61,753 bases of DNA, from assembly GCA_023664365.1 (NCBI GenBank), contig JAMPFR010000016.1, positions 1 through 61,753 on the forward strand, written 5' to 3'. The notes beneath the pieces are model-generated. The model ran no database searches. It saw nothing but the letters and a program-made list of their open reading frames with translations, and had not been told where the DNA came from. The stretch comes from Acetatifactor muris (lineage in GTDB: Bacteria; Bacillota; Clostridia; Lachnospirales; Lachnospiraceae). The translations under genes and the position numbers were made by a program. Positions 1-61,753 of the stretch are shown here, piece by piece. The first letter of the stretch is position 1. Each line of letters begins with the position of its first letter.

Positions 1-8
1 TTTTCCAT
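1..8 (-). CDS. 5' end of a gene leaving the window
   Basis: Only the first codons (Met-Glu-Lys) are visible. On the minus strand an ATG at 8-6 is preceded by AAGGAG with a 7-nt spacer, and a good sigma-A type promoter lies about 45 nt upstream. This combination supports a real start. The product cannot be named. It is divergent from the XRE regulator at 365, which may control it. Confidence 0.45.
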
Positions 9-49
9 GTAACTGCTCCTTACAAAATTCTTCTTTATCCGACAGCTAC

Positions 50-78
50 ATTGTATCATGCCGTCCATATAATTCCAA
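50..78 (-). promoter_or_regulatory. Promoter of the left-edge gene
   Basis: On the minus strand TTGGAA (78-73) and TACAAT (55-50) are separated by exactly 17 nt. The expected start point is near 43, leaving a leader of about 35 nt that holds the AAGGAG site. Confidence 0.6.
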
Positions 79-300
79 TTAAAAATCCATGAAAAACGAA
101 TCCATGCCGCACCTCCTTCCGCTTAAAAACCATTACGGACTGCCAGCCCAAAAAAACATACAAACTTTCCCCAAAAATCTTTTATATGCTTTACAAAAAT
201 GGCAGCCAGTGCCTATGTATTCAATGATGAGAGGCGGCAGGGAACCTGTACCGGTTCTTGGGGCGGGAATGAAGGGAATACCTTCGTTATTATGCATTGC

Positions 301-329
301 TTGCCGCAACGGGCAGTTCCTTATACAAT
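301..329 (+). promoter_or_regulatory. Promoter of the XRE regulator
   Basis: TTGCCG (301-306) and TACAAT (324-329) are 17 nt apart. Transcription would start near 336. This places the TTG at 341 almost at the transcript end and supports the ATG at 365 as the start codon. A short inverted repeat GAACC/GGTTC lies about 50 nt upstream and could be an operator, which is speculative. Confidence 0.6.
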
Positions 330-364
330 AATGGTAACAGTTGAAGAAAGTGAGGCTATCCCAA

Positions 365-874
365 ATGTTAAACGAAACCATAAAAGCAATCAGAAAATCA
401 AAAGGACTCTCCCAGGAAGAACTTGCTGTCAAGCTGAATGTAGTGCGGCAGACAATCTCCAAATGGGAAAACGGATTGTCAGTTCCCGATTCCGATATGT
501 TGCTCGCCCTGTCAGAGGCGCTTGAAACACCCGTAAGCACTTTGCTTGGAGAAACGGTTACTGAATCGAAGGCTGACGATTTAAAAGCGATTTCCGAAAA
601 ACTGGAGATTATAAACCTGCAGCTCGCCCAAAGGAAGCTTACGCGCCAAAAGACCCTTCATTGGCTGTTTATCGCAGTATGCGCGGCCACAATACTGATT
701 TTTGCGCTCTTAATGACGGCATTAAAAAGTCCTTATCTGGGCTGGGATTACAGCGATCCGGAAACCGCCGTTGCAGGAACGGCTTTTCACGCATTTGAAT
801 GGCTGTTTGTCAGAGCCGCGCCGATTGTCCTTATAGGAGCGATTGTCGGGATTATCTTAACGGGAAAGAAATAA
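365..874 (+). CDS. XRE-family regulator with two C-terminal membrane helices
   Basis: A 169-aa protein. Residues 3-58 form a Cro/C1-type helix-turn-helix with the typical RQTISKWENG recognition segment. A short charged helix follows (about 66-92). Two hydrophobic segments (about 97-120 and 145-165) end in a Lys-Lys tail, so the DNA-binding domain should be tethered to the membrane. I chose the ATG at 365 because AGTGAGG lies 10 nt upstream and the promoter is close; an upstream TTG at 341 would add 8 residues. Regulators of this layout often sit beside a transporter or membrane-stress gene. The divergent gene starting at position 8 is the obvious candidate target, but the ligand or signal cannot be read from sequence. 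Confidence 0.85.
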   Translation: MLNETIKAIRKSKGLSQEELAVKLNVVRQTISKWENGLSVPDSDMLLALSEALETPVSTLLGETVTESKADDLKAISEKLEIINLQLAQRKLTRQKTLHWLFIAVCAATILIFALLMTALKSPYLGWDYSDPETAVAGTAFHAFEWLFVRAAPIVLIGAIVGIILTGKK

Positions 875-895
875 TTCAAAGGATTACAAAAAGTC

Positions 896-924
896 TTGCG
901 ATTTTCCGCATAGCATGGTATGAT
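896..924 (+). promoter_or_regulatory. Promoter of the antisense antitoxin RNA
   Basis: TTGCGA (896-901) and TATGAT (919-924) have a 17-nt spacer. The promoter lies just after the XRE stop codon and points at the 3' end of the toxin gene. Nothing coding follows, so it most likely drives the small RNA that ends at the hairpin at 992-1030. Confidence 0.75.
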
Positions 925-930
925 AAATGA

Positions 931-1030
931 AAAGAGGGAAAACCAGAGAGGCGGCCTACCCTTAAATAATGACTTAGCGCTTTACAGCGTCAGCCGTCAC
1001 TAGTGCGAGTAGTGGTGGCTATTTCTTTTT
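931..1030 (+). ncRNA. Antisense RNA antitoxin of the holin-like toxin
   Basis: The RNA is bounded by a consensus promoter (896-924) and an intrinsic terminator (992-1030), giving about 100 nt. It contains no credible reading frame. It is antisense to the 3' untranslated region of the toxin mRNA and overlaps the last few codons of the toxin. This 3'-overlapping layout is the one known for TxpA/RatA and BsrG/SR4 type I systems. RNA ends are inferred from the promoter and terminator, not measured. Confidence 0.7.
992..1030 (+). terminator. Intrinsic terminator of the antisense RNA
   Basis: An 11-bp stem pairs 992-1002 (AGCCGTCACTA) with 1010-1020 (TAGTGGTGGCT), using two G-U pairs, around a 7-nt loop. 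It is followed by ATTTCTTTTT. Confidence 0.8.
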
Positions 1031-1114
1031 GCTCTTGAAAATTTGATAAATCAAATTCACAAGGGCAACAATGACTATACCTATCTGAATCAGATCCTGA
1101 TATGTAACATACAT
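1019..1114 (-). CDS. Holin-like type I toxin, 31 aa
   Basis: The peptide starts MYVTYQDLIQIG, has one hydrophobic helix (about residues 8-26) and ends in the basic tail KSKKK. This is the pattern of the putative holin-like toxin family of Bacillota: a short N-terminus, a single membrane span and a Lys/Arg tail. The start has a perfect AGGAGGG site 7 nt upstream. A convergent antisense RNA with its own promoter and terminator covers its 3' end, as expected for type I toxin-antitoxin systems where the peptide damages the membrane when unrepressed. Two CCCTCC/GGAGGG pairs in the 5' leader could mask the ribosome site. Toxicity is inferred from family and layout. Confidence 0.85.
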   Translation of the reverse strand: MYVTYQDLIQIGIVIVALVNLIYQIFKSKKK

Positions 1115-1163
1115 TGTATCGCCCTCCTTTCTTTCGTCCGGAGGGAGCGCCCCTCCGAAGTGG

Positions 1164-1192
1164 AGGGTAAAATCAAAAACTTATAGCGTCAA
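1164..1192 (-). promoter_or_regulatory. Probable toxin promoter
   Basis: On the minus strand TTGACG (1192-1187) and TACCCT (1169-1164) are 17 nt apart. The -10 box is poor, so the promoter may be weak. The -35 box lies in the last codons of the HAD gene. The predicted leader would begin in a GGAGGG/CCCTCC hairpin. Confidence 0.4.
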
Positions 1193-1852
1193 TAAATAAA
1201 CCTCCTCCAGGCTGCCCGCCACCGCATACAGATACGTTTTAAGCTCCTCGTCGGCCTCCGTCTGGTCAGGCACCATGACTACCCTGCAGCCGGCCCTGTA
1301 TGCAGACAGCACTCCATTGGGAGAGTCCTCCACGGCCAGGCACTCCGCAGGCTTAAGTCCCAGCTGCTCACAGGCATAAAGGTATATGTGGGGAGAGGGC
1401 TTTCCCTCCGCCACCATGGTGGCGCTGATTATCCTGTCAAAGCAGCCGTCCAGCCCGGTCAGCTTCAGATATTTCTCCGTCCGCTCCAAATCCGTGGCAG
1501 TGGCAATCGCCGTTGTAATGCCTTCCTGCCGCAGCCGCTTCAGCAGCTCCGGCGCTCCGGCTTTGCACTGAATGCCTTCTCTGTCCAGACATTCCTCCAT
1601 CAGTTCCTTTCTTCTCTGCCGCACCTTCTCATAATCCAGCTCCTCTCCAAACCACTCTTTCAGCCGGGCAGGAGCAAAGGGCCTCCCCAGGCTGCGCATG
1701 GACAGCGCCTGGCTGTCCGTCATGTGATAGCCGAACTCCGCCAGGGCCCTGGGCCAGAAGATGCGGTAATATTTTTCCGTGTCGATCAAAGTGCCGTCCA
1801 GATCAAAGATCACCGCCCGTATTACCGCCTCGTTCTCCTGTTTTTCCTTCAC
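1181..1852 (-). CDS. HAD-superfamily hydrolase, beta-phosphoglucomutase-like
   Basis: A 223-aa subfamily IA HAD phosphatase. Motif I is FDLDGT with the nucleophile Asp17 and acid/base Asp19. The helical cap covers about 25-90, motif II is the Thr in ATATD, motif III is the Lys of EGKPSPHIY, and motif IV is VEDSPNG. The cap size and motif spacing match the phosphatase/phosphoglucomutase group acting on small sugar phosphates. The start is a GTG at 1852 with AGGAGG 7 nt upstream, which lies inside the end of the GLUG gene, a 50-nt overlap. It is therefore the last gene of the MMPL-GLUG operon and probably translationally coupled. The substrate cannot be decided. A weak toxin promoter overlaps its 3' end. 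Confidence 0.88.
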   Translation of the reverse strand: MKEKQENEAVIRAVIFDLDGTLIDTEKYYRIFWPRALAEFGYHMTDSQALSMRSLGRPFAPARLKEWFGEELDYEKVRQRRKELMEECLDREGIQCKAGAPELLKRLRQEGITTAIATATDLERTEKYLKLTGLDGCFDRIISATMVAEGKPSPHIYLYACEQLGLKPAECLAVEDSPNGVLSAYRAGCRVVMVPDQTEADEELKTYLYAVAGSLEEVYLLTL

Positions 1853-4800
1853 TCTGCGCCTCCTGCTTTCCCTTCCTGATGCTTACTTTTGATTTAGCCT
1901 TACGCTTTTTAACCGTCCTTATAATCACTGTAATCAGCGCCAGCAGCACCACTGCCGCTATGACAGCAGCGATTGCCGCTGTTTTACCTTTGTCCTTCTG
2001 TGCGGTAACCACCCGGAATATCCCCGGGCTCTCCATTTGAAACTCCAGATAACTTCCCACAACTCTGCACTCCGCAGCCCCATAGCTTCCGCCTGTATAC
2101 AGCTCTGCTGCCGCATTTTCCACATCTCCGCAAAGCGCCCGCACTGTGACGGTTCCTCTGTATTCCTCCGCAGGAGAGCCTTTTCCGTCGCCGTTATAAA
2201 CAGAAAGCTGTGTTCCCTCCGCTGTTTCTTTCAGTATAAGCTCCGCCCCCTGCCGGAACCGGCCCTGCACAAGCACAAGAGCTTTTCCGTCAGCGTCGGT
2301 TTCCGCGCTGGCCAGAGAGGACACCCAGGGTATATACTGCGCCTCCACAACTGCTCTGCCCCGGATGCTTCCGGTATCAATCTCCGGCCAGATGCCGTAA
2401 TATCCTTCCTTCTCCGGCGGCGCCAGATTCAGCTGAGACAAATCAGGTTCCTCGTCATACCTGTATGTAACGGCCGCAACCTCCCTGCCATCCGCTACAA
2501 ACCGAATGGAAAATTCCCTGAATTCCTCCGGCACTCCCTCCATATTGCAGAAGACGTCATAAGCCGCAGGCGCTGCGCCGCCCTCATAGCCCACAGAATC
2601 CACGCCGGGAATATTTCCTTCCACATAATAATTTCCCGCAAGAATGCCGTCCTCCGCCAGCGTACCGGCCACGGAGCCGCCGCACTCTCCTGTCAGCTCC
2701 AGGCTGGGGCAGGCATAGCTGTAGAAAATATCGCAGCCTTTCCCCGCAATGCCACCCACATAATTTTTGCCGGAAAGCTCCCCCAGGAAATAACAGCTTC
2801 TGACCGCATAGCCGGAAGCCCCCGTAATACCGCCCACATAACTTCCACCGGAGCTGGATACCCTTCCGTAAGATTCGCAGGAAATCACGGCTCCGAAGTC
2901 CGCTTTCCCCACAATGCCGCCCACATAGTCCTTCTTTCCCAGGATTTCCCCCGTATTGCGGCTCTCTCTGACTACTGCCTTGATAGTTCGCTCAATATTA
3001 AAGCTTTCCTCTCCGGAGAAAGAAATATCATCCTCCGGATCAAAGTCATATTCCATGGCAATCTGTCCCACAATACCGCCTGCATTGGCGTCCGCCTCCA
3101 CTCTGCCGGTATTGACGCACAGCGTGATCTTCCCCTGCTGGAAGGAATCGGTATCGTAAACGGCCGCCGTGACGCCGTCTGCATCCCCGCCGGAGACTGA
3201 TTCCGTGCCGCCTTCGGCGCTCCCGCTGCCTGCCTCCCCGCCCGGTTCACTGCCCGGGGCCTCGTCCGAGGTATCCGAAACGGTAATTCCCTCATAACGG
3301 AACAAATCGTCCCGCAGCTCTATTATGGATTTCCGCAGCGCTTTTGCCTGGGCCGCCACCGCATCCATGTCGTCTCCCGTCCGGCCTGTTCCTTCCTCCA
3401 GCGCCTCCGAAAGCTTCTGCAGATTGTCCGCCGCCGCCTGCATCTCCCGATTCAGTGCATCCAGATTCTCCGTGACGCCGTCATGCTGCCCTGCATTCGT
3501 ATTTGCAATATTTGCCACATGACCTGTGGCGTTTTCCCCGAAACGACGCAGCGCCGCCTGATAACCTTCTGTGTTGTCCGGCACCTGTATCGTCACGTCC
3601 CCCAGGTCACCTCCGCTCACAGAACCGCCCAGATCTATGGTGTAATCCTTCGTGCCGCCCGCTTCACTCTGCTCCTTTAGATCCCCGTTCAGACGCTGCA
3701 TGTCCGTGTTGATGCCGGTCAGCTCCTGATTATAGACATACAGGAGATAATCCGCCGTTCCCAGAAGATTTCCTGCCGCGTCGGAAGCAGAGTTCAGGCT
3801 GGTCGTCACGCTTGTGGCCAGGGACGTAACCTCCCCGCCGTACTGCTGCAGGCCGTCACCCGTCTGTTCCAGCAGCTCCAGCAGACGGTTCGCCTGCCTG
3901 TCAATCTCCTGCAGCTTATCCGTCAGATACTGCACCTCCAGGAAAGGCTCCATCTGCCCTGCAATGCCCCCCACGTCCTTTCTGCCGTATATCTGTCCCT
4001 CGTTTGTACAGTTCTGTACATAACCCTGGTGCAGCCTTCCCACAATACCTCCCGTATTGTAGCCCATATGCTGATACCCCACGGTTCCGGTATTGGTGCA
4101 GTAATAAATCTTGCCCTCAGAACAGCCCGCAATGCCTCCCGTATCCATATGCGCCGCCACGTTGGACATATCCCCCAGATTCTCCAGATTTTCCATGTTT
4201 ATGTCATCCAGATCATAGGTGACTTCCCTGCTGTAGGTATTGATACTTCCGGAATTGGCGCAGTTATTCAGTATGCCGCTGTTCTCACCGCAGATACCGC
4301 CCACCTTATGGTTGCCCGCGACAACGGCCGTAGAGCTGCACTGTCTGATTTCGCCGGACTTTCCGTTGACTCCCGCAATGCCGCCCACTGCTTCGTCTCC
4401 CGCAACACTTCCCGACACGGAACAGTTCCTGATGCTCCCGTAGTTGACTCCCGCCAGAATGCCCACACGGCTCTGGCTTCCCCCCGGCTGCACCCGGCCT
4501 GCTACGGAAAGGTTACGCACCTCCGCTCCCTCTCTGATGTAACGGAACAGCCCCGTATCGGAACCCGCCGTATCGATCCGCAGATTGGAGATCTTGTGCC
4601 CGTTTCCCTCAAAAACGCCTCCAAAGCCGGGAATCACGGAATCAAACTTCTCAGATAAAGCAATATCCCCGTCCAGCACCACATATTTATCCAAAGACCA
4701 GGAATCCAGTTCGCAGTTCTTTGCAAATGCAGCCAGTTCTTCCTCTGTGGAGATATGAAGTTCCGTCCTGACCTGAACACCGCCAGCCTCCTCACCAGCG

Positions 4801-5015
4801 GCGTCCTTGCCAGCGGCATCCTTGCCGCCGCTTTCACTGCCGGGCGCATTCTCACCGGATCGGTACTCCTCATAGGTTCTGCCACCCTCCTCCGCATATA
4901 CCACAGCCACATCTCCCGAGCCGCCGAAAAGCCCCGTCCTATCCGGCCCGGTCACTGCCAGCAGTACACAGAGAATCATCGACACGCATCTGAAAAAACG
5001 TCTGTTACTCCTCAT
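1803..5015 (-). CDS. Large secreted GLUG-repeat protein with C-terminal membrane anchor
   Basis: A 1070-aa surface protein. An N-terminal signal peptide (about 1-42, ending VVYAEE) is followed by an acidic Gly/Ser linker with a GKDAAGKDAAGE repeat. Repeats of the GLUG type (VGGIAG..., GGIVGRL...) form a probable beta-helix at about 140-360. A predicted helical stretch (about 365-600), an acidic linker, a second GLUG block (about 650-830), a beta-rich region and one membrane span before a KKRKAK tail complete it. GLUG repeats are known from bacterial surface and adhesion-type proteins; the function here is unknown. I chose the ATG at 5015 because GGAGG lies 8 nt upstream and it overlaps the MMPL stop by 11 nt, indicating coupled translation. 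A longer version with 25 more residues would have no signal peptide. Confidence 0.85.
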   Translation of the reverse strand: MRSNRRFFRCVSMILCVLLAVTGPDRTGLFGGSGDVAVVYAEEGGRTYEEYRSGENAPGSESGGKDAAGKDAAGEEAGGVQVRTELHISTEEELAAFAKNCELDSWSLDKYVVLDGDIALSEKFDSVIPGFGGVFEGNGHKISNLRIDTAGSDTGLFRYIREGAEVRNLSVAGRVQPGGSQSRVGILAGVNYGSIRNCSVSGSVAGDEAVGGIAGVNGKSGEIRQCSSTAVVAGNHKVGGICGENSGILNNCANSGSINTYSREVTYDLDDINMENLENLGDMSNVAAHMDTGGIAGCSEGKIYYCTNTGTVGYQHMGYNTGGIVGRLHQGYVQNCTNEGQIYGRKDVGGIAGQMEPFLEVQYLTDKLQEIDRQANRLLELLEQTGDGLQQYGGEVTSLATSVTTSLNSASDAAGNLLGTADYLLYVYNQELTGINTDMQRLNGDLKEQSEAGGTKDYTIDLGGSVSGGDLGDVTIQVPDNTEGYQAALRRFGENATGHVANIANTNAGQHDGVTENLDALNREMQAAADNLQKLSEALEEGTGRTGDDMDAVAAQAKALRKSIIELRDDLFRYEGITVSDTSDEAPGSEPGGEAGSGSAEGGTESVSGGDADGVTAAVYDTDSFQQGKITLCVNTGRVEADANAGGIVGQIAMEYDFDPEDDISFSGEESFNIERTIKAVVRESRNTGEILGKKDYVGGIVGKADFGAVISCESYGRVSSSGGSYVGGITGASGYAVRSCYFLGELSGKNYVGGIAGKGCDIFYSYACPSLELTGECGGSVAGTLAEDGILAGNYYVEGNIPGVDSVGYEGGAAPAAYDVFCNMEGVPEEFREFSIRFVADGREVAAVTYRYDEEPDLSQLNLAPPEKEGYYGIWPEIDTGSIRGRAVVEAQYIPWVSSLASAETDADGKALVLVQGRFRQGAELILKETAEGTQLSVYNGDGKGSPAEEYRGTVTVRALCGDVENAAAELYTGGSYGAAECRVVGSYLEFQMESPGIFRVVTAQKDKGKTAAIAAVIAAVVLLALITVIIRTVKKRKAKSKVSIRKGKQEAQSEGKTGERGGNTGGDL

Positions 5016-7524
5016 GCTGCTCGCCTCCTTCCACTTCGGATGCCTCCAAATCCGGCAGTCGCTCCGGCGTTTCCTCATTTTCTCCGTCAATTTCCGTCAC
5101 GTTGTCCTTTGCCCGTACCACTGCGCCCATTTCACCGTCAATCACGCCGCTGAACTCACCGTCGATAACGCCGTTTACATAGCCCTTAATGTGGCCCGAC
5201 ATACGGATCCTGCCGCCTGCAGGCAGAGCCTTCAGATTCTCATGTTTCAGCGTAAACGCTGTTTTTTCAATGATAATGTCACCTATCAGCAGGGTCTGGG
5301 GAAGTACCAGCAGCACCAGCGCAATGGACGTCAGCGTGCCTCTTCCCAAAGCCAGTCCGATTTCCGCCACCACCGCGTTGGAAGATACATTGCTGATGAT
5401 AAAGCCTGCCGCCACCAGCATGGAACCGCTGGTAACGATAGTGGGAAAGGCCTGGTTCAGCGTCTCTATAATGGCTTCCTTAATGGGCATATAGGTTTTC
5501 AGATCCATGTATCGGCTGGTGATTACAATGGCGTAATCAATGGTAGCCCCCATCTGGATTGCGGATACCACCAGATACCCCAGGAAAAACACGGATTTTC
5601 CCTGCAGATAGGGCAGGGAGAAATTCATCCAGATACTGCCCTGTATAGTCAGCACCAGCAGCACCGGCAACCCTGCAGACTGGAAGGTAAACAACAGGAT
5701 AATCATGACAAACAGCGCCGTCAGCACCGTGATAATGGTATTGTCCGTGCCGAAGGAAGCGCTCAGATCCTTATTGCTGGTGGAATTGCCTGCCAGCACA
5801 ATATCATCGTAATTATAATATTTCGCCACCGTATTCCGGATTTTCTCCAGCGCCGCATAGGTGGCTTCCCCCTCCACAGGCACCGACAGCTGCAGCACAA
5901 AGCGGCTGTATTCCGGCCCCAGAAGCTGGTTTCTGGCAATGCTTATTTGGGAATAGGCGTCCGTCAGAGTCTCCTCCAGATCCTCCTCCAGGGTCACATT
6001 GCCGCTCTCCTTCTGGTCATAAATGAACAGGAACATATCTATCAGAGGCACCTTATAGTCGCTTATGCCGTTTAACAGCGCCCCGTAATTGCTGCCGTTC
6101 ACCGCATAAGCGGAATAGAGCAAATCAGCAACCTCCACATCCAGGTCAATCAGCTCCGCAAATTCCCTGGGAGACAGCTGCTGGGTCAGAATATAGCCGT
6201 CCATGGCTTCAATGTTGGCAAGCCCCATACAGGAATCCACCTCCTCCAGGGCCTCCAGCTCCCGCAGCACATTTCCTTCCTTCTCATAATCTCCGCCGGG
6301 CACCATCACTGCCAGCTGGTTGATTTTCCCGAATTCCTGTTCCACCATAGCCACCGAGAACTTATTATCACTCAAATGGTTGGATACCAGGGAATTGGCG
6401 TCATAGACATAATCGGTTTTTCCCGACAGTATCAGCGCTGCAATTACCGCCGCCACCAGCAGGGGCGGCACAATAAATCTGGTATGTACGCAGAACTTAC
6501 CTACGGCCGTAATTTTCGGCACAAAGCTTCTGTGATGGGAATTATCAATGGCCCTTGCAAAGGTAAGCAGCAGCCCGGGCATCAGGAAGAACACCGACAC
6601 CAGGCTTAAAACAATGGCCTTTGCCAGCACAATGCCCATATCGTAGCCGATCCGAAACTGCATGAACATCAGGGCCACCATACCTGAAACCGTAGTCAGG
6701 GAACTGGAGGAAATCTCCGGAATTGCCTTGCTTAACGCCACAATCACCGCCTCCCTGGCGTCCTTATCCTCATGCTCCTCCATAAACCGATGACACAGGA
6801 TAATGGCATAGTCCACTGCCAGCGCAAGCTGCAGCACCACTGCAATAGAATTTGTGACAAAGCTGATTTCACCAAAGATAAAGTTAGAGCCCTTATTCAA
6901 AATGGCAGCTACAATAAAGGTCATCAGAAATACCGGGATTTCCGCATAGGTGGTGGATGTGAACAACAGCACCGCCACAATTACCACTCCGGCCAGCACC
7001 AGAATCAGCACCATATCGTTGTCCAAATCCGACGCGTCCCGCTCCTCCTGTCCTATGTCGGAGGAATAATAGACGTCGTAGCCGGAAAGCAGCTCCAACG
7101 CCGCATCCAGCCGCTGCTGGGCCAGTTCGTCCGTGGTCTCCACATCAAAGGTGACGTCAAACAGCGCCGCCATATCATGGTAATGCTCCTCCGTACCGTC
7201 AAAGGTCAGCATACTGACCCCTTCCAGCTCCTCCAGACGCTCTTCCAGTTTCTCCGCCTCCTCCAGCGTCACATTACAGACCATAAGTCTGGCTGTACCG
7301 TAGGTGGTAAACTGCTCCTCCATCAAATCCAGTCCCCGCCTTGTCTCCGTCGTCTCGGGCAGGTAGGACGGCAGGGAATTGTTGACCTTTACCTTGTTCA
7401 TGGATGCCACACTGAACAGAATCAGCATAATGAAAATCAGGTAAAAGCCCTTGCGCTTATCCACAATCAAAGTGGCAAGCTTAATCATAAATGACTCGTC
7501 TTTTTTTCCTTTCTCATTCGCCAT
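5005..7524 (-). CDS. RND-superfamily MMPL transporter
   Basis: An 839-aa protein with the duplicated RND/MMPL layout: TM1, a large extracellular loop (about 48-180), TM2-6, TM7, a second large loop (about 395-640), TM8-12. The likely proton-relay motifs are the Asp-Tyr pairs in AVDYAII (first half) and ATIDYAIV (second half), both expected for active MMPL carriers. Family members export lipids, lipid-linked glycans or drugs; the cargo here is unknown. The cytoplasmic tail is unusual: after the last helix it has repeats of the type GYVNGVIDGEFSGVIDGE, then an acidic stretch. It has its own promoter at 7562-7589 and is coupled to the downstream GLUG protein, so transporter and surface protein likely work together. 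Confidence 0.9.
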   Translation of the reverse strand: MANEKGKKDESFMIKLATLIVDKRKGFYLIFIMLILFSVASMNKVKVNNSLPSYLPETTETRRGLDLMEEQFTTYGTARLMVCNVTLEEAEKLEERLEELEGVSMLTFDGTEEHYHDMAALFDVTFDVETTDELAQQRLDAALELLSGYDVYYSSDIGQEERDASDLDNDMVLILVLAGVVIVAVLLFTSTTYAEIPVFLMTFIVAAILNKGSNFIFGEISFVTNSIAVVLQLALAVDYAIILCHRFMEEHEDKDAREAVIVALSKAIPEISSSSLTTVSGMVALMFMQFRIGYDMGIVLAKAIVLSLVSVFFLMPGLLLTFARAIDNSHHRSFVPKITAVGKFCVHTRFIVPPLLVAAVIAALILSGKTDYVYDANSLVSNHLSDNKFSVAMVEQEFGKINQLAVMVPGGDYEKEGNVLRELEALEEVDSCMGLANIEAMDGYILTQQLSPREFAELIDLDVEVADLLYSAYAVNGSNYGALLNGISDYKVPLIDMFLFIYDQKESGNVTLEEDLEETLTDAYSQISIARNQLLGPEYSRFVLQLSVPVEGEATYAALEKIRNTVAKYYNYDDIVLAGNSTSNKDLSASFGTDNTIITVLTALFVMIILLFTFQSAGLPVLLVLTIQGSIWMNFSLPYLQGKSVFFLGYLVVSAIQMGATIDYAIVITSRYMDLKTYMPIKEAIIETLNQAFPTIVTSGSMLVAAGFIISNVSSNAVVAEIGLALGRGTLTSIALVLLVLPQTLLIGDIIIEKTAFTLKHENLKALPAGGRIRMSGHIKGYVNGVIDGEFSGVIDGEMGAVVRAKDNVTEIDGENEETPERLPDLEASEVEGGEQHEE

Positions 7525-7561
7525 GGCTGAATACTCTCCTATGTACTTTTTTCAATAAGTA

Positions 7562-7589
7562 ATTATAGTCGATTCATTCAAAAAAGCAA
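7562..7589 (-). promoter_or_regulatory. Promoter of the MMPL-GLUG-HAD operon
   Basis: On the minus strand TTGCTT (7589-7584) and TATAAT (7567-7562) are 16 nt apart. The -35 box sits in one arm of the upstream terminator hairpin, so termination and initiation are tightly packed here. Confidence 0.6.
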
Positions 7590-7620
7590 CAGGCATTTTG
7601 TTCTATGTCCGTTGCTTTTT
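7581..7620 (-). terminator. Bidirectional terminator after the small membrane protein
   Basis: The 10-bp arms AAAAAGCAAC (7581-7590) and GTTGCTTTTT (7611-7620) enclose a 20-nt loop. The stem has a T run in either direction. It follows the stop at 7645 of the minus-strand gene. Confidence 0.65.
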
Positions 7621-7644
7621 CGCATTTTCTGTTCTTTATTTTGT

Positions 7645-7890
7645 TCAGGCTTTGCGGCGCTTTTTCACCCTTCTCACAACATAATATACATCCAGCGCCA
7701 CCGTTCCCAGGACGGACGTGATGAAAATTCCCTCAATGGAAAAGTGCAGGAAGGAAGAGGTGACAAAACTGATAATCAGCAGCACCAGCATACAATATGC
7801 AAACATTGCCGCCGTAAACAGGATAAAGAAAATGATCTCCTTTGCAATATCCAGAGCCGCCTCTATTTTACCGTTTTTGTGCTGTTCCAA
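7645..7890 (-). CDS. Small two-helix membrane protein, unknown function
   Basis: An 81-aa protein with two hydrophobic segments (about 16-45 and 52-71) and a basic tail VVRRVKKRRKA. The start is a TTG at 7890 with a GGAGGAGAG site upstream. It is followed by a terminator and so forms a unit separate from the MMPL operon, although the order suggests a possible association. I recognise no domain. The strong ribosome site and good membrane topology make it a likely real gene. Confidence 0.65.
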   Translation of the reverse strand: MEQHKNGKIEAALDIAKEIIFFILFTAAMFAYCMLVLLIISFVTSSFLHFSIEGIFITSVLGTVALDVYYVVRRVKKRRKA

Positions 7891-7933
7891 CCTTCGCTCT
7901 CCTCCTCACTACGATGTATTTCCCCCTACAGCC

Positions 7934-7969
7934 GGTCAATAACCCCCTACAGGCAGAGGGGTATTGACC
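7934..7969. repeat. Palindrome downstream of the GH43 gene
   Basis: GGTCAATAACCCC pairs with GGGGTATTGACC (one bulge) around an 11-nt loop. No T run follows on the minus strand, so it is not a standard terminator. It may be an interspersed palindrome or an mRNA 3' stabiliser. Confidence 0.55.
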
Positions 7970-7980
7970 CTCGCGCATTC

Positions 7981-8009
7981 GCCAATCTGTCCGGGAAAAC
8001 CCGGTTGGC
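7981..8009. repeat. Second hairpin after the GH43 stop codon
   Basis: GCCAA...TTGGC encloses an inner CCGGG-AAAA-CCCGG hairpin. It lies 20 nt past the stop codon of the minus-strand GH43 gene. Together with the palindrome at 7934-7969 it probably marks the end of the glycan operon. Confidence 0.45.
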
Positions 8010-8029
8010 TTTAAGCATGGCCGCCCGGC

Positions 8030-10381
8030 TCATTCTACGCACTTAGAGCCCCACAGCGTCACCTGGTTCCCGGTGCCCAGGGCCGTAAACACCATGGTCT
8101 GATAATCGGTGCCCTCCACCTCCATCTGCAGGGCTACGCCGCTGTATTCCTGCCCGTTCAGCGACAGAGTAATATAGGGCGTTCCAGACTCCAGGCTCCA
8201 GCTTCCGGTATACTCCCCGGTAATGCTTCCATCCTCCTGCAGGGTAACCATAACCGGCCGTTTGACCTCCAGCCCCTTGTAATCAATCTCCAGCTCGTGC
8301 AGGATAACCTCATACTCTCCCGCCACTTCGGAGACGTCATAGCCGTCCTCCTTCAGCGTCTCCCCGTGGGTCAGATAGGGCGCAGCCACCAGCCAGCCCT
8401 CCCTGGTCTGGAACAGCTGGTGCACCTTCACATAATGCCCCTCCGTGCCGTTGGTGGTTCTGGTATGGAACACAATATACGCTTTCCCGTCATCATTCAC
8501 AAAGGCGGAATTATGCCCCTGAGCCACCTGGCCCACCGTAAAGTTCCGCCACTGGTAGCCTCCCATAAGGCGCACACCTACGGACTGATTGATGTTAAGG
8601 GAATATTTGTCATAATAGGCAGTATTGCCCAGGGCGTCCACATAATCCCCGTCCGGACGCTCAGAGCGGAACACACGGACATTGTACCCGCCTGCCGCCT
8701 CCAATCCGCCATAGGAGATAAACAGATAATAATAATCTCCTATCTTCTGTATATAAGACGCCTCGCCGGACGCATAGCTGCCCCCTGCGATTTTTGTACC
8801 GAAATAGGCGTCGGAGTGAATATCCGTATCGTAGCTTACGGAGTAATCACGCAGCCCTGTCTCCTTATCCAGCTCCAGCATAAAGATACCGCCGGACCAG
8901 GAACCGTATGCCATCAGCAGTCGGCCGTCATCCGCATAAAATACACAAGGGTCAATACAGTTTGGCCACATATCTCCCCATTTATTGTTTGCCACACCGT
9001 TAGTCACATAGCGCTCCGGAATCTCCTGTGTCCCCAGAACCCTTGGCCCGTCCGTCTCTCCGAAGGTCTCGGCGGTAAAACCGCTGTAGACGATAGATCC
9101 TGCATATTCGTAAGGCCCTGTCACATAGTCCGCCGTCAGCAGCACAATGTTGGATTTCCAGTTATCGCCGTCCGCACTCAGGTAAATGCAGTATTTTCCC
9201 ATAGCTTCATTGTATATCACATCCGGCGCCCAAAGGTATCCAAGCCAGCTGCCGGAGCTTGCGTCGTCATTCCATGCCCGTACCTGATTCCTGGTCTCAA
9301 GGGAATAGCTTTCCTGAAGCACACTGTCCAGGCTGACCCAGTCATAAAGGTTTGTGCTTCTGCCCCCTGTGATATGGGTGCCCAGCACATAATAAACACC
9401 GTCCCGATCCTTAAAAATCGAAGGATCATGACAGGTGATCTGCTTATTCTGGGTCCTGTGCTCCGCATCCACGACCCAGCGGTTCTGTCCCATGCGGAAC
9501 TCTATTACCGCACGGATCATGACCTCCTGGCCCCCGTACTCAAACTTCACATAAGGGCGCAGAGTAACGCTGTCTTCCGCCGCCTGTACCGGGAGAATCT
9601 CCCCCGCCACGCAGAGGGCTAACAGAAACGCCAGCGCTCCGGCGCCGCCGGTTCCCGTTCCTTTCCCCTTACCGCTTCCCGTTCCACGCGTCTTCTTTTT
9701 CTTCATAAGGAACAGGCACACTATGAGCAGAACTGCCAGTACAGCTATCACTGCCACGATGGCCCCCACCGGAAGCCCGGACTTTCCCCCTGAACCGGCG
9801 GAGGAATCACCCCCACCGGACACACCCACATCTGAATTCCCTGTACCGGAAGCTCCGCCGGAATCTCCCGCACCGGCTGTCCCCTGCCCGGAAGCCCCGC
9901 CGCTCTCCTCCGCAGCGGCAGCAAGCACTGCCTCGTCTCCCACCAGCACGCCCGTCAGGGTATAGCTTTCCCCCGGCTGAATATCCGGAAAAGAAGCGGG
10001 AAGAGAGTCCTCCGCCGCCGGAACCAGGCCCTTGGTGTTGCTGTAGGTAAACTCCGCCCCTTCCAGATAAGCTAAGCTTTTCCCGTTCTCTATGGTAATG
10101 GTATAATGTATCTCCTCCCCCATATCATAGGAGGCTTTATCCGTAGTCAGGGTAACGGTAATGCCGTCGTTTGACGCCTGGCTTGTAACTCCCCCTTGGG
10201 CGGCTCCTGCTGCGTCCTCTCCTGCTGTGTCTTCTTCCGCTGCGGCTGCCTCTGCCGCTGCTGCCTCCGCCGCTATGCTGCGCACCGGCCCTGCAGTCAG
10301 CGCCATGAAGCCCGCCAATGCCCCGAAGCATGCCGCTGCCAGCAGTCCGTGTATTCTTTTTTCTTTTCCATGCTTACTCAT
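8030..10381 (-). CDS. Membrane-anchored GH43 arabinanase-like enzyme with internal transmembrane segment
   Basis: A 783-aa protein. A signal peptide (about 10-38) and Ala/Glu-rich linker precede a beta-sandwich region (about 70-150) and a Gly/Ser linker. A transmembrane helix (about 204-226) ends in KKKK. A second hydrophobic segment (about 247-265) ends PVQAAED, resembling a signal-peptidase site. The GH43 five-bladed propeller then runs from about 310 to 640, with a beta-rich C-terminal domain. The catalytic triad can be placed: Asp319 in HDPSIF, Asp477 in CIDPCVF and Glu550 in SGEASYI. The HDPSIF and WAPDV signatures fit endo-arabinanase-like GH43 members. The predicted topology puts the enzyme outside the cell. 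I used the ATG at 10381; a TTG two codons earlier is possible. It is the last gene of the arabinan-type locus, 30 nt after the second GH43. Confidence 0.87.
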   Translation of the reverse strand: MSKHGKEKRIHGLLAAACFGALAGFMALTAGPVRSIAAEAAAAEAAAAEEDTAGEDAAGAAQGGVTSQASNDGITVTLTTDKASYDMGEEIHYTITIENGKSLAYLEGAEFTYSNTKGLVPAAEDSLPASFPDIQPGESYTLTGVLVGDEAVLAAAAEESGGASGQGTAGAGDSGGASGTGNSDVGVSGGGDSSAGSGGKSGLPVGAIVAVIAVLAVLLIVCLFLMKKKKTRGTGSGKGKGTGTGGAGALAFLLALCVAGEILPVQAAEDSVTLRPYVKFEYGGQEVMIRAVIEFRMGQNRWVVDAEHRTQNKQITCHDPSIFKDRDGVYYVLGTHITGGRSTNLYDWVSLDSVLQESYSLETRNQVRAWNDDASSGSWLGYLWAPDVIYNEAMGKYCIYLSADGDNWKSNIVLLTADYVTGPYEYAGSIVYSGFTAETFGETDGPRVLGTQEIPERYVTNGVANNKWGDMWPNCIDPCVFYADDGRLLMAYGSWSGGIFMLELDKETGLRDYSVSYDTDIHSDAYFGTKIAGGSYASGEASYIQKIGDYYYLFISYGGLEAAGGYNVRVFRSERPDGDYVDALGNTAYYDKYSLNINQSVGVRLMGGYQWRNFTVGQVAQGHNSAFVNDDGKAYIVFHTRTTNGTEGHYVKVHQLFQTREGWLVAAPYLTHGETLKEDGYDVSEVAGEYEVILHELEIDYKGLEVKRPVMVTLQEDGSITGEYTGSWSLESGTPYITLSLNGQEYSGVALQMEVEGTDYQTMVFTALGTGNQVTLWGSKCVE

Positions 10382-10411
10382 AGACAACAGCCCACCCTTT
10401 CCGACACAAAT

Positions 10412-11446
10412 TTATGCAAACCGGATATTATTCTTAATATCAAATACAGGATACCCCTTTTCATCCCACTCCACCTTCATCACCATGGCATGCCTGTTGG
10501 GGTCATACAGGGGATCTCCTTCTATCTCCGCATAGGTTCTGGCATGATAGACGCACACCTCCGTGCCGTCCTCCAGGGTAGTAAAGCTGTTATGTCCCGG
10601 GCCGTATATGCCGTATTCCCGGCTGCTTTTCAGCACGGGATAACGCTCCTTTTTCCAGGCTTTGGGATCCAGCACATCTTCCTCCTCACCGATGCTCAGC
10701 ATTCCCATGCAGTAGACCTCTCCCGTAGCGCTGGCGGAATAAGTCAGGAAGATCCTGCCGTTCTTTTTTATCACCGCCGGGCCCTCGTTCACCCAGATAT
10801 CCCTTCTCTCCCAGTCATAGTCCGGCGTAGTCAGCAGTACCTGGGCTGTGGCAAGCTTTACGGGCGTCTCCATTCTGGCGATATACAGGTTGGAAATCTG
10901 TATCCCCACGCTGACCTTTTCCGCCCAGACATAATACAGATCTCCCTTATGTTCAAACACGGTGGCGTCCAGAGAAAACGCTTCAAAGGAATAAATGTCA
11001 TCCTCCGATCTCTGTATTTTACCCATTTCCTTCCAGGGATCACAGATGGGATCCTGTCCCTGACATTCCAGCACATAGGGCCGGATTGCCCATTTATTCT
11101 CCATCTCCCCCGCGGCAAAATAAATGTACCACTTACCTTTAAGATAGTGCAGCTCCGGCGCCCAGATATGCTTGGACATAATGCCGGAATTATGACAGCG
11201 CCAAACAGTCACCTCATCCGCGCGCCTTAAGCCTTCCAGAGAATCCGCTCTCCTTAAGATGATTCTGTCGTAGGCAGGCACCGAAGCGGTAAAATAATAG
11301 CTGCCGTCCGTATGCCTGTATACATGGGGATCCGCCCTCTGCTCGATAAAGGCTTGGTTGTACGCCGTGAGCGCGCCGTTTCTCTTTTGCTCCGTCTGCC
11401 CCGCAGCGTTACTCTTAACGTTCATCGTATCCTTGCTTGCGTCCAT
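10412..11446 (-). CDS. GH43 arabinofuranosidase-like enzyme, cytoplasmic
   Basis: A 344-aa single-domain GH43 with no signal peptide. The catalytic residues fall at family positions: Asp39 in RADPHVY as general base, Asp161 in SLDATVF as pKa modulator and Glu222 in VNEGPAV as general acid. This spacing fits the five-bladed propeller of exo-acting alpha-L-arabinofuranosidases and related enzymes. The start has GGGGGA close upstream. With the neighbouring importers it would release arabinose from imported short oligosaccharides; exact linkage is not predictable. The 198-nt gap before it holds a large inverted repeat, so expression may be partly uncoupled from the upstream lipoprotein gene. Confidence 0.9.
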   Translation of the reverse strand: MDASKDTMNVKSNAAGQTEQKRNGALTAYNQAFIEQRADPHVYRHTDGSYYFTASVPAYDRIILRRADSLEGLRRADEVTVWRCHNSGIMSKHIWAPELHYLKGKWYIYFAAGEMENKWAIRPYVLECQGQDPICDPWKEMGKIQRSEDDIYSFEAFSLDATVFEHKGDLYYVWAEKVSVGIQISNLYIARMETPVKLATAQVLLTTPDYDWERRDIWVNEGPAVIKKNGRIFLTYSASATGEVYCMGMLSIGEEEDVLDPKAWKKERYPVLKSSREYGIYGPGHNSFTTLEDGTEVCVYHARTYAEIEGDPLYDPNRHAMVMKVEWDEKGYPVFDIKNNIRFA

Positions 11447-11533
11447 ATTTCATTCCCCCGCATTTTATATTATTCATCATGATACTGATTATACTGCCCT
11501 GCCCGGCACAATTTCAATCTGCTTTTTACGCCG

Positions 11534-11583
11534 GTTTTTCTATCTTTTACGAGGCGGGAAATTCCTCTCCTGCCCCGTAAAAG
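11534..11583. repeat. Long inverted repeat between LamG lipoprotein and GH43 genes
   Basis: CTTTTACGAGGC (11534-11545) pairs with GCCCCGTAAAAG (11572-11583) with one mismatch, around a GC-rich interior. A second CCCCGG/CCGGGG hairpin with a following TGTCTTTT on the minus strand lies immediately right of it. Together they could partly terminate transcription or stabilise the 3' end of the lipoprotein mRNA. Confidence 0.5.
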
Positions 11584-11644
11584 ACACCCCGGAAAGCGAC
11601 CCGCGCGATCCGGGGATATCTTATCTTTTCATACTTTACACCTT

Positions 11645-13678
11645 TTATTCCACAGACATCAGCTCAATGTAAGCCTGCTCACCTGTGATAAAGAAGTAGC
11701 AGGGTGCGTCTGCCGTCAGGGTAGCGGGCTTCAGTGTCGCCTTGCTGGTAAACTCATTGCCCTTGCGATCCACAAATGTGGTGTCGATCACGATCTCCGC
11801 GCCGTTTCTGGTGATGACCATGGTAACGTCCACATCCCTCATGGCATCCTTCCATGCATCCCAGTCCTCCCAGGACTTCTCAAATGCAAACTCACCGGTT
11901 CCGTCATTACTGTTAGACGTAGGCGTCCAACCATAAATATCCGCACGGACAACCGCGTATTCCGCATAGCCTTCATAATTATCAGCAGAAGGAACCTTAT
12001 CCGCCGTGGTCGGAACATTTGCAAATGCCACTACATAGTTATGATAGTTCTCAGCGCCGCTGGAATAGTTATTCAACTTCACAGTCTTGCTGTCACCGTC
12101 AGCCAATTCCACGCTGCTAGTAGCTTCAGCCCAGAAGCCAAGTCCGAAGGTAGTGGTGCCCAGGGTCTCCTTTGCATTGGAGTCGGGCTTGATGTCCACG
12201 CCGTCCTCCACGGACAACAGCTCCACATAGCTGCCCTCGCAGGTAAGGAACATATAGCAGTCGTCGCCATCCGCTATCTCAGTCTCCACTTTTGCCGTCA
12301 TAATGTTGTCCAGTCCGTTGTAGTCCACATTGTGGACTGTAATATTCAGGATATTGCCTTCTCTCTTCACCTCGATGGTCACATCCACGTCTACCATGGA
12401 TACGGTTTTCCAACTGTCCCAGTTACCCCAAGTCCAGGTGAATCCGAATTTGTCAGGAGTATTCTCACTGTTGACGTCTCCCGGCATCCAGCCGTAAGCA
12501 TCTGCCCTGATTGCCGCAAATTCCTTGTGAACGTCGGCATTTGCATTGGGATCCGCATGTGCTTCCGTGGCCTCGTTGGCAAATACCATCACATAATTGT
12601 GCCAGGTCTCCAGTCCGCTGGAGAAGTTGTTCAGCTTGAACACCTTGGTAACACCTTCGGGGATCTCGTATGCGGAGGTCCAGTCTGTCCAGAAGCCTGC
12701 GTTCAGATCCGTGTTGCCGATGGTCTCTAGCGCATTCTCGTCGACCTTCACCTCTACCACTCTCTCAGGGGGTTCATACTTCACGGTAGTATCCCCTGCC
12801 TCATAGAGGGTCTTCACCTGGCCCGGAGTCAGGGTAGTGTCAAAGATATAAAGCTCGTCAAAAGCGCCTTTCAGCATAGCATCCCAGTAGTTTACGCCCA
12901 ACAGGAAATCAAAATTATCAGAGGGCTCCATGGTGCCGGTAATGATGTTTACAGGTTTTGCGTCTGAAACGCACTCGCCGTTTACATACAGATCCGGCGT
13001 GATGTACTTGCCATCCTCGCTCAGCTTGGAGGGATCTACCACCAGTGTAATGTTGATCCACTGGTTCAGATGGATATCTGCAGTTTCCGGAGCCCACTGA
13101 GGCCAGGGAGAACCTTCCGCGTTCTGATCATAGGACCAGATGCAGGGGAATTCCGAGGAACCGGACCAGTCCGCCCAGGTAACGTTGAGATAATGCTGTC
13201 CGCCGGTAGCGTCGCCGTGGACGTCAGGACCAAACTGAGTGGTGGGCATATAGTTTGCGTTTCTGTTTGCGTACATCCAGAAGGACAGGGAATAAGTGTC
13301 GCCAACGCCGTTCACATCCGACAATCTCAAGCCGTAGGTGCCGTCAATGTACACTGCCTCTCCCTTTACGCCGGGAATGAAAGCAACCTCCTTCTCCACC
13401 GTCTCAATGACCTCGCCGGTGCCCTTTGCGGTAGGAACGATTCCATTCGTGCCGTCCGCCTGGTCAAAGGAAAAATAGTACTTAGGTGTAGGAAGCTCCT
13501 CCGCCTGCGCGGGTTCGGAACCGGATTCCGACGGTTCCGGGGTTGCGTCCGGAGTCTGCTCCGGACTCTGCTCTGTATTTCCGCTGTCGGACGCGCTATC
13601 ACCGGCGTTACCGCAGGCAGTCATGGTGGCTGCCGTCAAAGCGGTACAGAGAAGAAGTGCCAAAATCTTCTTTTTCAT
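11645..13678 (-). CDS. Lipoprotein with LamG-like domain and a duplicated C-terminal domain
   Basis: A 677-aa protein. A short signal peptide ends in MTAC-G, a lipobox-like site, followed by a Ser/Pro/Glu-rich stalk to about residue 65. A concanavalin/LamG-type jelly roll (about 70-290) follows, with typical YSLSFWMYANRN and FDELYIFD segments. The remainder is two copies of a domain of about 190 residues, each opening with ETLG/ETIG...GFW and containing KLNN(F/Y)SSG..(T/Y)HNYV. LamG folds bind carbohydrate in many secreted proteins. Placed directly after the second substrate-binding protein and before the GH43 pair, it is most likely a surface glycan-binding protein. I recognise no catalytic motif. 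GGAGGATTAAA precedes the ATG. Confidence 0.8.
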   Translation of the reverse strand: MKKKILALLLCTALTAATMTACGNAGDSASDSGNTEQSPEQTPDATPEPSESGSEPAQAEELPTPKYYFSFDQADGTNGIVPTAKGTGEVIETVEKEVAFIPGVKGEAVYIDGTYGLRLSDVNGVGDTYSLSFWMYANRNANYMPTTQFGPDVHGDATGGQHYLNVTWADWSGSSEFPCIWSYDQNAEGSPWPQWAPETADIHLNQWINITLVVDPSKLSEDGKYITPDLYVNGECVSDAKPVNIITGTMEPSDNFDFLLGVNYWDAMLKGAFDELYIFDTTLTPGQVKTLYEAGDTTVKYEPPERVVEVKVDENALETIGNTDLNAGFWTDWTSAYEIPEGVTKVFKLNNFSSGLETWHNYVMVFANEATEAHADPNANADVHKEFAAIRADAYGWMPGDVNSENTPDKFGFTWTWGNWDSWKTVSMVDVDVTIEVKREGNILNITVHNVDYNGLDNIMTAKVETEIADGDDCYMFLTCEGSYVELLSVEDGVDIKPDSNAKETLGTTTFGLGFWAEATSSVELADGDSKTVKLNNYSSGAENYHNYVVAFANVPTTADKVPSADNYEGYAEYAVVRADIYGWTPTSNSNDGTGEFAFEKSWEDWDAWKDAMRDVDVTMVITRNGAEIVIDTTFVDRKGNEFTSKATLKPATLTADAPCYFFITGEQAYIELMSVE

Positions 13679-13712
13679 TTTAATCCTCCATTTAAATTTA
13701 TTTTATAGTTAC

Positions 13713-13738
13713 CTCCCCGCCGGAAATCCGGCAGGGAG
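13713..13738. repeat. Hairpin after the binding-protein gene
   Basis: CTCCCCGCCGG and CCGGCAGGGAG pair (one mismatch) around AAAT. No T run follows. Such stem-loops after a binding-protein gene commonly protect its mRNA and raise its level above the permeases; that role is inferred. Confidence 0.5.
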
Positions 13739-13753
13739 AAAAGCTATCTGTGA

Positions 13754-15298
13754 TTACTGGTTAAAGGAATCCACCACTGCCTGATACTGTGCCAGCTCCT
13801 CATCGGAAAGCACATCATAGCCGCCGGGGCCGAAGTAGGAGATCATCGCCTCCGCATGGTAATAATTGGCCTGCCTGGTAGCCTCGTCCACATAGTCGGC
13901 CGCCTTGGCGCTGCCGGCGTCCACCAGATCATGGATACCAATCTTATTGAAGTACTGGTCACAGAAGTTCCAGTAACCTGCAATGTTGTACCAGCCGTAA
14001 GGAACGGGTCTGGTAATGCTTGCAAAGAAGTCATCCCAGTAAGGCTTCCGATCCGCATCCTGCGGGAACAGGGACTTGTAGCCCTCCCATACCTCCTCAT
14101 CCAGGGTAATGGGCATAGGCATCTGGGCATTCTTCAGGGGCACACCCGATTCGTTGACAATGCTGGGATCTGAATAAATCTCCAGTCTTGCCTTCCAGCC
14201 GTCAAGGCCCCAGCCCATGAACTTCAGCAGCAGATATGCCTCGTAGGGATGCTGGCAGGAGGTGGACACACCGCCCATATACATCAGGCTGATGACATTA
14301 TGCTCCTTCTCATCGATTACATTAGGCGTAACGTAGGGAACGATGTCCAGTCCGTACTCTTCCTGATATCCGTCCCTGCCCCACAGATTCATGTACGTCC
14401 AGAAGCCCTCGGAGAATACCGCCACACGTCCGGTAGCGCCGAACCAGGTATCCCAGTTGCCGGACCATGCCTCCATCTCCGGAGTTTCCGACTGGGGCGC
14501 AACATATCCCGCAAGCTTCAGGTCGGAGAACTCCTGCTCGCCGATTGCCCAATAGGACAGATCAAAATCCGTGCCGTCATAGCCGAACTCACCTTTTAAG
14601 CCTCTCTCCTCAGGGGAGCAGGCAGCAATGCCGTAGAGGGAATCCAGCCTGTTGTAATATCCCAGGCCGTAATATTTCATACCGGTACGCTCGTCCTTGG
14701 TGGCGTCCTTAATCAGCTGAATCATCTCCGCCCAGGTCCAGTCTGTTCTGGGCATTTCCAAGTTCAGGGTCTTAACTACGTTTCTGTCGATAAAGATCGC
14801 GCTGGGCCAGTACACCATGGGCATTGCATATCTGGCGCTGGTGTCAAAGCAGCCGATGCCGTACTCCTCAATGGTAGGCATCAGGTTCTTGTTCTCAGGA
14901 TCCGCATCATAATACTCGGAAATATCCGCCCAATACATATTTGCCAGGGCCGTATCGGAATCCGTACCCTCGAACACATCGGGGAAGGTTCCCGACGCAG
15001 CGGCTGCGGAAAGATCTGTGCTCATATCGTCGATAACCTTGTGCTCCACCGTGATATTGGGATACATTTCCATGAACTTCTCCGCCAACAGGGTAACCGT
15101 GGTAGGATCCTCATAGTGCCAGAATGTCAGGGTAATGTCCTCGGTAGTCACGCCGTTGTTACCGCCGCCATTGCCGCCCTCATTTTCCGGCACTACCGCT
15201 CCGTCGTTTCCGGCGCTTCCGCCGTCACCGCTTCCGCAGGCTGCCAGTCCGAAAACCATGGAACCGGCCAGCAGCAGACTCAAAATTTTCTTTTTCAT
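13754..15298 (-). CDS. Sugar ABC transporter substrate-binding lipoprotein
   Basis: A 514-aa family 1 extracellular solute-binding protein. The signal peptide ends in the clear lipobox LAAC-G (Cys about 21), then a Gly/Asn-rich spacer leads into the binding fold with LTFWHYEDPTT near the start and the SGTFPDVFEGTD segment typical of this group. It should be anchored outside the membrane and deliver oligosaccharide to the permeases encoded at 15388 and 16325. An AAGGAGG site precedes the ATG. The ligand is probably an arabinose-containing oligosaccharide, judged only from the downstream GH43 genes. A hairpin in the gap upstream and another downstream may adjust its mRNA level. Confidence 0.92.
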   Translation of the reverse strand: MKKKILSLLLAGSMVFGLAACGSGDGGSAGNDGAVVPENEGGNGGGNNGVTTEDITLTFWHYEDPTTVTLLAEKFMEMYPNITVEHKVIDDMSTDLSAAAASGTFPDVFEGTDSDTALANMYWADISEYYDADPENKNLMPTIEEYGIGCFDTSARYAMPMVYWPSAIFIDRNVVKTLNLEMPRTDWTWAEMIQLIKDATKDERTGMKYYGLGYYNRLDSLYGIAACSPEERGLKGEFGYDGTDFDLSYWAIGEQEFSDLKLAGYVAPQSETPEMEAWSGNWDTWFGATGRVAVFSEGFWTYMNLWGRDGYQEEYGLDIVPYVTPNVIDEKEHNVISLMYMGGVSTSCQHPYEAYLLLKFMGWGLDGWKARLEIYSDPSIVNESGVPLKNAQMPMPITLDEEVWEGYKSLFPQDADRKPYWDDFFASITRPVPYGWYNIAGYWNFCDQYFNKIGIHDLVDAGSAKAADYVDEATRQANYYHAEAMISYFGPGGYDVLSDEELAQYQAVVDSFNQ

Positions 15299-15361
15299 CT
15301 TTTATCCTCCTTTTTATTCTCTCAAGGCCCGGAAGGCCCAAAGACCTTAGATAGTTTAGTG

Positions 15362-15389
15362 GAAGAATGCCGCTCTTCAGGCATTCTTC
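15362..15389. repeat. Hairpin overlapping the permease stop codon
   Basis: GAAGAATGCC (15362-15371) and GGCATTCTTC (15380-15389) are perfect 10-bp arms with an 8-nt loop. It covers the stop codon of the minus-strand permease and lies before the binding-protein gene, so it may shield the upstream mRNA from exonucleases after processing. Confidence 0.55.
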
Positions 15390-16395
15390 ACTCCCCTGTG
15401 ATACCCGCCCTGTCAATGCTCTCCACAAAGTGCTTCTGCAGGAAGAAATACATAATCAACAGCGGCAGAACGGACAGGGCCGTTGCAGCCATATGAACGC
15501 ACTCGTTTAAGTTGGTTGCCGCATCTCCCGTCTGGGCCAGGGTGTTAAAGCTTGTATCAAAGTTACTCAGCTGCACCACCAGGTTCACCCAGAAGCTGTT
15601 GGCTGAAAGTCCCTGGACATACAGCGACGTCAGATAAGACTCGTTCCAGTACCACACGAAAGAGAACAGGAACACCGTCAGAATCGCCGGCCCTGCGGAA
15701 GGAACCGCTATCTTGATAAAGGACTTCAGGTATCCCGCGCCGTCTATCTGAGCCGCCTCTATCAGTACCTTCGGCACCTGCCGGAAGAACTGATAAAATA
15801 TCAGAATAAAGATTGCCGAATTCAGCCCGTTTCCGAAAATTGCCGGAAGAATAAAGGACCAGAGGGTTCCCACGATTTTCATGTTGTTATACAACACATA
15901 AGTGGGAATCATGGTAACCTGGCTGGGCAGGATGTAGGAAAAAATCAACAGCCCCAGCAGAATCTTTTTTCCCTTAAACTCAAATCTGGCAAAGCCGTAT
16001 CCCACCAGCATACAGACGACTACGTTGCACAGGGTGGGCACTCCCGCAATCACAATTCCCTTTAACAGAGAAATCCAGAAATCCATGCTCTTGCCCGCGT
16101 CTATATAGTTCTGCAGAAACAGTGTGCTGGGAAGCCACTTTACCGAGGAGTCCAGCAAGTCGTCCCTGTTCATAAAGCTGGTACTGAACATATAGAGGAT
16201 GGGGTAAAGGTACACAAACCCGATACAGATGAGCAGTCCGTAGACCACAATCTGCTTTCCGGCGCCTTCCTTTTCCTTGGTGCCGAAGACAAAACGGTGC
16301 AGCTTTTCTCTGGTAAAGCTCTTCTTAATAGTCTCCGCTGCCGTCATATGTGCGGTAGTTCCGCTTTTTCCTTGCTTTTTGGATTTTCTTTGCAT
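15388..16395 (-). CDS. Carbohydrate ABC transporter permease, MalG type
   Basis: A 335-aa inner-membrane permease with six predicted helices. It carries the EAA loop seen as EAAQIDGAGYLKSFIKIAVP, which docks the ATPase. The N-terminus is long and basic for the family (about 45 residues before TM1). The ATG at 16395 has AAGGAGGGG 8 nt upstream and lies inside the partner permease gene, giving a 71-nt overlap. No ATPase gene is present in the locus, as is usual for Bacillota that share one MsmK-like ATPase among sugar importers. Confidence 0.92.
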   Translation of the reverse strand: MQRKSKKQGKSGTTAHMTAAETIKKSFTREKLHRFVFGTKEKEGAGKQIVVYGLLICIGFVYLYPILYMFSTSFMNRDDLLDSSVKWLPSTLFLQNYIDAGKSMDFWISLLKGIVIAGVPTLCNVVVCMLVGYGFARFEFKGKKILLGLLIFSYILPSQVTMIPTYVLYNNMKIVGTLWSFILPAIFGNGLNSAIFILIFYQFFRQVPKVLIEAAQIDGAGYLKSFIKIAVPSAGPAILTVFLFSFVWYWNESYLTSLYVQGLSANSFWVNLVVQLSNFDTSFNTLAQTGDAATNLNECVHMAATALSVLPLLIMYFFLQKHFVESIDRAGITGE

Positions 16396-17374
16396 TCCGG
16401 ATTCCCCTCCTTTCTATTCTCTTCACTGTCCTTGCTTCTTTCTTCATCTCCCGCTTATGGCGCTTCACCTGCCTGTCATAAACATCCTTCTTGGAACCCA
16501 GCAGCAGGAAGAACAGCAGGACAATCAGCGTTACCACCAGGGAATACATCCAGGCCATGGCCGACGCATATCCGTAGCCCTTCTCCTTGGTACCGGAGAA
16601 CATGGCCGATTTAATCATGGTGATCAACGAGTTCTGCTCATTGCCGGAGAGGAAGATGACGGAGTACACCGCGTTCAGCAGAATCATGGGCTTAATGGTA
16701 GGAAGGGTAATCTTCCAGAAGCACTCCCACTGGGAACCGCCGTCAATCTTTGCCGCCTCATACAGCGCCGGGTCAATCTTCTGCAGAGCCGACAGGAATA
16801 TCAGTATCTGCACTCCCGAATACCAGAGTATCATTATCATATTGGAGAAAATATCTCCGATGGATTCTGCCATGCTGTGAGGCAGGAAATTATCCAGCGC
16901 CACCGTAATAGACTGTACATTCATGGCCGGAATGGTGGCCGCCCCTTCATCCACCAGCATATTCATCACAGGGCCGCTGACAATGATAACCGGCAGGAAA
17001 AATATCAGCCGGAACAGCCCCCTGCATTTGATGTTGCCGTTGAGCATGATTGCAATCATCAGGGCAAAGACCACAATGACGGGAACCTCCACAATGGTCT
17101 GCCACAGGTAGGTCACAATCTGCTGGGGGAACTCCGGGTTCTCCAGCCAAATCTGGGTAAAGTTCCCGATTCCCACAGGCGTAAACTTTGTGCCCACCGG
17201 CGTAATCCTGATGTTGAACCACATGTAATAGAAGGACTGGCAGAGGGGATACAGCATAAAGGCCGCCACCCCGATCACCCAGGGAAGCACAAACAGCCAT
17301 CCGGCCCTCGCCTCTCTCTTTTCAAGCTTGCCGAGCTTCACTTTCGGCTTTTTCATTTTCTTTTCTTTTTCCAT
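16325..17374 (-). CDS. Carbohydrate ABC transporter permease, MalF type
   Basis: A 349-aa permease. A basic N-terminus precedes TM1 (LFVLPWVIGVAAFMLYP), and the EAA loop reads EAAKIDGGSQWECFWKITLP. The C-terminus is an extended, highly basic cytoplasmic tail (about 60 residues after the last helix), which is longer than usual and encodes the overlap with the next gene. It pairs with the 15388 permease and the lipoprotein at 13754 to form one complete importer minus the ATPase. Confidence 0.92.
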   Translation of the reverse strand: MEKEKKMKKPKVKLGKLEKREARAGWLFVLPWVIGVAAFMLYPLCQSFYYMWFNIRITPVGTKFTPVGIGNFTQIWLENPEFPQQIVTYLWQTIVEVPVIVVFALMIAIMLNGNIKCRGLFRLIFFLPVIIVSGPVMNMLVDEGAATIPAMNVQSITVALDNFLPHSMAESIGDIFSNMIMILWYSGVQILIFLSALQKIDPALYEAAKIDGGSQWECFWKITLPTIKPMILLNAVYSVIFLSGNEQNSLITMIKSAMFSGTKEKGYGYASAMAWMYSLVVTLIVLLFFLLLGSKKDVYDRQVKRHKREMKKEARTVKRIERRGIRNAKKIQKARKKRNYRTYDGSGDY

Positions 17375-17395
17375 ATTGACTCCTATCGGAAGAAC

Positions 17396-19588
17396 TCAGT
17401 TCTTTGTTACCTCATAACTCATTCCTTCCAGCGTGTACCCGTCAGCGCTCTGCTGCACGGTGCTGTAATTCAGATAAATCTTCACACCGTTGTCATAGGT
17501 CACTACGGTGATTCCGTTGTCCCTGATTTCATGTTCCACGATAGACGCCCCTGCCGTCGCCTCATGCACCGCCGCCAGCTCCTTTGCATAGGAAACAATA
17601 TCGTCCCGGTATACATTGTACTCGGAGCTGTAAACATCACTGGAATTGGTGTAAATCAAGTCCGCCGAGCTTTCCTTGGTGATATAGAATGAGGGGCAGG
17701 TTCCCGTCTCCACCATCTTCAGGAAAAACTCCTCCTTGTTGGCTTCAAAATTCACATACTCGGAATATACCGGCATAACGCCCTTCAGTACAATGGACAG
17801 GAAAGGCACGCTCTCGTCCTCAAAAATATAGCTTGAGGTGTACAGCGGCATATCCAGGAAGCTCTCCGTATGGTTCCACAGATACGCAAAGGGCTGCTGA
17901 AGCACCAGATCCGCAGATTCGTCCGCCTTCGCCACCGTGTTGTAATAGCTTTCCGCACATTGATGTCTGGTATAGAAGGTTCCGCTGTAATTATAGGAGT
18001 AGAGGGTATCTGTGATACCGCCCAGAGCCAGGCTGTTCACACCGCTCTTGGTATAGCTTTTTATAAACTTATCCAGAAGGTAATCCGTTCTGGCGGGAGT
18101 CAGCCACATGAACTCCTCATATACGTCCTTGTAGGTATCTTCCTCCTGCTTTCTCTTGTTAATCTTTTTCACCACATTGAAGGAAGCATTTTGCTCATCA
18201 GGGTTAATCCGCATGGCGTCATTGTAAAGATACATTTTGATGCCCTTGGACTCAGACTCCTTCAGGAGCTCCGTCAGGCTTTTCGTCCCGCCAATCTTTG
18301 AGTCTGCCTTGTACTTGGTAATGGGAAGGTTATACAGGCCGCCCTTCTGCCATCCCTTATACACGCTTAAAAGATCTGTCACTCCCTGCTGTTCCAAATC
18401 CGCATATATCTCCCGCACATCCTCCACCGTAGTCATCACCACGGCGCTGGTGCCCACAATCCAGGCTTCCCGCTCTGTCCCCAGAAAGTCTACCCTGGTC
18501 CGGAACTCATCCGGCTGTCTGGTTAAAAATCCGCTGTCCAGCAGATAATTCCTGTAAGCCTTCGCCATGCCGCAGTAATTGGCATTGTCACCGTTCAGGA
18601 ACAGGTAACGCACCTGCAGATCCGAATGGCTTCTGTCTGCCTCCATCAACCTGAAGGAACCGGAGGTACTGTTGTTGCTGACGGGCTGGGTATACAGCCT
18701 GCGCTCCGTAAAACGGGCGAAAATTCTGTTGTAGTCAATGCTGACTCCGTTGGGAGAACCCTCAATCGTAACCCGCTGGTCGCCCTCCTCTATCACCGCC
18801 AGATAAGCAATTCCCTCAGAGGTATGGGCCATACCGAAGACAGGCACCAGCACATTGTTGGCCTCATTCACCATTTCATATTTTTCCCGCCAGAGCCTTG
18901 TGGTATCGGACTCCTCAAATCCTGCATCCATACCGTAGACCACGCCGGTATAGCCGGTGTTAAACCGCCCCTCCTTATCATCCAGATATATCAGGGCCCC
19001 GTTTCCGTCGGGAAGAAACATATAGCCGTCCTTCTCGTCCAGATAGCTGTATCCCAGATAAGGATACAGGGCGATGGTTCCGATGTAGGCCTCACCTTCC
19101 TCCACAATGGAGTCGTCGGGAATCCGGGCCGTGATGCCGTCCTCGTTCAGTGTGACCTCCAGGGTCATTCCCAGCTTGTATTTATTCCAGTAAACTTTTG
19201 CCGAAAAGCCATTGTCGGTGTAAGTGACCTCCTGGGTAATATCATCATTGATAAGGTCTGCCTGCTGGGTATCCACATTGGAATAAATCAGGTTCAGCAC
19301 CAGCGCGGACTGCATGGCTCCCATCCACAGGTCGTTATTCCTGCCGTCGTCATAGCTTACGGCTGATTCCATACAGGCTCCCGTAGCCTTGTCAAGGACG
19401 ATAACCGCCAGCCCTTCTTCTTTCACATAGAGAGCATAATTATCATTCTCCGCCACCAGCTTGTGGCCCATATATTCCTTTTCTGCCGCCTGTGCCTTAA
19501 GCGGTACGCCGGCCAGACATCCGAGCATCGGTACAAGAAGCAGAGCAACAAGTACGGATGCAATTACCTTTTTTAATTTAGCCGCCAA
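17396..19588 (-). CDS. DUF5696-type secreted protein
   Basis: About 730 aa if translated from the TTG at 19588. That start gives a clean signal peptide (MAAKLKKVIASV...) ending in KAQA-AEK, whereas the longer in-frame ATG at 19678 would bury it. GAGAGGTGG precedes the TTG and the start overlaps the previous gene by 11 nt. The body resembles DUF5696 proteins that accompany sugar ABC transporters: an N-terminal beta-sandwich-like half (about 40-300) and a C-terminal half (about 310-660) that looks TIM-barrel-like with YLYNDAMRINP and NSLALGGITDTLYS segments. A glycosidase-like role is plausible, but I cannot name catalytic residues. The stretch MLGC in the signal peptide is a poor lipobox. Confidence 0.75.
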   Translation of the reverse strand: MAAKLKKVIASVLVALLLVPMLGCLAGVPLKAQAAEKEYMGHKLVAENDNYALYVKEEGLAVIVLDKATGACMESAVSYDDGRNNDLWMGAMQSALVLNLIYSNVDTQQADLINDDITQEVTYTDNGFSAKVYWNKYKLGMTLEVTLNEDGITARIPDDSIVEEGEAYIGTIALYPYLGYSYLDEKDGYMFLPDGNGALIYLDDKEGRFNTGYTGVVYGMDAGFEESDTTRLWREKYEMVNEANNVLVPVFGMAHTSEGIAYLAVIEEGDQRVTIEGSPNGVSIDYNRIFARFTERRLYTQPVSNNSTSGSFRLMEADRSHSDLQVRYLFLNGDNANYCGMAKAYRNYLLDSGFLTRQPDEFRTRVDFLGTEREAWIVGTSAVVMTTVEDVREIYADLEQQGVTDLLSVYKGWQKGGLYNLPITKYKADSKIGGTKSLTELLKESESKGIKMYLYNDAMRINPDEQNASFNVVKKINKRKQEEDTYKDVYEEFMWLTPARTDYLLDKFIKSYTKSGVNSLALGGITDTLYSYNYSGTFYTRHQCAESYYNTVAKADESADLVLQQPFAYLWNHTESFLDMPLYTSSYIFEDESVPFLSIVLKGVMPVYSEYVNFEANKEEFFLKMVETGTCPSFYITKESSADLIYTNSSDVYSSEYNVYRDDIVSYAKELAAVHEATAGASIVEHEIRDNGITVVTYDNGVKIYLNYSTVQQSADGYTLEGMSYEVTKN

Positions 19589-21629
19589 TCTTGTACACCA
19601 CCTCTCCGAATAAAGACTGTATGAAGTCAAATACCTGTGCCCAAAGCACATAAATGATAAACGCAAGCAGTAATGCAATCAATATCGTAAATACCGTCAG
19701 GCCGATAATCTTGACCGTCTCCTTGATTGTGTAGTTATTGATCTCCCGTATGGAGATAAACACCAGGATTGCTATCCAGACAAACATAAATACCGTTGCA
19801 AACTCCACAAAGAAGGACTCGTTATAGGTCACCACATGTGAGATTGCAAATATAAACGGCATGAATATCAGGTAAGGCGTCAGGCTGTAGATGAAGGAGC
19901 AGTAAATATGTTTCAATTTTCCTTCGCCGTCATTGATGGTACACATCAGATAATTACAGCCCGTTACCAAAAACAGCGCCACCAGCAGCAGTCCCACGTC
20001 CGAGAATATGTCGTAGTATCCCTCTCTCACCGTCTTAAACAGGAACCCGCAGAAATACTTGTTGATGAGATAAAACAAAATTCCGATGACCAGCATTACA
20101 TTAGCGCTTGTCAGGGACACCTGATTCTGCCTCTTAATACCGTAGCAGCCGTCAATAGGATGCCTGATAAAGTAGAACATATACCGCAGCTCTCGCACCA
20201 GCTTCAGCTCACCGAACCGTTTCAGCGCCGCCCGGGGTTTTTTCAGAATGCCGTACTTTCTGTCCGCCAGCGTCAGAAGCTTCTTCACCAGCCAGATCAC
20301 AACGATAATGATGATTACCGTCACCAGATTCCGCTTCAGCCAGTTGTTTCGGATTTCCCAGAAGGCGTCGGAATAGCCGTCGTAATCCTTGGCCAGCTTG
20401 GCATACCGGACAGCCTCGTCATAATTCTCCTCCTGAAGCAGAGCCTTGCCCATTGCCATGTTGGCGTAATCAAACAGATTGTTCATCCGCAGAACCTGAT
20501 TCAACGGCTCCTTACTTTCCGTATAACGACCCTTGGAGAAGAGATACAGGGCCTCATGGAGATGCCGGGTAAACTCCGTGGGTTCAAACACCTGAATCTG
20601 CGCTTTATCGGAATCCAGAAGATAAATTTTATCCTCCGTGTCAATCTGAATCGCCTCCACCTTGGTGGAAAGACCGATTCTCTGCTGCCCGTCATCACTT
20701 CCGCCGAACACAAAGAGCAGGTCGCCCTCATTGTTATACTCATAGATGTAACCGGTTGCGGAAGCCACGAACACATTGTCATGATTTCCCACCGCCACCG
20801 CCGCCGGAACCTCCTCGTAAGCATCGCACTCGATCATATTGACGCCGGCAATGTTCAGACGCTTTAAGGTGTCGTATTTTTCACCTCTTGTTACCGTATA
20901 AATCAGGCCCTTCTCATCGATTGCCATATTATCCGGCGTAGAGGGGAGGTTACCTACGGACTTTGCCCGCTGGGCGTCAGTCTGAAGAGCTCTCCAGAAA
21001 ATCCTCCAAAGGGATGCACTGGTGTTATTGGTACCGAAGTATCCCAGGAAGGTTCCGCCCTCCACCGGGCTGATTTGTACGATACCGTTGTTATTGGACT
21101 CACAAATGATGTACATGGTGCCGGATTCATTTACCACCACCTTCAGAGGCAGGAAATCCAAACCGTTTCCGTACAGGGGATGATCCGGCTTCCCGTAAGT
21201 CTGTATCAGCTGGCCGTTCCCGTCAAACACGAAAATGCTTCTGGCGTCTCTGTCCGCCACATAACAGGTATGGTCCTCCGTCACATACATGCCTCTGGGA
21301 TTCACCAGGATGCCCTCGCCAAAGGTTGCAACCAGATCAGCCTCCATATCCGAAACCACTACCCGGCCGTTTCCGCTGTCCAGAATATACATATAGCCGT
21401 CATTTGTCAGGGTGAAATCCGTGGGGCCCGTCAGCGCCTCCTCCCCTATCTTGGTGATGGTCTTATAGGGCAGATAGGCCGTCTGAGTCTCCGTCACATA
21501 GCCATAGCCGTCAATGGTATAGGTTTTATAGGGCGAATCCGCCTGCACCTTTATACTGTCCGCTGCCACTCCCAGGAATAACAGGAGCGCGGTCAATGAC
21601 ACGAAAAGTTTTTTCCATGCTTTTTTCAT
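19578..21629 (-). CDS. NHL-repeat / TPR / YIP1-type membrane protein
   Basis: A 683-aa protein that combines three parts. After a signal peptide (about 1-30) comes an NHL-type beta-propeller (about 40-335), seen as repeated blocks such as PTDFTLTNDGYMYILDSGNGRVVV. A short TPR-like helical segment (about 345-410, SKGRYTESKEPLNQVL and EENYDEAVRYAKLAK) follows. The C-terminal half has a membrane span (about 425) and a five-helix YIP1-like domain to the end. The propeller should be extracellular and anchored by the YIP1 part. Its position between two sugar-permease pairs suggests a surface scaffold or accessory subunit of the importer. The ATG at 21629 (AAAGGTGAG upstream) is preferred over the GTG at 21641. 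Confidence 0.82.
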   Translation of the reverse strand: MKKAWKKLFVSLTALLLFLGVAADSIKVQADSPYKTYTIDGYGYVTETQTAYLPYKTITKIGEEALTGPTDFTLTNDGYMYILDSGNGRVVVSDMEADLVATFGEGILVNPRGMYVTEDHTCYVADRDARSIFVFDGNGQLIQTYGKPDHPLYGNGLDFLPLKVVVNESGTMYIICESNNNGIVQISPVEGGTFLGYFGTNNTSASLWRIFWRALQTDAQRAKSVGNLPSTPDNMAIDEKGLIYTVTRGEKYDTLKRLNIAGVNMIECDAYEEVPAAVAVGNHDNVFVASATGYIYEYNNEGDLLFVFGGSDDGQQRIGLSTKVEAIQIDTEDKIYLLDSDKAQIQVFEPTEFTRHLHEALYLFSKGRYTESKEPLNQVLRMNNLFDYANMAMGKALLQEENYDEAVRYAKLAKDYDGYSDAFWEIRNNWLKRNLVTVIIIIVVIWLVKKLLTLADRKYGILKKPRAALKRFGELKLVRELRYMFYFIRHPIDGCYGIKRQNQVSLTSANVMLVIGILFYLINKYFCGFLFKTVREGYYDIFSDVGLLLVALFLVTGCNYLMCTINDGEGKLKHIYCSFIYSLTPYLIFMPFIFAISHVVTYNESFFVEFATVFMFVWIAILVFISIREINNYTIKETVKIIGLTVFTILIALLLAFIIYVLWAQVFDFIQSLFGEVVYKIGG

Positions 21630-21650
21630 CAATCTACTCACCTTTCCTGT

Positions 21651-22526
21651 TTACTTGATACCGGAGTGCGCCATGGTGTTCATGACGTTTTTCTGCAGGA
21701 TGCAGAACAACACCAGGTTGGGCACAAACATAATCAGCGACGCTGCCGCCGCAACGCCTTGGCCGGCCACGGTATTGTTGGTGGAGGTGCTTGTCAGCGT
21801 GTTCATATAAAACGCCAGCGTCTTCAGACCGTCATCATTCACATAATAATTGGAGGCCTCCATATTGGTCCACACCTGCTGGAACACCAGGATTGCCGCC
21901 GTTGCAATGGCCGGTTTTATCAGCGGCAGGATAACCTTTGTGTATATCTGCAGCTCCTTTGCCCCGTCCATATAGGCCGCCTCAATCAGGGAATCCGGCA
22001 CCTGATCCACAAACTGCTTCACCAGAAACAGCGCCACAGGCAGGGGAACCAGGGGCAGTATCTGCGCCCAGTATGTATTGGTCAAATGCAGCACATTCAC
22101 CACCAGATACCTGGGGATCATCACTGCCACCGGCACAAACATCAGAGCAAGCTGGTTAATGTTCATCATTGCAAATCGACCCTTGAACTTCAGCTTGGAC
22201 AGGGCATATGCCGCCGACGTGGTGAAGATCAGGGATGAAAACACCACCGTTCCGGTAATCAGCAGGCTGTTGAACACATACTTGGAAAGCGGTATACCCG
22301 CCGTTCTGGACGCCTTGAACAGCTTGCGGAAATTGTCCAGCGTAGGGTTCGTGGTAATAAACTTGGGCGGAAAGGCAAACAGCTCTTCCATGGGCTTAAA
22401 CGCATGAAAGATAATGAATATAATCGGCAGCCCCGTCAATATTACCAGAGGAAGCACCATCAACAGGATTTTAATCTGACCTTTTTCAAATTTCTTTGGA
22501 TTGATCCCATTCCCTTTATAAGCCAT
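21651..22526 (-). CDS. Carbohydrate ABC transporter permease, MalG type (second system)
   Basis: A 291-aa permease with six helices; EAA loop EAAYMDGAKELQIYTKVILP. TM1 follows a short basic N-terminus. AGGAGGAAGAAA precedes the ATG, 10 nt after the stop of the partner permease. This pair is diverged from the pair at 15388/16325, so the locus encodes two distinct importers rather than a recent duplication. Confidence 0.92.
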   Translation of the reverse strand: MAYKGNGINPKKFEKGQIKILLMVLPLVILTGLPIIFIIFHAFKPMEELFAFPPKFITTNPTLDNFRKLFKASRTAGIPLSKYVFNSLLITGTVVFSSLIFTTSAAYALSKLKFKGRFAMMNINQLALMFVPVAVMIPRYLVVNVLHLTNTYWAQILPLVPLPVALFLVKQFVDQVPDSLIEAAYMDGAKELQIYTKVILPLIKPAIATAAILVFQQVWTNMEASNYYVNDDGLKTLAFYMNTLTSTSTNNTVAGQGVAAAASLIMFVPNLVLFCILQKNVMNTMAHSGIK

Positions 22527-22536
22527 TTTCTTCCTC

Positions 22537-23445
22537 CTAATCCTTCTCGCCGAACAGCTTGTTGGCTATCTTTGAGAAAATCTGAACAATCAGCAGCAAT
22601 GCAACGGATACGGCCGCCGCGTAACCCATTTCGTACCGGATGAAGCCGTAGTCTTCAATATGGTTCACGATGAGCTGGGCCGCGTAACCCGGCGTAGGGT
22701 TGCCCGCCAACATGGAGGCCACCTGTCCGTTCTGGAACGCTCCCACTATCTGCATAACGGCCGCAAACAGCATCTGGGGCTTCATGCTGGGGATAGTGAC
22801 GTAAATCATCTCCTGGAATCGGTTCTTCACCCCGTCTATGGCCGCCGCCTCATAAAGGCTTTCGTCCGTATTCAGGATGCCGGCCAGGATTGCCAGGAAG
22901 CCTACGCCCATGCTGCTCCACAGTCCGATGATAATGACAATGGGCAGCAGATAGTCTGCATTTACCAGCCATATAATAGGTTCGTTGATGACTCCCAGAT
23001 CCATGAGCCAGCTGTTAATGTAACCCGTCTGATCTCCCGTAAACATGATCTTCCAGAGTACCGTCATCGCCACGCCGGCGGTCATGCTGGGGGAGTAGAG
23101 AATCAGCGCCAGCACCGTCCTGAGCTTCCCGGGCAGATTGGCCAGTGCCCAGGCCAGCAGGAAGGAAAGCACATAGCCGCCCACGCCTACGATAATGGCG
23201 TACTTTACGGTGTTGGGCAGAACGTACTGCATGAACACCTCGTCGCTGGTAATCAGGTTAATGTAATTCAGAAAACCTACGGGCTTCGGAAACTGAATGA
23301 CGTTAAAGTTCGTAAAGGAAAGAACCACCGCCAGGACCACCGGAGTCAGTATGAAAATTGTAAACAGGAGGGCATAAGGAAGAAGAAACAAATACCCCGC
23401 CTTATTGGAACGTTCCCTTCTGCTGATTTTGGTTGATTTCTTCAT
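22537..23445 (-). CDS. Sugar ABC transporter permease, MalF type (second system)
   Basis: A 302-aa permease with the EAA loop [21 protein letters not shown] and a TM1 of the form [17 protein letters not shown]. The start has GGAGG close upstream and lies 14 nt after the stop of the large binding protein, so the three genes are read as a unit. It partners with the 22526 permease. Confidence 0.92.
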
Positions 23446-23459
23446 GGTATCCTCCGCCT

Positions 23460-26426
23460 CTATTTAGTCTCGAAAATCCTTCTCACCGCGTCCACCGAAG
23501 GCACCAGGTATTCCTTCAGCACATTTCCTTCACTGTCTATATACCCGAATTCCTCCAGCTTCCGTTCCGTCTCCCGCTCCACCGTCTTCACAGCCTTGTC
23601 AATGCGGGCCCGCAGTGTCTCTCCGTTTACCACGATATCGTTAAAGGAGTTGCTTATCTCACGCTCCATCATATAGCTTCCCAAAAGTCTGGGCGCCTCC
23701 AGAATATGTGACGCCTGCTCCATGATGATGTCCTTATGAGCCGTGGGGAAGGGCAGCTTCTCAAAGGCTTCTATATTGGCAGTGGGCCAGATGTACTCGT
23801 CGCCGTACATGATCTGGAGCATCTGCCCGAACTCCGCCTGCACATCCGCACCGGACCACCAGTCCATAAACTGCCATGCCTGCTGCTCCCTTTCCTCGTT
23901 GGAAGCAAACATGACCGTACTCTCCGCGCCGCCGGACATATACCTGTACACCTCCCCGGTCTCTTCATCCACAACGCCGGGCACCAGACCTATGCTCCAG
24001 GAGTTCGCGATTTCCGGCGCTGCATTCTTAATCAGGTTGTAGGAGTTAAAATCCGCTATCCCGATAGGCAGGTCGCCGTTTCTGAAGTGCTGGTAAAAGT
24101 TGGGAATATCCACCGGCAAATCGTACAGTGTGAACAGCTCCGTCAGGGCGGTCAGGCCTTCTATGGAATCCTCGTTGTTTACTTCTATGTCCTGGGCCGT
24201 CTCCCCGTAAAGGGCTCCGCCGTACTGGAAGAGCAGCGGCGTGGTCCCGTGGAAGTTGCGCATCACCATCATGGAAGCCGTGGGATAATACACATTCAGC
24301 CCCCGCATCTGCAGATCCGGCAGCATGGCAATCAGCTCATCCATGGTTTCCGGCGCTTTCAGTCCCAGCTTTTCCAGAATATCCGTCCTGTAAAACATAA
24401 CATAGAAGTTCATGGTCTCAGGCAGGGAATAAAGTCCGTCCCCGATCACAGAAGACACCAGAATACCCTCCGTGTATCTGCCGAAGACTTCCTTATAATT
24501 GTCAAACTTGGTCAGATCCACCAACGCTCCTCTGATACCCAGCTCAAAGGGAATGGCGTAGTTGATTCCCGTGGCAATATCGGGTGTATCGCCGGAGGCA
24601 TTAGCCAGCACCAGCTTCTGAGGATCCGTCATAATGGAAAGATCCACCTGAATCCCCGTTTCCACCGTAAACTGCTCGTCAATCATCTTCTGCATGATTT
24701 CCACATACTGCCTGGGCCGGTTCACCCACACCTGCAGGTGGGAAGCATCCGTATTGCTGGCGGAATAGGAGGTTCCGAAGAAGGAGTGTCCGAACCGTTT
24801 GATAGACAGTCCCGCCTGCTGGAAAATATTCAGCTTTTTCGGAAGCTTTGCATCCTTCTGATAAAAATAGATTCTGTCTATGGACAGCTTATTGTCATTG
24901 ATCAGATCCACAAAGTTTGCTATCTGGGTGTTGATGGAGTTGACGCTGGTTGACAGCTCATCCACCCGGTAAATCAACTCGTCGGGCTCATCTCCCAGAG
25001 TCTTCAGCTGTTTTGCGGCTATAATCAGATAGCCGAAGGCCGCCACGTCCTCCGCATCCTTCACGTCCACAAACTGCGTTGCGAACTCTGCCAGAGCGTA
25101 CAACTCATTCACCCATCCGTACAACCTGTCCTGCACATCCGGTATGTATCTTGTCAGCTTCAAATCCCTGTATTTATCCTTATTGGTGCCCGCCACCTTT
25201 GTGACCTCCAGGGACAGATCGTTGATGCCGTTCATGATCTCGTCCACCTGCTCCAGCACATAGCAGAGGTTTTCAGCGCTGATGGTAGCGGAAAGCGTGT
25301 GGGTTCCTTTTGTCAGGTATACGCTTAAGTTATTGCCCTCTCCGTCCTTAAACGTCTTTGTGGCGTATTTGGAGGACGCCTCCACCGGATAGCTCCGGAA
25401 AGCGGCGTTGGGGATTTCTCCGTCCACCCGCCAATCCACGAACACGGGAAAGTTATTCTTGTCGGCCTGCCTGTAATTCATGGCTATGTAATAATATCCG
25501 TCCGCGATTACATCAAACTGCCATGTAATCCTCTGGCCTGCAGTCTGGAAAGAATCGCCGTCCACGGTATTCAGCACCGTCTCCCCGGATGAAAGCGGAT
25601 AAAGTGCGCCGTCATATTCGCTGGTGGCATGAATGGCGGAATCGTTTCTCAAATAGAAATTCTCGCCCTGAATGGTAATCAGCGCATCACCGGGAGCCTC
25701 TGAAGAACCGGTGTACTCAGCCACCTTCTCCGGCGCACACAGCGTAATATTTCCCAACAGGAAGTTCCCCTCACTGACTTCAATCTCCAACTCATGGCTT
25801 CCCTGCTCCAGCTCCACCTTCAGAGGCGCGGCATAACGATAGCTGCTGTCTCCCAGATACTTGCTCTCCCACTGTATCAGCTTGGAGGGCATGGACACGA
25901 TCTCATTGCCGTATCTGTCCAGAGACACGCCCTCGCTCTGAACCCAGGTAGTCTCAAAATTCAGATTCCTTGTCTCATAAAAAGGGTATTCCCCATCTAT
26001 TTTCATGGAAAACTCAATGGGAAGAATTGATTCATCATAAGAAAGATAATCAAACCCGATCCAGTAAAGAGCTGTCTCGGGCACTTCGATATTCAGACGC
26101 AAAATTACGCCCGGACCCACATCCGCAACTCGGCCGTCATAGCCGTAATTGTCCGATGTAAGCACAGACGCATCCTCACTTTTAACTGCACTTTCCAGGC
26201 GGAAGCATTTGCTTTCACCTGAATAGTCAGCCGCACTGTATCCCGCGCTGACATTTGTATAATTAGAAGAAAGTCTCTCGATACTGAAGCTTTCCACTCC
26301 TGCAGTCTGCTCCGTTGACTCTTCTGCCGCAGAAACAGATCCGGATCCTTCTGTCGAAAGCACCCCCCCCACTGCCATTGCGGCCGCCAGCACTGACGCT
26401 ATGATTCTTCCATACCTTTTCCGCAT
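23460..26426 (-). CDS. Very large substrate-binding protein with N-terminal carbohydrate-binding-like domains
   Basis: A 988-aa protein, about twice the usual size of a family 1 binding protein. A signal peptide (about 1-33) ends SVSAAEE and has no lipobox Cys. Two beta-sandwich domains follow (about 40-210 and 225-385), each resembling carbohydrate-binding modules ([23 protein letters not shown]). A helical linker (about 395-530) leads into the binding fold (about 550-900) with the [21 protein letters not shown] hallmark region. A coiled C-terminus completes it. I chose the ATG at 26426 because AAGGAGG lies 9 nt upstream; the reading frame is open 20 codons further. First gene of the long operon. 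How it stays at the cell surface without lipid is unclear. Confidence 0.87.
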
Positions 26427-26641
26427 CCCGCGAAACCTCCTTAATCTGTTTCTGTGACTCTTTCGCTTTTCAGCGCCTGTCCGCAAGACTTTCCTTCCCC
26501 CGGCTCTGAATTACAGTTCATATACAGTTTGACGAAAAAACCATGTTTCTTTTCCCTTAGTCGTGCATTTTGCATATGTATTTAAGCAAACCTTTAAGTT
26601 TTGACTTGATTTATCCCTTAAAATGCCGTTTATTTCCGTTT

Positions 26642-26670
26642 CTTTTAAGTATTCACTCAATCATTGTCAA
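26642..26670 (-). promoter_or_regulatory. Candidate promoter of the glycan operon
   Basis: On the minus strand TTGACA (26670-26665) is followed after 17 nt by TAAAAG (26647-26642). The leader to the ATG at 26426 would be about 210 nt. The region is rich in CTTAA/TTAAG words that could be regulator sites. Confidence 0.45.
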
Positions 26671-26786
26671 ATCCGCTTAACCTTACTATTAACTTACCAC
26701 ATCCTCAGGCAACAATCAATATACATTTTGTTTCTCGGTTTACAAAATTGCCTTTTCATTTTTGTACACTTTGCACATAAAATCAG

Positions 26787-26813
26787 GGAATATTTTATTC
26801 TGACGGAATATTT
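26787..26813. promoter_or_regulatory. Possible operator for the ArsR-like regulator
   Basis: GGAATATTT occurs twice as a direct repeat (26787-26795 and 26805-26813), 18 nt apart. The first copy is part of the inverted repeat GAATA-TTT-TATTC. It lies 26 nt upstream of the regulator's -35 box, between the two divergent promoters. Otherwise the 500-nt gap (26427-26927) shows only AT-rich DNA and the two promoters. Confidence 0.35.
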
Positions 26814-26838
26814 GCTGTTTTTTTTGACTATTTATGTA

Positions 26839-26867
26839 TTGACTTAACTTTTGGCTCTTATTATAAT
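26839..26867 (+). promoter_or_regulatory. Promoter of the ArsR-like regulator
   Basis: TTGACT (26839-26844) and a perfect TATAAT (26862-26867) with a 17-nt spacer. The leader is about 55 nt and ends in CAGGAGG 9 nt before the ATG. Confidence 0.8.
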
Positions 26868-26927
26868 CAGCGTATACAATAGATAATGATCCGTTTCAGC
26901 GGCGGCTGAATTACAGGAGGAAATAGA

Positions 26928-27857
26928 ATGTTATACCTGCACTCCCTCTCCGAGGCGGAGGAAATTTTCAAGGCGCTGAGCACCCCCATGAGGCTACGCA
27001 TTTTAGAATTAATTTATGAAAACGACCAGCTGAGCATGAACGACCTGGCAAAGGCTCTGGGGCTGACCAACAGCGCCATCTCACTGCATGTCAGCAAGCT
27101 GGAGGACGCCGGACTGGTGGCTATCCATACCACTTCCGGGAAGAGAGGCGTCATGAAGATTGTGCGCCCCGTCTATTCCCGTCTGCTGGTGGACATGGCT
27201 CCCCAGGCAAAGCCCAGGCATTGCTATACCGATGATATATCCGTGGGGCATTTTATTTCCTGCGACGTGCATCCCACCTGCGGGTTGGCAACTCCTGCCA
27301 ATATTATCGGCGAGCTGGACAATCCCAAGGTTTTTTCCTATCCGGAACGCTTTGCTGCGGATATCGTGTGGATCGGATACGGCAGCCTGACCTACAGCCT
27401 GCCCAACCGCCTGAACCCGGGACAGTCCCTCCACGAACTTCAGATTTCCTTTGAGATTTCTTCGGAATGCCCCGAATTCAATCAGGACTATCCCAGCGAT
27501 ATTCACTTTTCCATCAACGACATTCCTCTGGGGACCTGGGTCAGCCCGGGGGATTACGGCGCCAGGCGGGGTATTATTTCCCCTTACTGGTGGCCTGAGC
27601 TGCTGAATCAGTACGGTCTGCTGAAATCGTTGATCATCAATGAAAACGGCACCTTTATTGACGGTACGTTGCGGATCTCCAAAACAACCATTCAGGATTT
27701 GCACATAGACCATAACAGCTCCATCAATTTTACCTTTTCCGTTCCCCAGGATACGCCCAACTGCGGGGGATTAACCCTGTTCGGGGAGAACTTCGGCGAT
27801 TACAGCCAGGCAATCCGGGTAAAGGCGTACTATGACAATTCCGGCGCTGCTCAATGA
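26928..27857 (+). CDS. ArsR-type winged-helix regulator with large C-terminal sensor domain
   Basis: A 309-aa protein. Residues 5-85 form an ArsR-like winged helix (FKALSTPMRLRILELI, recognition helix NSAISLHVSKLEDAGLV). Residues 95-305 form a beta-rich domain of about 200 residues (LHELQISFEISSECP, SINFTFSVPQDTPNCGGLTLFGE), unlike the metal-sensing members, which stop near residue 110. The metal-binding Cys motif of ArsR/SmtB is absent. Divergent placement upstream of the glycan operon makes it the likely local regulator, with the C-terminal domain as candidate sugar sensor; this is inference. Whether it activates or represses cannot be read. Confidence 0.85.
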   Translation: MLYLHSLSEAEEIFKALSTPMRLRILELIYENDQLSMNDLAKALGLTNSAISLHVSKLEDAGLVAIHTTSGKRGVMKIVRPVYSRLLVDMAPQAKPRHCYTDDISVGHFISCDVHPTCGLATPANIIGELDNPKVFSYPERFAADIVWIGYGSLTYSLPNRLNPGQSLHELQISFEISSECPEFNQDYPSDIHFSINDIPLGTWVSPGDYGARRGIISPYWWPELLNQYGLLKSLIINENGTFIDGTLRISKTTIQDLHIDHNSSINFTFSVPQDTPNCGGLTLFGENFGDYSQAIRVKAYYDNSGAAQ

Positions 27858-27944
27858 ATATTGAATATCCCGCTATTTATCAGGAACAGCCTGTGCGGAA
27901 AAACGCCGGACGGACGGCAGCGGCCTCTGTGCCCCTGTCGCTGC

Positions 27945-29270
27945 TCACTGTGCCGCCAGCCAGGTCTGGTACAGCTTCACATGATCGTTAATACAGGGCC
28001 AGTTGCCGCCGGCGCCTGCGGTAACGCAGATATATTCCTTCCCATGCACATCTGCCGCAAGGCTCGCCGCACAATTTCTTGACTGTACCACATAGCCTGT
28101 TTTGCCGCAGATTACCTCTCCGTGGGTATCCTTATCTTCAATCCTGCGCAGGAACCAGTTGGAAATCGACAGTCCCTTCGGATGCTGCTCCGTTGCGCCG
28201 GTAGTGTAGGTGTGCACCGACAGCACCGTCCTCAAGAAAGGATTATCCGCTGCGGTTTTCAAAATCACCGCAATGTCATACACCGTGCTGTAATGGTTCG
28301 CATCATACAGCCCCACGCAATTGGTAAAATGTGTGGAAGCCGACAGGCCCATCTCCTCCAGCTTCTGATTCATCAGCTCCACAAAGGCTTCGTGGGATCC
28401 CGCCACATAGCAGGCAAGCCCCAGCGCCGCGTCCGCGCCGGAAGGCAGGATCGTGCCGTAAAACAAATCACGCACCGTCACCTTCTCCCCCACTTCAAAT
28501 CCCACATTGCTGCATCCGTTCACAAAGCTGTAATCCGTAATGTCTATTGTAATTGCAAAGGTTTCATCCAGCACGGGATTGTCAGCCCAGTCCTCTCCGC
28601 CTATTCCCAGGGCGTCCGCCGCCGTCAGCACCGTCAGCACCTTCGTCATGGATGCGGGATTCATGGAAGCATTTGCATTCCTCTGTGCCAGTATAATACC
28701 GCTCTCCACGTCAATCACTATGCCGTACTCACTGCTGACGCTGTCTGCAAATCCTGTGGTGGCGGATGTGCTCACCGCCTCATAGACCTTCGGCTGCAGG
28801 GTTTCCGTGCCTTCGCCGCCTAAGGTTTGGGTCGACGACAGTTCTCCGCCCAGGCCGTCAGGGTTTTGGGCTGACGACAGTTCTCCGCCTTCGCTGCCAG
28901 AGTTTTGGGACGACGGTATTTCTCCGCTTTCGCCGTCAGGGTTTGAAGATGACGGCGTTCCTTCTTCCGCACCGTCCGGTTCCTCCGGCGGCATGGTTAT
29001 CACAACGTAACTGTTGTCTGTTTCCGGACCGCCGCCCACAGAAGCCATAAGCTGCTCGCCGCTGCCGTCCGGCTCTTCCCGGCGGCTCCCTTTTACCAGA
29101 ACGCCTGTGCCCGCCACAGCCACAATCAGCAACGCCAGCGCTGCCCCGGGAATCACCCTTTTCTGTATCAGCTCCGCTCTCCGCTTTTCCCGTTTCATCT
29201 CCTCAAGCCTTCGCCTGCGCCGCAGCCTCCGCTCTTCTTCCGATTCGTTCATTCTCTCGTCATTCATCAT
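27945..29270 (-). CDS. D-alanyl-D-alanine carboxypeptidase, peptidase S11 family
   Basis: A 441-aa penicillin-binding protein. An Arg/Glu-rich cytoplasmic N-terminus (about 1-40) precedes one membrane span (about 43-62). A low-complexity Ser/Gly/Pro linker with imperfect repeats (SSAQNPDGLGGEL, SSTQTLGGEGTE) follows. The catalytic domain has the SxxK motif SMTK in NPASMTKVLT and the KTG motif in ICGKTGYV. The second motif, usually SxN, reads PSGADA, so Ala replaces the Asn. It trims the terminal D-Ala of peptidoglycan stem peptides. Unlike classic PBP5 it is anchored N-terminally. It is convergent with the ArsR gene; I see no strong terminator in the 87-nt gap. Confidence 0.88.
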   Translation of the reverse strand: MMNDERMNESEEERRLRRRRRLEEMKREKRRAELIQKRVIPGAALALLIVAVAGTGVLVKGSRREEPDGSGEQLMASVGGGPETDNSYVVITMPPEEPDGAEEGTPSSSNPDGESGEIPSSQNSGSEGGELSSAQNPDGLGGELSSTQTLGGEGTETLQPKVYEAVSTSATTGFADSVSSEYGIVIDVESGIILAQRNANASMNPASMTKVLTVLTAADALGIGGEDWADNPVLDETFAITIDITDYSFVNGCSNVGFEVGEKVTVRDLFYGTILPSGADAALGLACYVAGSHEAFVELMNQKLEEMGLSASTHFTNCVGLYDANHYSTVYDIAVILKTAADNPFLRTVLSVHTYTTGATEQHPKGLSISNWFLRRIEDKDTHGEVICGKTGYVVQSRNCAASLAADVHGKEYICVTAGAGGNWPCINDHVKLYQTWLAAQ

Positions 29271-29351
29271 CCGGGCTTTACTTTCAATACCTTTCTGTTT
29301 ATTCTATTCCGCAGTCCTGCTCCGCAGAATATTTTTCCAGTTGTCAAAGGA

Positions 29352-29394
29352 GCATCGCTCCTTGGGCATCGCTCCTTGGGCATCGCTCCTTTTG
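29352..29394. repeat. Three tandem 14-bp repeats
   Basis: GCATCGCTCCTTGG is repeated three times with a 14-nt period, the last copy ending TTTT. Read on the minus strand each unit is AAGGAGCGATGCCC, which resembles a ribosome site fused to an ATG. It lies in the 145-nt gap between mtnA and the carboxypeptidase gene. Confidence 0.8.
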
Positions 29395-29415
29395 CAAATG
29401 GCGCGGGGTGAACGT

Positions 29416-30516
29416 CTACAGTTCACATATATGAGGTTTTGCGCCAACGATTGCTTTCAACCCAACGTTATAAGGCGCCCTGACAATGCCGAACTCCGTG
29501 ACGATTCCCGCTATCAGTTCATGGTTCGTCACATCAAAGGCCGGGTTAAACACCTTCACGCCTTCCGGCGCCATGGGCTCCTTATACCACATTTCCGTCA
29601 CTTCATGAACCGGGCGCTGCTCAATCTGAATCTCTTTTCCGGACGGAGTCGACAAATCAATGGTGGAAGTGGGAGCGCAGACGTACACAGGCACACCGTA
29701 ATACTTTGCAACTGCCGCCACCACCGATGTTCCGATTTTGTTGGCGGCGTCTCCGTTTGCCGCCACCCTGTCGCAGCCCACGAACACAGCGTTCACCAGC
29801 CCGGCGGACATGACGGACCCGCACATATTGTCACAGATTAGGGTCACATCCACGCCTGCCGCGGCAAGCTCAAAAGAGGTCAGCCTTGCACCCTGCAGAA
29901 GAGGGCGGGTTTCATCTGCAAACACCCGAAAATGATAGCCCCGCTCCTGTCCCAGATAGATGGGAGCCGTGGCTGTACCGTATCTGACTGTAGCAAGCTT
30001 TCCCGCGTTGCAGTGAGTCAGGATACCGTCTCCCGGCTTTACCAGTTTTAAACCGTTTTCTCCGATTCTGCGGCACACCTCTATATCCTCTTCCCGGATA
30101 CGCAAGGCCTCCCTGCGCAGGGCTTCCTTTACCTCAGCCACAGGCCTTGCCTCATCTCTTCCGACCTTCAGCGCCACAGCCTCCATACGGTTCAGCGCCC
30201 AGGAGAGATTCACCGCCGTGGGCCTGGCGGAATTCAGATACTCCTTGTACTCACGGAAGCTGACATAAAATTTTTCAAAATCCCGCTCCCCGATTCCCTC
30301 CGCCAGCACATAGATCCCTAAGGCCGCCGCCACGCCGATTGCCGGTGCGCCCCGTACCTTCAAAAGGTAAATGGCGTCCCACATTTCCCTTGGAGTTTTC
30401 AGTGCAATCAGTTCTATTCTGCCGGGCAGCAGCGTCTGGTCGATAATCACCACCGCATTCTGCGCCTCGTCCAACGCAACCGTGTCGTAGTCCGCAATAC
30501 TTTTTCCGCTCTGCAT
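29416..30516 (-). CDS. mtnA: S-methyl-5-thioribose-1-phosphate isomerase
   Basis: A 366-aa enzyme of the eIF2B-alpha-like family that converts methylthioribose-1-phosphate to methylthioribulose-1-phosphate in methionine salvage. The substrate-loop motif KVRGAPAIGVAAA is present. The catalytic Cys lies in ILTHCNAGKLATV and the catalytic Asp in VGCDRVAANGDAANKIGT. I chose the ATG at 30516: GGGAGA lies 9 nt upstream and the protein then has normal length; the frame is open upstream for 74 codons but that part is low-complexity and overlaps ybaK. No other methionine-salvage gene is nearby; some members act instead on 5-deoxyribose-1-phosphate. Confidence 0.93.
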   Translation of the reverse strand: MQSGKSIADYDTVALDEAQNAVVIIDQTLLPGRIELIALKTPREMWDAIYLLKVRGAPAIGVAAALGIYVLAEGIGERDFEKFYVSFREYKEYLNSARPTAVNLSWALNRMEAVALKVGRDEARPVAEVKEALRREALRIREEDIEVCRRIGENGLKLVKPGDGILTHCNAGKLATVRYGTATAPIYLGQERGYHFRVFADETRPLLQGARLTSFELAAAGVDVTLICDNMCGSVMSAGLVNAVFVGCDRVAANGDAANKIGTSVVAAVAKYYGVPVYVCAPTSTIDLSTPSGKEIQIEQRPVHEVTEMWYKEPMAPEGVKVFNPAFDVTNHELIAGIVTEFGIVRAPYNVGLKAIVGAKPHICEL

Positions 30517-30640
30517 TTCTTCGGTCTCCCGTCTGTTATGATTTCCCTCCGGCTTAGCCGGTGCATAGCCGATACACCATCTCGCCTGTTTCCCGTGCCG
30601 GGGGCTGTTCGGAAATTGCCCCGGGTAATGCGCAGAATCC

Positions 30641-31126
30641 TCACCGTCTGACAATATCGGCAAATTCTGCGCCTGCCGCCTTTGCCAAATCTCCGGGCGC
30701 AAGCTCCAGCTGGATGCCGATACGTCCGCCGCTGACAATCATTTTCTCCCGCTTCTCCGCGGAACTGTCAATGCGGGTCACATACTGTTTCTTCATGCCC
30801 ACGGCAGTGCAGCCTCCCCGGATGTATCCGGTGACTGCATTGATGTCTCTGACGTGGATCATCTCCACACTTTTCTCGCCCACGCTCTTTGCGGCGGCCT
30901 TCAGATCCAGCTCCGCCGCAATGGGAATGACAAAGACAAAATAGTTCCTGCTGTTTCCCACTGTCACCAGGGTCTTATAGACCTTATCGTAGGGCAGTCC
31001 AAGCATATCCGCTATCTGTATTGCGTCTGTGAATTCGTCGCACCGGTAGGTATACTGCGTAAAGGGAATGTTCATGGATTCCAGAATACGCATGGCATTT
31101 GTCTTGATTTCCTTTTGCTTTGACAT
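30641..31126 (-). CDS. ybaK: Cys-tRNA(Pro)/Cys-tRNA(Cys) deacylase, YbaK/EbsC family
   Basis: A 161-aa single-domain protein matching the YbaK editing family, which hydrolyses Cys mischarged on tRNA-Pro. The signature segments are present: KTNAMRILESMNIPF at the start, the central DKVYKTLVTVGN and the GYIRGGCTAVGMKKQ region. Length is typical. It is preceded by a TATAAT promoter at 31166-31195. The 124 nt after its stop hold no clear terminator, so mtnA may be cotranscribed. Confidence 0.92.
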   Translation of the reverse strand: MSKQKEIKTNAMRILESMNIPFTQYTYRCDEFTDAIQIADMLGLPYDKVYKTLVTVGNSRNYFVFVIPIAAELDLKAAAKSVGEKSVEMIHVRDINAVTGYIRGGCTAVGMKKQYVTRIDSSAEKREKMIVSGGRIGIQLELAPGDLAKAAGAEFADIVRR

Positions 31127-31165
31127 GCTCCAATCCTCAAAAATAAGATTACAGGTGATACTTTA

Positions 31166-31195
31166 ATTATAACACAGTTTTTCTCGCAATGCCAC
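31166..31195 (-). promoter_or_regulatory. Promoter of ybaK
   Basis: On the minus strand a perfect TATAAT (31171-31166) is preceded by GTGGCA (31195-31190) at 18 nt. The -35 match is 4 of 6. Confidence 0.5.
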
Positions 31196-31246
31196 ATAAA
31201 AATACATCCGTTTTCTAACCTGGGTTTACAGGTCCTTGCAGGGGAC

Positions 31247-31430
31247 GGCGGGGCTCCGCACAGCGGGACGCAGCAACGGGACGGCGGGCAGGGAAGCCTC
31301 CTCGGAGCACACGCCGCGCAGGACGTTCAGATGAGCCTCAGACGATGCAATGCGGGTTGCGTCCCCGCATCGCATGAGTCTCATCTTCGCTGCGCTCTAA
31401 GTGTGTTCCGAGGAGGCTTCCCTGCCCGCC
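31247..31430. repeat. Long palindromic element, copy A
   Basis: The outer arms of about 30 nt (31283-31312 and 31401-31430; GGCGGGCAGGGAAGCCTCC with GGAGGCTTCCCTGCCCGCC) pair with one G-T. They enclose an inner imperfect hairpin (GATGAGCCTCAGACGATGC with GCATCGCATGAGTCTCATC). A 5' extension (31247-31269) is shared with copy B, which lies in inverted orientation at 32015-32189. Compared with copy B, the element has a 13-nt duplication at 31270-31282. Open reading frames running through it look like artefacts of the palindrome. Confidence 0.85.
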
Positions 31431-31535
31431 TGATTGCAGCACATAGCCGATTTTTTGGGGGCAAGTGACGCAGTTCGGAGCAGATATCACGAAAAATTTT
31501 ATACAAGGTGCCAGATTCAACGGTTGAAAAAAGTG

Positions 31536-31564
31536 TTGACGGAAGTGCTGATAAGTGATAGTGT
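31536..31564 (+). promoter_or_regulatory. Promoter of a convergent antisense RNA
   Basis: TTGACG (31536-31541) and TAGTGT (31559-31564) with a 17-nt spacer, pointing at the 3' end of the 54-aa membrane-peptide gene. Confidence 0.5.
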
Positions 31565-31570
31565 ATTTTA

Positions 31571-31661
31571 TAAGAAAAGGTGTTACCGTGAAGCAACGGT
31601 TCGCCTCGTTAAGTGTAAATCAAAAAAGCAACCTAACTTTGGTCGGTGCGGTTGCTTTTTT
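31571..31661 (+). ncRNA. Candidate antisense RNA to the 54-aa peptide gene
   Basis: About 90 nt between the promoter at 31536-31564 and the terminator at 31621-31661. It carries a 5' hairpin-forming motif GGTGTTACC...GGTTCGCC. It overlaps the 3' end of the peptide mRNA, including the last codons. No ribosome site with a convincing reading frame is seen. The layout resembles 3'-overlapping type I antitoxins. Confidence 0.45.
31621..31661. terminator. Bidirectional terminator shared by peptide gene and antisense RNA
   Basis: AAAAAAGCAACC and GGTTGCTTTTTT form a 12-bp stem around 17 nt, with an A run on one side and a T run on the other, so it can end transcription from either strand. The peptide's last codons (from about Gln46) lie within the stem-loop. 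Confidence 0.8.
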
Positions 31662-31797
31662 GATGCTTGTTATTTCTTCCGGTCTGCCGGATACTGATAA
31701 TTGTGACGATGATGCTGATAACCGTCACTACAATACCGACAAGCTCCAGAATGATTCCGAACACCAAATAGTGCTTACCTTTCGCTCTATTTTCCAT
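31633..31797 (-). CDS. 54-aa membrane peptide, possible type I toxin
   Basis: Starts MENRAKGKHYLVFG, has a long hydrophobic helix (about residues 10-37, rich in Ile and Val) and a polar, basic C-terminus ending in QKSNRTDQS. AGGAGGG lies 9 nt upstream of the ATG and a TTGCAA/TAAAAT promoter (31892-31919) precedes it. The leader contains hairpin-forming words. A bidirectional terminator overlaps its last codons and an antisense promoter faces it. Small size, single span, basic tail and antisense layout fit a type I toxin. I do not recognise it as a member of the Fst, TxpA, BsrG or Ldr families. The gene is framed by two inverted palindromic elements. Confidence 0.6.
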   Translation of the reverse strand: MENRAKGKHYLVFGIILELVGIVVTVISIIVTIISIRQTGRNNKHQKSNRTDQS

Positions 31798-31891
31798 ATG
31801 TACGATCCCTCCTATCGGTACTGGAAGCTCTCAAAATGTACTCATTTTGGCAAAAGGCGAACCGCTACCCGTTTTGGTAACACCCATGTAT

Positions 31892-31919
31892 ATTTTATCA
31901 TACTTGCGGGATTTTGCAA
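31892..31919 (-). promoter_or_regulatory. Promoter of the 54-aa peptide gene
   Basis: On the minus strand TTGCAA (31919-31914) and TAAAAT (31897-31892) with a 16-nt spacer. The leader would be about 90 nt and contains GGTGTTACC...GGTTCGCC and a CAAAATG/CATTTTG inverted repeat just before the ribosome site. Confidence 0.5.
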
Positions 31920-32014
31920 GAAGTATCGGATAATTTACGGTGATTTTTGTGAAATTGCAGCGAACCTGCGGCAAGTGACGCCGCCCGAAACAAGCAAATA
32001 CCTACTCAAGAACA

Positions 32015-32189
32015 GGCGGGCAGGGAAAAGCCCCCTTGGAGAACACTTAGAGCGCAGCGAAGATGAGACTCATGCGATGCGGGGACGCAACCCGCATTGC
32101 ATCGTCTGAGGCTCATCTGAGCGTCTTGCGCGGCGTGTGCTCAAAGGGGGCTTTTCCCTGCCCGCCGTCCCGCTGTGCGGAGCCCCGCC
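32015..32189. repeat. Long palindromic element, copy B (inverted)
   Basis: Inverted copy of the element at 31247-31430. The arms (32015-32046 and 32135-32166) keep the ends GGCGGGCAGGGAA and TTCCCTGCCCGCC, but the middle of the stem is changed on both sides (AAAGCCCCCTT opposite AAGGGGGCTTT, against AAGCCTCCTCGG opposite CCGAGGAGGCTT in copy A). The inner hairpin is almost identical. The right flank GTCCCGCTGTGCGGAGCCCC is shared. Confidence 0.85.
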
Positions 32190-32207
32190 AAGACTCGCCT
32201 TCATACG

Positions 32208-32253
32208 AACAAAAAATAACACCCGGACAGATGACATCCCATCTGCCCGGGTG
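32208..32253 (-). terminator. Terminator of the butyrate operon
   Basis: On the minus strand CACCCGGGCAGAT pairs with ATCTGTCCGGGTG (one G-T pair) around an 8-nt loop, followed by TTATTTTTTG. It lies 24 nt after the etfA stop. Confidence 0.9.
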
Positions 32254-32276
32254 CATTAACCTGTTTAAAAATCCTA

Positions 32277-33332
32277 TCAGTTCTTAGCCGCCTTCTCCGC
32301 TTTCAGCGCCGCGGTAAGCTGGGGCACGATCTTATTCAGATCCCCCACAATACCGTAGTCCGCCACATCAAAGATAGGCGCGCTCTCGTCCTTGTTGATA
32401 GCCACGATCAGATCCGACTCCTCCATACCCGCAACGTGCTGAATCGCTCCGGAAATACCGATTGCAAAGTAGATTTGAGGGCGGACGGTCTTGCCGGTCT
32501 GTCCCACCTGCAGATCCTTGGGCTTCCAGCCGGAGTCCACCACCGCACGGGAACAGGATACGGTACCGCCCATAACCTCCGCAAGCTCCTCCAGTATCTT
32601 AAAGTTCTCCGGGCTTCCCACGCCGCGGCCGCCGGATACCAGAACCTTTGCATCCATAATGTCAACGGTATCGGAAACCGCCTTAACCACTTCCTTGATG
32701 GTTACATATCTGTTGTTGGGCGTAAATCCGGGATTATATTCCTCTACCACTGCCTTTGCGCCTGCCACAGGTGTAAGCTTCTGCATAACGCCGGGACGAA
32801 CCGTTGCCATCTGAGGACGGTTGTCAGGACACGCAATGGTTGCAATGGTGTTTCCGCCAAAGGCAGGACGGGTCATCAGCAGCTGATTGTGCTTCTGCTC
32901 CACACCGGGCTTGGGCTCCAGCGGGAAATCACCGATCTCCAGCACGGTGCAGTCTGCGGTCAGGCCGGTTGCCACCCTTGCGGAAACAGTGGGGCCAAGG
33001 TCTCTGCCGATGGCGGTAGCGCCCACCAGCATGATTTCCGGCTTGTATTTATTGATAGCGGAAGCCAGCGCATGGGCGTAAGGCTCCGTCCTGTAATCCT
33101 TCAACTCAGGATCATCTATCAGGATCACTTTATCCGCGCCGTATTCTGCCAGCTTGTCAGCCAGTCCCTTTACCTGATACCCGATTAAAACTGCCGTAAC
33201 TTCCGTCGAAAGCTTCTCAGCCAGCTCCTTGCCTTTTCCAAGCAGTTCATATGCAATCCCGCTGATTTCATTGTCCACCTGCTGGGCGAACACAAATACG
33301 CCCTTGTATTCTTCAATATTCTTGGTTACCAT
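32277..33332 (-). CDS. etfA: Electron transfer flavoprotein alpha subunit
   Basis: A 351-aa subunit. The N-terminal domain (about 1-190) has the ETF fold. The C-terminal FAD-binding domain (about 200-330) carries the family motif region SGGRGVGSPENF, QVGQTGKTVRPQIYFAIGISGAIQH and INKDESAPIFDVADYGIVGD. With EtfB and Bcd it forms the electron-bifurcating butyryl-CoA dehydrogenase complex, where crotonyl-CoA reduction by NADH is coupled to ferredoxin reduction. It is the last gene of the operon, 15 nt after etfB and before a strong terminator. Confidence 0.97.
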   Translation of the reverse strand: MVTKNIEEYKGVFVFAQQVDNEISGIAYELLGKGKELAEKLSTEVTAVLIGYQVKGLADKLAEYGADKVILIDDPELKDYRTEPYAHALASAINKYKPEIMLVGATAIGRDLGPTVSARVATGLTADCTVLEIGDFPLEPKPGVEQKHNQLLMTRPAFGGNTIATIACPDNRPQMATVRPGVMQKLTPVAGAKAVVEEYNPGFTPNNRYVTIKEVVKAVSDTVDIMDAKVLVSGGRGVGSPENFKILEELAEVMGGTVSCSRAVVDSGWKPKDLQVGQTGKTVRPQIYFAIGISGAIQHVAGMEESDLIVAINKDESAPIFDVADYGIVGDLNKIVPQLTAALKAEKAAKN

Positions 33333-33347
33333 GGTTTGCCTCCTATA

Positions 33348-34133
33348 TTAGATAATGTGCTTCTCTTTGAATTTACCCACAATATAGCTCACTGCGTCCT
33401 CAGGCGAATCGGGAACAACCTTCTCACCTGCGCCCTTACGAACCTTGTCGGATGCCTTTGCGATCTTGGTAGGAGAACCCTGCAGTCCCAGGTTTCCATC
33501 CTCCACATCCTTCAGATCGGCTCTGCCCCAGGTGGTAATCTCCGCCTTGCAGGCGTCGAAGATTCCGCCGGGCGTCATATACCGGGGAGCATTCAATTCG
33601 GAGAGTGCCGTAATCAGGCAGGGCATTTTGGTCTCCACCACATGATACCTGTCGTCATACTGCCTCTGAACGGTAACCTTGTCGCCGTCAACCTTGATGT
33701 CCTGTGCATAGGAAATAACGGGAATCCCAAGATGCTCGGCAATCTGAGGGCCTACCTGTGCGGTATCGCCGTCGATAGCCTGGCGGCCTGTGATAATCAA
33801 ATCATATTCCATATTTCTCAATGCGCCTGCAATGGTGGTGGAAGTGGCCCAGGTATCCGCACCGCCCAGCACCCTGTCCGTCACCAGGACGGCATTGTCG
33901 GCGCCCATAGCCATTGCCTCGAGAAGTATATCCTTTGCCTTGGGAAGTCCCATAGTCAGCACCGTAACCTCAGCGCCATAGGCATCCTTCAGTCTCAGGG
34001 CAGCCTCCAGGCCTGCCTTGTCATCAGGATTCATGATGGCAAGCATTGCGCCTCTGTCAAGCGTTCCGTCAGGATTAAATTTAACACCACCCTTTGTATC
34101 GGGCACCTGCTTAATACAAACAACAATTTTCAT
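33348..34133 (-). CDS. etfB: Electron transfer flavoprotein beta subunit
   Basis: A 261-aa subunit starting MKIVVCIKQVPDT, the standard EtfB opening. The segment GRQAIDGDTAQVGPQIAEHLGIP is the nucleotide-binding signature; in bifurcating clostridial ETFs this subunit holds the second FAD that accepts hydride from NADH. The 106-nt gap from bcd contains GC-rich inverted repeats, whereas etfA follows after 15 nt. Confidence 0.97.
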   Translation of the reverse strand: MKIVVCIKQVPDTKGGVKFNPDGTLDRGAMLAIMNPDDKAGLEAALRLKDAYGAEVTVLTMGLPKAKDILLEAMAMGADNAVLVTDRVLGGADTWATSTTIAGALRNMEYDLIITGRQAIDGDTAQVGPQIAEHLGIPVISYAQDIKVDGDKVTVQRQYDDRYHVVETKMPCLITALSELNAPRYMTPGGIFDACKAEITTWGRADLKDVEDGNLGLQGSPTKIAKASDKVRKGAGEKVVPDSPEDAVSYIVGKFKEKHII

Positions 34134-34239
34134 TGTATTTTCTCCTTCTTACTTTTTAATATAACGCAATCTTACGGAAACGCCGAAAGCCTTCTGCCTC
34201 CGGCGTCGCGGCGTTGCGCGCACCGCGGCTCATTCCGGC

Positions 34240-35406
34240 TTACTTGAACAGGCTTGCGGAAATAACCATCCGCTGAACCTCGGAAGTGCCCTCGTAAATC
34301 TCGGTAATCTTTGCGTCACGCATCATGCGCTCTACATCATACTCTCTGATGTAGCCGTAACCTCCGTGAAGCTGTACCGCCTTGGTGGTAACCTCCATGG
34401 CAACCTCCGCCGCATACAGCTTAGCCTGCGCAGCTTCCACAGAATAGGAAATCTTCGGGTTGCTCCTGTACTCGTCCTTCTTAAGCGCAGCCTTGTATAC
34501 CAGCATCTTGGCAGCCTCAACCTTAGTTGCCATGTCAGCCAGCTGGAACTGGGTATTCTGGAAACCGCTGATGGATTTGCCGAACTGCTTTCTCTCCTGG
34601 GTATAAGCGATGGTCCTCTCGAGGGCGCCCTCCGCAATCCCCAGCGCCTGTGCAGCGATACCGATACGTCCGCCGTCCAGGGTGTGCATTGCAATATTAA
34701 AGCCCTTACCCTTCTGCCCCAGCAGATTATCCTTGGGAATACGGCAGTCCGTGAAAATCAGCTCGTAAGTAGAAGAACCCCTGATACCCATCTTCTTCTC
34801 CTTGGTGCCGAAGGAAAAGCCGGGCGTACCTTTTTCAACAATGAAAGCGGAAATCTCTTTCAGCTTTTTGCCTTTTTTCTCAACGGTGCCTGTCACGGCA
34901 ATTACAATGTAAACGTCAGCTTCCTTGCCGTTGGTGATAAAGCACTTGGAGCCGTTTAAAATCCACTCATCCCCGTCCAGTACAGCCTTAGTCTGCTGTC
35001 CCTGGGCGTCGGTGCCCGCGCCGGGCTCCGTCAGGCCGAACGCGCCAACCTTGCGGCCGCTTGCCAGATCGGGAAGATACTTCTGCTTCTGCTCCTCTGT
35101 GCCGTAGGTCAAAATGGGATCAATGCAGAGAGAGGTGTGGGCGGAAACAATAACGCCGGTGGTGCCGCAGACCTTGGAAAGCTCCTCCACGCACATAACA
35201 TAGGTCAGAATATCACAGCCCTGTCCGCCGTACTCCTTGGGAACAGGAATGCCCATGAAGCCGTACTTTGCCATCTTTTCCACAGTCTCTCTGGGGAAGC
35301 GCTCTTCCTCATCAACCTCCTGCGCCAGAGGCTTTACCTCATTCTCGGCAAAGTCCCTGAACAGCTGTCTCGCCATCTCATGTTCTTTGGATAATGTAAA
35401 ATCCAT
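34240..35406 (-). CDS. bcd: Butyryl-CoA (short-chain acyl-CoA) dehydrogenase
   Basis: A 388-aa flavoprotein with the acyl-CoA dehydrogenase fold: N-terminal helical domain, middle beta domain with [16 protein letters not shown], and C-terminal helical domain. The catalytic Glu is in [18 protein letters not shown], as in clostridial Bcd. It reduces crotonyl-CoA to butyryl-CoA using electrons from EtfAB. TGGAGGAATAAA precedes the start. The protein is close to family length. The neighbouring thl, crt and hbd genes make the butyrate direction certain in context. Confidence 0.96.
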
Positions 35407-35471
35407 GATGTTTATTCCTCCATCTATCTATTTTTTTAAATGCAGTCACGCTGTTTTGAACACAACGCGCC

Positions 35472-36311
35472 TTACTTTGTATAGTTGTAGAAGCCCTCGC
35501 CGGTCTTCTTGCCCAGCTTGCCTGCCCGAACCATCTTTCTTAAGAGCGGAGCGGGAGCATATTTGGAATCGCCTGTCTCCGCATAGATGACCTCCATAAT
35601 AGCCAGAACGATATCCAGTCCGATATAGTCGCCAAGAGCCAGGGGACCCATGGGATGATTTGCGCCCAGCTGCATAGCCACATCGATGTCGGCAACGGAT
35701 GCAACACCTGCAGCATATACGTTAATTGCCTCGTTAATCATGGGAATCAGGATTCTGTTTACCACAAAGCCTGCGGCTTCATTTACCTCAACAGGCGTTT
35801 TGCCGATTTCCGCGGCAATGGCCTTGATCTTCTCCACCAGGTCTGCAGGGGTGTTGGCGCCCGCAATCACCTCCACCAGCTTCATCCTGTCGGCAGGATT
35901 GAAGAAGTGCATACCAATCAGAGGACGATCCAGCCCGTTGCCCATCTCCGTAATGGAAAGGGAAGAGGTATTGGATGCAAAAATGCAGTCCTTTTTCACA
36001 ATCTGCTGCAACTCCGCGAAGGTCTGCTTCTTGATTGCCATATTCTCAGGGCAAACCTCGATCACCAGATCGCACTCCGTACAAATATCCTTTAATCCGG
36101 TTACAATCTTTGCCGCAACCGCATCAGCCTTCTCCTGAGTAATCTTCTCCTTGCCCACCAGGAAATTCAGATTCTTCAGAATCTTTGCCTTACCGCCGTC
36201 AGCGAACTCCTGCTTAATGTCGCAGAGGCAGACCTCATAACCGTCTGTCATTGCAAATGCCTGCGCAATCCCGGCTCCCATGGTGCCGGCACCGATAATA
36301 CCTACCTTCAT
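35472..36311 (-). CDS. hbd: 3-hydroxybutyryl-CoA dehydrogenase
   Basis: A 279-aa enzyme. The Rossmann motif GIIGAGTMGAGIAQAFA at the N-terminus binds NAD(P). The catalytic His is in GMHFFNPADRMKLVEVI, and the C-terminal helical domain starts near GFVVNRILIPMINEA. It reduces acetoacetyl-CoA to 3-hydroxybutyryl-CoA. The 96-nt gap before it, after crt, contains a long hairpin, and AAGGAGG lies before the ATG. Confidence 0.96.
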   Translation of the reverse strand: MKVGIIGAGTMGAGIAQAFAMTDGYEVCLCDIKQEFADGGKAKILKNLNFLVGKEKITQEKADAVAAKIVTGLKDICTECDLVIEVCPENMAIKKQTFAELQQIVKKDCIFASNTSSLSITEMGNGLDRPLIGMHFFNPADRMKLVEVIAGANTPADLVEKIKAIAAEIGKTPVEVNEAAGFVVNRILIPMINEAINVYAAGVASVADIDVAMQLGANHPMGPLALGDYIGLDIVLAIMEVIYAETGDSKYAPAPLLRKMVRAGKLGKKTGEGFYNYTK

Positions 36312-36343
36312 TGTGATTCCTCCTTGTATTTTATATGATATTA

Positions 36344-36392
36344 CAACACAGCCATACGGAATGAATGCTTCAGACCGTGCATGACTGTGTTG
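36344..36392. repeat. Long hairpin between crt and hbd
   Basis: CAACACAGCCATACGG pairs with CCGTGCATGACTGTGTTG (two interruptions) around a 15-nt loop. There is no T run. It is inside the operon and probably acts as an mRNA processing or stability element. Confidence 0.6.
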
Positions 36393-36407
36393 ATGCTTTA
36401 CCGAAAA

Positions 36408-37241
36408 TCAGGCGTTCTTGAAGGGCTCCTTCACCTTGTCCTTGTTCTTGTCCAGGAAAAATGCCATGCCGTACTTCTGATCCTCCGTCTCGAAGCAGGC
36501 GCCGAACAGCTTCTCCTCTATGACAAGGGCTTCATCCATATCCTCGTCAAGTCCCTCGTCTATGGCCTTTTTACAGTTACGAACGGCAATGGGCGCATTC
36601 TTCGCTATGGCGCCGGCCATCTTCTCAGCCGCCGCCATCAGAACCTCCTGAGCCGTCTTCGTCACATTGCCCTCCGCATCCGTCTCAGCGGAAAACACCT
36701 CGTTTACCAGACCGATTCTCAAAGCCTCCGGAGCCTTGATGTTGCGGGCTGTGTAAATCATCTGCTTTGCCATGCCTGCGCCTACCAGGCGGGCCAGCCT
36801 CTGGGTTCCCCCGAAGCCCGGCGTAATCCCCAGCCCCACCTCCGGCTGTCCGAACACCGCATTGTCGGAACAAAGCCTGATGTCGCAGCTCATGGAAATC
36901 TCACAGCCGCCGCCCAGGGCAAAGCCGTTTACCGCCGCAATCACAGGGATCGGGAAGGTCTCCAGTCTGCGGAACACGTCATTGCCCTTCTTGCCGAAAG
37001 CCTCGCCTTCCGCCTTCGTCAGCGTGCTCATCTCACCGATATCCGCGCCGGCCACAAAGGACTTCTGTCCCGCGCCGGTGAGGATAAGGCAGCGTACCTC
37101 ATTCAGATTCACCCCGTCCAGAACGGCATTCAACTCATCCAGCACCTGGGAATTCAAGGCGTTCAGCGCCTTTTCACGGTTGATGGTGATGGTTGCAATG
37201 TTACCCTTCTGCTCGTACAATACAAATTCCATGCTTGCCAA
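36408..37241 (-). CDS. crt: 3-hydroxybutyryl-CoA dehydratase (crotonase)
   Basis: A 277-aa crotonase-family enzyme that dehydrates 3-hydroxybutyryl-CoA to crotonyl-CoA. The oxyanion-hole segment is AVNGFALGGGCEISMSCDIR; catalytic Glu residues are in GGGCE and FGQPEVGLGITPGFGGTQ. It is slightly longer than the usual 260 residues because of an insertion around TDAEGNVTKTA. Follows thl after 27 nt. Confidence 0.95.
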   Translation of the reverse strand: MASMEFVLYEQKGNIATITINREKALNALNSQVLDELNAVLDGVNLNEVRCLILTGAGQKSFVAGADIGEMSTLTKAEGEAFGKKGNDVFRRLETFPIPVIAAVNGFALGGGCEISMSCDIRLCSDNAVFGQPEVGLGITPGFGGTQRLARLVGAGMAKQMIYTARNIKAPEALRIGLVNEVFSAETDAEGNVTKTAQEVLMAAAEKMAGAIAKNAPIAVRNCKKAIDEGLDEDMDEALVIEEKLFGACFETEDQKYGMAFFLDKNKDKVKEPFKNA

Positions 37242-37268
37242 TCCTCCAAAATCCTTTATTCTTCGTTA

Positions 37269-38453
37269 TTAATCTTCTATCTTTACAATGGTGGAGCAGC
37301 CCATGCCGCCGCCGATACACAGCGTAGCCAGGCCGGTCTTTGCGCCCTTTGCCTGCATCTCATGAAGCAATGTCACCAGAATACGGCAGCCGGAAGCTCC
37401 CACGGGATGGCCCAGGGCAATGGCGCCGCCGTTGGGGTTCAGCTGTTTGTCCACATCAATGCCCAGTTCTTTGCCCACTGCAACGGACTGTGCCGCAAAC
37501 GCCTCGTTTGCCTCGATAATGTCAAAGTCTTCAATCTTCATGCCGGTCTTAGCCAGCACCTTCTTTGTGGACGCAACAGGGCCGATACCCATGATCTCGG
37601 GACGAACGCCTGCCAGCGCGCCTGCCACAAAGGTAGCCATGGGCTTAACGCCCAGCTCCTTTGCCTTCTCCTCGCTCATCACTACGATTGCCGCCGCGCC
37701 GTCGTTGATACCGGAAGCATTGCCGGCAGTCACAAAGCCGTCGGGATTGATAGGACGGAGCTTCTGCAGGCCTTCCATTGTGGAACCTGCACGAGGGCCC
37801 TCGTCAACCTTGAACTCAATGGTCTCCTTCTTTTTCTTCACCGTGACGGGAACAATCTCCTTATCAAAAGCGCCGGACTTCTGCGCTGCCTCGGCCTTCT
37901 GCTGGCTCTTTAAAGCAAACTCATCCAGTTCTTCACGGGTCAGCCCCCACTCCCGGCAGATATTGTCGGCCGTCATAATCATATGGTAATCATTGAATGC
38001 ATCCCACAGGGCGTCCTTAATCATGGTGTCAACCAAGATGCCGTTGTTCATCCTGTAACCGTAGCGGGCCTGGGGAATCGCATAGGGCGCCATGGACATA
38101 TTTTCCATACCGCCTGCCACCACGACATCGGCGTCTCCCGCCATAATCATCTGTGCCGCCTGGTTCACGCAGTTTAAGCCCGAGCCGCACACTACGTTCA
38201 TGGTAACGGCGGGTACTTCAATGGGAAGACCTGCCTTGATGGACGCCTGGCGGGCTACATTCTGCCCCTGGGCTGCCTGGATAACGCATCCCATATAAAC
38301 CTGGTCAACATCCTCCGGCTTAACGCCGGCCCTGTTCAAGGCCTCCTTGATGACGATTGCACCCAGCTCGGCAGCGGGGGTGGTGCTCAGGGTGCCGCCC
38401 ATGGTACCGATTGCGGTACGACATGCTCCGGCTAAAACTACTTTCTTTGCCAT
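37269..38453 (-). CDS. thlA: Acetyl-CoA acetyltransferase (thiolase)
   Basis: A 394-aa biosynthetic thiolase that condenses two acetyl-CoA to acetoacetyl-CoA, the first step of the operon. The acylated Cys is in [14 protein letters not shown], the catalytic His in [14 protein letters not shown] and the second Cys in [11 protein letters not shown] chose the ATG at 38453 since GGAGGAAAAAAAC precedes it directly; an in-frame TTG 5 codons earlier lies within the ribosome site and is rejected. First gene of the operon, with a promoter at 38516-38544. Confidence 0.96.
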
Positions 38454-38515
38454 GTTTTTTTCCTCCAATGATTTTATTTTTTGATTGTTATTTTTTTGTC
38501 ATAACCCTATCTTTA

Positions 38516-38544
38516 AGTGTACCATAGTCACAGGTGATTTGCAA
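38516..38544 (-). promoter_or_regulatory. Promoter of the butyrate operon
   Basis: On the minus strand TTGCAA (38544-38539) and TACACT (38521-38516) have a 17-nt spacer. It overlaps the last codons of the ABC transporter gene; the leader is about 55 nt and AT-rich. Confidence 0.6.
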
Positions 38545-40219
38545 TGAATTTTCCCTGAAAAAAAAGAACTTTATCCGCCGCGTCGATAAAATCTTCCTTA
38601 TGGGAAATTACCAGCGCCGTTTTCCGTATGGCCGATTTCCCATCCCCCGTCACCGCTTTCAGCGCCCTGACGGCCCGGCTGTCCGCCCCGGTGTCAAAGG
38701 CAGAAGAAAATTCATCCAGAAGCATGATCGGCGCGTGGCTGTACAGCGCCCGGGCAAAGCAGATCAGCTGCCGCTCCCCGCCGGAAAAGTTGCCGCCCCC
38801 GCTCTCCGCCATAGTATGGATTCCCTCCGGAAACCTTTTCACCATCTCGCCCAGCCCCGTCAGCTCCAGCACACAGGCAAGCCGCTCCCTGTCAGGCTCC
38901 TCTCCCAACAGGATATTTTCTTCTATCGTCCCCAGAAACAGCTTCTGATTCTGTTCCACATAAGTAAAATTCTCAAACCAGCTTTCCGCCGGCATATCAT
39001 CCTGGCTCTGCCCGAAGACTCTGATCGTCCCGGCGTTCTTTTTCTGCAGCCCCAGCAGCACCTTCATCAGGGTACTCTTTCCGCAGCCCACTTCTCCCTT
39101 TATAGCCAGATAGGTATTTGCCCCCGCTTCCAGTGAAACATCCGAGATTCCGCTGCCGTTTTCATAGGCAAAGCCCACTCCCGCTATCTCCACCGCTGCG
39201 GCAGCCGGGTCTGCCTCTGCCCGAATCTCTTTTGTATCATCAGTCGCTGCAGAGCTGTCAATGACAGAAAAGACACGCTCCATGGAGGACAGTATGGGCT
39301 GAAGATCAAGCGTCATCCCGCAGAAATCCACAATCCCCGCCAGCACGCCGCCTGCCAGCGACGGAATGATCGTCAGCACCGACAGGGGCAGCTCCCCCTT
39401 TAAGAACAGGAACACCCCCAGCCCCACAGCTGCGCCGGTATACAGGAAATTACAGATATTGCTGACGGAAACCCGCCCGGCCGTATAGAGCATGAACCGT
39501 CTCCTGATTTTCCTGCCGAGCATAATGACCCCGCCGGTCTTCTCCTGCTCCGCTTCCTCCTGCCGATACGTCCTGATGGTCTCCGCCATGGACAGACTGT
39601 CCCCCAGCCTGTCCATGAAGTCGCCGTTGTTCTCCTGCTGCTCTTTACTGACCTTCCTGACTTTCGGCTGTATCAGGCGATTGTAAAGAAGGGACAGCGC
39701 TGCGCACACCAGCGCCCCCGCTCCCAGCATCGGGTGATAACAGCAAAGAGCCGCCATGCAGCCTGTGGCCTGAAGCACCGGCATCAAAAGCATCCCCAGG
39801 GCATAGGTAAGAAATGAGGCGATGACGCTGCAGTCGTTGATCAGCCTTGCGCTCCTGTCTCCGGCCTTTTCTTCCGCCCCGCTGCCGGGCCGAAACACCA
39901 GATACGCCCTGAACAGATCCTTTTTGATCTTATTCGTAAGATACAGATTCACATAATCCATCACTCCTGCAAAGAATATCATCACCAGCAGCGCCAAAAG
40001 GTAAATAAGCAGAAGTCTGACGATCCCGGCAGTCTTTTCATCATATGCCCCCGCCCCGAAAAAGTCTATTGCCGCTTTCTGAAGGGATGCAGCCGAAAGG
40101 GTGGCAAATACATCCTGAGCGGAAAAGAGAACCAATGCGGGAATATACAGCCACCATATCTTCTTCACATAGGACAGCGTCCTTTTTATAAGTTCTTTAT
40201 CTTTCACATTGTTTTTCAT
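38528..40219 (-). CDS. ABC exporter half-transporter, ATPase fused to permease (second subunit)
   Basis: A 563-aa protein: six-helix exporter domain (about 1-310) and ATPase domain (about 340-560). Walker A is GEVGCGKST, the signature motif is FSGGE instead of LSGGQ, and Walker B is PIMLLDEFSSAFD, where a Phe-Ser replaces the usual Pro-Thr after Glu. An H-loop His is present in VISHKEDF. Its start overlaps the stop of the 40216 gene by 4 nt (ATGA). The two proteins should form a heterodimeric exporter; substrate unknown. Confidence 0.88.
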   Translation of the reverse strand: MKNNVKDKELIKRTLSYVKKIWWLYIPALVLFSAQDVFATLSAASLQKAAIDFFGAGAYDEKTAGIVRLLLIYLLALLVMIFFAGVMDYVNLYLTNKIKKDLFRAYLVFRPGSGAEEKAGDRSARLINDCSVIASFLTYALGMLLMPVLQATGCMAALCCYHPMLGAGALVCAALSLLYNRLIQPKVRKVSKEQQENNGDFMDRLGDSLSMAETIRTYRQEEAEQEKTGGVIMLGRKIRRRFMLYTAGRVSVSNICNFLYTGAAVGLGVFLFLKGELPLSVLTIIPSLAGGVLAGIVDFCGMTLDLQPILSSMERVFSVIDSSAATDDTKEIRAEADPAAAAVEIAGVGFAYENGSGISDVSLEAGANTYLAIKGEVGCGKSTLMKVLLGLQKKNAGTIRVFGQSQDDMPAESWFENFTYVEQNQKLFLGTIEENILLGEEPDRERLACVLELTGLGEMVKRFPEGIHTMAESGGGNFSGGERQLICFARALYSHAPIMLLDEFSSAFDTGADSRAVRALKAVTGDGKSAIRKTALVISHKEDFIDAADKVLFFQGKFIANHL

Positions 40220-42099
40220 TTTATCCCTCCGATTTGATCCTCCGATCGATTCTCTGTCCCCATGGAGACAATTCGCTCCATGGAAGCAGTTCGTTCCATG
40301 GAAGCAGTTCGTTCCACGGATAACCTCCGTGCGTCCGGAAAAGCCGCTTCAAAGCCGTCGTCATGGGTGATCACAAGCACCGTCTGCCCTCCGCCTTTTT
40401 GCAGGATCCGATCCACCTGCCTGTAGATCACTTCGGATACATCACTGCTTAAGTTCGCCGTAGGTTCATCCAAAACGATCATATCCGCCCCGGACAACAG
40501 CGCCCGGCTGACGGAAATACACTTTTTCTGTCCTCCCGACAGGTTGACGCCCTTTTGCTCTATGGCGGCCTCCAGGCCTCCCGGCATTCCGTCCAGCACC
40601 CGGCTCACCCCGGTGGAATCGCACCATTCCCGCACCGCCCGGACGGAAAGGGATTCGTTCCCCTTTCTGATGTTGTCCAGAATGCTTCCCCGGAACAAAA
40701 CAGGATCCTGTTCCCCAATGACCACCCGTGACCGCAGGGCGTGAAGACTCCGATCCTGCGGATCCTCTGCCCTTTCCTGTCCCGCCGGGCAGTATTCAAT
40801 GGTTCCTCCCTCAGGCAGATACAGGCCTGTGAGCAACTTGGAAAAGGTGGACTTCCCCGCTCCGTTTCTTCCGGTCAGCAGGTACAGACGGTTTCTTTCC
40901 AGATCACAGTTCCATCCCAGCAGGACGTGGGTTTCCCCGGAATATCCGAAGGTAAGATCCCTGACCCTGCAGAAAACCTCGTGAGATTCCCTGCCGTCAA
41001 AGCTGCGCCCCGAATCCGGGACAGCCTTCAACCCGGGTCCGTCCTGCCCTGGCATTTCCTCCCGAAAGCGGTAACTGCCGCAGTTTGCGTATGCCTCCTG
41101 CTCCGATTCCAGACTCCACACCTCCGCCACTCTCTGCAGGGAAGCTATATCCTGCTGAAGGGTTCCCAGAATCTGAACCATAGACTGGATCACCGCCGCA
41201 ACGGAAAGCGCCAGGGTAATCACTGTGACACATTCCGCCAGAGCCATTTCCCCCCGCATGTAGGACAGCGCCGGATAAAAAATGCCAAACAGCATGGGAA
41301 GCATGGAACACAAAAAACCTCCCGACATCATCAGGCAAATAGGCGGCAGCTGCCTGCGGTACTGTCCCTCCGCCGCCTTCAGGGCATTTTGGTATCTTGT
41401 AAACGCCCATTTCTGCGCCTTTTCCACCTGCACCGTCTCCAGATTTCCAAGCAGATCTCCGGACACACTCTCCGCCTCCCCCAAGGCGTCGAATATCTTC
41501 TTCCGACAGCCCTGCATGGGCCTGGACACAATCAACTGCAGCAGGAAAGCGCCGGCGATCACCAGTATCATAAACAGACAGAACAAAGGCCTGATCAGGA
41601 GGATCGCTGCCATGGAGGCTGCAATCCTGCAGATATTGGACGTCAGCTTCCACAGCTCCGACGTCCATAGGTCGGCAGCGCCGAGAAGATCCGACGTGCC
41701 CCGCACATACACATCCCCGGCGTTCAGATTCCGGATATCCTTCATCCGTGCCTTCAGCAGGGAATGTGAAAACCGCTTCTGATAACGTTCTATCACGTCA
41801 CAGCGCAGTTTCACCTTGTACCCCTGCTCCGCTGCCGCTACAAGGCACACCCCCAGCAGAGCTGCCAGCATACGGTACACCGCCCCCCAGGGATCGGCGC
41901 CGCTCTCCATCTGACCCGCAAGCCGGCCCAGCATATCCGCGTAATACACATTGAACACAGCGGCCGCCGCTGCCAGGATAAACATACCTGCCATATGCAG
42001 TCCCACATACCTTTTACCCAAAGGCTTCAGGGCCGCCTGAATCGCTTTCAACATTTTATTATTCCTCCTTATCTTTTTCGCCCTTTCGGATAAAGCCAC
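40216..42099 (-). CDS. ABC exporter half-transporter, ATPase fused to permease (first subunit)
   Basis: A 627-aa protein with a basic N-terminus, exporter membrane domain (about 25-320) and ATPase domain (about 375-590). Walker A is GRNGAGKST, the signature motif NLSGGQ and Walker B MIVLDEPTANLS, all canonical, whereas the partner subunit has degenerate signatures. The last 35 residues are a low-complexity tail of tandem SMERTA-type units encoded by an 18-bp repeat. A ribosome site AAGGAGG precedes the ATG. A CydCD-like or peptide/antibiotic exporter is possible; no cargo gene is adjacent. Confidence 0.88.
   Translation of the reverse strand: MALSERAKKIRRNNKMLKAIQAALKPLGKRYVGLHMAGMFILAAAAAVFNVYYADMLGRLAGQMESGADPWGAVYRMLAALLGVCLVAAAEQGYKVKLRCDVIERYQKRFSHSLLKARMKDIRNLNAGDVYVRGTSDLLGAADLWTSELWKLTSNICRIAASMAAILLIRPLFCLFMILVIAGAFLLQLIVSRPMQGCRKKIFDALGEAESVSGDLLGNLETVQVEKAQKWAFTRYQNALKAAEGQYRRQLPPICLMMSGGFLCSMLPMLFGIFYPALSYMRGEMALAECVTVITLALSVAAVIQSMVQILGTLQQDIASLQRVAEVWSLESEQEAYANCGSYRFREEMPGQDGPGLKAVPDSGRSFDGRESHEVFCRVRDLTFGYSGETHVLLGWNCDLERNRLYLLTGRNGAGKSTFSKLLTGLYLPEGGTIEYCPAGQERAEDPQDRSLHALRSRVVIGEQDPVLFRGSILDNIRKGNESLSVRAVREWCDSTGVSRVLDGMPGGLEAAIEQKGVNLSGGQKKCISVSRALLSGADMIVLDEPTANLSSDVSEVIYRQVDRILQKGGGQTVLVITHDDGFEAAFPDARRLSVERTASMERTASMERIVSMGTENRSEDQIGGIK
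40272..40320. repeat. 18-bp tandem repeat in the exporter gene
   Basis: About 2.7 copies of TTCGTTCCATGGAAGCAG in frame, coding the S-M-E-R-T-A units near the C-terminus. Slippage here would change tail length by 6 residues without a frameshift. Confidence 0.85.
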
Positions 42100-42171
42100 T
42101 GTAGCACAGGGAAAAAAAGATTGAGAAATTTGATGCCAAATGCGGAAAATCTGATGTGAAATGCACGTCTA

Positions 42172-42200
42172 TTGACATATCCCCGCAGGCTGCGCATAAT
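42172..42200 (+). promoter_or_regulatory. Promoter of rarA
   Basis: TTGACA (42172-42177), 17-nt spacer, CATAAT (42195-42200). The leader is about 70 nt. The rest of the 176-nt divergent gap is AT-rich. Confidence 0.7.
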
Positions 42201-42275
42201 AATAGCGTCGGGATACAACCCGCATACCTTGAAATAACCACCTGTAAATCACTACCCCTAACGAAAGGCATTCAC

Positions 42276-43631
42276 ATGGATCAGCTTTCTCTTTTTGATA
42301 CACAGAGCGAACATTCCTTATCACCCGTCACGATGCCTCTGGCGGATCGGCTGCGCCCTCAGGGACTGGAGGATTACATCGGACAGACCCACCTTCTGGG
42401 CCCCGGTATGCTGCTGCGCCGGATGCTGGAGCAGGATCGGATACCCTCCATGATATTCTGGGGGCCGCCCGGCGTGGGCAAGACCACTCTGGCTAAAATC
42501 ATTGCCGGCCGCACAAAGTCCGACTTTGTGAATTTCAGCGCCGTCACCAGCGGCATCCGGGAAATCAAGGATATTATGAAGCAGGCGGAGGACAACAGGG
42601 CCTTCGGCGTCCGCACCCTGGTATTTGTAGACGAGATTCACCGTTTCAACAAGGCACAGCAGGACGCCTTTCTGCCCTATGTGGAAAAGGGCAGCATCAC
42701 CTTAATCGGCGCCACCACGGAAAACCCTTCCTTTGAAATCAATGCCGCGCTCCTGTCCCGGTGCAAGGTATTTGTACTGAAGGAGCTGACGGAGGAGGAT
42801 CTGTGCCGGCTGCTGTCCCGGGCTCTGACGGACAAAAAGGGCTTCGGCAGCATGGACGTCCGCATGGACAAAGAACTGCTGCCCGTCATTGCCGCCTTTG
42901 CAGACGGAGACGCACGCACCGCCCTGAATACTCTGGAAATGGCCGTGTTGAACGGGGAAATCTCTTCCGACGGCTCCATCACCGTGCAAAAAGAGACACT
43001 GGAACAGTGTCTGGGAAAGAAGACCTTATTATATGATAAAAAGGGGGAGGAGCATTATAACCTGATTTCCGCCCTCCACAAATCCATGCGCAATTCCGAC
43101 CCCGACGCCGCCGTGTACTGGCTGGCGCGAATGCTGGAGGCAGGGGAAGACCCTCTGTTTATCGCCCGCAGGCTGATCCGCTTTGCAAGCGAAGATGTGG
43201 GATTGGCGGACAGTCAGGCTCTGCCTCTGGCGGTGGCCGCATATCAGGCCTGCCACTTTAACGGTATGCCGGAATGCAATCTGAACCTGGCTCAGGCCGT
43301 CATCTATCTGTCTCTGGCCCCCCGCTCCAACGCGGTTTACCGGGCCTATGAAACGGCAAAGACGGACGCCCTGGCCCAGCTGGCGGAGCCCGTTCCTCTG
43401 GTTATCCGCAACGCCCCTACCCGGCTTATGAGCGATCTGCACTACGGCGACGGCTACATCTATGCCCATGACACGGAAGAAAAAATCGCCGCCATGACCT
43501 GCCTGCCGGAAAGTCTGAAGGACAGGCGTTATTATCTGCCCACGGAAGAGGGCGCAGAAGGAACCTTTAAAGAGAGGCTGGAACGCAGCCGCAGCTTCCG
43601 CCTGGACACACCCCCAAAGCGCCTCACATAA
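42276..43631 (+). CDS. rarA: Replication-associated recombination ATPase RarA/MgsA
   Basis: A 451-aa AAA+ ATPase related to clamp loaders and found at stalled replication forks. Walker A is GPPGVGKTTLAKII, Walker B FVDEIHRF, sensor 1 region IGATTENPSFEINAALLSRC, followed by the lid and the C-terminal tetramerisation domain (APRSNAVYRAYETAK). I chose the ATG at 42276 (MDQLSLFDTQ, a common RarA opening resembling a clamp-binding motif) with GAAAGG upstream; a longer frame from 42156 begins upstream of the promoter and is rejected. Ends before a bidirectional terminator. Confidence 0.95.
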   Translation: MDQLSLFDTQSEHSLSPVTMPLADRLRPQGLEDYIGQTHLLGPGMLLRRMLEQDRIPSMIFWGPPGVGKTTLAKIIAGRTKSDFVNFSAVTSGIREIKDIMKQAEDNRAFGVRTLVFVDEIHRFNKAQQDAFLPYVEKGSITLIGATTENPSFEINAALLSRCKVFVLKELTEEDLCRLLSRALTDKKGFGSMDVRMDKELLPVIAAFADGDARTALNTLEMAVLNGEISSDGSITVQKETLEQCLGKKTLLYDKKGEEHYNLISALHKSMRNSDPDAAVYWLARMLEAGEDPLFIARRLIRFASEDVGLADSQALPLAVAAYQACHFNGMPECNLNLAQAVIYLSLAPRSNAVYRAYETAKTDALAQLAEPVPLVIRNAPTRLMSDLHYGDGYIYAHDTEEKIAAMTCLPESLKDRRYYLPTEEGAEGTFKERLERSRSFRLDTPPKRLT

Positions 43632-43667
43632 TGCTCCCGAAAGACCACGTCGGATCCAAGCCCCACG

Positions 43668-43703
43668 AAAAAACAGCGGCTCCTGTTTAAGCCGCTGTTT
43701 TTT
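43668..43703. terminator. Bidirectional terminator between rarA and the DUF4234 gene
   Basis: AAAAAACAGCGGCT and AGCCGCTGTTTTTT form a perfect 14-bp stem with an 8-nt loop, usable from both strands of the convergent genes. Confidence 0.9.
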
Positions 43704-43727
43704 ACTCTCTTACTTTATGTATGCGTA

Positions 43728-44339
43728 TTACAGACCGTGTGCCTGGTTATATGCGTTACAAATCTTATTGGAATTCTTAATCAGAATATGCATGGCCATA
43801 AAAGGTCCGATACCGCAAAGCATACTGCCGAACAACTGCCACATCAGCACCGTGGTACCGTTCTCCTGGAAGTTCATCCCATACCTGGGCGCATTTTCCG
43901 CCAACCTGTTGCCCAGCTTATAATACCAGATCCAGGAATAAATACTGCAGGTGACAAAGGATAAAACAATGAACTGCAGAAGACCTGCGGTGCTCTCGCC
44001 GTCTCCCTCACAGGCAATATTCACATCCTTTGCCATCCTGTAAAGGAAATAATAACCGTAAATTCCGCAGGTAATTATGGAGAGAATGATATAGACCAGA
44101 AGGCCTCTGTCTGTTTTAAGCCTCTCACCTGCATAGGGCGCCGGATTTCCCGACAGGGAATTGCGAATATCATTGAACGCACTCTTCAGCTCATTGCCTG
44201 AATTGTTGAACGCCTCCGACGCCGTCTTCTCAATTCTCTTCTCAACGGACTGGGAATCTGCCCCCCCCAATGACTTTCCGCAATTCGGGCATACCGATGC
44301 GCCGTCTTCTACACTGCTGCCGCAATTTGGACAAAACAT
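43728..44339 (-). CDS. Zinc-ribbon DUF4234-type membrane protein
   Basis: A 203-aa protein. An N-terminal zinc ribbon (MFCPNCGSSV...CPNCGKS, four Cys) is followed by a polar linker to about residue 75. Three to four membrane helices carry the DUF4234 signature GLLVYIILSIITCGIYGYYFLYRMAKDVN. The ATG at 44339 has AGGAGCG 8 nt upstream; an in-frame start 26 codons earlier would lie within the preceding gene. Function unknown. It is the last gene of the MoxR cluster. Confidence 0.85.
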   Translation of the reverse strand: MFCPNCGSSVEDGASVCPNCGKSLGGADSQSVEKRIEKTASEAFNNSGNELKSAFNDIRNSLSGNPAPYAGERLKTDRGLLVYIILSIITCGIYGYYFLYRMAKDVNIACEGDGESTAGLLQFIVLSFVTCSIYSWIWYYKLGNRLAENAPRYGMNFQENGTTVLMWQLFGSMLCGIGPFMAMHILIKNSNKICNAYNQAHGL

Positions 44340-44355
44340 AAGCAAAACGCTCCTC

Positions 44356-44757
44356 TCATTTTCTTTCGTACTCCAACAAACGGAATATAATATTATTGCC
44401 CGGTTCAAAAACCACAATATCTCCGTCTGTAAATATGAGCCGATATAGATATATTGTAATGAAGGCAGCCACTATTGTCAACATAATTATTTTATAAATT
44501 TTTAGATTTATTTTAGATTTTATAAAATATACAATCACCGCCACAGGGGGCAGCATAAACAGCGGATGATAGTAAAACGCAGCGGAAAAGTCCAGCTTAA
44601 GCACCGACAGCCAGGCCCGTGTCATACCGCACCCCAGGCAGGAGATCCCCGTGACAAACTTAATGGGACAGCCGATTCCCACCAGGTGCATCACCCCGTA
44701 TATAAACACTATGCCTGCCGCCAGGCCGATTAAATCCTTATGCTTTTTCAGTCTCAT
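44356..44757 (-). CDS. DUF2752 membrane protein
   Basis: A 133-aa protein with three to four membrane helices. It has the DUF2752 signature in short form: GCPIKFVTGISCLGCGMTRAW, with the C-P, CxxCG and TRA elements. Function of the family is unknown; members often lie near zinc-ribbon or DUF4234 genes, as here. It lies 16 nt upstream of the DUF4234 gene, so the pair is likely cotranslated. Confidence 0.88.
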   Translation of the reverse strand: MRLKKHKDLIGLAAGIVFIYGVMHLVGIGCPIKFVTGISCLGCGMTRAWLSVLKLDFSAAFYYHPLFMLPPVAVIVYFIKSKINLKIYKIIMLTIVAAFITIYLYRLIFTDGDIVVFEPGNNIIFRLLEYERK

Positions 44758-44840
44758 ACCTGTCTCCCCTGTAAGCTGCCCGTTTTCACGGATTTCGCAG
44801 CCGGAACCATATGCAGCAGCGCTTTATCCCGGTCAGAAGA

Positions 44841-46133
44841 TCATCCTGCTCTGCTGCAGGCGTCCTTCATCCGCTTTACATCCTCAAAGGTAATCTCTTT
44901 ATCCGAATACCGGGCCTGTTCGTACAGCTCCGCCATCTCCGGCAGGGAAAGAGCAGCGCCGCACTCCCCTGCGGTCATACAGTTCAGCGCTCTTCTGTCC
45001 TCCGCCGCCAGGCCGGAAACCAGAACCTTCTTTTTATATAATCTGCGCACCCGCTCCTTCGGCGTAAATCTCTGAAACATGCCCCTTCTTTTGCTGCCGA
45101 CGCTTCTTTTTTCGGGATTGCACTTTTCCCTGAGGTCAAAAATGTCCTCCTGTCCGCCGGCGTCGTCTCCGTCCGGGCCTTTCCTGCCAAAACGCTTCCG
45201 CAGAAAGCCAACCAGACGCTTCAGCCCCCACAGCAGTGCAAAGACGCAGCTGCAGGCAAACAGAATGAGTACCGCATACTCCAGCACATCCCAGAACAGG
45301 GAATGTTCGGCTTCCGGCAGCATAAGCATTTCACCGGCAGGGGCGTGCCCGCCTCCTTCCTGCACAGGAACCGGCCCTTCCGCCTCCCGGCCTGCAGACA
45401 AAAGCCCGAAGAAAAATTGCAGCAGCTTCTTCAGTCCTTTTTTCAATACGGTGAAAACCGGTTCCAGCCACTCCACATGCAGGCTTAAGAGCAGAATCAC
45501 CGCCCCGGACAGAGTATAGGGAATCACAAGGCCCAAGCCGGAACGCAGCATCTCTCCGGCAGGCAGATAACCGGCGCTGGATCTGTTCACCCGCAGGAAA
45601 TCCAAATAGTGCTTCAGATAATAAAGAATCAGATAGCAGGCCAACACTCCAATCAAAGTGAACAGATAATATCCATCCCAATCCGGCATACCCTCTTCTA
45701 TATGAAACAGCAGGTTTGCCGCCACAGACAGTCCCGCTGCCCCCAGGGGATGAATACTCTCTGAATAAACAGCCCGTTTCCCGCTCAGCCGAAGCCGGAG
45801 GGAACAAATGATATAAACCGCCCCGCAGATCATGCAGATAACCGCCCCGTTGGAATAGAGCAGCAGCGCCGCCGACAGAACCGCTGCCAGAACTCCTCCA
45901 TGGCACAGCACAAGAAGCCAGACCCGTTCCACATAATATCTTATGAGAAAAAGAACCACAGGAATCAGACCACAGACAGCCCACAGCAAAAGATCCGGCG
46001 TTTCTTCTATGGAATTCCCCATAAGCCCCATGGAAATTCCCAGCGCCGTCATCACCAGCGGGAAAAAGACCCAGTGATTCATCTGTGACGTCAGTATTTC
46101 TATAATCGGTTCCAATCGTCCGGTCTTAACCAT
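44841..46133 (-). CDS. Membrane protein with DUF4129-like C-terminal domain
   Basis: A 430-aa protein with five to six helices in the first 240 residues, an extracellular Gly/Pro/Glu-rich loop, another helix (about 285-310) and a cytoplasmic C-terminus. The end (about 355-425: KERVRRLYKKKVL...YEQARYSDKEIT) fits DUF4129, a domain usually found in or next to transglutaminase-like membrane proteins. MoxR and DUF58 genes lie upstream, the common partner set. The transglutaminase core with its Cys-His-Asp triad is not present here. Function unknown, probably cell-envelope related. Confidence 0.78.
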   Translation of the reverse strand: MVKTGRLEPIIEILTSQMNHWVFFPLVMTALGISMGLMGNSIEETPDLLLWAVCGLIPVVLFLIRYYVERVWLLVLCHGGVLAAVLSAALLLYSNGAVICMICGAVYIICSLRLRLSGKRAVYSESIHPLGAAGLSVAANLLFHIEEGMPDWDGYYLFTLIGVLACYLILYYLKHYLDFLRVNRSSAGYLPAGEMLRSGLGLVIPYTLSGAVILLLSLHVEWLEPVFTVLKKGLKKLLQFFFGLLSAGREAEGPVPVQEGGGHAPAGEMLMLPEAEHSLFWDVLEYAVLILFACSCVFALLWGLKRLVGFLRKRFGRKGPDGDDAGGQEDIFDLREKCNPEKRSVGSKRRGMFQRFTPKERVRRLYKKKVLVSGLAAEDRRALNCMTAGECGAALSLPEMAELYEQARYSDKEITFEDVKRMKDACSRAG

Positions 46134-46243
46134 ATCATGCCTCTCCCGTCATTCCTTTCCTGTATTTTGCCGCCACCCGCCGTCACCAACCCCGATGCAG
46201 GCATACGGAAGTCAAACACAGGTACTCGGTACACATCCTCCGG

Positions 46244-47371
46244 TCAACAGTCAATATGAATCAAGCGCACCTGCTTCCGCAGCTTTTCGGGAAGCTCCGG
46301 CGTTTCCTTCCCGGAAACGGGATAAAACCAGCAAAATTCGTTTCCCGCATCCGCAAATCGCTCCAGCAGCTCCAGAAAATCAGCATACTGATTGGGCGCC
46401 ACAAAACAGGTAACGGTTCCTGCCGCCTCCGAAAACAGCCGCTCCTCAAAACATCCCGCAAAATCCGCCACAGGCTGTTCCGTATCCAGCCGGGCAAGCC
46501 CCCGGCAGATGGCGTCAAACTGGCCGTCTCCCGCCTTTGCCCCAATCACAAGAGGTTCATGGGTCTTAATGTCCACGCCGTTACCGTAACACGCCGTCTG
46601 GATTCCCTGCTTCAGGAAAAAAGCGCTCAGGCCTGCTGCCAGCCGCAAAGACGCTTCCACACATTCATCCTTTTTCATAATACCCGTATCCTCCACATTT
46701 AAAAAAATGCGAACGGATTTCAGGGCGGTATAGTTTTTCTGGTTTACCTTCAACCCCCCCGTCCTGGCAGTGGCTTTCCAGTTGATGCTGCGCATGTCGT
46801 CAAATACCTGATATTCTCTGATGCCCCTGTACTCAAAAGGATCCTCCAGCAGATACCGCCTGGACAGCACCTCACCGTTCAGCCAGGTCAGCGACTGACG
46901 CATTTCCGGACTGTCATAGGGCCTGGGGTACACATAGATCTCCCCATGCAGCGGTGCTTCTGCCACCATCTGGTCGGTCAAAAAAATATCGGAAGCCACC
47001 AGATCGGCGCCGTCAATCTCATAAAAACCCCTTCTGCCGCCGGTAAACTTCAACGTCCTTGTAATCTTCTCCCCGCCGCCCACGCGGAACATATCATTCC
47101 GGTAGAACTGATCCGTGGTCCTTGCGCCCTCCACGCTGTCTCCGAACAGCAGACGCCGATCCGTCCTGAACTTTACCTTCAGCATGGGCAGGGGAAGCTT
47201 CTTTTCATTTCGGATAATTTCCTGCAGCGCGCTCTCTTCTCCTTCAAAAATATGCTCCCTGACGAATCTGATATCTACCGTCAGATTTTTATTCCATAAA
47301 CGCCGGTAAACTGCCTTTTGCAGCAGGAACAACAGGAAAAAGAGCAGGCCGATACCTGATAATTTTATCAT
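46244..47371 (-). CDS. DUF58 domain protein
   Basis: A 375-aa protein. An N-terminal hydrophobic helix (about 5-20) is followed by a beta domain and the DUF58 signature EYQVFDDMRSINWKATARTGGLKVNQ (about 185-215). The C-terminal half resembles a von Willebrand type A-like fold. DUF58 proteins act with MoxR AAA+ ATPases; the gene overlaps the moxR stop by 4 nt. Role in envelope or complex assembly is inferred from family context. Confidence 0.9.
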   Translation of the reverse strand: MIKLSGIGLLFFLLFLLQKAVYRRLWNKNLTVDIRFVREHIFEGEESALQEIIRNEKKLPLPMLKVKFRTDRRLLFGDSVEGARTTDQFYRNDMFRVGGGEKITRTLKFTGGRRGFYEIDGADLVASDIFLTDQMVAEAPLHGEIYVYPRPYDSPEMRQSLTWLNGEVLSRRYLLEDPFEYRGIREYQVFDDMRSINWKATARTGGLKVNQKNYTALKSVRIFLNVEDTGIMKKDECVEASLRLAAGLSAFFLKQGIQTACYGNGVDIKTHEPLVIGAKAGDGQFDAICRGLARLDTEQPVADFAGCFEERLFSEAAGTVTCFVAPNQYADFLELLERFADAGNEFCWFYPVSGKETPELPEKLRKQVRLIHIDC

Positions 47372-48324
47372 GCCGTAAAATCCTCTGTGGGTACAGGTGT
47401 GGTGTCAAGCAGCCTCTGAATCAGTCCGCAGACCGTTTCGCTTCCCCCGGTTCCATAGCCGGACACCAACCTGTGGGCCAGCACAGGTACTGCCAGAGCT
47501 TTTACATCGTCCGGCGTCACATAGTCTCTTCCCGCCAGATAGGCATACGCCCTGGCACAGCGAAGCAGCGCCAGATTCCCTCTGGGACTGACGCCCATGA
47601 CAAGACGGCTGTCCCGCCTTGTAGCGTCCACAATAGAAACCATGTATTCCAACACACACTTATGTACAAAGACCTGCCCCGCTTCCTGCCTTGCCTGCAG
47701 CAGCTCCTCCAGGGTCAGCACGCTTTCCAGCTCATCCAAAGGTTCCTCCGCCATATACCGCTGCAAAATGGCAAGCTCCTCTTCCTTTCCGGGAAGCCCC
47801 ATGGAAAGCTTCATCATAAAGCGGTCCAGCTGCGCTTCCGGCAGGGGAAAGGTGCCCGCCGTTTCCACCGGGTTCTGGGTGGCAATCACAAAAAAGGGCT
47901 TCCCCGGCAGATAAGTTTCCCCGTCGATAGTTACCTGCCGTTCCTCCATGCATTCCAAAAGTCCCGCCTGGGTCCTGGGGGTGGCGCGGTTGATTTCGTC
48001 CGCCAGCAGAATATTGGTGAAAACGGGACCCTTTCTGAGTACAAACTCATTCTTCTTGCTGTCAAAAATATTCAGTCCGGTAATGTCACTCGGCAGCAAA
48101 TCCGGGGTGAACTGAATCCGTGAGAACTTCCCCGCCACCGTTTTTGCCAGGGTCTTCGCCAGCTTTGTCTTGCCTGTTCCGGGCACGTCCTCCAGCAATA
48201 CATGTCCGTCCGCCAACAGGGCGGTCAGCAAGAGCCTTGCGGTCTGTTCCTTTCCCACGATCACCTTTCCGATGTTTCCAAGTACCTTTTCACCCAGTAT
48301 TTTTCCCCTGCCCTTGCCTTCCAT
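47368..48324 (-). CDS. MoxR-family AAA+ ATPase
   Basis: A 318-aa ATPase with Walker A DVPGTGKTKLAKTLA, Walker B ILLADEINRATPRTQ, sensor 1 FVIATQNPVETAGTFPLPEAQ and the C-terminal lid domain with SVSPRGNLAL-type segment (here VSPRGNLALLR). MoxR ATPases are chaperone-like proteins that mature metal- or VWA-containing partners; DUF58 and the DUF4129-type membrane protein downstream are the expected partners. First gene of the five-gene minus-strand cluster. A perfect inverted repeat lies 65-99 nt upstream of its start. Confidence 0.93.
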   Translation of the reverse strand: MEGKGRGKILGEKVLGNIGKVIVGKEQTARLLLTALLADGHVLLEDVPGTGKTKLAKTLAKTVAGKFSRIQFTPDLLPSDITGLNIFDSKKNEFVLRKGPVFTNILLADEINRATPRTQAGLLECMEERQVTIDGETYLPGKPFFVIATQNPVETAGTFPLPEAQLDRFMMKLSMGLPGKEEELAILQRYMAEEPLDELESVLTLEELLQARQEAGQVFVHKCVLEYMVSIVDATRRDSRLVMGVSPRGNLALLRCARAYAYLAGRDYVTPDDVKALAVPVLAHRLVSGYGTGGSETVCGLIQRLLDTTPVPTEDFTA

Positions 48325-48388
48325 CCTTATCCTGCTCCTTCTGTCTTAATTCCTTTTTAAGCCGATCTTACCACTTTACAAAACATTA

Positions 48389-48423
48389 TGCCACAAATCT
48401 TGATTTTTTCAAGATTTGTGGCA
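48389..48423. repeat. Perfect 15-bp inverted repeat upstream of moxR
   Basis: TGCCACAAATCTTGA and TCAAGATTTGTGGCA are separated by five T residues. Read toward moxR the hairpin is not followed by a T run, so it is a poor terminator. It could be an operator of the moxR cluster or part of the decayed DegV transcription unit. The rest of the 204-nt gap shows only a small GCCCGG/CCGGGC hairpin. Confidence 0.8.
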
Positions 48424-48528
48424 CATATTTAAATGATGCTTCACGCTTTTCTCCGTTAGACAGAATAATCTCCGCCCATTCCAATGTACCGCCCGGAACC
48501 GGGCGAAGAAGCCGATACATCTTTTAGC

Positions 48529-48924
48529 TCAATACCCTATAATCAGTCCGCCTCGCTCGGTATAGTAACTGCATAGGCCCCTCGCAGGCAGGATGCCCAC
48601 TTTCACATCAGGCCATATCTTCCGGATAGCTGCTTTCAATTTCTCCGCCAGCTCCAGGTTCTGACAATGACTGATGATGACCGCCCCTTGCTCAACACAC
48701 CGTTCTTTCATATCCTCTATGATTGCCTCAATCGCCTTGCCATTCCCACGGACCTTTTGCTTTATTTTAATTGTACCCTCCTCGCTCCCAACGCCAATAC
48801 CCCAAAATCCAAGCTTTCCTGCAATAAATCCCACGATCTTATTCATACGCCCGTTTTTCACAAGATTATCAAAGGAAGAGAGTGCAAATATAACGTGCGT
48901 ATGCCGGCTTTTCAAATTGTTCAT
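48529..48924 (-). pseudogene. DegV-family fragment, C-terminal part only
   Basis: About 130 residues match the second half of DegV fatty-acid-binding proteins: HVIFALSSFDNLVKNGRMNKI, KVRGNGKAIEAI, VIISHC and the end ARGLCSYYTERGGLIIGY. DegV proteins are about 280 residues, so the N-terminal fatty-acid-binding half is gone. Its upstream end runs directly into a histidine kinase fragment in another frame with no spacer. An ATG at 48924 exists but has no ribosome site. Interpreted as the 3' remnant left by a deletion. Confidence 0.8.
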
Positions 48925-49337
48925 ATCAGACGTAAGGAGGCGGACAGGATGTATGGATCGCGCTCCCGCATTTTTCCATTGCACAATTCAACGATCCGCT
49001 TTGCTATGGACAATCCAAGCCCCAGGCCCTGTGCCGAATGAGAAACATCTCCCTGATAGTACGGGTCGAACAGGTGGGAAAGTGTTTCTTCATTCATACC
49101 CTCGCCGATGTCCGCAATCTGTACCAGGATACTGCCGTCCTGCAATGTGACTTCCGCCGTAATCTCGCCGCCGGGGGGAGTAAACTTAATTGCATTGCCG
49201 AGAAGATTCAGCCAAAGGTGCTGCATCAGTTCTTTATTCCCAACGAACATGGCGGTTGGAAATTTACCGCTGAACTCAATTTTTTTATCCAGCCATGTCT
49301 TGGAAAGAATGATCGCACACAGGAAAGTTCCGCGCAT
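48921..49337 (-). pseudogene. Histidine kinase fragment, ATPase domain only
   Basis: The frame carries the C-terminal catalytic domain of a sensor kinase: N box LWLNLLGNAIKFTPPGGE, G1 box DIGEGM, G2 box GLGLGLSIAKRIVE. The sensor part, membrane spans and the phosphorylated His region are missing, and the final beta strands after CNGKM are replaced by unrelated residues where the DegV fragment begins. The first few codons are out of register with the sequence upstream. It cannot function as a kinase. Confidence 0.85.
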
Positions 49338-49369
49338 ATTTTGTTGAAATCCTCGTAAACCGGTTCAAT

Positions 49370-49810
49370 CTATTCACTGCCGGTATAAACTGCATATTTT
49401 TCAGAGTCCACAGTTACATCACCAATTACAATTTTTTTACTCTGGGCGATATTGGAACGCCGCAGAAGCGCCGCCACTCTCCACAGAAGCTCGTCGCTGC
49501 TGAAAGGCTTTGTCATATAATCGTCCGTGCCGAGAGAAAAGCCATGCTGCTTATCATCTAACGACTCCTTTGCCGTCAACAGTAAAAAAGGTGTTGTATA
49601 TCCCTCGTCCCGAACGGTTTTCAAAAGCTCATATCCATCCATGCGGGGCATCATAATATCCGCCACGATCATGTCCACACCGCCTTTATGAAGCGTTTCC
49701 ATCGCCTCCACCCCGTCGCAGGCCGTGACAACCGTATATAGATCCCCCAGTCTCGCAGCCGTCAGCAGCCGCATATTACGATCGTCCTCCACAACAAGTA
49801 TTGTTGCCAT
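49370..49810 (-). pseudogene. Truncated OmpR-type response regulator
   Basis: A 146-aa frame. The receiver domain is intact: Asp9-Asp10, phosphoacceptor Asp51 in VADIMMPRMDG, Thr79 in LLLTAK and Lys101 in YMTKPF. The DNA-binding winged helix, normally about 100 residues, stops after about 20 (IVIGDVTVDSEKYAVYTG), then the kinase fragment follows 32 nt later. If expressed it would be a stand-alone receiver. The missing sequence matches one deletion from the regulator's wing into the kinase. Confidence 0.85.
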
Positions 49811-49831
49811 ATCATTACTCCTTCTCTGCTG

Positions 49832-52495
49832 TCATTCAACCGATTTCAGCGACTCTGTCATGCTGATCCTTTTCAGCTTGACCCGCATGACAACCTGAAC
49901 CAGCAATGCGAAAACAAATGTAATGGCAATACTGAACAAATAGCTGTACCACATGATACGGCTGTCAAAGCATATCCCGTCCGGCTTAATCTGTTCCATG
50001 ACAAAAGCATGAAGAAAACGTCCGAACAAAAGCCCCAATAAAGTGCCTGCAGCAGTCAGCATATTGACTTCACGGAATATATAGGCAGAGGACTCATTAT
50101 TGAAAAATCCCAACACCTTGATGGTTGCAATCTCCCGTATTCGTTCCCCGATGTTGATGTTAATCAGGTTGAACAATACGATAAACGCCAACATCCCGGC
50201 ACAGAGGATAATAAGCACAACCACAAGATCCAGGCTGGAAAAAGAAGTTTCAATGGTTTCCCGCATATCCCTGTTCACTGCCACATAGCTTACATCGGCA
50301 TCCCCCTGCAATCTCGCAAGATCGAAGGCAGCATTCGGGTCAAAGCGGACATAGGCGGCATTCTCAGGCGCTTCCCCGCAGAGCTTGAGCATTGTATTTT
50401 CTGAAACAAACAGGTAATTGCCGATATAATTGTCAAATATTCCTGTTACCGTGACCCTGATCTGACGGAGGGAATCGTCTGTCAATGTCACCGTTTCACC
50501 GTTCCGAATTCCCAGCTTTTCCGCAATGCCCCTGCACAGGATCACTTCCCCGTCTCCCGGATAAGATACCGTCTTATCCCCATCATGCAGATTCATATAC
50601 CCGGAAAGGTCTCCTTCCAATACTGCTGTAATGTTAACGCTTTTTGTTCCTGCCTCTGTGGTGATATCCCCATTGCATACAGAGAGAAACAGGGCCGAAT
50701 CTATATTGCTATGCCGATCCTTGAAATCCTTCTGCTGTGTTTGATCCAACGGATCGGAAAATGTGATCTCAGCGTCATACAGGATAATCTCACCATACTG
50801 ATACTCTGTCACATTCTGAATGGAATCCCTGATGCCAAAGCCCGTGAGCAGCAGAGCCGTACATCCGCTTATACCCAGAATCATCAGGAAAAACCGCTGC
50901 TTGTACCGAATGACATTGCGAAGGGATACCTTATGAAGAAAGCTTACCCGACGCCATATTTTAAACCGTTCTATCAAAATCCGTCTGCCGCTCTTCGGTG
51001 TTTTCGGACGCAGGATTGCCGCCGGTACTTCCCGCAGCGCATTGCGGCAGCAAAGAACCGTTACGCCCGCCGTACAAAGCATGGAAATCACCAGGGAAAA
51101 GGCATATACCTCCGGATCAAAGGAGTAGAACAGCGCATCTGCAAAATTGTAGGCAGTGGCATAAGCACTCCAGAATACCATTGGTATAAGGGCCGTCCCC
51201 ATAAAAAATCCTGCAATGCTGCCCGTCAGTCCGGCGGAACCGGCATAAAAAAGATATTTCCCGCAAATTTTTCTTTTTCCGTACCCCATTGCCTTGAGTA
51301 CGCCGATCTGCGTCCTCTGTTCCTCCACCATCCTTGTCATGGTAGTCACGCATACCAGCGCCGCAACCAGAAAGAAAAATGCCGGGAATACCACCGAAAT
51401 ATTTTCAATGATAGTGGAATCCTGTTCAAAAGAAGCATATCCGGCATTGTCCGCCCTTGTCAACACATAAACCGTCGGCGGCTCTATGGAATCTACCTCC
51501 CTCTGTGCATCGTCCAGTTCGGCATAATGCTGCTCCAGTTCGTCTTCCGCATCGGCAAAGGAACTCTCAATCTCAGAAACCATCTGGGCATAGTACGGAT
51601 TTTCCGGTGTGGCAGGCTGTCCCATAGCGGTCATTTGATTTGCCGCTTCTTCTATGGCCGCTTCCTTCCCGACAGACAATTCTTCCCTTGCCTGATCCAG
51701 CTCCTCCCTAGCCTCATCCACTTCGCTTTGGGTGTCTGAAACGATCTGCCTGTAGCGAAGCTGTGCCGCCTCCTCAGCAAGCTCCGTGACAGCGCTTTTA
51801 TTATCTGCAATTAACGCTTTATATGCATCGCTATATGCCATGCATCGGCTGTCAAGCGACACATAAAGCTCCGTATAATATTCTGCCGTAAAACAGGATT
51901 CCTCCGCAAAGAGAAACGCTGCTACTTTGCCGTCCCCAAGCGACGTTGTCCCCCTGTCAGTGCTGATATACAGCGGAGTTGTCGCTCTGCCCACAATCGT
52001 AAAAGAGGACACAGTGAAAGCGGATATTGTATCTTCGCTGTTTTCTTCTGAGAATACAAGGGATTTACCTATCATGTCTTCGGCAAAATAATCGGCGTCC
52101 ACGACGCACTCGTTTTCCTTTTCCGGCATCCTGCCGGATACAAGGCGCAGGGTATTGATACTGTCTGTAACGGAATGCACCCGGAGCGGCGTGTCATTTC
52201 CGTTTATCGGAATCAGAACATCCTCATATAATGCGCCCTCTGCCGCAGAAATAAATTCCCTGCGGGAAAGTGCAGGGGCACTGTCTTTGGAAAAGCCCAT
52301 GGAGGATAAAAAACGATAATCATAAAAATGCTGCATTTCAAAATAGTTCCCTGCCGTTTCCGTCAGCGCAGGTCTGCAGGCACGCAGTCCCGCAAAGAAC
52401 CCGACCCCAAGCGCAATAATAACAAAAATTGCCAGGAAACGGGTAAAACTGTTTTTGATTTCCCGAAGAGTAGATTTAAAAAATGCTCCCATCAT
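49832..52495 (-). CDS. FtsX-like ABC transporter permease
   Basis: An 887-aa permease of the MacB/FtsX group with two FtsX domains. TM1 lies near residue 20-42, followed by a large extracellular domain that includes a coiled-coil stretch (about 235-340, rich in Glu/Ala, EVDEAREELDQAREEL). The first FtsX core is about 365-500; a second extracellular domain follows TM at about 540; the second core is about 750-880 with IREIATIKVLGFFNNE. Such transporters export peptides or lipids or sense envelope stress. The ATG at 52495 lies 1 nt after the ATPase stop. The adjacent two-component system that may once have controlled it is broken. Confidence 0.9.
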   Translation of the reverse strand: MMGAFFKSTLREIKNSFTRFLAIFVIIALGVGFFAGLRACRPALTETAGNYFEMQHFYDYRFLSSMGFSKDSAPALSRREFISAAEGALYEDVLIPINGNDTPLRVHSVTDSINTLRLVSGRMPEKENECVVDADYFAEDMIGKSLVFSEENSEDTISAFTVSSFTIVGRATTPLYISTDRGTTSLGDGKVAAFLFAEESCFTAEYYTELYVSLDSRCMAYSDAYKALIADNKSAVTELAEEAAQLRYRQIVSDTQSEVDEAREELDQAREELSVGKEAAIEEAANQMTAMGQPATPENPYYAQMVSEIESSFADAEDELEQHYAELDDAQREVDSIEPPTVYVLTRADNAGYASFEQDSTIIENISVVFPAFFFLVAALVCVTTMTRMVEEQRTQIGVLKAMGYGKRKICGKYLFYAGSAGLTGSIAGFFMGTALIPMVFWSAYATAYNFADALFYSFDPEVYAFSLVISMLCTAGVTVLCCRNALREVPAAILRPKTPKSGRRILIERFKIWRRVSFLHKVSLRNVIRYKQRFFLMILGISGCTALLLTGFGIRDSIQNVTEYQYGEIILYDAEITFSDPLDQTQQKDFKDRHSNIDSALFLSVCNGDITTEAGTKSVNITAVLEGDLSGYMNLHDGDKTVSYPGDGEVILCRGIAEKLGIRNGETVTLTDDSLRQIRVTVTGIFDNYIGNYLFVSENTMLKLCGEAPENAAYVRFDPNAAFDLARLQGDADVSYVAVNRDMRETIETSFSSLDLVVVLIILCAGMLAFIVLFNLININIGERIREIATIKVLGFFNNESSAYIFREVNMLTAAGTLLGLLFGRFLHAFVMEQIKPDGICFDSRIMWYSYLFSIAITFVFALLVQVVMRVKLKRISMTESLKSVE

Positions 52496-52496
52496 A

Positions 52497-53201
52497 TCAC
52501 CACTCAATCTGCTCAACAGGCGTAGGCAAGGGGTTGACTGTAACAGACTCTATGGACCCGCTCTTGACACGGATCACGCGATCCGCCATATCACAAAGGG
52601 CGGAATTATGGGTGACGATTACCACAGTCATGCCTGTTTTCCGGCAGGTATCCTGCAGCAGCTTCAAAATTGCTTTTCCTGTATTATAATCCAATGCTCC
52701 GGTTGGCTCGTCACAAAGCAGCAGCTTCGGCTTCTTTGCCAGCGCACGGGCAATGGCCACGCGCTGCTGTTCGCCGCCGGAAAGCTGCGCGGGAAAATTA
52801 TTTTTTCTGTCCGCCAGCCCCACTTCCGCAAGCACTTCCTCCGGATCTGAATGATCCTTACAAATCTGTACCGCAAGCTCCACATTCTCCAGCGCCGTCA
52901 AATTGGGAATCAGATTATAAAACTGAAAGACAAAACCAATCTCATAGCGGCGATAGGCAGTAAGCTGCTTTTCTTTGTAGGCGGAGATTTCCTGCCCGTC
53001 CAGCCAGACCGCCCCTTCAGACATAGTATCCATACCGCCCAGAATATTCAATATCGTCGTCTTTCCGGCGCCGGACGCGCCCACGATCACACAGATCTCC
53101 CCCTGCTTTATCGAAAAATCGGCATCCTGCAGCGCATGGATCTCTACTTCACCAACCTTATATATTTTTCCGACTTTCTCAAAGGTAATAAACTCCGGCA
53201 T
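52497..53201 (-). CDS. MacB-like ABC transporter ATPase
   Basis: A 234-aa ATPase: Walker [14 protein letters not shown]-loop [11 protein letters not shown], signature [15 protein letters not shown], Walker [13 protein letters not shown] and H-loop VTHN. This matches the LolD/MacB/BceA group that partners FtsX-type permeases. I chose the ATG at 53201 because AAGGAGGGAACAT precedes it; the frame is open upstream for 33 codons without family similarity. Confidence 0.93.
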
Positions 53202-53303
53202 ATGTTCCCTCCTTAAATCGAGTAGGGAAGCTTTTCTCTCTACCCGCCGCGCCATCCGCATGTTGCAAAGCAACAAAATTCCATATGCGGCTCTGCGCAT
53301 AAC

Positions 53304-53334
53304 AAGCGAAGACCAAGCCGCCGGATCTTCGCTT
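53304..53334. repeat. Hairpin in the gap between GH78 and ABC ATPase genes
   Basis: AAGCGAAG and CTTCGCTT are separated by 15 nt. A further CCGCAT/ATGCGG inverted repeat lies at about 53256-53291. No T run follows. These are the only features I see in the 208-nt gap. Confidence 0.4.
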
Positions 53335-53409
53335 TCATAGTATCTGTTCAGCGTATCCGCCTCGTAAAGAAAATACGTCGTTTTGTTTACGATAAGTTTA
53401 CCCCGTTCC

Positions 53410-56007
53410 TTACTTTATATATTCCATAAAGCTATACTCCCCGCTTTCCAGTATGAGCGTCCGGTCTCCAAGCACTACCGTCGCATCCGCATTGGCCGGA
53501 ATACTGAATTCATAAGTAATTCGATCATTCTCGATTCTCCAGGAGGAACCAATGCGGCCAACCGGAGAGTCATAGGCGACGCTGACATAGCCCAGCCGCC
53601 TGTCGGGATATGGCCGGATAATAATATTCCCCTGTTCCAGACGGATTCCCGCGGCACTATCCATCAGCCAGCCTGCAATGGCGCCATAGGCGTAGTGATT
53701 CATGGATTCTACTCTCTTTACGGGATCCTGATAGGCATCCCAGCTTTCCGGAACCGTGGTTGCGCCGTGCAGCACCGGATACAGCCAACCGGGACGCTCC
53801 CGTTGAAGGAGGAGATCATAGGCTTCTTCCACATGACCATACCCGCACAGTACCCGGCACAGCTCATGGGTCGTCAGAAAGCCTGTTCCAATGTGATCTC
53901 CGTTCTGTTTTATCAATTTTGCCAACGTTTCAACGGCTGCGCGCTTTTCCTCTTCGTCCAGAAGTCCCAACGCCACCGGACGGACATAACGGCACTGCCG
54001 CCTGGTCGGTTTTATCCTGCCATTCTCCACGAAAAGAAAGCGGTAAGCTTCCCTGGCTTTTTCGGCTGTCATCTGATATTCTTCCGCGTCCTCCGATTTG
54101 TGCAGGGTTTCTGCAATCCGGGTCATCAGCAGATGACTGTAATACATATATGCCGTGCTGACTTCCAGATCGCCGTATTTCCGCAGATTGCGGCGATATT
54201 CCGCCGTGTCGGCGCCCGGCTCCAGCCACTCGCCCCAAAGCCACTCCTGATCCAGAGTGTACGGCTGCATCTCCTTGGGCACAACACACTTATTTGCCCG
54301 CCGCATAACACCGCTTTTGCTTTTGCGGTATGCCATCCATTTTGTCAAAGGCTCATACAACTCCCGCATCATGGCGTCATCACCATAACGCTGATAGAGC
54401 GCCCAAGGAATGATTTCAAAAGAATCGCTCCATCCGATGCCGCCATCTTCTTCTGTTTTCTTCAGCGCCGAAGTCGGCGCAAGCTGCGGCACACAACCGT
54501 CTTCAAACTGGGCTGCTGCCTGTTCCCTTAACCACTTGGCATAGACCGGATAACAGTCCGTCAAATACATTGCCGTGTGAATGAATGCCTGGCAGTCCCC
54601 GGAATATCCCGCTTTTTCTCTGGTCGGACAGTCGGTGGGTATATCGACGAAATTCCCCTTCATAGACCATAAGGCATTCCGAAAAAGCTTGTTCACCTCT
54701 TCCACGCCACAGGTAAAAAAAGCCGTCTGCCGCATATCCGAATAGAGGGCATATGCCTTGAACCACTCTTTTTGTATCGGGAAATCAGCTTCTGCCTTGA
54801 CATAACGAAACCCCATATATGTCTTGGTGGGATGGTAGCTGTTTTTTCCGTCTTTACAAATATAAACAATCTGCTGTCTGACCGGCCTGCCCCACGCCTG
54901 AAAGTTATCGGTGGTAAAATTCCCATTGCCGTCCAGTGTCTCGCCGTGGGTCAGTACAAGCTTCTGCCCTGCTTTTCCGACGAACTCAAAAGCAACAAAA
55001 CCTGCTATGTTCTGCCCAAAATCAAGAACCGTTTCACCTGCAGGCGTCCGGATGAGTTCCGGCACAAAACATTCATGAAGCTTCACGGGAACCGTATCCC
55101 TGCATATCAGAAGGTCAAATCCAAAATCCCTGACAGCGGGCTTATGCCATGTCATGGTCTCCTCTTTCCTCGCGTCATACTGTTCGCCCGCCATCATATC
55201 GTTCAGGCCAAGAGGTCCGTCAGTCGAAGCATCCCAACTCTCATCTGTCACGACAACGGGTATATCATCAATCTCCAGCTGAGCAAGCAGGGCAATATCG
55301 TCTCCATACACATGGCGATACTGACGATACCCCATAGAGCCCCGATACCATCCGTCTCCCAGCGTGGCCTCCAGAATGTTGTCGCCCGTTTTCAGCTGTT
55401 CGGTCACATCAACGGTCTCCACCGTCAGTCGGCGATTATACTGAGAAGTTCCCGGCAGCAGCTGCGCATCCGTGATTTCCCGTCCGTTCAGCCGGATATT
55501 CACAATGCCGTGCGCGGTCACATACAATCTCGCCTTGCCAAAAGACTTATCGATTCTGAATTCCTTTTTGAGATAAGCGCCCCTGTCGTATGTCCGCAGG
55601 TCAACACCGGGAAGCATCAGTTTATCCCGCAGATTCCAGAGAAATTTTTGAACGAAGGATTTCCCCGAAACCTCCGGATCGATCCAGTGCGCCTTCCACT
55701 GTCCCCGACCGATCCCTGTTGTCACGGCAATCTCAGCGCTTTCGGAGGTGCTGCCTGTTTCGTCGGTTACTTTCACTTTTACGGTATAATCTGTTTTATA
55801 CGCAAGCTCCTTTTCGGACTGCCAGAACATGGCGGAGGTTTTCACAACGCCGCTGCCCTCCACAGGTTTGCCCTCCAACAGAATTTCCGCCTCATAGGAT
55901 ATCTGTTTACCGTTTCCGGCCAGTGTCCATGTCAGTCTGATCGGTGAAACAGATATCCCAAAAGGTTTCTCCAGATGATTGATCTGCAAATGATCAACAC
56001 GAAGCAT
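53410..56007 (-). CDS. Alpha-L-rhamnosidase, GH78 family
   Basis: An 865-aa enzyme with no signal peptide, so cytoplasmic. N-terminal beta domains (about 1-330, including the LYVTAHGIVNIRLNGREI segment) precede the (alpha/alpha)6 catalytic barrel (about 410-750) and a C-terminal beta domain. The catalytic region has NFVDIPTDCPTREKAGYSGDCQAF, where the canonical form is DVPTDCPQRDERLGWTGDAQ, so several positions vary. The general acid region is likely around WGEWLEPGAD. The ATG at 56007 has AGAGGAAGAA upstream. It would release rhamnose from rhamnogalacturonan or rhamnosylated plant glycosides. Lies 99 nt after the GH3 gene. Confidence 0.92.
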   Translation of the reverse strand: MLRVDHLQINHLEKPFGISVSPIRLTWTLAGNGKQISYEAEILLEGKPVEGSGVVKTSAMFWQSEKELAYKTDYTVKVKVTDETGSTSESAEIAVTTGIGRGQWKAHWIDPEVSGKSFVQKFLWNLRDKLMLPGVDLRTYDRGAYLKKEFRIDKSFGKARLYVTAHGIVNIRLNGREITDAQLLPGTSQYNRRLTVETVDVTEQLKTGDNILEATLGDGWYRGSMGYRQYRHVYGDDIALLAQLEIDDIPVVVTDESWDASTDGPLGLNDMMAGEQYDARKEETMTWHKPAVRDFGFDLLICRDTVPVKLHECFVPELIRTPAGETVLDFGQNIAGFVAFEFVGKAGQKLVLTHGETLDGNGNFTTDNFQAWGRPVRQQIVYICKDGKNSYHPTKTYMGFRYVKAEADFPIQKEWFKAYALYSDMRQTAFFTCGVEEVNKLFRNALWSMKGNFVDIPTDCPTREKAGYSGDCQAFIHTAMYLTDCYPVYAKWLREQAAAQFEDGCVPQLAPTSALKKTEEDGGIGWSDSFEIIPWALYQRYGDDAMMRELYEPLTKWMAYRKSKSGVMRRANKCVVPKEMQPYTLDQEWLWGEWLEPGADTAEYRRNLRKYGDLEVSTAYMYYSHLLMTRIAETLHKSEDAEEYQMTAEKAREAYRFLFVENGRIKPTRRQCRYVRPVALGLLDEEEKRAAVETLAKLIKQNGDHIGTGFLTTHELCRVLCGYGHVEEAYDLLLQRERPGWLYPVLHGATTVPESWDAYQDPVKRVESMNHYAYGAIAGWLMDSAAGIRLEQGNIIIRPYPDRRLGYVSVAYDSPVGRIGSSWRIENDRITYEFSIPANADATVVLGDRTLILESGEYSFMEYIK

Positions 56008-56106
56008 ATTTCTTCCTCTACTTCTCCCAAAATTTTGTCTCTGCATCTAATGCATACGACTTATGGCGCTGCCTCCAGACAGATACAAGAAGTTTCGATA
56101 AAACTA

Positions 56107-58533
56107 TCAACTCATTGTCAATTTCTTAATGACGGCCACCGTTTCAGAGGCGTTGATCATCAGCTGCTCCCTCGTTACTTTGCCGGCCTTCAAAGCCTCT
56201 GCGATACCTTTATAATCATATGGCGAGCCGGGCATGAACAGATTCCCGCCTGCCATAACCGCTCCCGCCGCAGTGGCGATAGGCCAGCGACATCCCTTCT
56301 CCGTGGCATAATCCGCTATTACCCAATCGCTCATGACGATTCCCCGGAAACCGGCTTCCTCCCGAAGATATCCTTCAATCAGCCCCCGGTGCTCCGCTGT
56401 ATGGATACCATTGATCAGATTATAGGAAGTCATAACTGCCATGGGCCGGCCCTTGCGGACAGCTATGGCAAACCCCTTTAAATAAATGTCACGAAGCGCC
56501 CGCTCACTGACTTGGCTGTTGTTCTGTGTGCGGTTCAATTCCTGATTGTTGCAGGCAAAATGCTTGATCGTGGCCCCACATCCGGGATGCTTCTGAATGC
56601 CCCGGATCACTGCTGCCGCAATCTCTCCGCTCACTACCGGATCCTCCGAATAATACTCAAAGTTTCGGCCGCATCGGATATCCCGCTGGATATTCATGGA
56701 GGGAGCAAGCCACAGATGCACCCCATACTGCGCCATTTCGGCCGCTACAATATCTCCGCAGCCCTCCGCAAATTCCACGGAAAAGCTCTGTGCCACAGCA
56801 GTGCCAATGGGTATGGCCGTAGTCGGCTGGGACAGGACGGTATCTGTTTTCTTAGGGTGATAGCCAAGGCTTTTCATGAACCAGACAATGATGCGCGGCA
56901 TGAGCTTCAACTGGGATTCCGGCAGGGCTACCCCGATAGCGTGGGCATTCCCCTTTGCATCCCGGACATACTCTTTGCTGATGCGCAGGCCCCCTGTACC
57001 GTCCGCCATGACAACAGACGGTATTCCCAGCGATCCGCCCTGCATAAATGTCTGGCCCGCAGCTCCCGCCACGGTGAAAGCCGCATTGCCGATAATACTT
57101 TGAATGCCTCCTTTGGGATCAAAGGCGCCCAGATTCATTTTAATCAGCTGATCCTCTGTCATCCGGCTGACGGTTTCGTCGATCTCCGCGGCACGGATCT
57201 GGGGCTTGCGTACAGCGACCGCATCAGCCGACAGCCGGAGCACCGGCACGTTATCAGCCGCCTTTGTCTGCGCGTTCCTCTCCGGTACAAAATCCCGGAA
57301 ACCCGGATCGCCGAAAGCCTTGGCAAACTGCCCGCAGGCTATCTCCCCGTCATTACAGACGATTCCGGCAACCGTGGTATGCCGGCTGTCTGCACCGATC
57401 CGATGAATGTAGTTTCCGGCTTCCAGAATATAGCCTTCCGTCTCAGAATCATAGGCGGCAAGATCCGAAATGGCATAACTGACCGTTACCCGCTGTGTTT
57501 CCTCAGGATGTAATTCCACTGTCTTTGCAAAACCCGCAAGCACCTGATAAGGTTGGTCTAACCGCCCGTCCGGCACGGATACATAAAGCTGGAGAACCTG
57601 TTTCCCCGGGTATTTCCCGATATTGGTAACATCAACCGAAACGGAGACAGTTTCACCGTCCAGAGCAAAGGCTGCCTGTTCCATACGAAAGTCTGTCCAG
57701 GACAATCCGTATCCAAACGGAAAAAGCGGCTCGATTCCCAATGTATCAAAATAACGGTATCCCACATAGATACCTTCCAGGTATGCGGTGTCATCCTTGC
57801 CGCCAAATTCACCTATCTCCGGGTGATCCTTCCATGCGTGCCATGTGGCGGTCAGTTTTCCGGAGGGACTGCTGTACCCAAGCAGAATATCCGCAAGGAT
57901 ATTTCCCGTCTCCGCGCCAAGCTGGGACAGGATCAGAATATTTTTGACACCTGCCACCGGACTTAAATCCACCATGCCGCCCGCATTGAGCACCAGTATA
58001 AAGTTTTCATATCGCTCGTTGCAGATGAGAATATCCCGTATTTCGGTTTCCGTCAGCAGAATATCCCCCGGCGTCGGCTTTCGATCGCTGCCTTCTCCCG
58101 ACACACGGGACAACACATAAACTGCCGTACTGCCTTCCCCGTTCAAAGGGAGCTCATACTCCGGCTCCTCCATGGACCGCCCCATTGCCATCTGAACAGC
58201 CATCATCCGTTTTTGTCTTGCCTCTTTCCTGATAGCAGCCAAAAACTCCTCTTCCGCTTTTTCAAGCAAGCTGTCATAGGCGTCCAGCCATTCATAGGAG
58301 GTGATGCTGAAACCGGCATTCTTAAGCCCGTCTTCCACCGTGACAAAGGGCATATTGACCTCTCCGGAACCGGTTCCTCCTTTCAGCGTGTGGCGCGCAC
58401 CGCTTCCGTAAACGGCAATTTCCCCGGCGCTGCTTAAGGGAAAGTGTCCGTCTTTTTTCAAAAGAACCGTACATTCTGCCCCATTCTCCCTAAAATATTC
58501 TGCGTGTTGTCTGATCATAGACTGTATATCCAT
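56107..58533 (-). CDS. Beta-glucosidase-like GH3 enzyme with swapped domain order
   Basis: An 808-aa enzyme without signal peptide. The C-terminal-type GH3 domain comes first (about 20-270, with SRVSGEGSDR and LNAGGMVDLSPVAGVKNIL), followed by the fibronectin-III-like region (about 290-390, LQLYVSVPDG). The TIM-barrel domain comes last (about 450-808) and carries ATIKHFACNNQE and the nucleophile Asp in GIVMSDWVIADY. This reversed order is known from some rumen bacterial beta-glucosidases of Butyrivibrio and Ruminococcus. I chose the ATG at 58533 with GGAGGG just upstream. Substrate may be a beta-glucoside or another beta-linked sugar. Confidence 0.9.
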   Translation of the reverse strand: MDIQSMIRQHAEYFRENGAECTVLLKKDGHFPLSSAGEIAVYGSGARHTLKGGTGSGEVNMPFVTVEDGLKNAGFSITSYEWLDAYDSLLEKAEEEFLAAIRKEARQKRMMAVQMAMGRSMEEPEYELPLNGEGSTAVYVLSRVSGEGSDRKPTPGDILLTETEIRDILICNERYENFILVLNAGGMVDLSPVAGVKNILILSQLGAETGNILADILLGYSSPSGKLTATWHAWKDHPEIGEFGGKDDTAYLEGIYVGYRYFDTLGIEPLFPFGYGLSWTDFRMEQAAFALDGETVSVSVDVTNIGKYPGKQVLQLYVSVPDGRLDQPYQVLAGFAKTVELHPEETQRVTVSYAISDLAAYDSETEGYILEAGNYIHRIGADSRHTTVAGIVCNDGEIACGQFAKAFGDPGFRDFVPERNAQTKAADNVPVLRLSADAVAVRKPQIRAAEIDETVSRMTEDQLIKMNLGAFDPKGGIQSIIGNAAFTVAGAAGQTFMQGGSLGIPSVVMADGTGGLRISKEYVRDAKGNAHAIGVALPESQLKLMPRIIVWFMKSLGYHPKKTDTVLSQPTTAIPIGTAVAQSFSVEFAEGCGDIVAAEMAQYGVHLWLAPSMNIQRDIRCGRNFEYYSEDPVVSGEIAAAVIRGIQKHPGCGATIKHFACNNQELNRTQNNSQVSERALRDIYLKGFAIAVRKGRPMAVMTSYNLINGIHTAEHRGLIEGYLREEAGFRGIVMSDWVIADYATEKGCRWPIATAAGAVMAGGNLFMPGSPYDYKGIAEALKAGKVTREQLMINASETVAVIKKLTMS

Positions 58534-58723
58534 CTTCCCTCCGTTCCGCCGCGCAAGCGGCATATTAACCATCGCGGCATTTGCCAACCTGTCCAGGCCA
58601 ATCATAGTTGGCTGCAGACATGATCGCTCGGCTCATTGCCCGCGGGAATGAAAACTTTAACTTCCCGCCATATGTTCCTGAAATGCCCGTGCGTCTGTTG
58701 CCGCAACGGAACGACAATGCGCG

Positions 58724-61024
58724 TCATACGAACGCTTTCAACTCTATCTCAACCGGCTTCATATCCTTACTTGTGACAGTGATTTTCACCGATCCTGCTT
58801 CTGTCCCGGCCCGGACCACCGCCAGCAGACGCCCTCTGTAGCTGTTAAATGTATCGTCAACATACCTTTCATCCGTCTTGCATAAGGCGCTGCCCAGACC
58901 CTGCAGCTTGCCGGCGCCCTCCACCTTGACGGTCACAGGCTGCTCAATATAAGGGATCAGCATTCCGTTTTCGTCCGTAAATTCAATGGGCAGATAACAA
59001 AGAGACTGTCCGTCTGCTTTTAAGACTGTTTTATTTGGGATTACAGATAATTTTATTTCCTTGCCGCCGGTGCTCAGACTATGCCTGGAAATTTCCCTGC
59101 CGCTCTCGTCCAGCGCAACGGCTGTCAATGTACCGGGTGTATAAGCCGTCTTGAAAATCGCTTTGTATTTCTTTACAGGCTTGGCGCCGATCTCTTTTCC
59201 GTTCAGCTCCAGGCGGACAGAGGCGGCGTCAGCATATACCTCCACCACCGCTTTTATTCCTTCATAACCATGCCACGTCCAGCTGTCGATGGCATTGGTA
59301 AACTGCCATGCACCGGTAGATGGCTTTTCTCCTGCATGGTTCAGGGGACGCACCCCTATAAAAGGAGCTTTACGCAGCCCCCACACGGTCTGCATAAAGG
59401 CCATGGCTGCCAGCGGCTTGCCGGTAATATCGATCATCCCCTGCCCTGCCAGCAGAGGCAGACCCTTGTAAGAGTGATAAGTCCAGTCGCCGATGCAGGC
59501 TTCCCCTAGGTAATCCCACGCCGACCAGACAAAATCCCCCAGCACCTGGGGATATTTCTTCACCCGCTCCCAGTTGTAGGGCAGATCCGCCGCCATGGTC
59601 TCACTGCCGACCATCAGCCGGTTCGGGTAATTCTGTACATCCGCATCATACCGGGAAGCGGCATAATTCAGACCAAGGACATCCAAGCCATCGGCGGCGC
59701 CCCTGCATGCCTTGTCTCCCTTTTTCCCGGCAGCCATATAGAACATCAGACTGCCCAACTTTCCGGCCATAGCGTTAAAAAAGGCCGATCCGGTTTTCTT
59801 TTCTTTGTATCCGCCTTTCTTTGGCAGCGGCTCCGGCCTATACTCACCCTTGTCCTTATATACGCCGATCCCCATCATGGTGTATACATTCAACAGCACA
59901 TTCACCCCGGCGGTGACCGGGCGGGTGGTATCCAGGGTGTGGATATAGTCCGTCAGCATCCGGCAGGTCTCCGCGCCCTTCTGTGAAGCTGTTTCGGAAA
60001 CCTCATTCCCGTGGGAATACATAATGACACAAGGATGATTGAAGGCAGCGTCCACCATGGCGGCAATGTCGTTTCTCCACTCTGCGTCAAACCACCTTGC
60101 ATAGTCGTGATAGGTCTTGGGGACATACCAGCCGTCAAAGGTTTCGTTCATCACATACATACCCAGTTCATCACATATGTTCAAAGTGATCTGTGATGCA
60201 GGATTGTGGGCGATGCGCAGGGCGTTGAAGCCGTTTTCCTTCAAGATGGAAATACGGCGGTATTCCGCGTCCTGAAAATCACAGGCTCCCAGCACGCCGT
60301 GGTCGTGATGGATGCAGCCGCCACGGAGCAGGACACGCTGCCCGTTCACCCGCAGACCCCTCTCTGCATCCCATTCCAGAAGCCGAATGCCGAAGACGGT
60401 ACGCCGTTCTTTTCCCCCTTTGCGGATGACGCAGGTGTAAAGATTCGGCGTTTCAGCGCTCCACAATTTGGCGTCGGGAACCGTGATTTCCCCGGGCACA
60501 CCGGATGCCACTTGCCTTTCCCCGTCCAGTATTTCCACCGTATCTGCGTCTGTAGTTACCTGGATCACGGCCGGTTCATAGGATTTTGTGATGATCCTGG
60601 GCGCTTCCAATTCATCAATCAGCAGACTCACCGGGCGATAGATGCCGGATCCGGAATACCAGCGGCAGTTAGGCTCCAGGGAATTGTCCACAGCCACACG
60701 CAGACTGTTTTCCCCCGCCCGAACCGTATCGGAGATATCCACATCAAAGGCCGTGTAGCCGTATTTGTGTGCGCCGGCCTGCCTGCCGTTGACAGCAACC
60801 GTACAGTTTTGGTACACGCCCTCAAAATGCAGAACGATTTTCTTTCCAATGTCCTCACTGTTTATTTCAAATACTTTTTCATAAGTATATTTCCCGCCGG
60901 GAAAGTAGCCGGAGTTGACGCCGTTCCGGCAGCTGCCGTCCCTCTGCTCCTCCAGCATGGCGTCATGGGGAAGATTAACCGGTTTCCCGTTGCAGGTCCA
61001 GTTCAGATTCAATTCATATTTCAT
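58724..61024 (-). CDS. GH2-family beta-galactosidase-like enzyme
   Basis: A 766-aa enzyme, no signal peptide. It has the GH2 order: sugar-binding jelly roll (about 1-135), immunoglobulin-like domain (about 140-220), TIM barrel (about 222-520), then two further beta domains. The acid/base is Glu341 in MYSHGNE and the nucleophile Glu475 in MVGSETMA. The HGNE form, in place of the canonical GNE after a different residue, and the short first domain fit Bacteroidetes- and Clostridia-type GH2 enzymes of beta-galactosidase specificity, but other sugars are possible. The 17-nt gap after the next gene on the right indicates one transcript. Confidence 0.92.
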   Translation of the reverse strand: MKYELNLNWTCNGKPVNLPHDAMLEEQRDGSCRNGVNSGYFPGGKYTYEKVFEINSEDIGKKIVLHFEGVYQNCTVAVNGRQAGAHKYGYTAFDVDISDTVRAGENSLRVAVDNSLEPNCRWYSGSGIYRPVSLLIDELEAPRIITKSYEPAVIQVTTDADTVEILDGERQVASGVPGEITVPDAKLWSAETPNLYTCVIRKGGKERRTVFGIRLLEWDAERGLRVNGQRVLLRGGCIHHDHGVLGACDFQDAEYRRISILKENGFNALRIAHNPASQITLNICDELGMYVMNETFDGWYVPKTYHDYARWFDAEWRNDIAAMVDAAFNHPCVIMYSHGNEVSETASQKGAETCRMLTDYIHTLDTTRPVTAGVNVLLNVYTMMGIGVYKDKGEYRPEPLPKKGGYKEKKTGSAFFNAMAGKLGSLMFYMAAGKKGDKACRGAADGLDVLGLNYAASRYDADVQNYPNRLMVGSETMAADLPYNWERVKKYPQVLGDFVWSAWDYLGEACIGDWTYHSYKGLPLLAGQGMIDITGKPLAAMAFMQTVWGLRKAPFIGVRPLNHAGEKPSTGAWQFTNAIDSWTWHGYEGIKAVVEVYADAASVRLELNGKEIGAKPVKKYKAIFKTAYTPGTLTAVALDESGREISRHSLSTGGKEIKLSVIPNKTVLKADGQSLCYLPIEFTDENGMLIPYIEQPVTVKVEGAGKLQGLGSALCKTDERYVDDTFNSYRGRLLAVVRAGTEAGSVKITVTSKDMKPVEIELKAFV

Positions 61025-61041
61025 GGCAAAATTCTCCTCTC

Positions 61042-61753
61042 TTAGTCTGCTCCTCCAAATGCGCTTTCCAAACGCTCATATTCTTCCCGCGATACGGGAA
61101 GTACGGAACCATGCTTACAGCCCTCCGGAAGGCAGTATTCCTGTGGCCGCAGTCTCCGGAAGTCAGCTGACGCAATCCCTTTCGCAGAGGCAATCAGCGG
61201 AAAATATCCGACGCCGGCATTCGGACTGGCATACCCATCCATCAGGAGGATATAATTTTCACTGTCATTCAGCTTATACACGCAGGGCCCCTCCACACCG
61301 TGTTCCCCTGCCACAACTTCCTTAATCAGAGAGTATCCTCCTGCGATCTCATCGCTTTTCTCACATTGAATCGTATGCAAAGTATCGTTTTTCGTAAATC
61401 TGTAGTAGGTATCACCCACCTTTACCGTGGTCGAATCGATGAAAGAACAATATTTTTTTGCCGGCACAAACCATATCCATTTTTCTTTTTTTGGGTTTGG
61501 CTTCTTCGGAACAAGGATCTCCGCTTTGGTAAAATGCTCAAAATCCTTTGTCCGCGTATAATACACGCTCATGTCCATCTCGCCCGCCGCTGCGGCGGAA
61601 AATGCCATCACATAATCCCCTTTTTCTTCATCAAAGCAGACCTTCGGCGCCCATATGCACCCCAGCGAATCATCAATGACCTGTCTCAAGCTGTCCTTGC
61701 TCCAATGAACCAGATCCTCTGATTCCCACACATGCACCGATTTGCTTCCGTGC
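61042..61753 (-). CDS. GH43-like glycoside hydrolase, N-terminus outside the window
   Basis: The frame continues to the window edge, with HGSKS before the first internal Met, so the gene starts further right. The visible 236 residues cover most of a five-bladed propeller: SEDLVHWS, CIWAPKVCFD, the middle catalytic Asp in SFIDSTTVKVGDTYY and the general-acid Glu in HGVEGPCVYK. The first catalytic Asp lies outside. Segment order fits the GH43 clan, probably arabinosidase or xylosidase-like. It stops 17 nt before the GH2 start and would be the first visible gene of this cluster. Confidence 0.85.
   Translation of the reverse strand, partial: HGSKSVHVWESEDLVHWSKDSLRQVIDDSLGCIWAPKVCFDEEKGDYVMAFSAAAAGEMDMSVYYTRTKDFEHFTKAEILVPKKPNPKKEKWIWFVPAKKYCSFIDSTTVKVGDTYYRFTKNDTLHTIQCEKSDEIAGGYSLIKEVVAGEHGVEGPCVYKLNDSENYILLMDGYASPNAGVGYFPLIASAKGIASADFRRLRPQEYCLPEGCKHGSVLPVSREEYERLESAFGGAD

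Follow-up and report, generated by a model that had tools for sequence, protein, structure and literature searches.

The window, by which we mean the whole stretch of DNA analysed (61,753 nt of Acetatifactor muris, contig JAMPFR010000016.1 of assembly GCA_023664365.1, from a genome of 3.86 Mb), carries a small peptide gene on the minus strand (31797–31633) and a gene for a ~91-nt RNA on the plus strand (31574–31664), and the two converge on one bidirectional intrinsic terminator (31619–31664). The terminator arms (31619–31633 and 31650–31664) are 15 nt long and perfectly complementary, and the loop is kept as CTAACTTTGG-like on the plus strand in alignment A2. The last codons and the stop codon of the peptide gene lie within the terminator, whose minus strand encodes the peptide tail HQKSNRTDQS. 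A first-pass annotation had described this shared terminator, and a 54-residue peptide with a strong ribosome site; both were found as described, the ORF starting with ATG and having AGGAGGG ahead of it.

Read from its sequence, the 54-residue peptide has a long hydrophobic stretch and a basic tail that is partly terminator-encoded. A leader ORF, MENRAKGKHY, continues in frame into the putative toxin core, LVFGIILELVGIVVTVISIIVTIISIRQT plus the basic tail, and the predicted product would be a small hydrophobic membrane peptide with a charged tail, as a type I toxin should be. No family of Pfam or NCBIfam was reached at cut-off by the window peptide, in agreement with the first-pass remark that it resembles no familiar toxin family. 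No Fst- or Ldr-named family was listed for it in these scans, and there was no match to Hol_Tox (PF16935), a family of putative holin-like toxins, at the Pfam cut-off of 23.3. TxpA- or BsrG-named families were likewise not listed for the window peptide or the peptides of its relatives, a result of the Pfam and NCBIfam scans as opposed to a direct comparison with the described toxins. NF047374, a Clostridioides difficile type I toxin model with a cut-off of 60, was not listed for the window peptide in the NCBIfam scan, and the toxin of one relative scored 18.4 bits with it, below the cut-off.

The predicted toxin mRNA would start from a promoter at 31892–31919 on the minus strand (TTGCAA-16-TAAAAT, with an extended −10), which the promoter scan found with 9/12 matches and a TG before the −10 site; similar sites stand in relatives. 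Three hairpins follow in the leader, which is strongly conserved: hairpin 1 (31856–31884), having the same arms as the antitoxin RNA; hairpin 2 (31832–31849, CAAAATG-AGTA-CATTTTG); and hairpin 3 (31800–31821, GTACCGAT-(AGGAGGG)-ATCGTAC), which holds the Shine–Dalgarno sequence in its loop. Hairpin 2 is shortened on both sides together in two relatives (L129 and L072). Stem variants of hairpin 3 in relatives mostly keep pairing, the exceptions being two inner pairs that 2 to 3 of 20 fail to form; an upstream CTTCC could also pair with its Shine–Dalgarno sequence.

On the plus strand, a promoter at 31536–31564 (TTGACG-17 nt-TAGTGT) precedes the antitoxin-like RNA, which consists of a 5′ hairpin (31578–31606, arms GGTGTTACC and GGTTCGCC), a linker and the terminator. 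Its predicted folding energy is −34.8 kcal/mol, compared with −18.55 kcal/mol for shuffles (z −5.1). The start sites of both transcripts are placed by inference from the sequence. The terminator half of the RNA is a perfect antisense match to the final ~45 nt of the toxin mRNA, stop codon included, so that it has the features of a type I antitoxin, a putative antisense RNA with its own promoter and complementary to the toxin mRNA. No Rfam family reached its gathering score in the window. A permissive Rfam search gave OrzO-P at 26.1 bits, against a gathering score of 60, and this weak candidate was rejected.

Conservation was assessed in a set of 61 genomes, 37 of the same genus (that of the window included) and 24 of the same order. 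The DNA of the RNA gene was matched in 13/61, all of the same genus, and the peptide in 18/61 at an E value of 0.1 or better, the weakest of these matches being probably chance. In genomes that match both well, the two are convergent and overlapping. Searching GTDB contigs with a 24-nt RNA signature gave 83 matching stretches, of which 80 were read. Lachnospiraceae or its genera are named in 66 of 80 stretch titles, among them Acetatifactor, Blautia, Roseburia, Eisenbergiella and Lachnoclostridium, which we take to be genera of this family; the other 14 titles name other groups (for example Muribaculaceae and Gastranaerophilales) or nothing specific, and some may be mislabelled bins. Together with the window and two further copies in its own genome, the signature loci gave 90 RNA instances. 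The first-pass annotation had proposed a profile search for the peptide; a home-made profile matched the strand opposite the RNA in 88 of the 90, in some via the terminator-encoded tail only, and the full peptide core was present and convergent in 71. In full-core rows with a single copy, the profile match ends 52–87 nt from the RNA signature. Six loci (L132, L123, L092, L144, L076 and L122) have two or three RNA copies each, and in L132 three RNA copies with peptide genes are spaced at 424 bp.

The peptide core is under purifying selection, with an omega of 0.23 over 62 distinct cores of 26 codons, compared in pairs that are not independent. Third codon positions of these 62 cores hold 20.5 of the 36.3 bits of entropy, a share reached in none of 10000 permutations. 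The first-pass annotation had named relatives that keep the RNA structure and lose the peptide frame as evidence against its reading. The frame is kept in 71/90 instances, and stand-alone RNA copies also exist. The recurrence of the layout in these 71 instances, together with the purifying selection, indicates a conserved, putative type I toxin–antitoxin-like family, in line with the first-pass classification of the locus.

Among the 71 full-core loci, 63 have a recognisable leader start (8 do not). In 51 of these 63 a short leader ORF (e.g. MENKVKGKHYWCSE) is separate from the toxin, and in 36 of the 51 two-ORF loci the leader UGA and the toxin AUG overlap exactly as AUGA. The two ORFs are fused in frame in the remaining 12/63, the window included. 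In the window and in the copy of the peptide gene elsewhere in its genome (C136), the internal ATG has been lost and the ORFs are fused, which would fit selection to keep the toxin translated. There are counter-cases of both kinds: five two-ORF loci also have no such ATG, the one start on offer being a TTG that lies 16 nt ahead of where the leader stop ends, and L092 and other fused loci retain the internal ATG. Fusion after ATG loss is therefore no rule, and the leader-ORF arrangement is not universal. The overlap points to a possible control step.

A covariance model of the RNA (R1) gave the window RNA 105.5 bits, the window being part of the model's alignment, in which covariation is modest (3 of 26 pairs changed on both sides). 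R1 matched 67/299 genomes of the family at E 0.001, 11/295 genomes of the order at 1e-5, two of them outside the family, and 2/299 genomes of the phylum, both within the family; weak matches may include mere terminators. We read 61 R1 hits from 59 regions, a selection made mostly by score and not exhaustive. A convergent hydrophobic ORF, ending 35–135 nt from the RNA start, was found in 49 of them; the other strand gave 16 and shuffled sequence 13.2. A stricter cut-off lowered the three figures to 27, 2 and 1.25. A ribosome site and an ATG were also present in 21/61. The peptides at these distant loci differ widely, and at several, judged by eye, the A-run of the terminator encodes a Lys-Lys end. 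One recurrent group of the type M[ST]D[FY]E... with a Lys end stands beside the same RNA type (L160, L169, L191, L192, L199, L203 and L204); the three members scanned (L160, L169 and L192) reached no Pfam or NCBIfam family at cut-off. Type I toxins, which are short and variable, easily escape annotation. Here the RNA is the conserved part, its model leading to quite different small peptides across the family, so that toxins can be sought through their antitoxin.

The toxin mRNA and the antitoxin RNA both begin with the arms GGTGTTACC and GGTTCGCC, identical in sense. At three variable arm positions the two RNAs agree with each other (Fisher p 0.004, 9e-6 and 0.003; 27 distinct main-family rows, relatedness ignored). 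Across 21 diverse pairs, cognate 5′ ends had a sense identity of 18.95, whereas shuffled pairings gave 12.31 (sd 0.68), none of 20000 being as high. Since 12 of these pairs had been taken because their leader start was visible by eye, a choice that favours identity, the fair test is that on 47 distant loci, which had not been selected for sharing a leader. These are what remained of the 61 R1 hits after removal of 12 that have no convergent hydrophobic ORF and 2 for which the sequence did not suffice. Here the sense z of cognate against non-cognate pairs was 9.9 for the a-arm and 9.5 for the loop with the b-arm, compared with −0.4 and 0.5 for two promoter stretches and 1.5 for the linker. In the antisense orientation the arms gave z values of 3.0 and 3.3, the two promoter stretches 2.2 and 2.9, and the linker −0.4. 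The effect ends near the hairpin borders, which speaks against a long tract having simply been converted. When loci were ranked singly, the cognate partner came first in 5/61 and among the top three in 16/61, where ~3 were expected, less cleanly because the arms are alike between loci too. By these comparisons the two RNAs keep the same hairpin, its arms changing together locus by locus.

Complementarity between the RNA and the toxin leader does not exceed that to shuffled leaders (mean z −0.17 over 59 loci), so no antisense contact beyond the 3′ overlap is supported. Since the arms are self-complementary, their identity also permits a swapped duplex. Restricted arm tests gave p values of 0.06–0.50; of two positive controls, the RNA's own hairpin was detected (0.001) and that of the mRNA was not (0.12), so that the test is underpowered. 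Over whole 5′ ends, cognate duplexes were slightly stronger (p 0.045), and within one genome the cognate was better at 9 of 17 loci, worse at 7 and tied at 1 (p 0.088). We regard it as a tentative proposal, with the odds somewhat against it, that the two RNAs recognise each other, or one common partner, via their same-sense co-evolving 5′ hairpins, a candidate mode of RNA recognition. If the RNAs are each other's partners, they might form a strand-swapped hairpin heterodimer, in which arm a of each RNA pairs with arm b of its partner, and this could act as a code by which paralogous toxin loci within a cell tell self from non-self; if the partner is a protein, it would be a regulator handling both RNAs of the toxin–antitoxin pair.

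Taken as a whole, the locus is probably a chromosomal type I toxin–antitoxin locus of a new family, with toxicity and neutralisation as predicted properties. Chance convergence of an intrinsic terminator, promoter-like sites and an accidental ORF might be suspected, because the scans alone are near chance: the promoter scan gave 6 sites in 2.5 kb, with 1.9 (sd 1.4) expected, the terminator scan 4 against 2.9, and the facing promoter, although present in the sequence, falls under the scan's threshold. Both promoters are lifted above chance by their conservation in relatives. A TTGAYN, 16–18 nt, TAnnnn pattern precedes 87/90 RNA instances and a −10-like TATGATARAAT variant 49 of 57 readable toxin leaders, both being loose patterns counted without a shuffled control. 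With conservation over many loci, coding selection and RNA structure also against it, chance convergence is extremely improbable. A more serious competitor is that the RNA is mainly a trans-acting regulator, which also occurs alone, and that the peptide is a harmless membrane protein sharing the terminator by chance. Its support comes from the 19 RNA instances that are without a full peptide core, including two in the window's own genome (C119 and C110), where the RNA unit (window 31519–31668) recurs without the peptide, and from the reach of R1 to loci with quite different peptides. The 19 shrink to 12, however, once four cut by contig ends (L097, L113, L119 and L135), two diverged copies (L122) and one with another small hydrophobic peptide (L112) are set aside, and some of the 12 hold toxin remnants. 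The differing peptides are, moreover, still small, hydrophobic and terminator-overlapping more often than in controls. We therefore consider a trans-acting regulator beside a harmless peptide rather unlikely, and RNA copies without peptide would equally be expected if the antitoxin can be kept without harm. The converse also occurs: the peptide unit (31653–31920) recurs at C136 without RNA or terminator (L002 1501–1768; G000:C136:20005–20272), where the peptide gene and leader are 93% identical and the ORF continues into a different C-terminus. This counts against a toxin–antitoxin pair: with no adjoining RNA, the unguarded peptide copy would have to be tolerated, silent or restrained in trans. 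Promoter-only stretches were also seen in the same genome at C148 and C120. Copies of the RNA promoter without the RNA body (L007 1501–1546 and L008 1501–1544) are 89% identical over ~45 nt, and the conserved spacer in them may be regulator-binding.

The first-pass annotation had further suggested that the palindromes framing the locus, with everything between them, form one mobile small-toxin cassette. Long palindromes do lie at 31247–31432 and 32013–32189, as inverted copies of each other (86% identical) with strong predicted folding (z −11.4 for 31283–31430 and −9.6 for 32015–32162), and the locus is an insertion here, to judge from its relatives. Its flanking genes encode an aminoacyl-tRNA editing domain protein (PF04073) and an electron transfer flavoprotein alpha subunit (PF01012, PF00766). 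Of 11 relatives' regions compared, 7 show both genes, and 4 have no second gene, partly because sequence is missing. Measured from where the upstream tRNA-editing gene starts to where the etfA match ends, the distance is 139–298 nt in five relatives and 1187 nt in the window. In two further relatives, however, it is about as long (1057 and 1134 nt), with other sequence in between. In these two (L175 and L177), the ~1.1 kb of other sequence looks, by eye, like a TspO-like gene. No target-site duplication was seen by eye. These palindromes were matched in one of the 61 genomes, at this locus only, and in none of the 60 others; the other RNA and peptide-gene copies in the same genome are without them, and the module is met in further genomes without them. 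The palindromes are thus not part of the system, and the palindrome-framed cassette is very unlikely, less likely than the trans-acting regulator. Allowing up to 1 mismatch, the 13-nt motif at the palindrome ends is dispersed through the genome, with 13 matches forward and 21 reverse, compared with 8 and 4 for its reversed control. No blastn match of window 31500–31930 was found in phages or plasmids, and no match of the 24-nt RNA signature in IMG/VR, so these searches do not point to an addiction role on mobile elements.

For the preferred reading, a chromosomal toxin–antitoxin pair, we propose the following sequence of events. A structured mRNA, with its ribosome site in a leader hairpin loop, would give rise to a small membrane toxin. 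In most relatives the leader ORF would be translated first and the ribosome handed to the toxin via the AUGA overlap, a putative coupling that the fusion of leader ORF and toxin would replace in the window. The convergent ~91-nt RNA, if transcribed as predicted, would be the antitoxin. Pairing may begin at the terminator loop, extend through the terminal ~45 nt of the toxin mRNA and result in decay or a block of translation, as in TxpA/RatA.

The layout was originally likened to both par and TxpA/RatA, and the second likeness is the one that stands. As in TxpA/RatA and BsrG/SR4 of Bacillus subtilis, in so far as the available part of PMC4147584 describes them, convergent transcripts would overlap at their 3′ ends and one would encode a small peptide, a toxic one in those systems. 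According to the same part of that source, pairing there leads to decay or refolding, and in TxpA/RatA the antisense RNA has no contact with the translation start; the 3′ overlap predicted here likewise stays clear of the translation start. Unlike in those systems, the overlap is ~45 nt, compared with ~75 and ~120 nt, and there are a leader ORF, with AUGA overlap in relatives, and a shared 5′ hairpin. The par locus of pAD1 (RNA I/RNA II, Fst), as far as it is covered in the part of PMC7472228 available, is similar in its convergent promoters, one bidirectional terminator and leader stem–loop at the ribosome site. The terminator loops here may also be YUNR-compatible (UUAG on the toxin side, CUAA in the RNA, assigned by eye for a short motif that is common by chance). 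In par, however, the 5′ repeats make both RNAs complementary, as stated in that part of the source, whereas the 5′ arms here are identical in sense; the terminator overlaps the coding region and no Fst-like family was hit by the peptide, so the par half of the original comparison is not supported.

Among full-text papers, in the matches listed, none was found on loci of this kind in Lachnospiraceae; SymE-like toxins reported from Lachnospiraceae prophages differ from the present locus, to judge from the part of PMC11318856 at hand. With the type I toxins of C. difficile and their RCd antitoxins the locus appears to share a hydrophobic peptide, a basic tail and a convergent antisense RNA (PMC7699646 and PMC6563280, in the excerpts available), and it differs in that NF047374 is not listed for the window peptide and stays below its threshold of 60 for a relative's toxin. 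Hol_Tox includes the peptide of one distant locus (L221, 24.5 bits at a cut-off of 23.3), whose RNA match is weak (35.8 bits), and does not include the window peptide. In hok/mok/sok, a leader ORF precedes the toxin and toxin translation needs it, according to the part of PMC4147584 that deals with it. A leader ORF likewise stands before the toxin here, known from ORF overlap alone: it is fused to the toxin in the window and overlaps the toxin start as AUGA in the 36 two-ORF relatives. Unlike in hok/mok/sok, the predicted antisense RNA would meet the 3′ end of the toxin message and not its leader.
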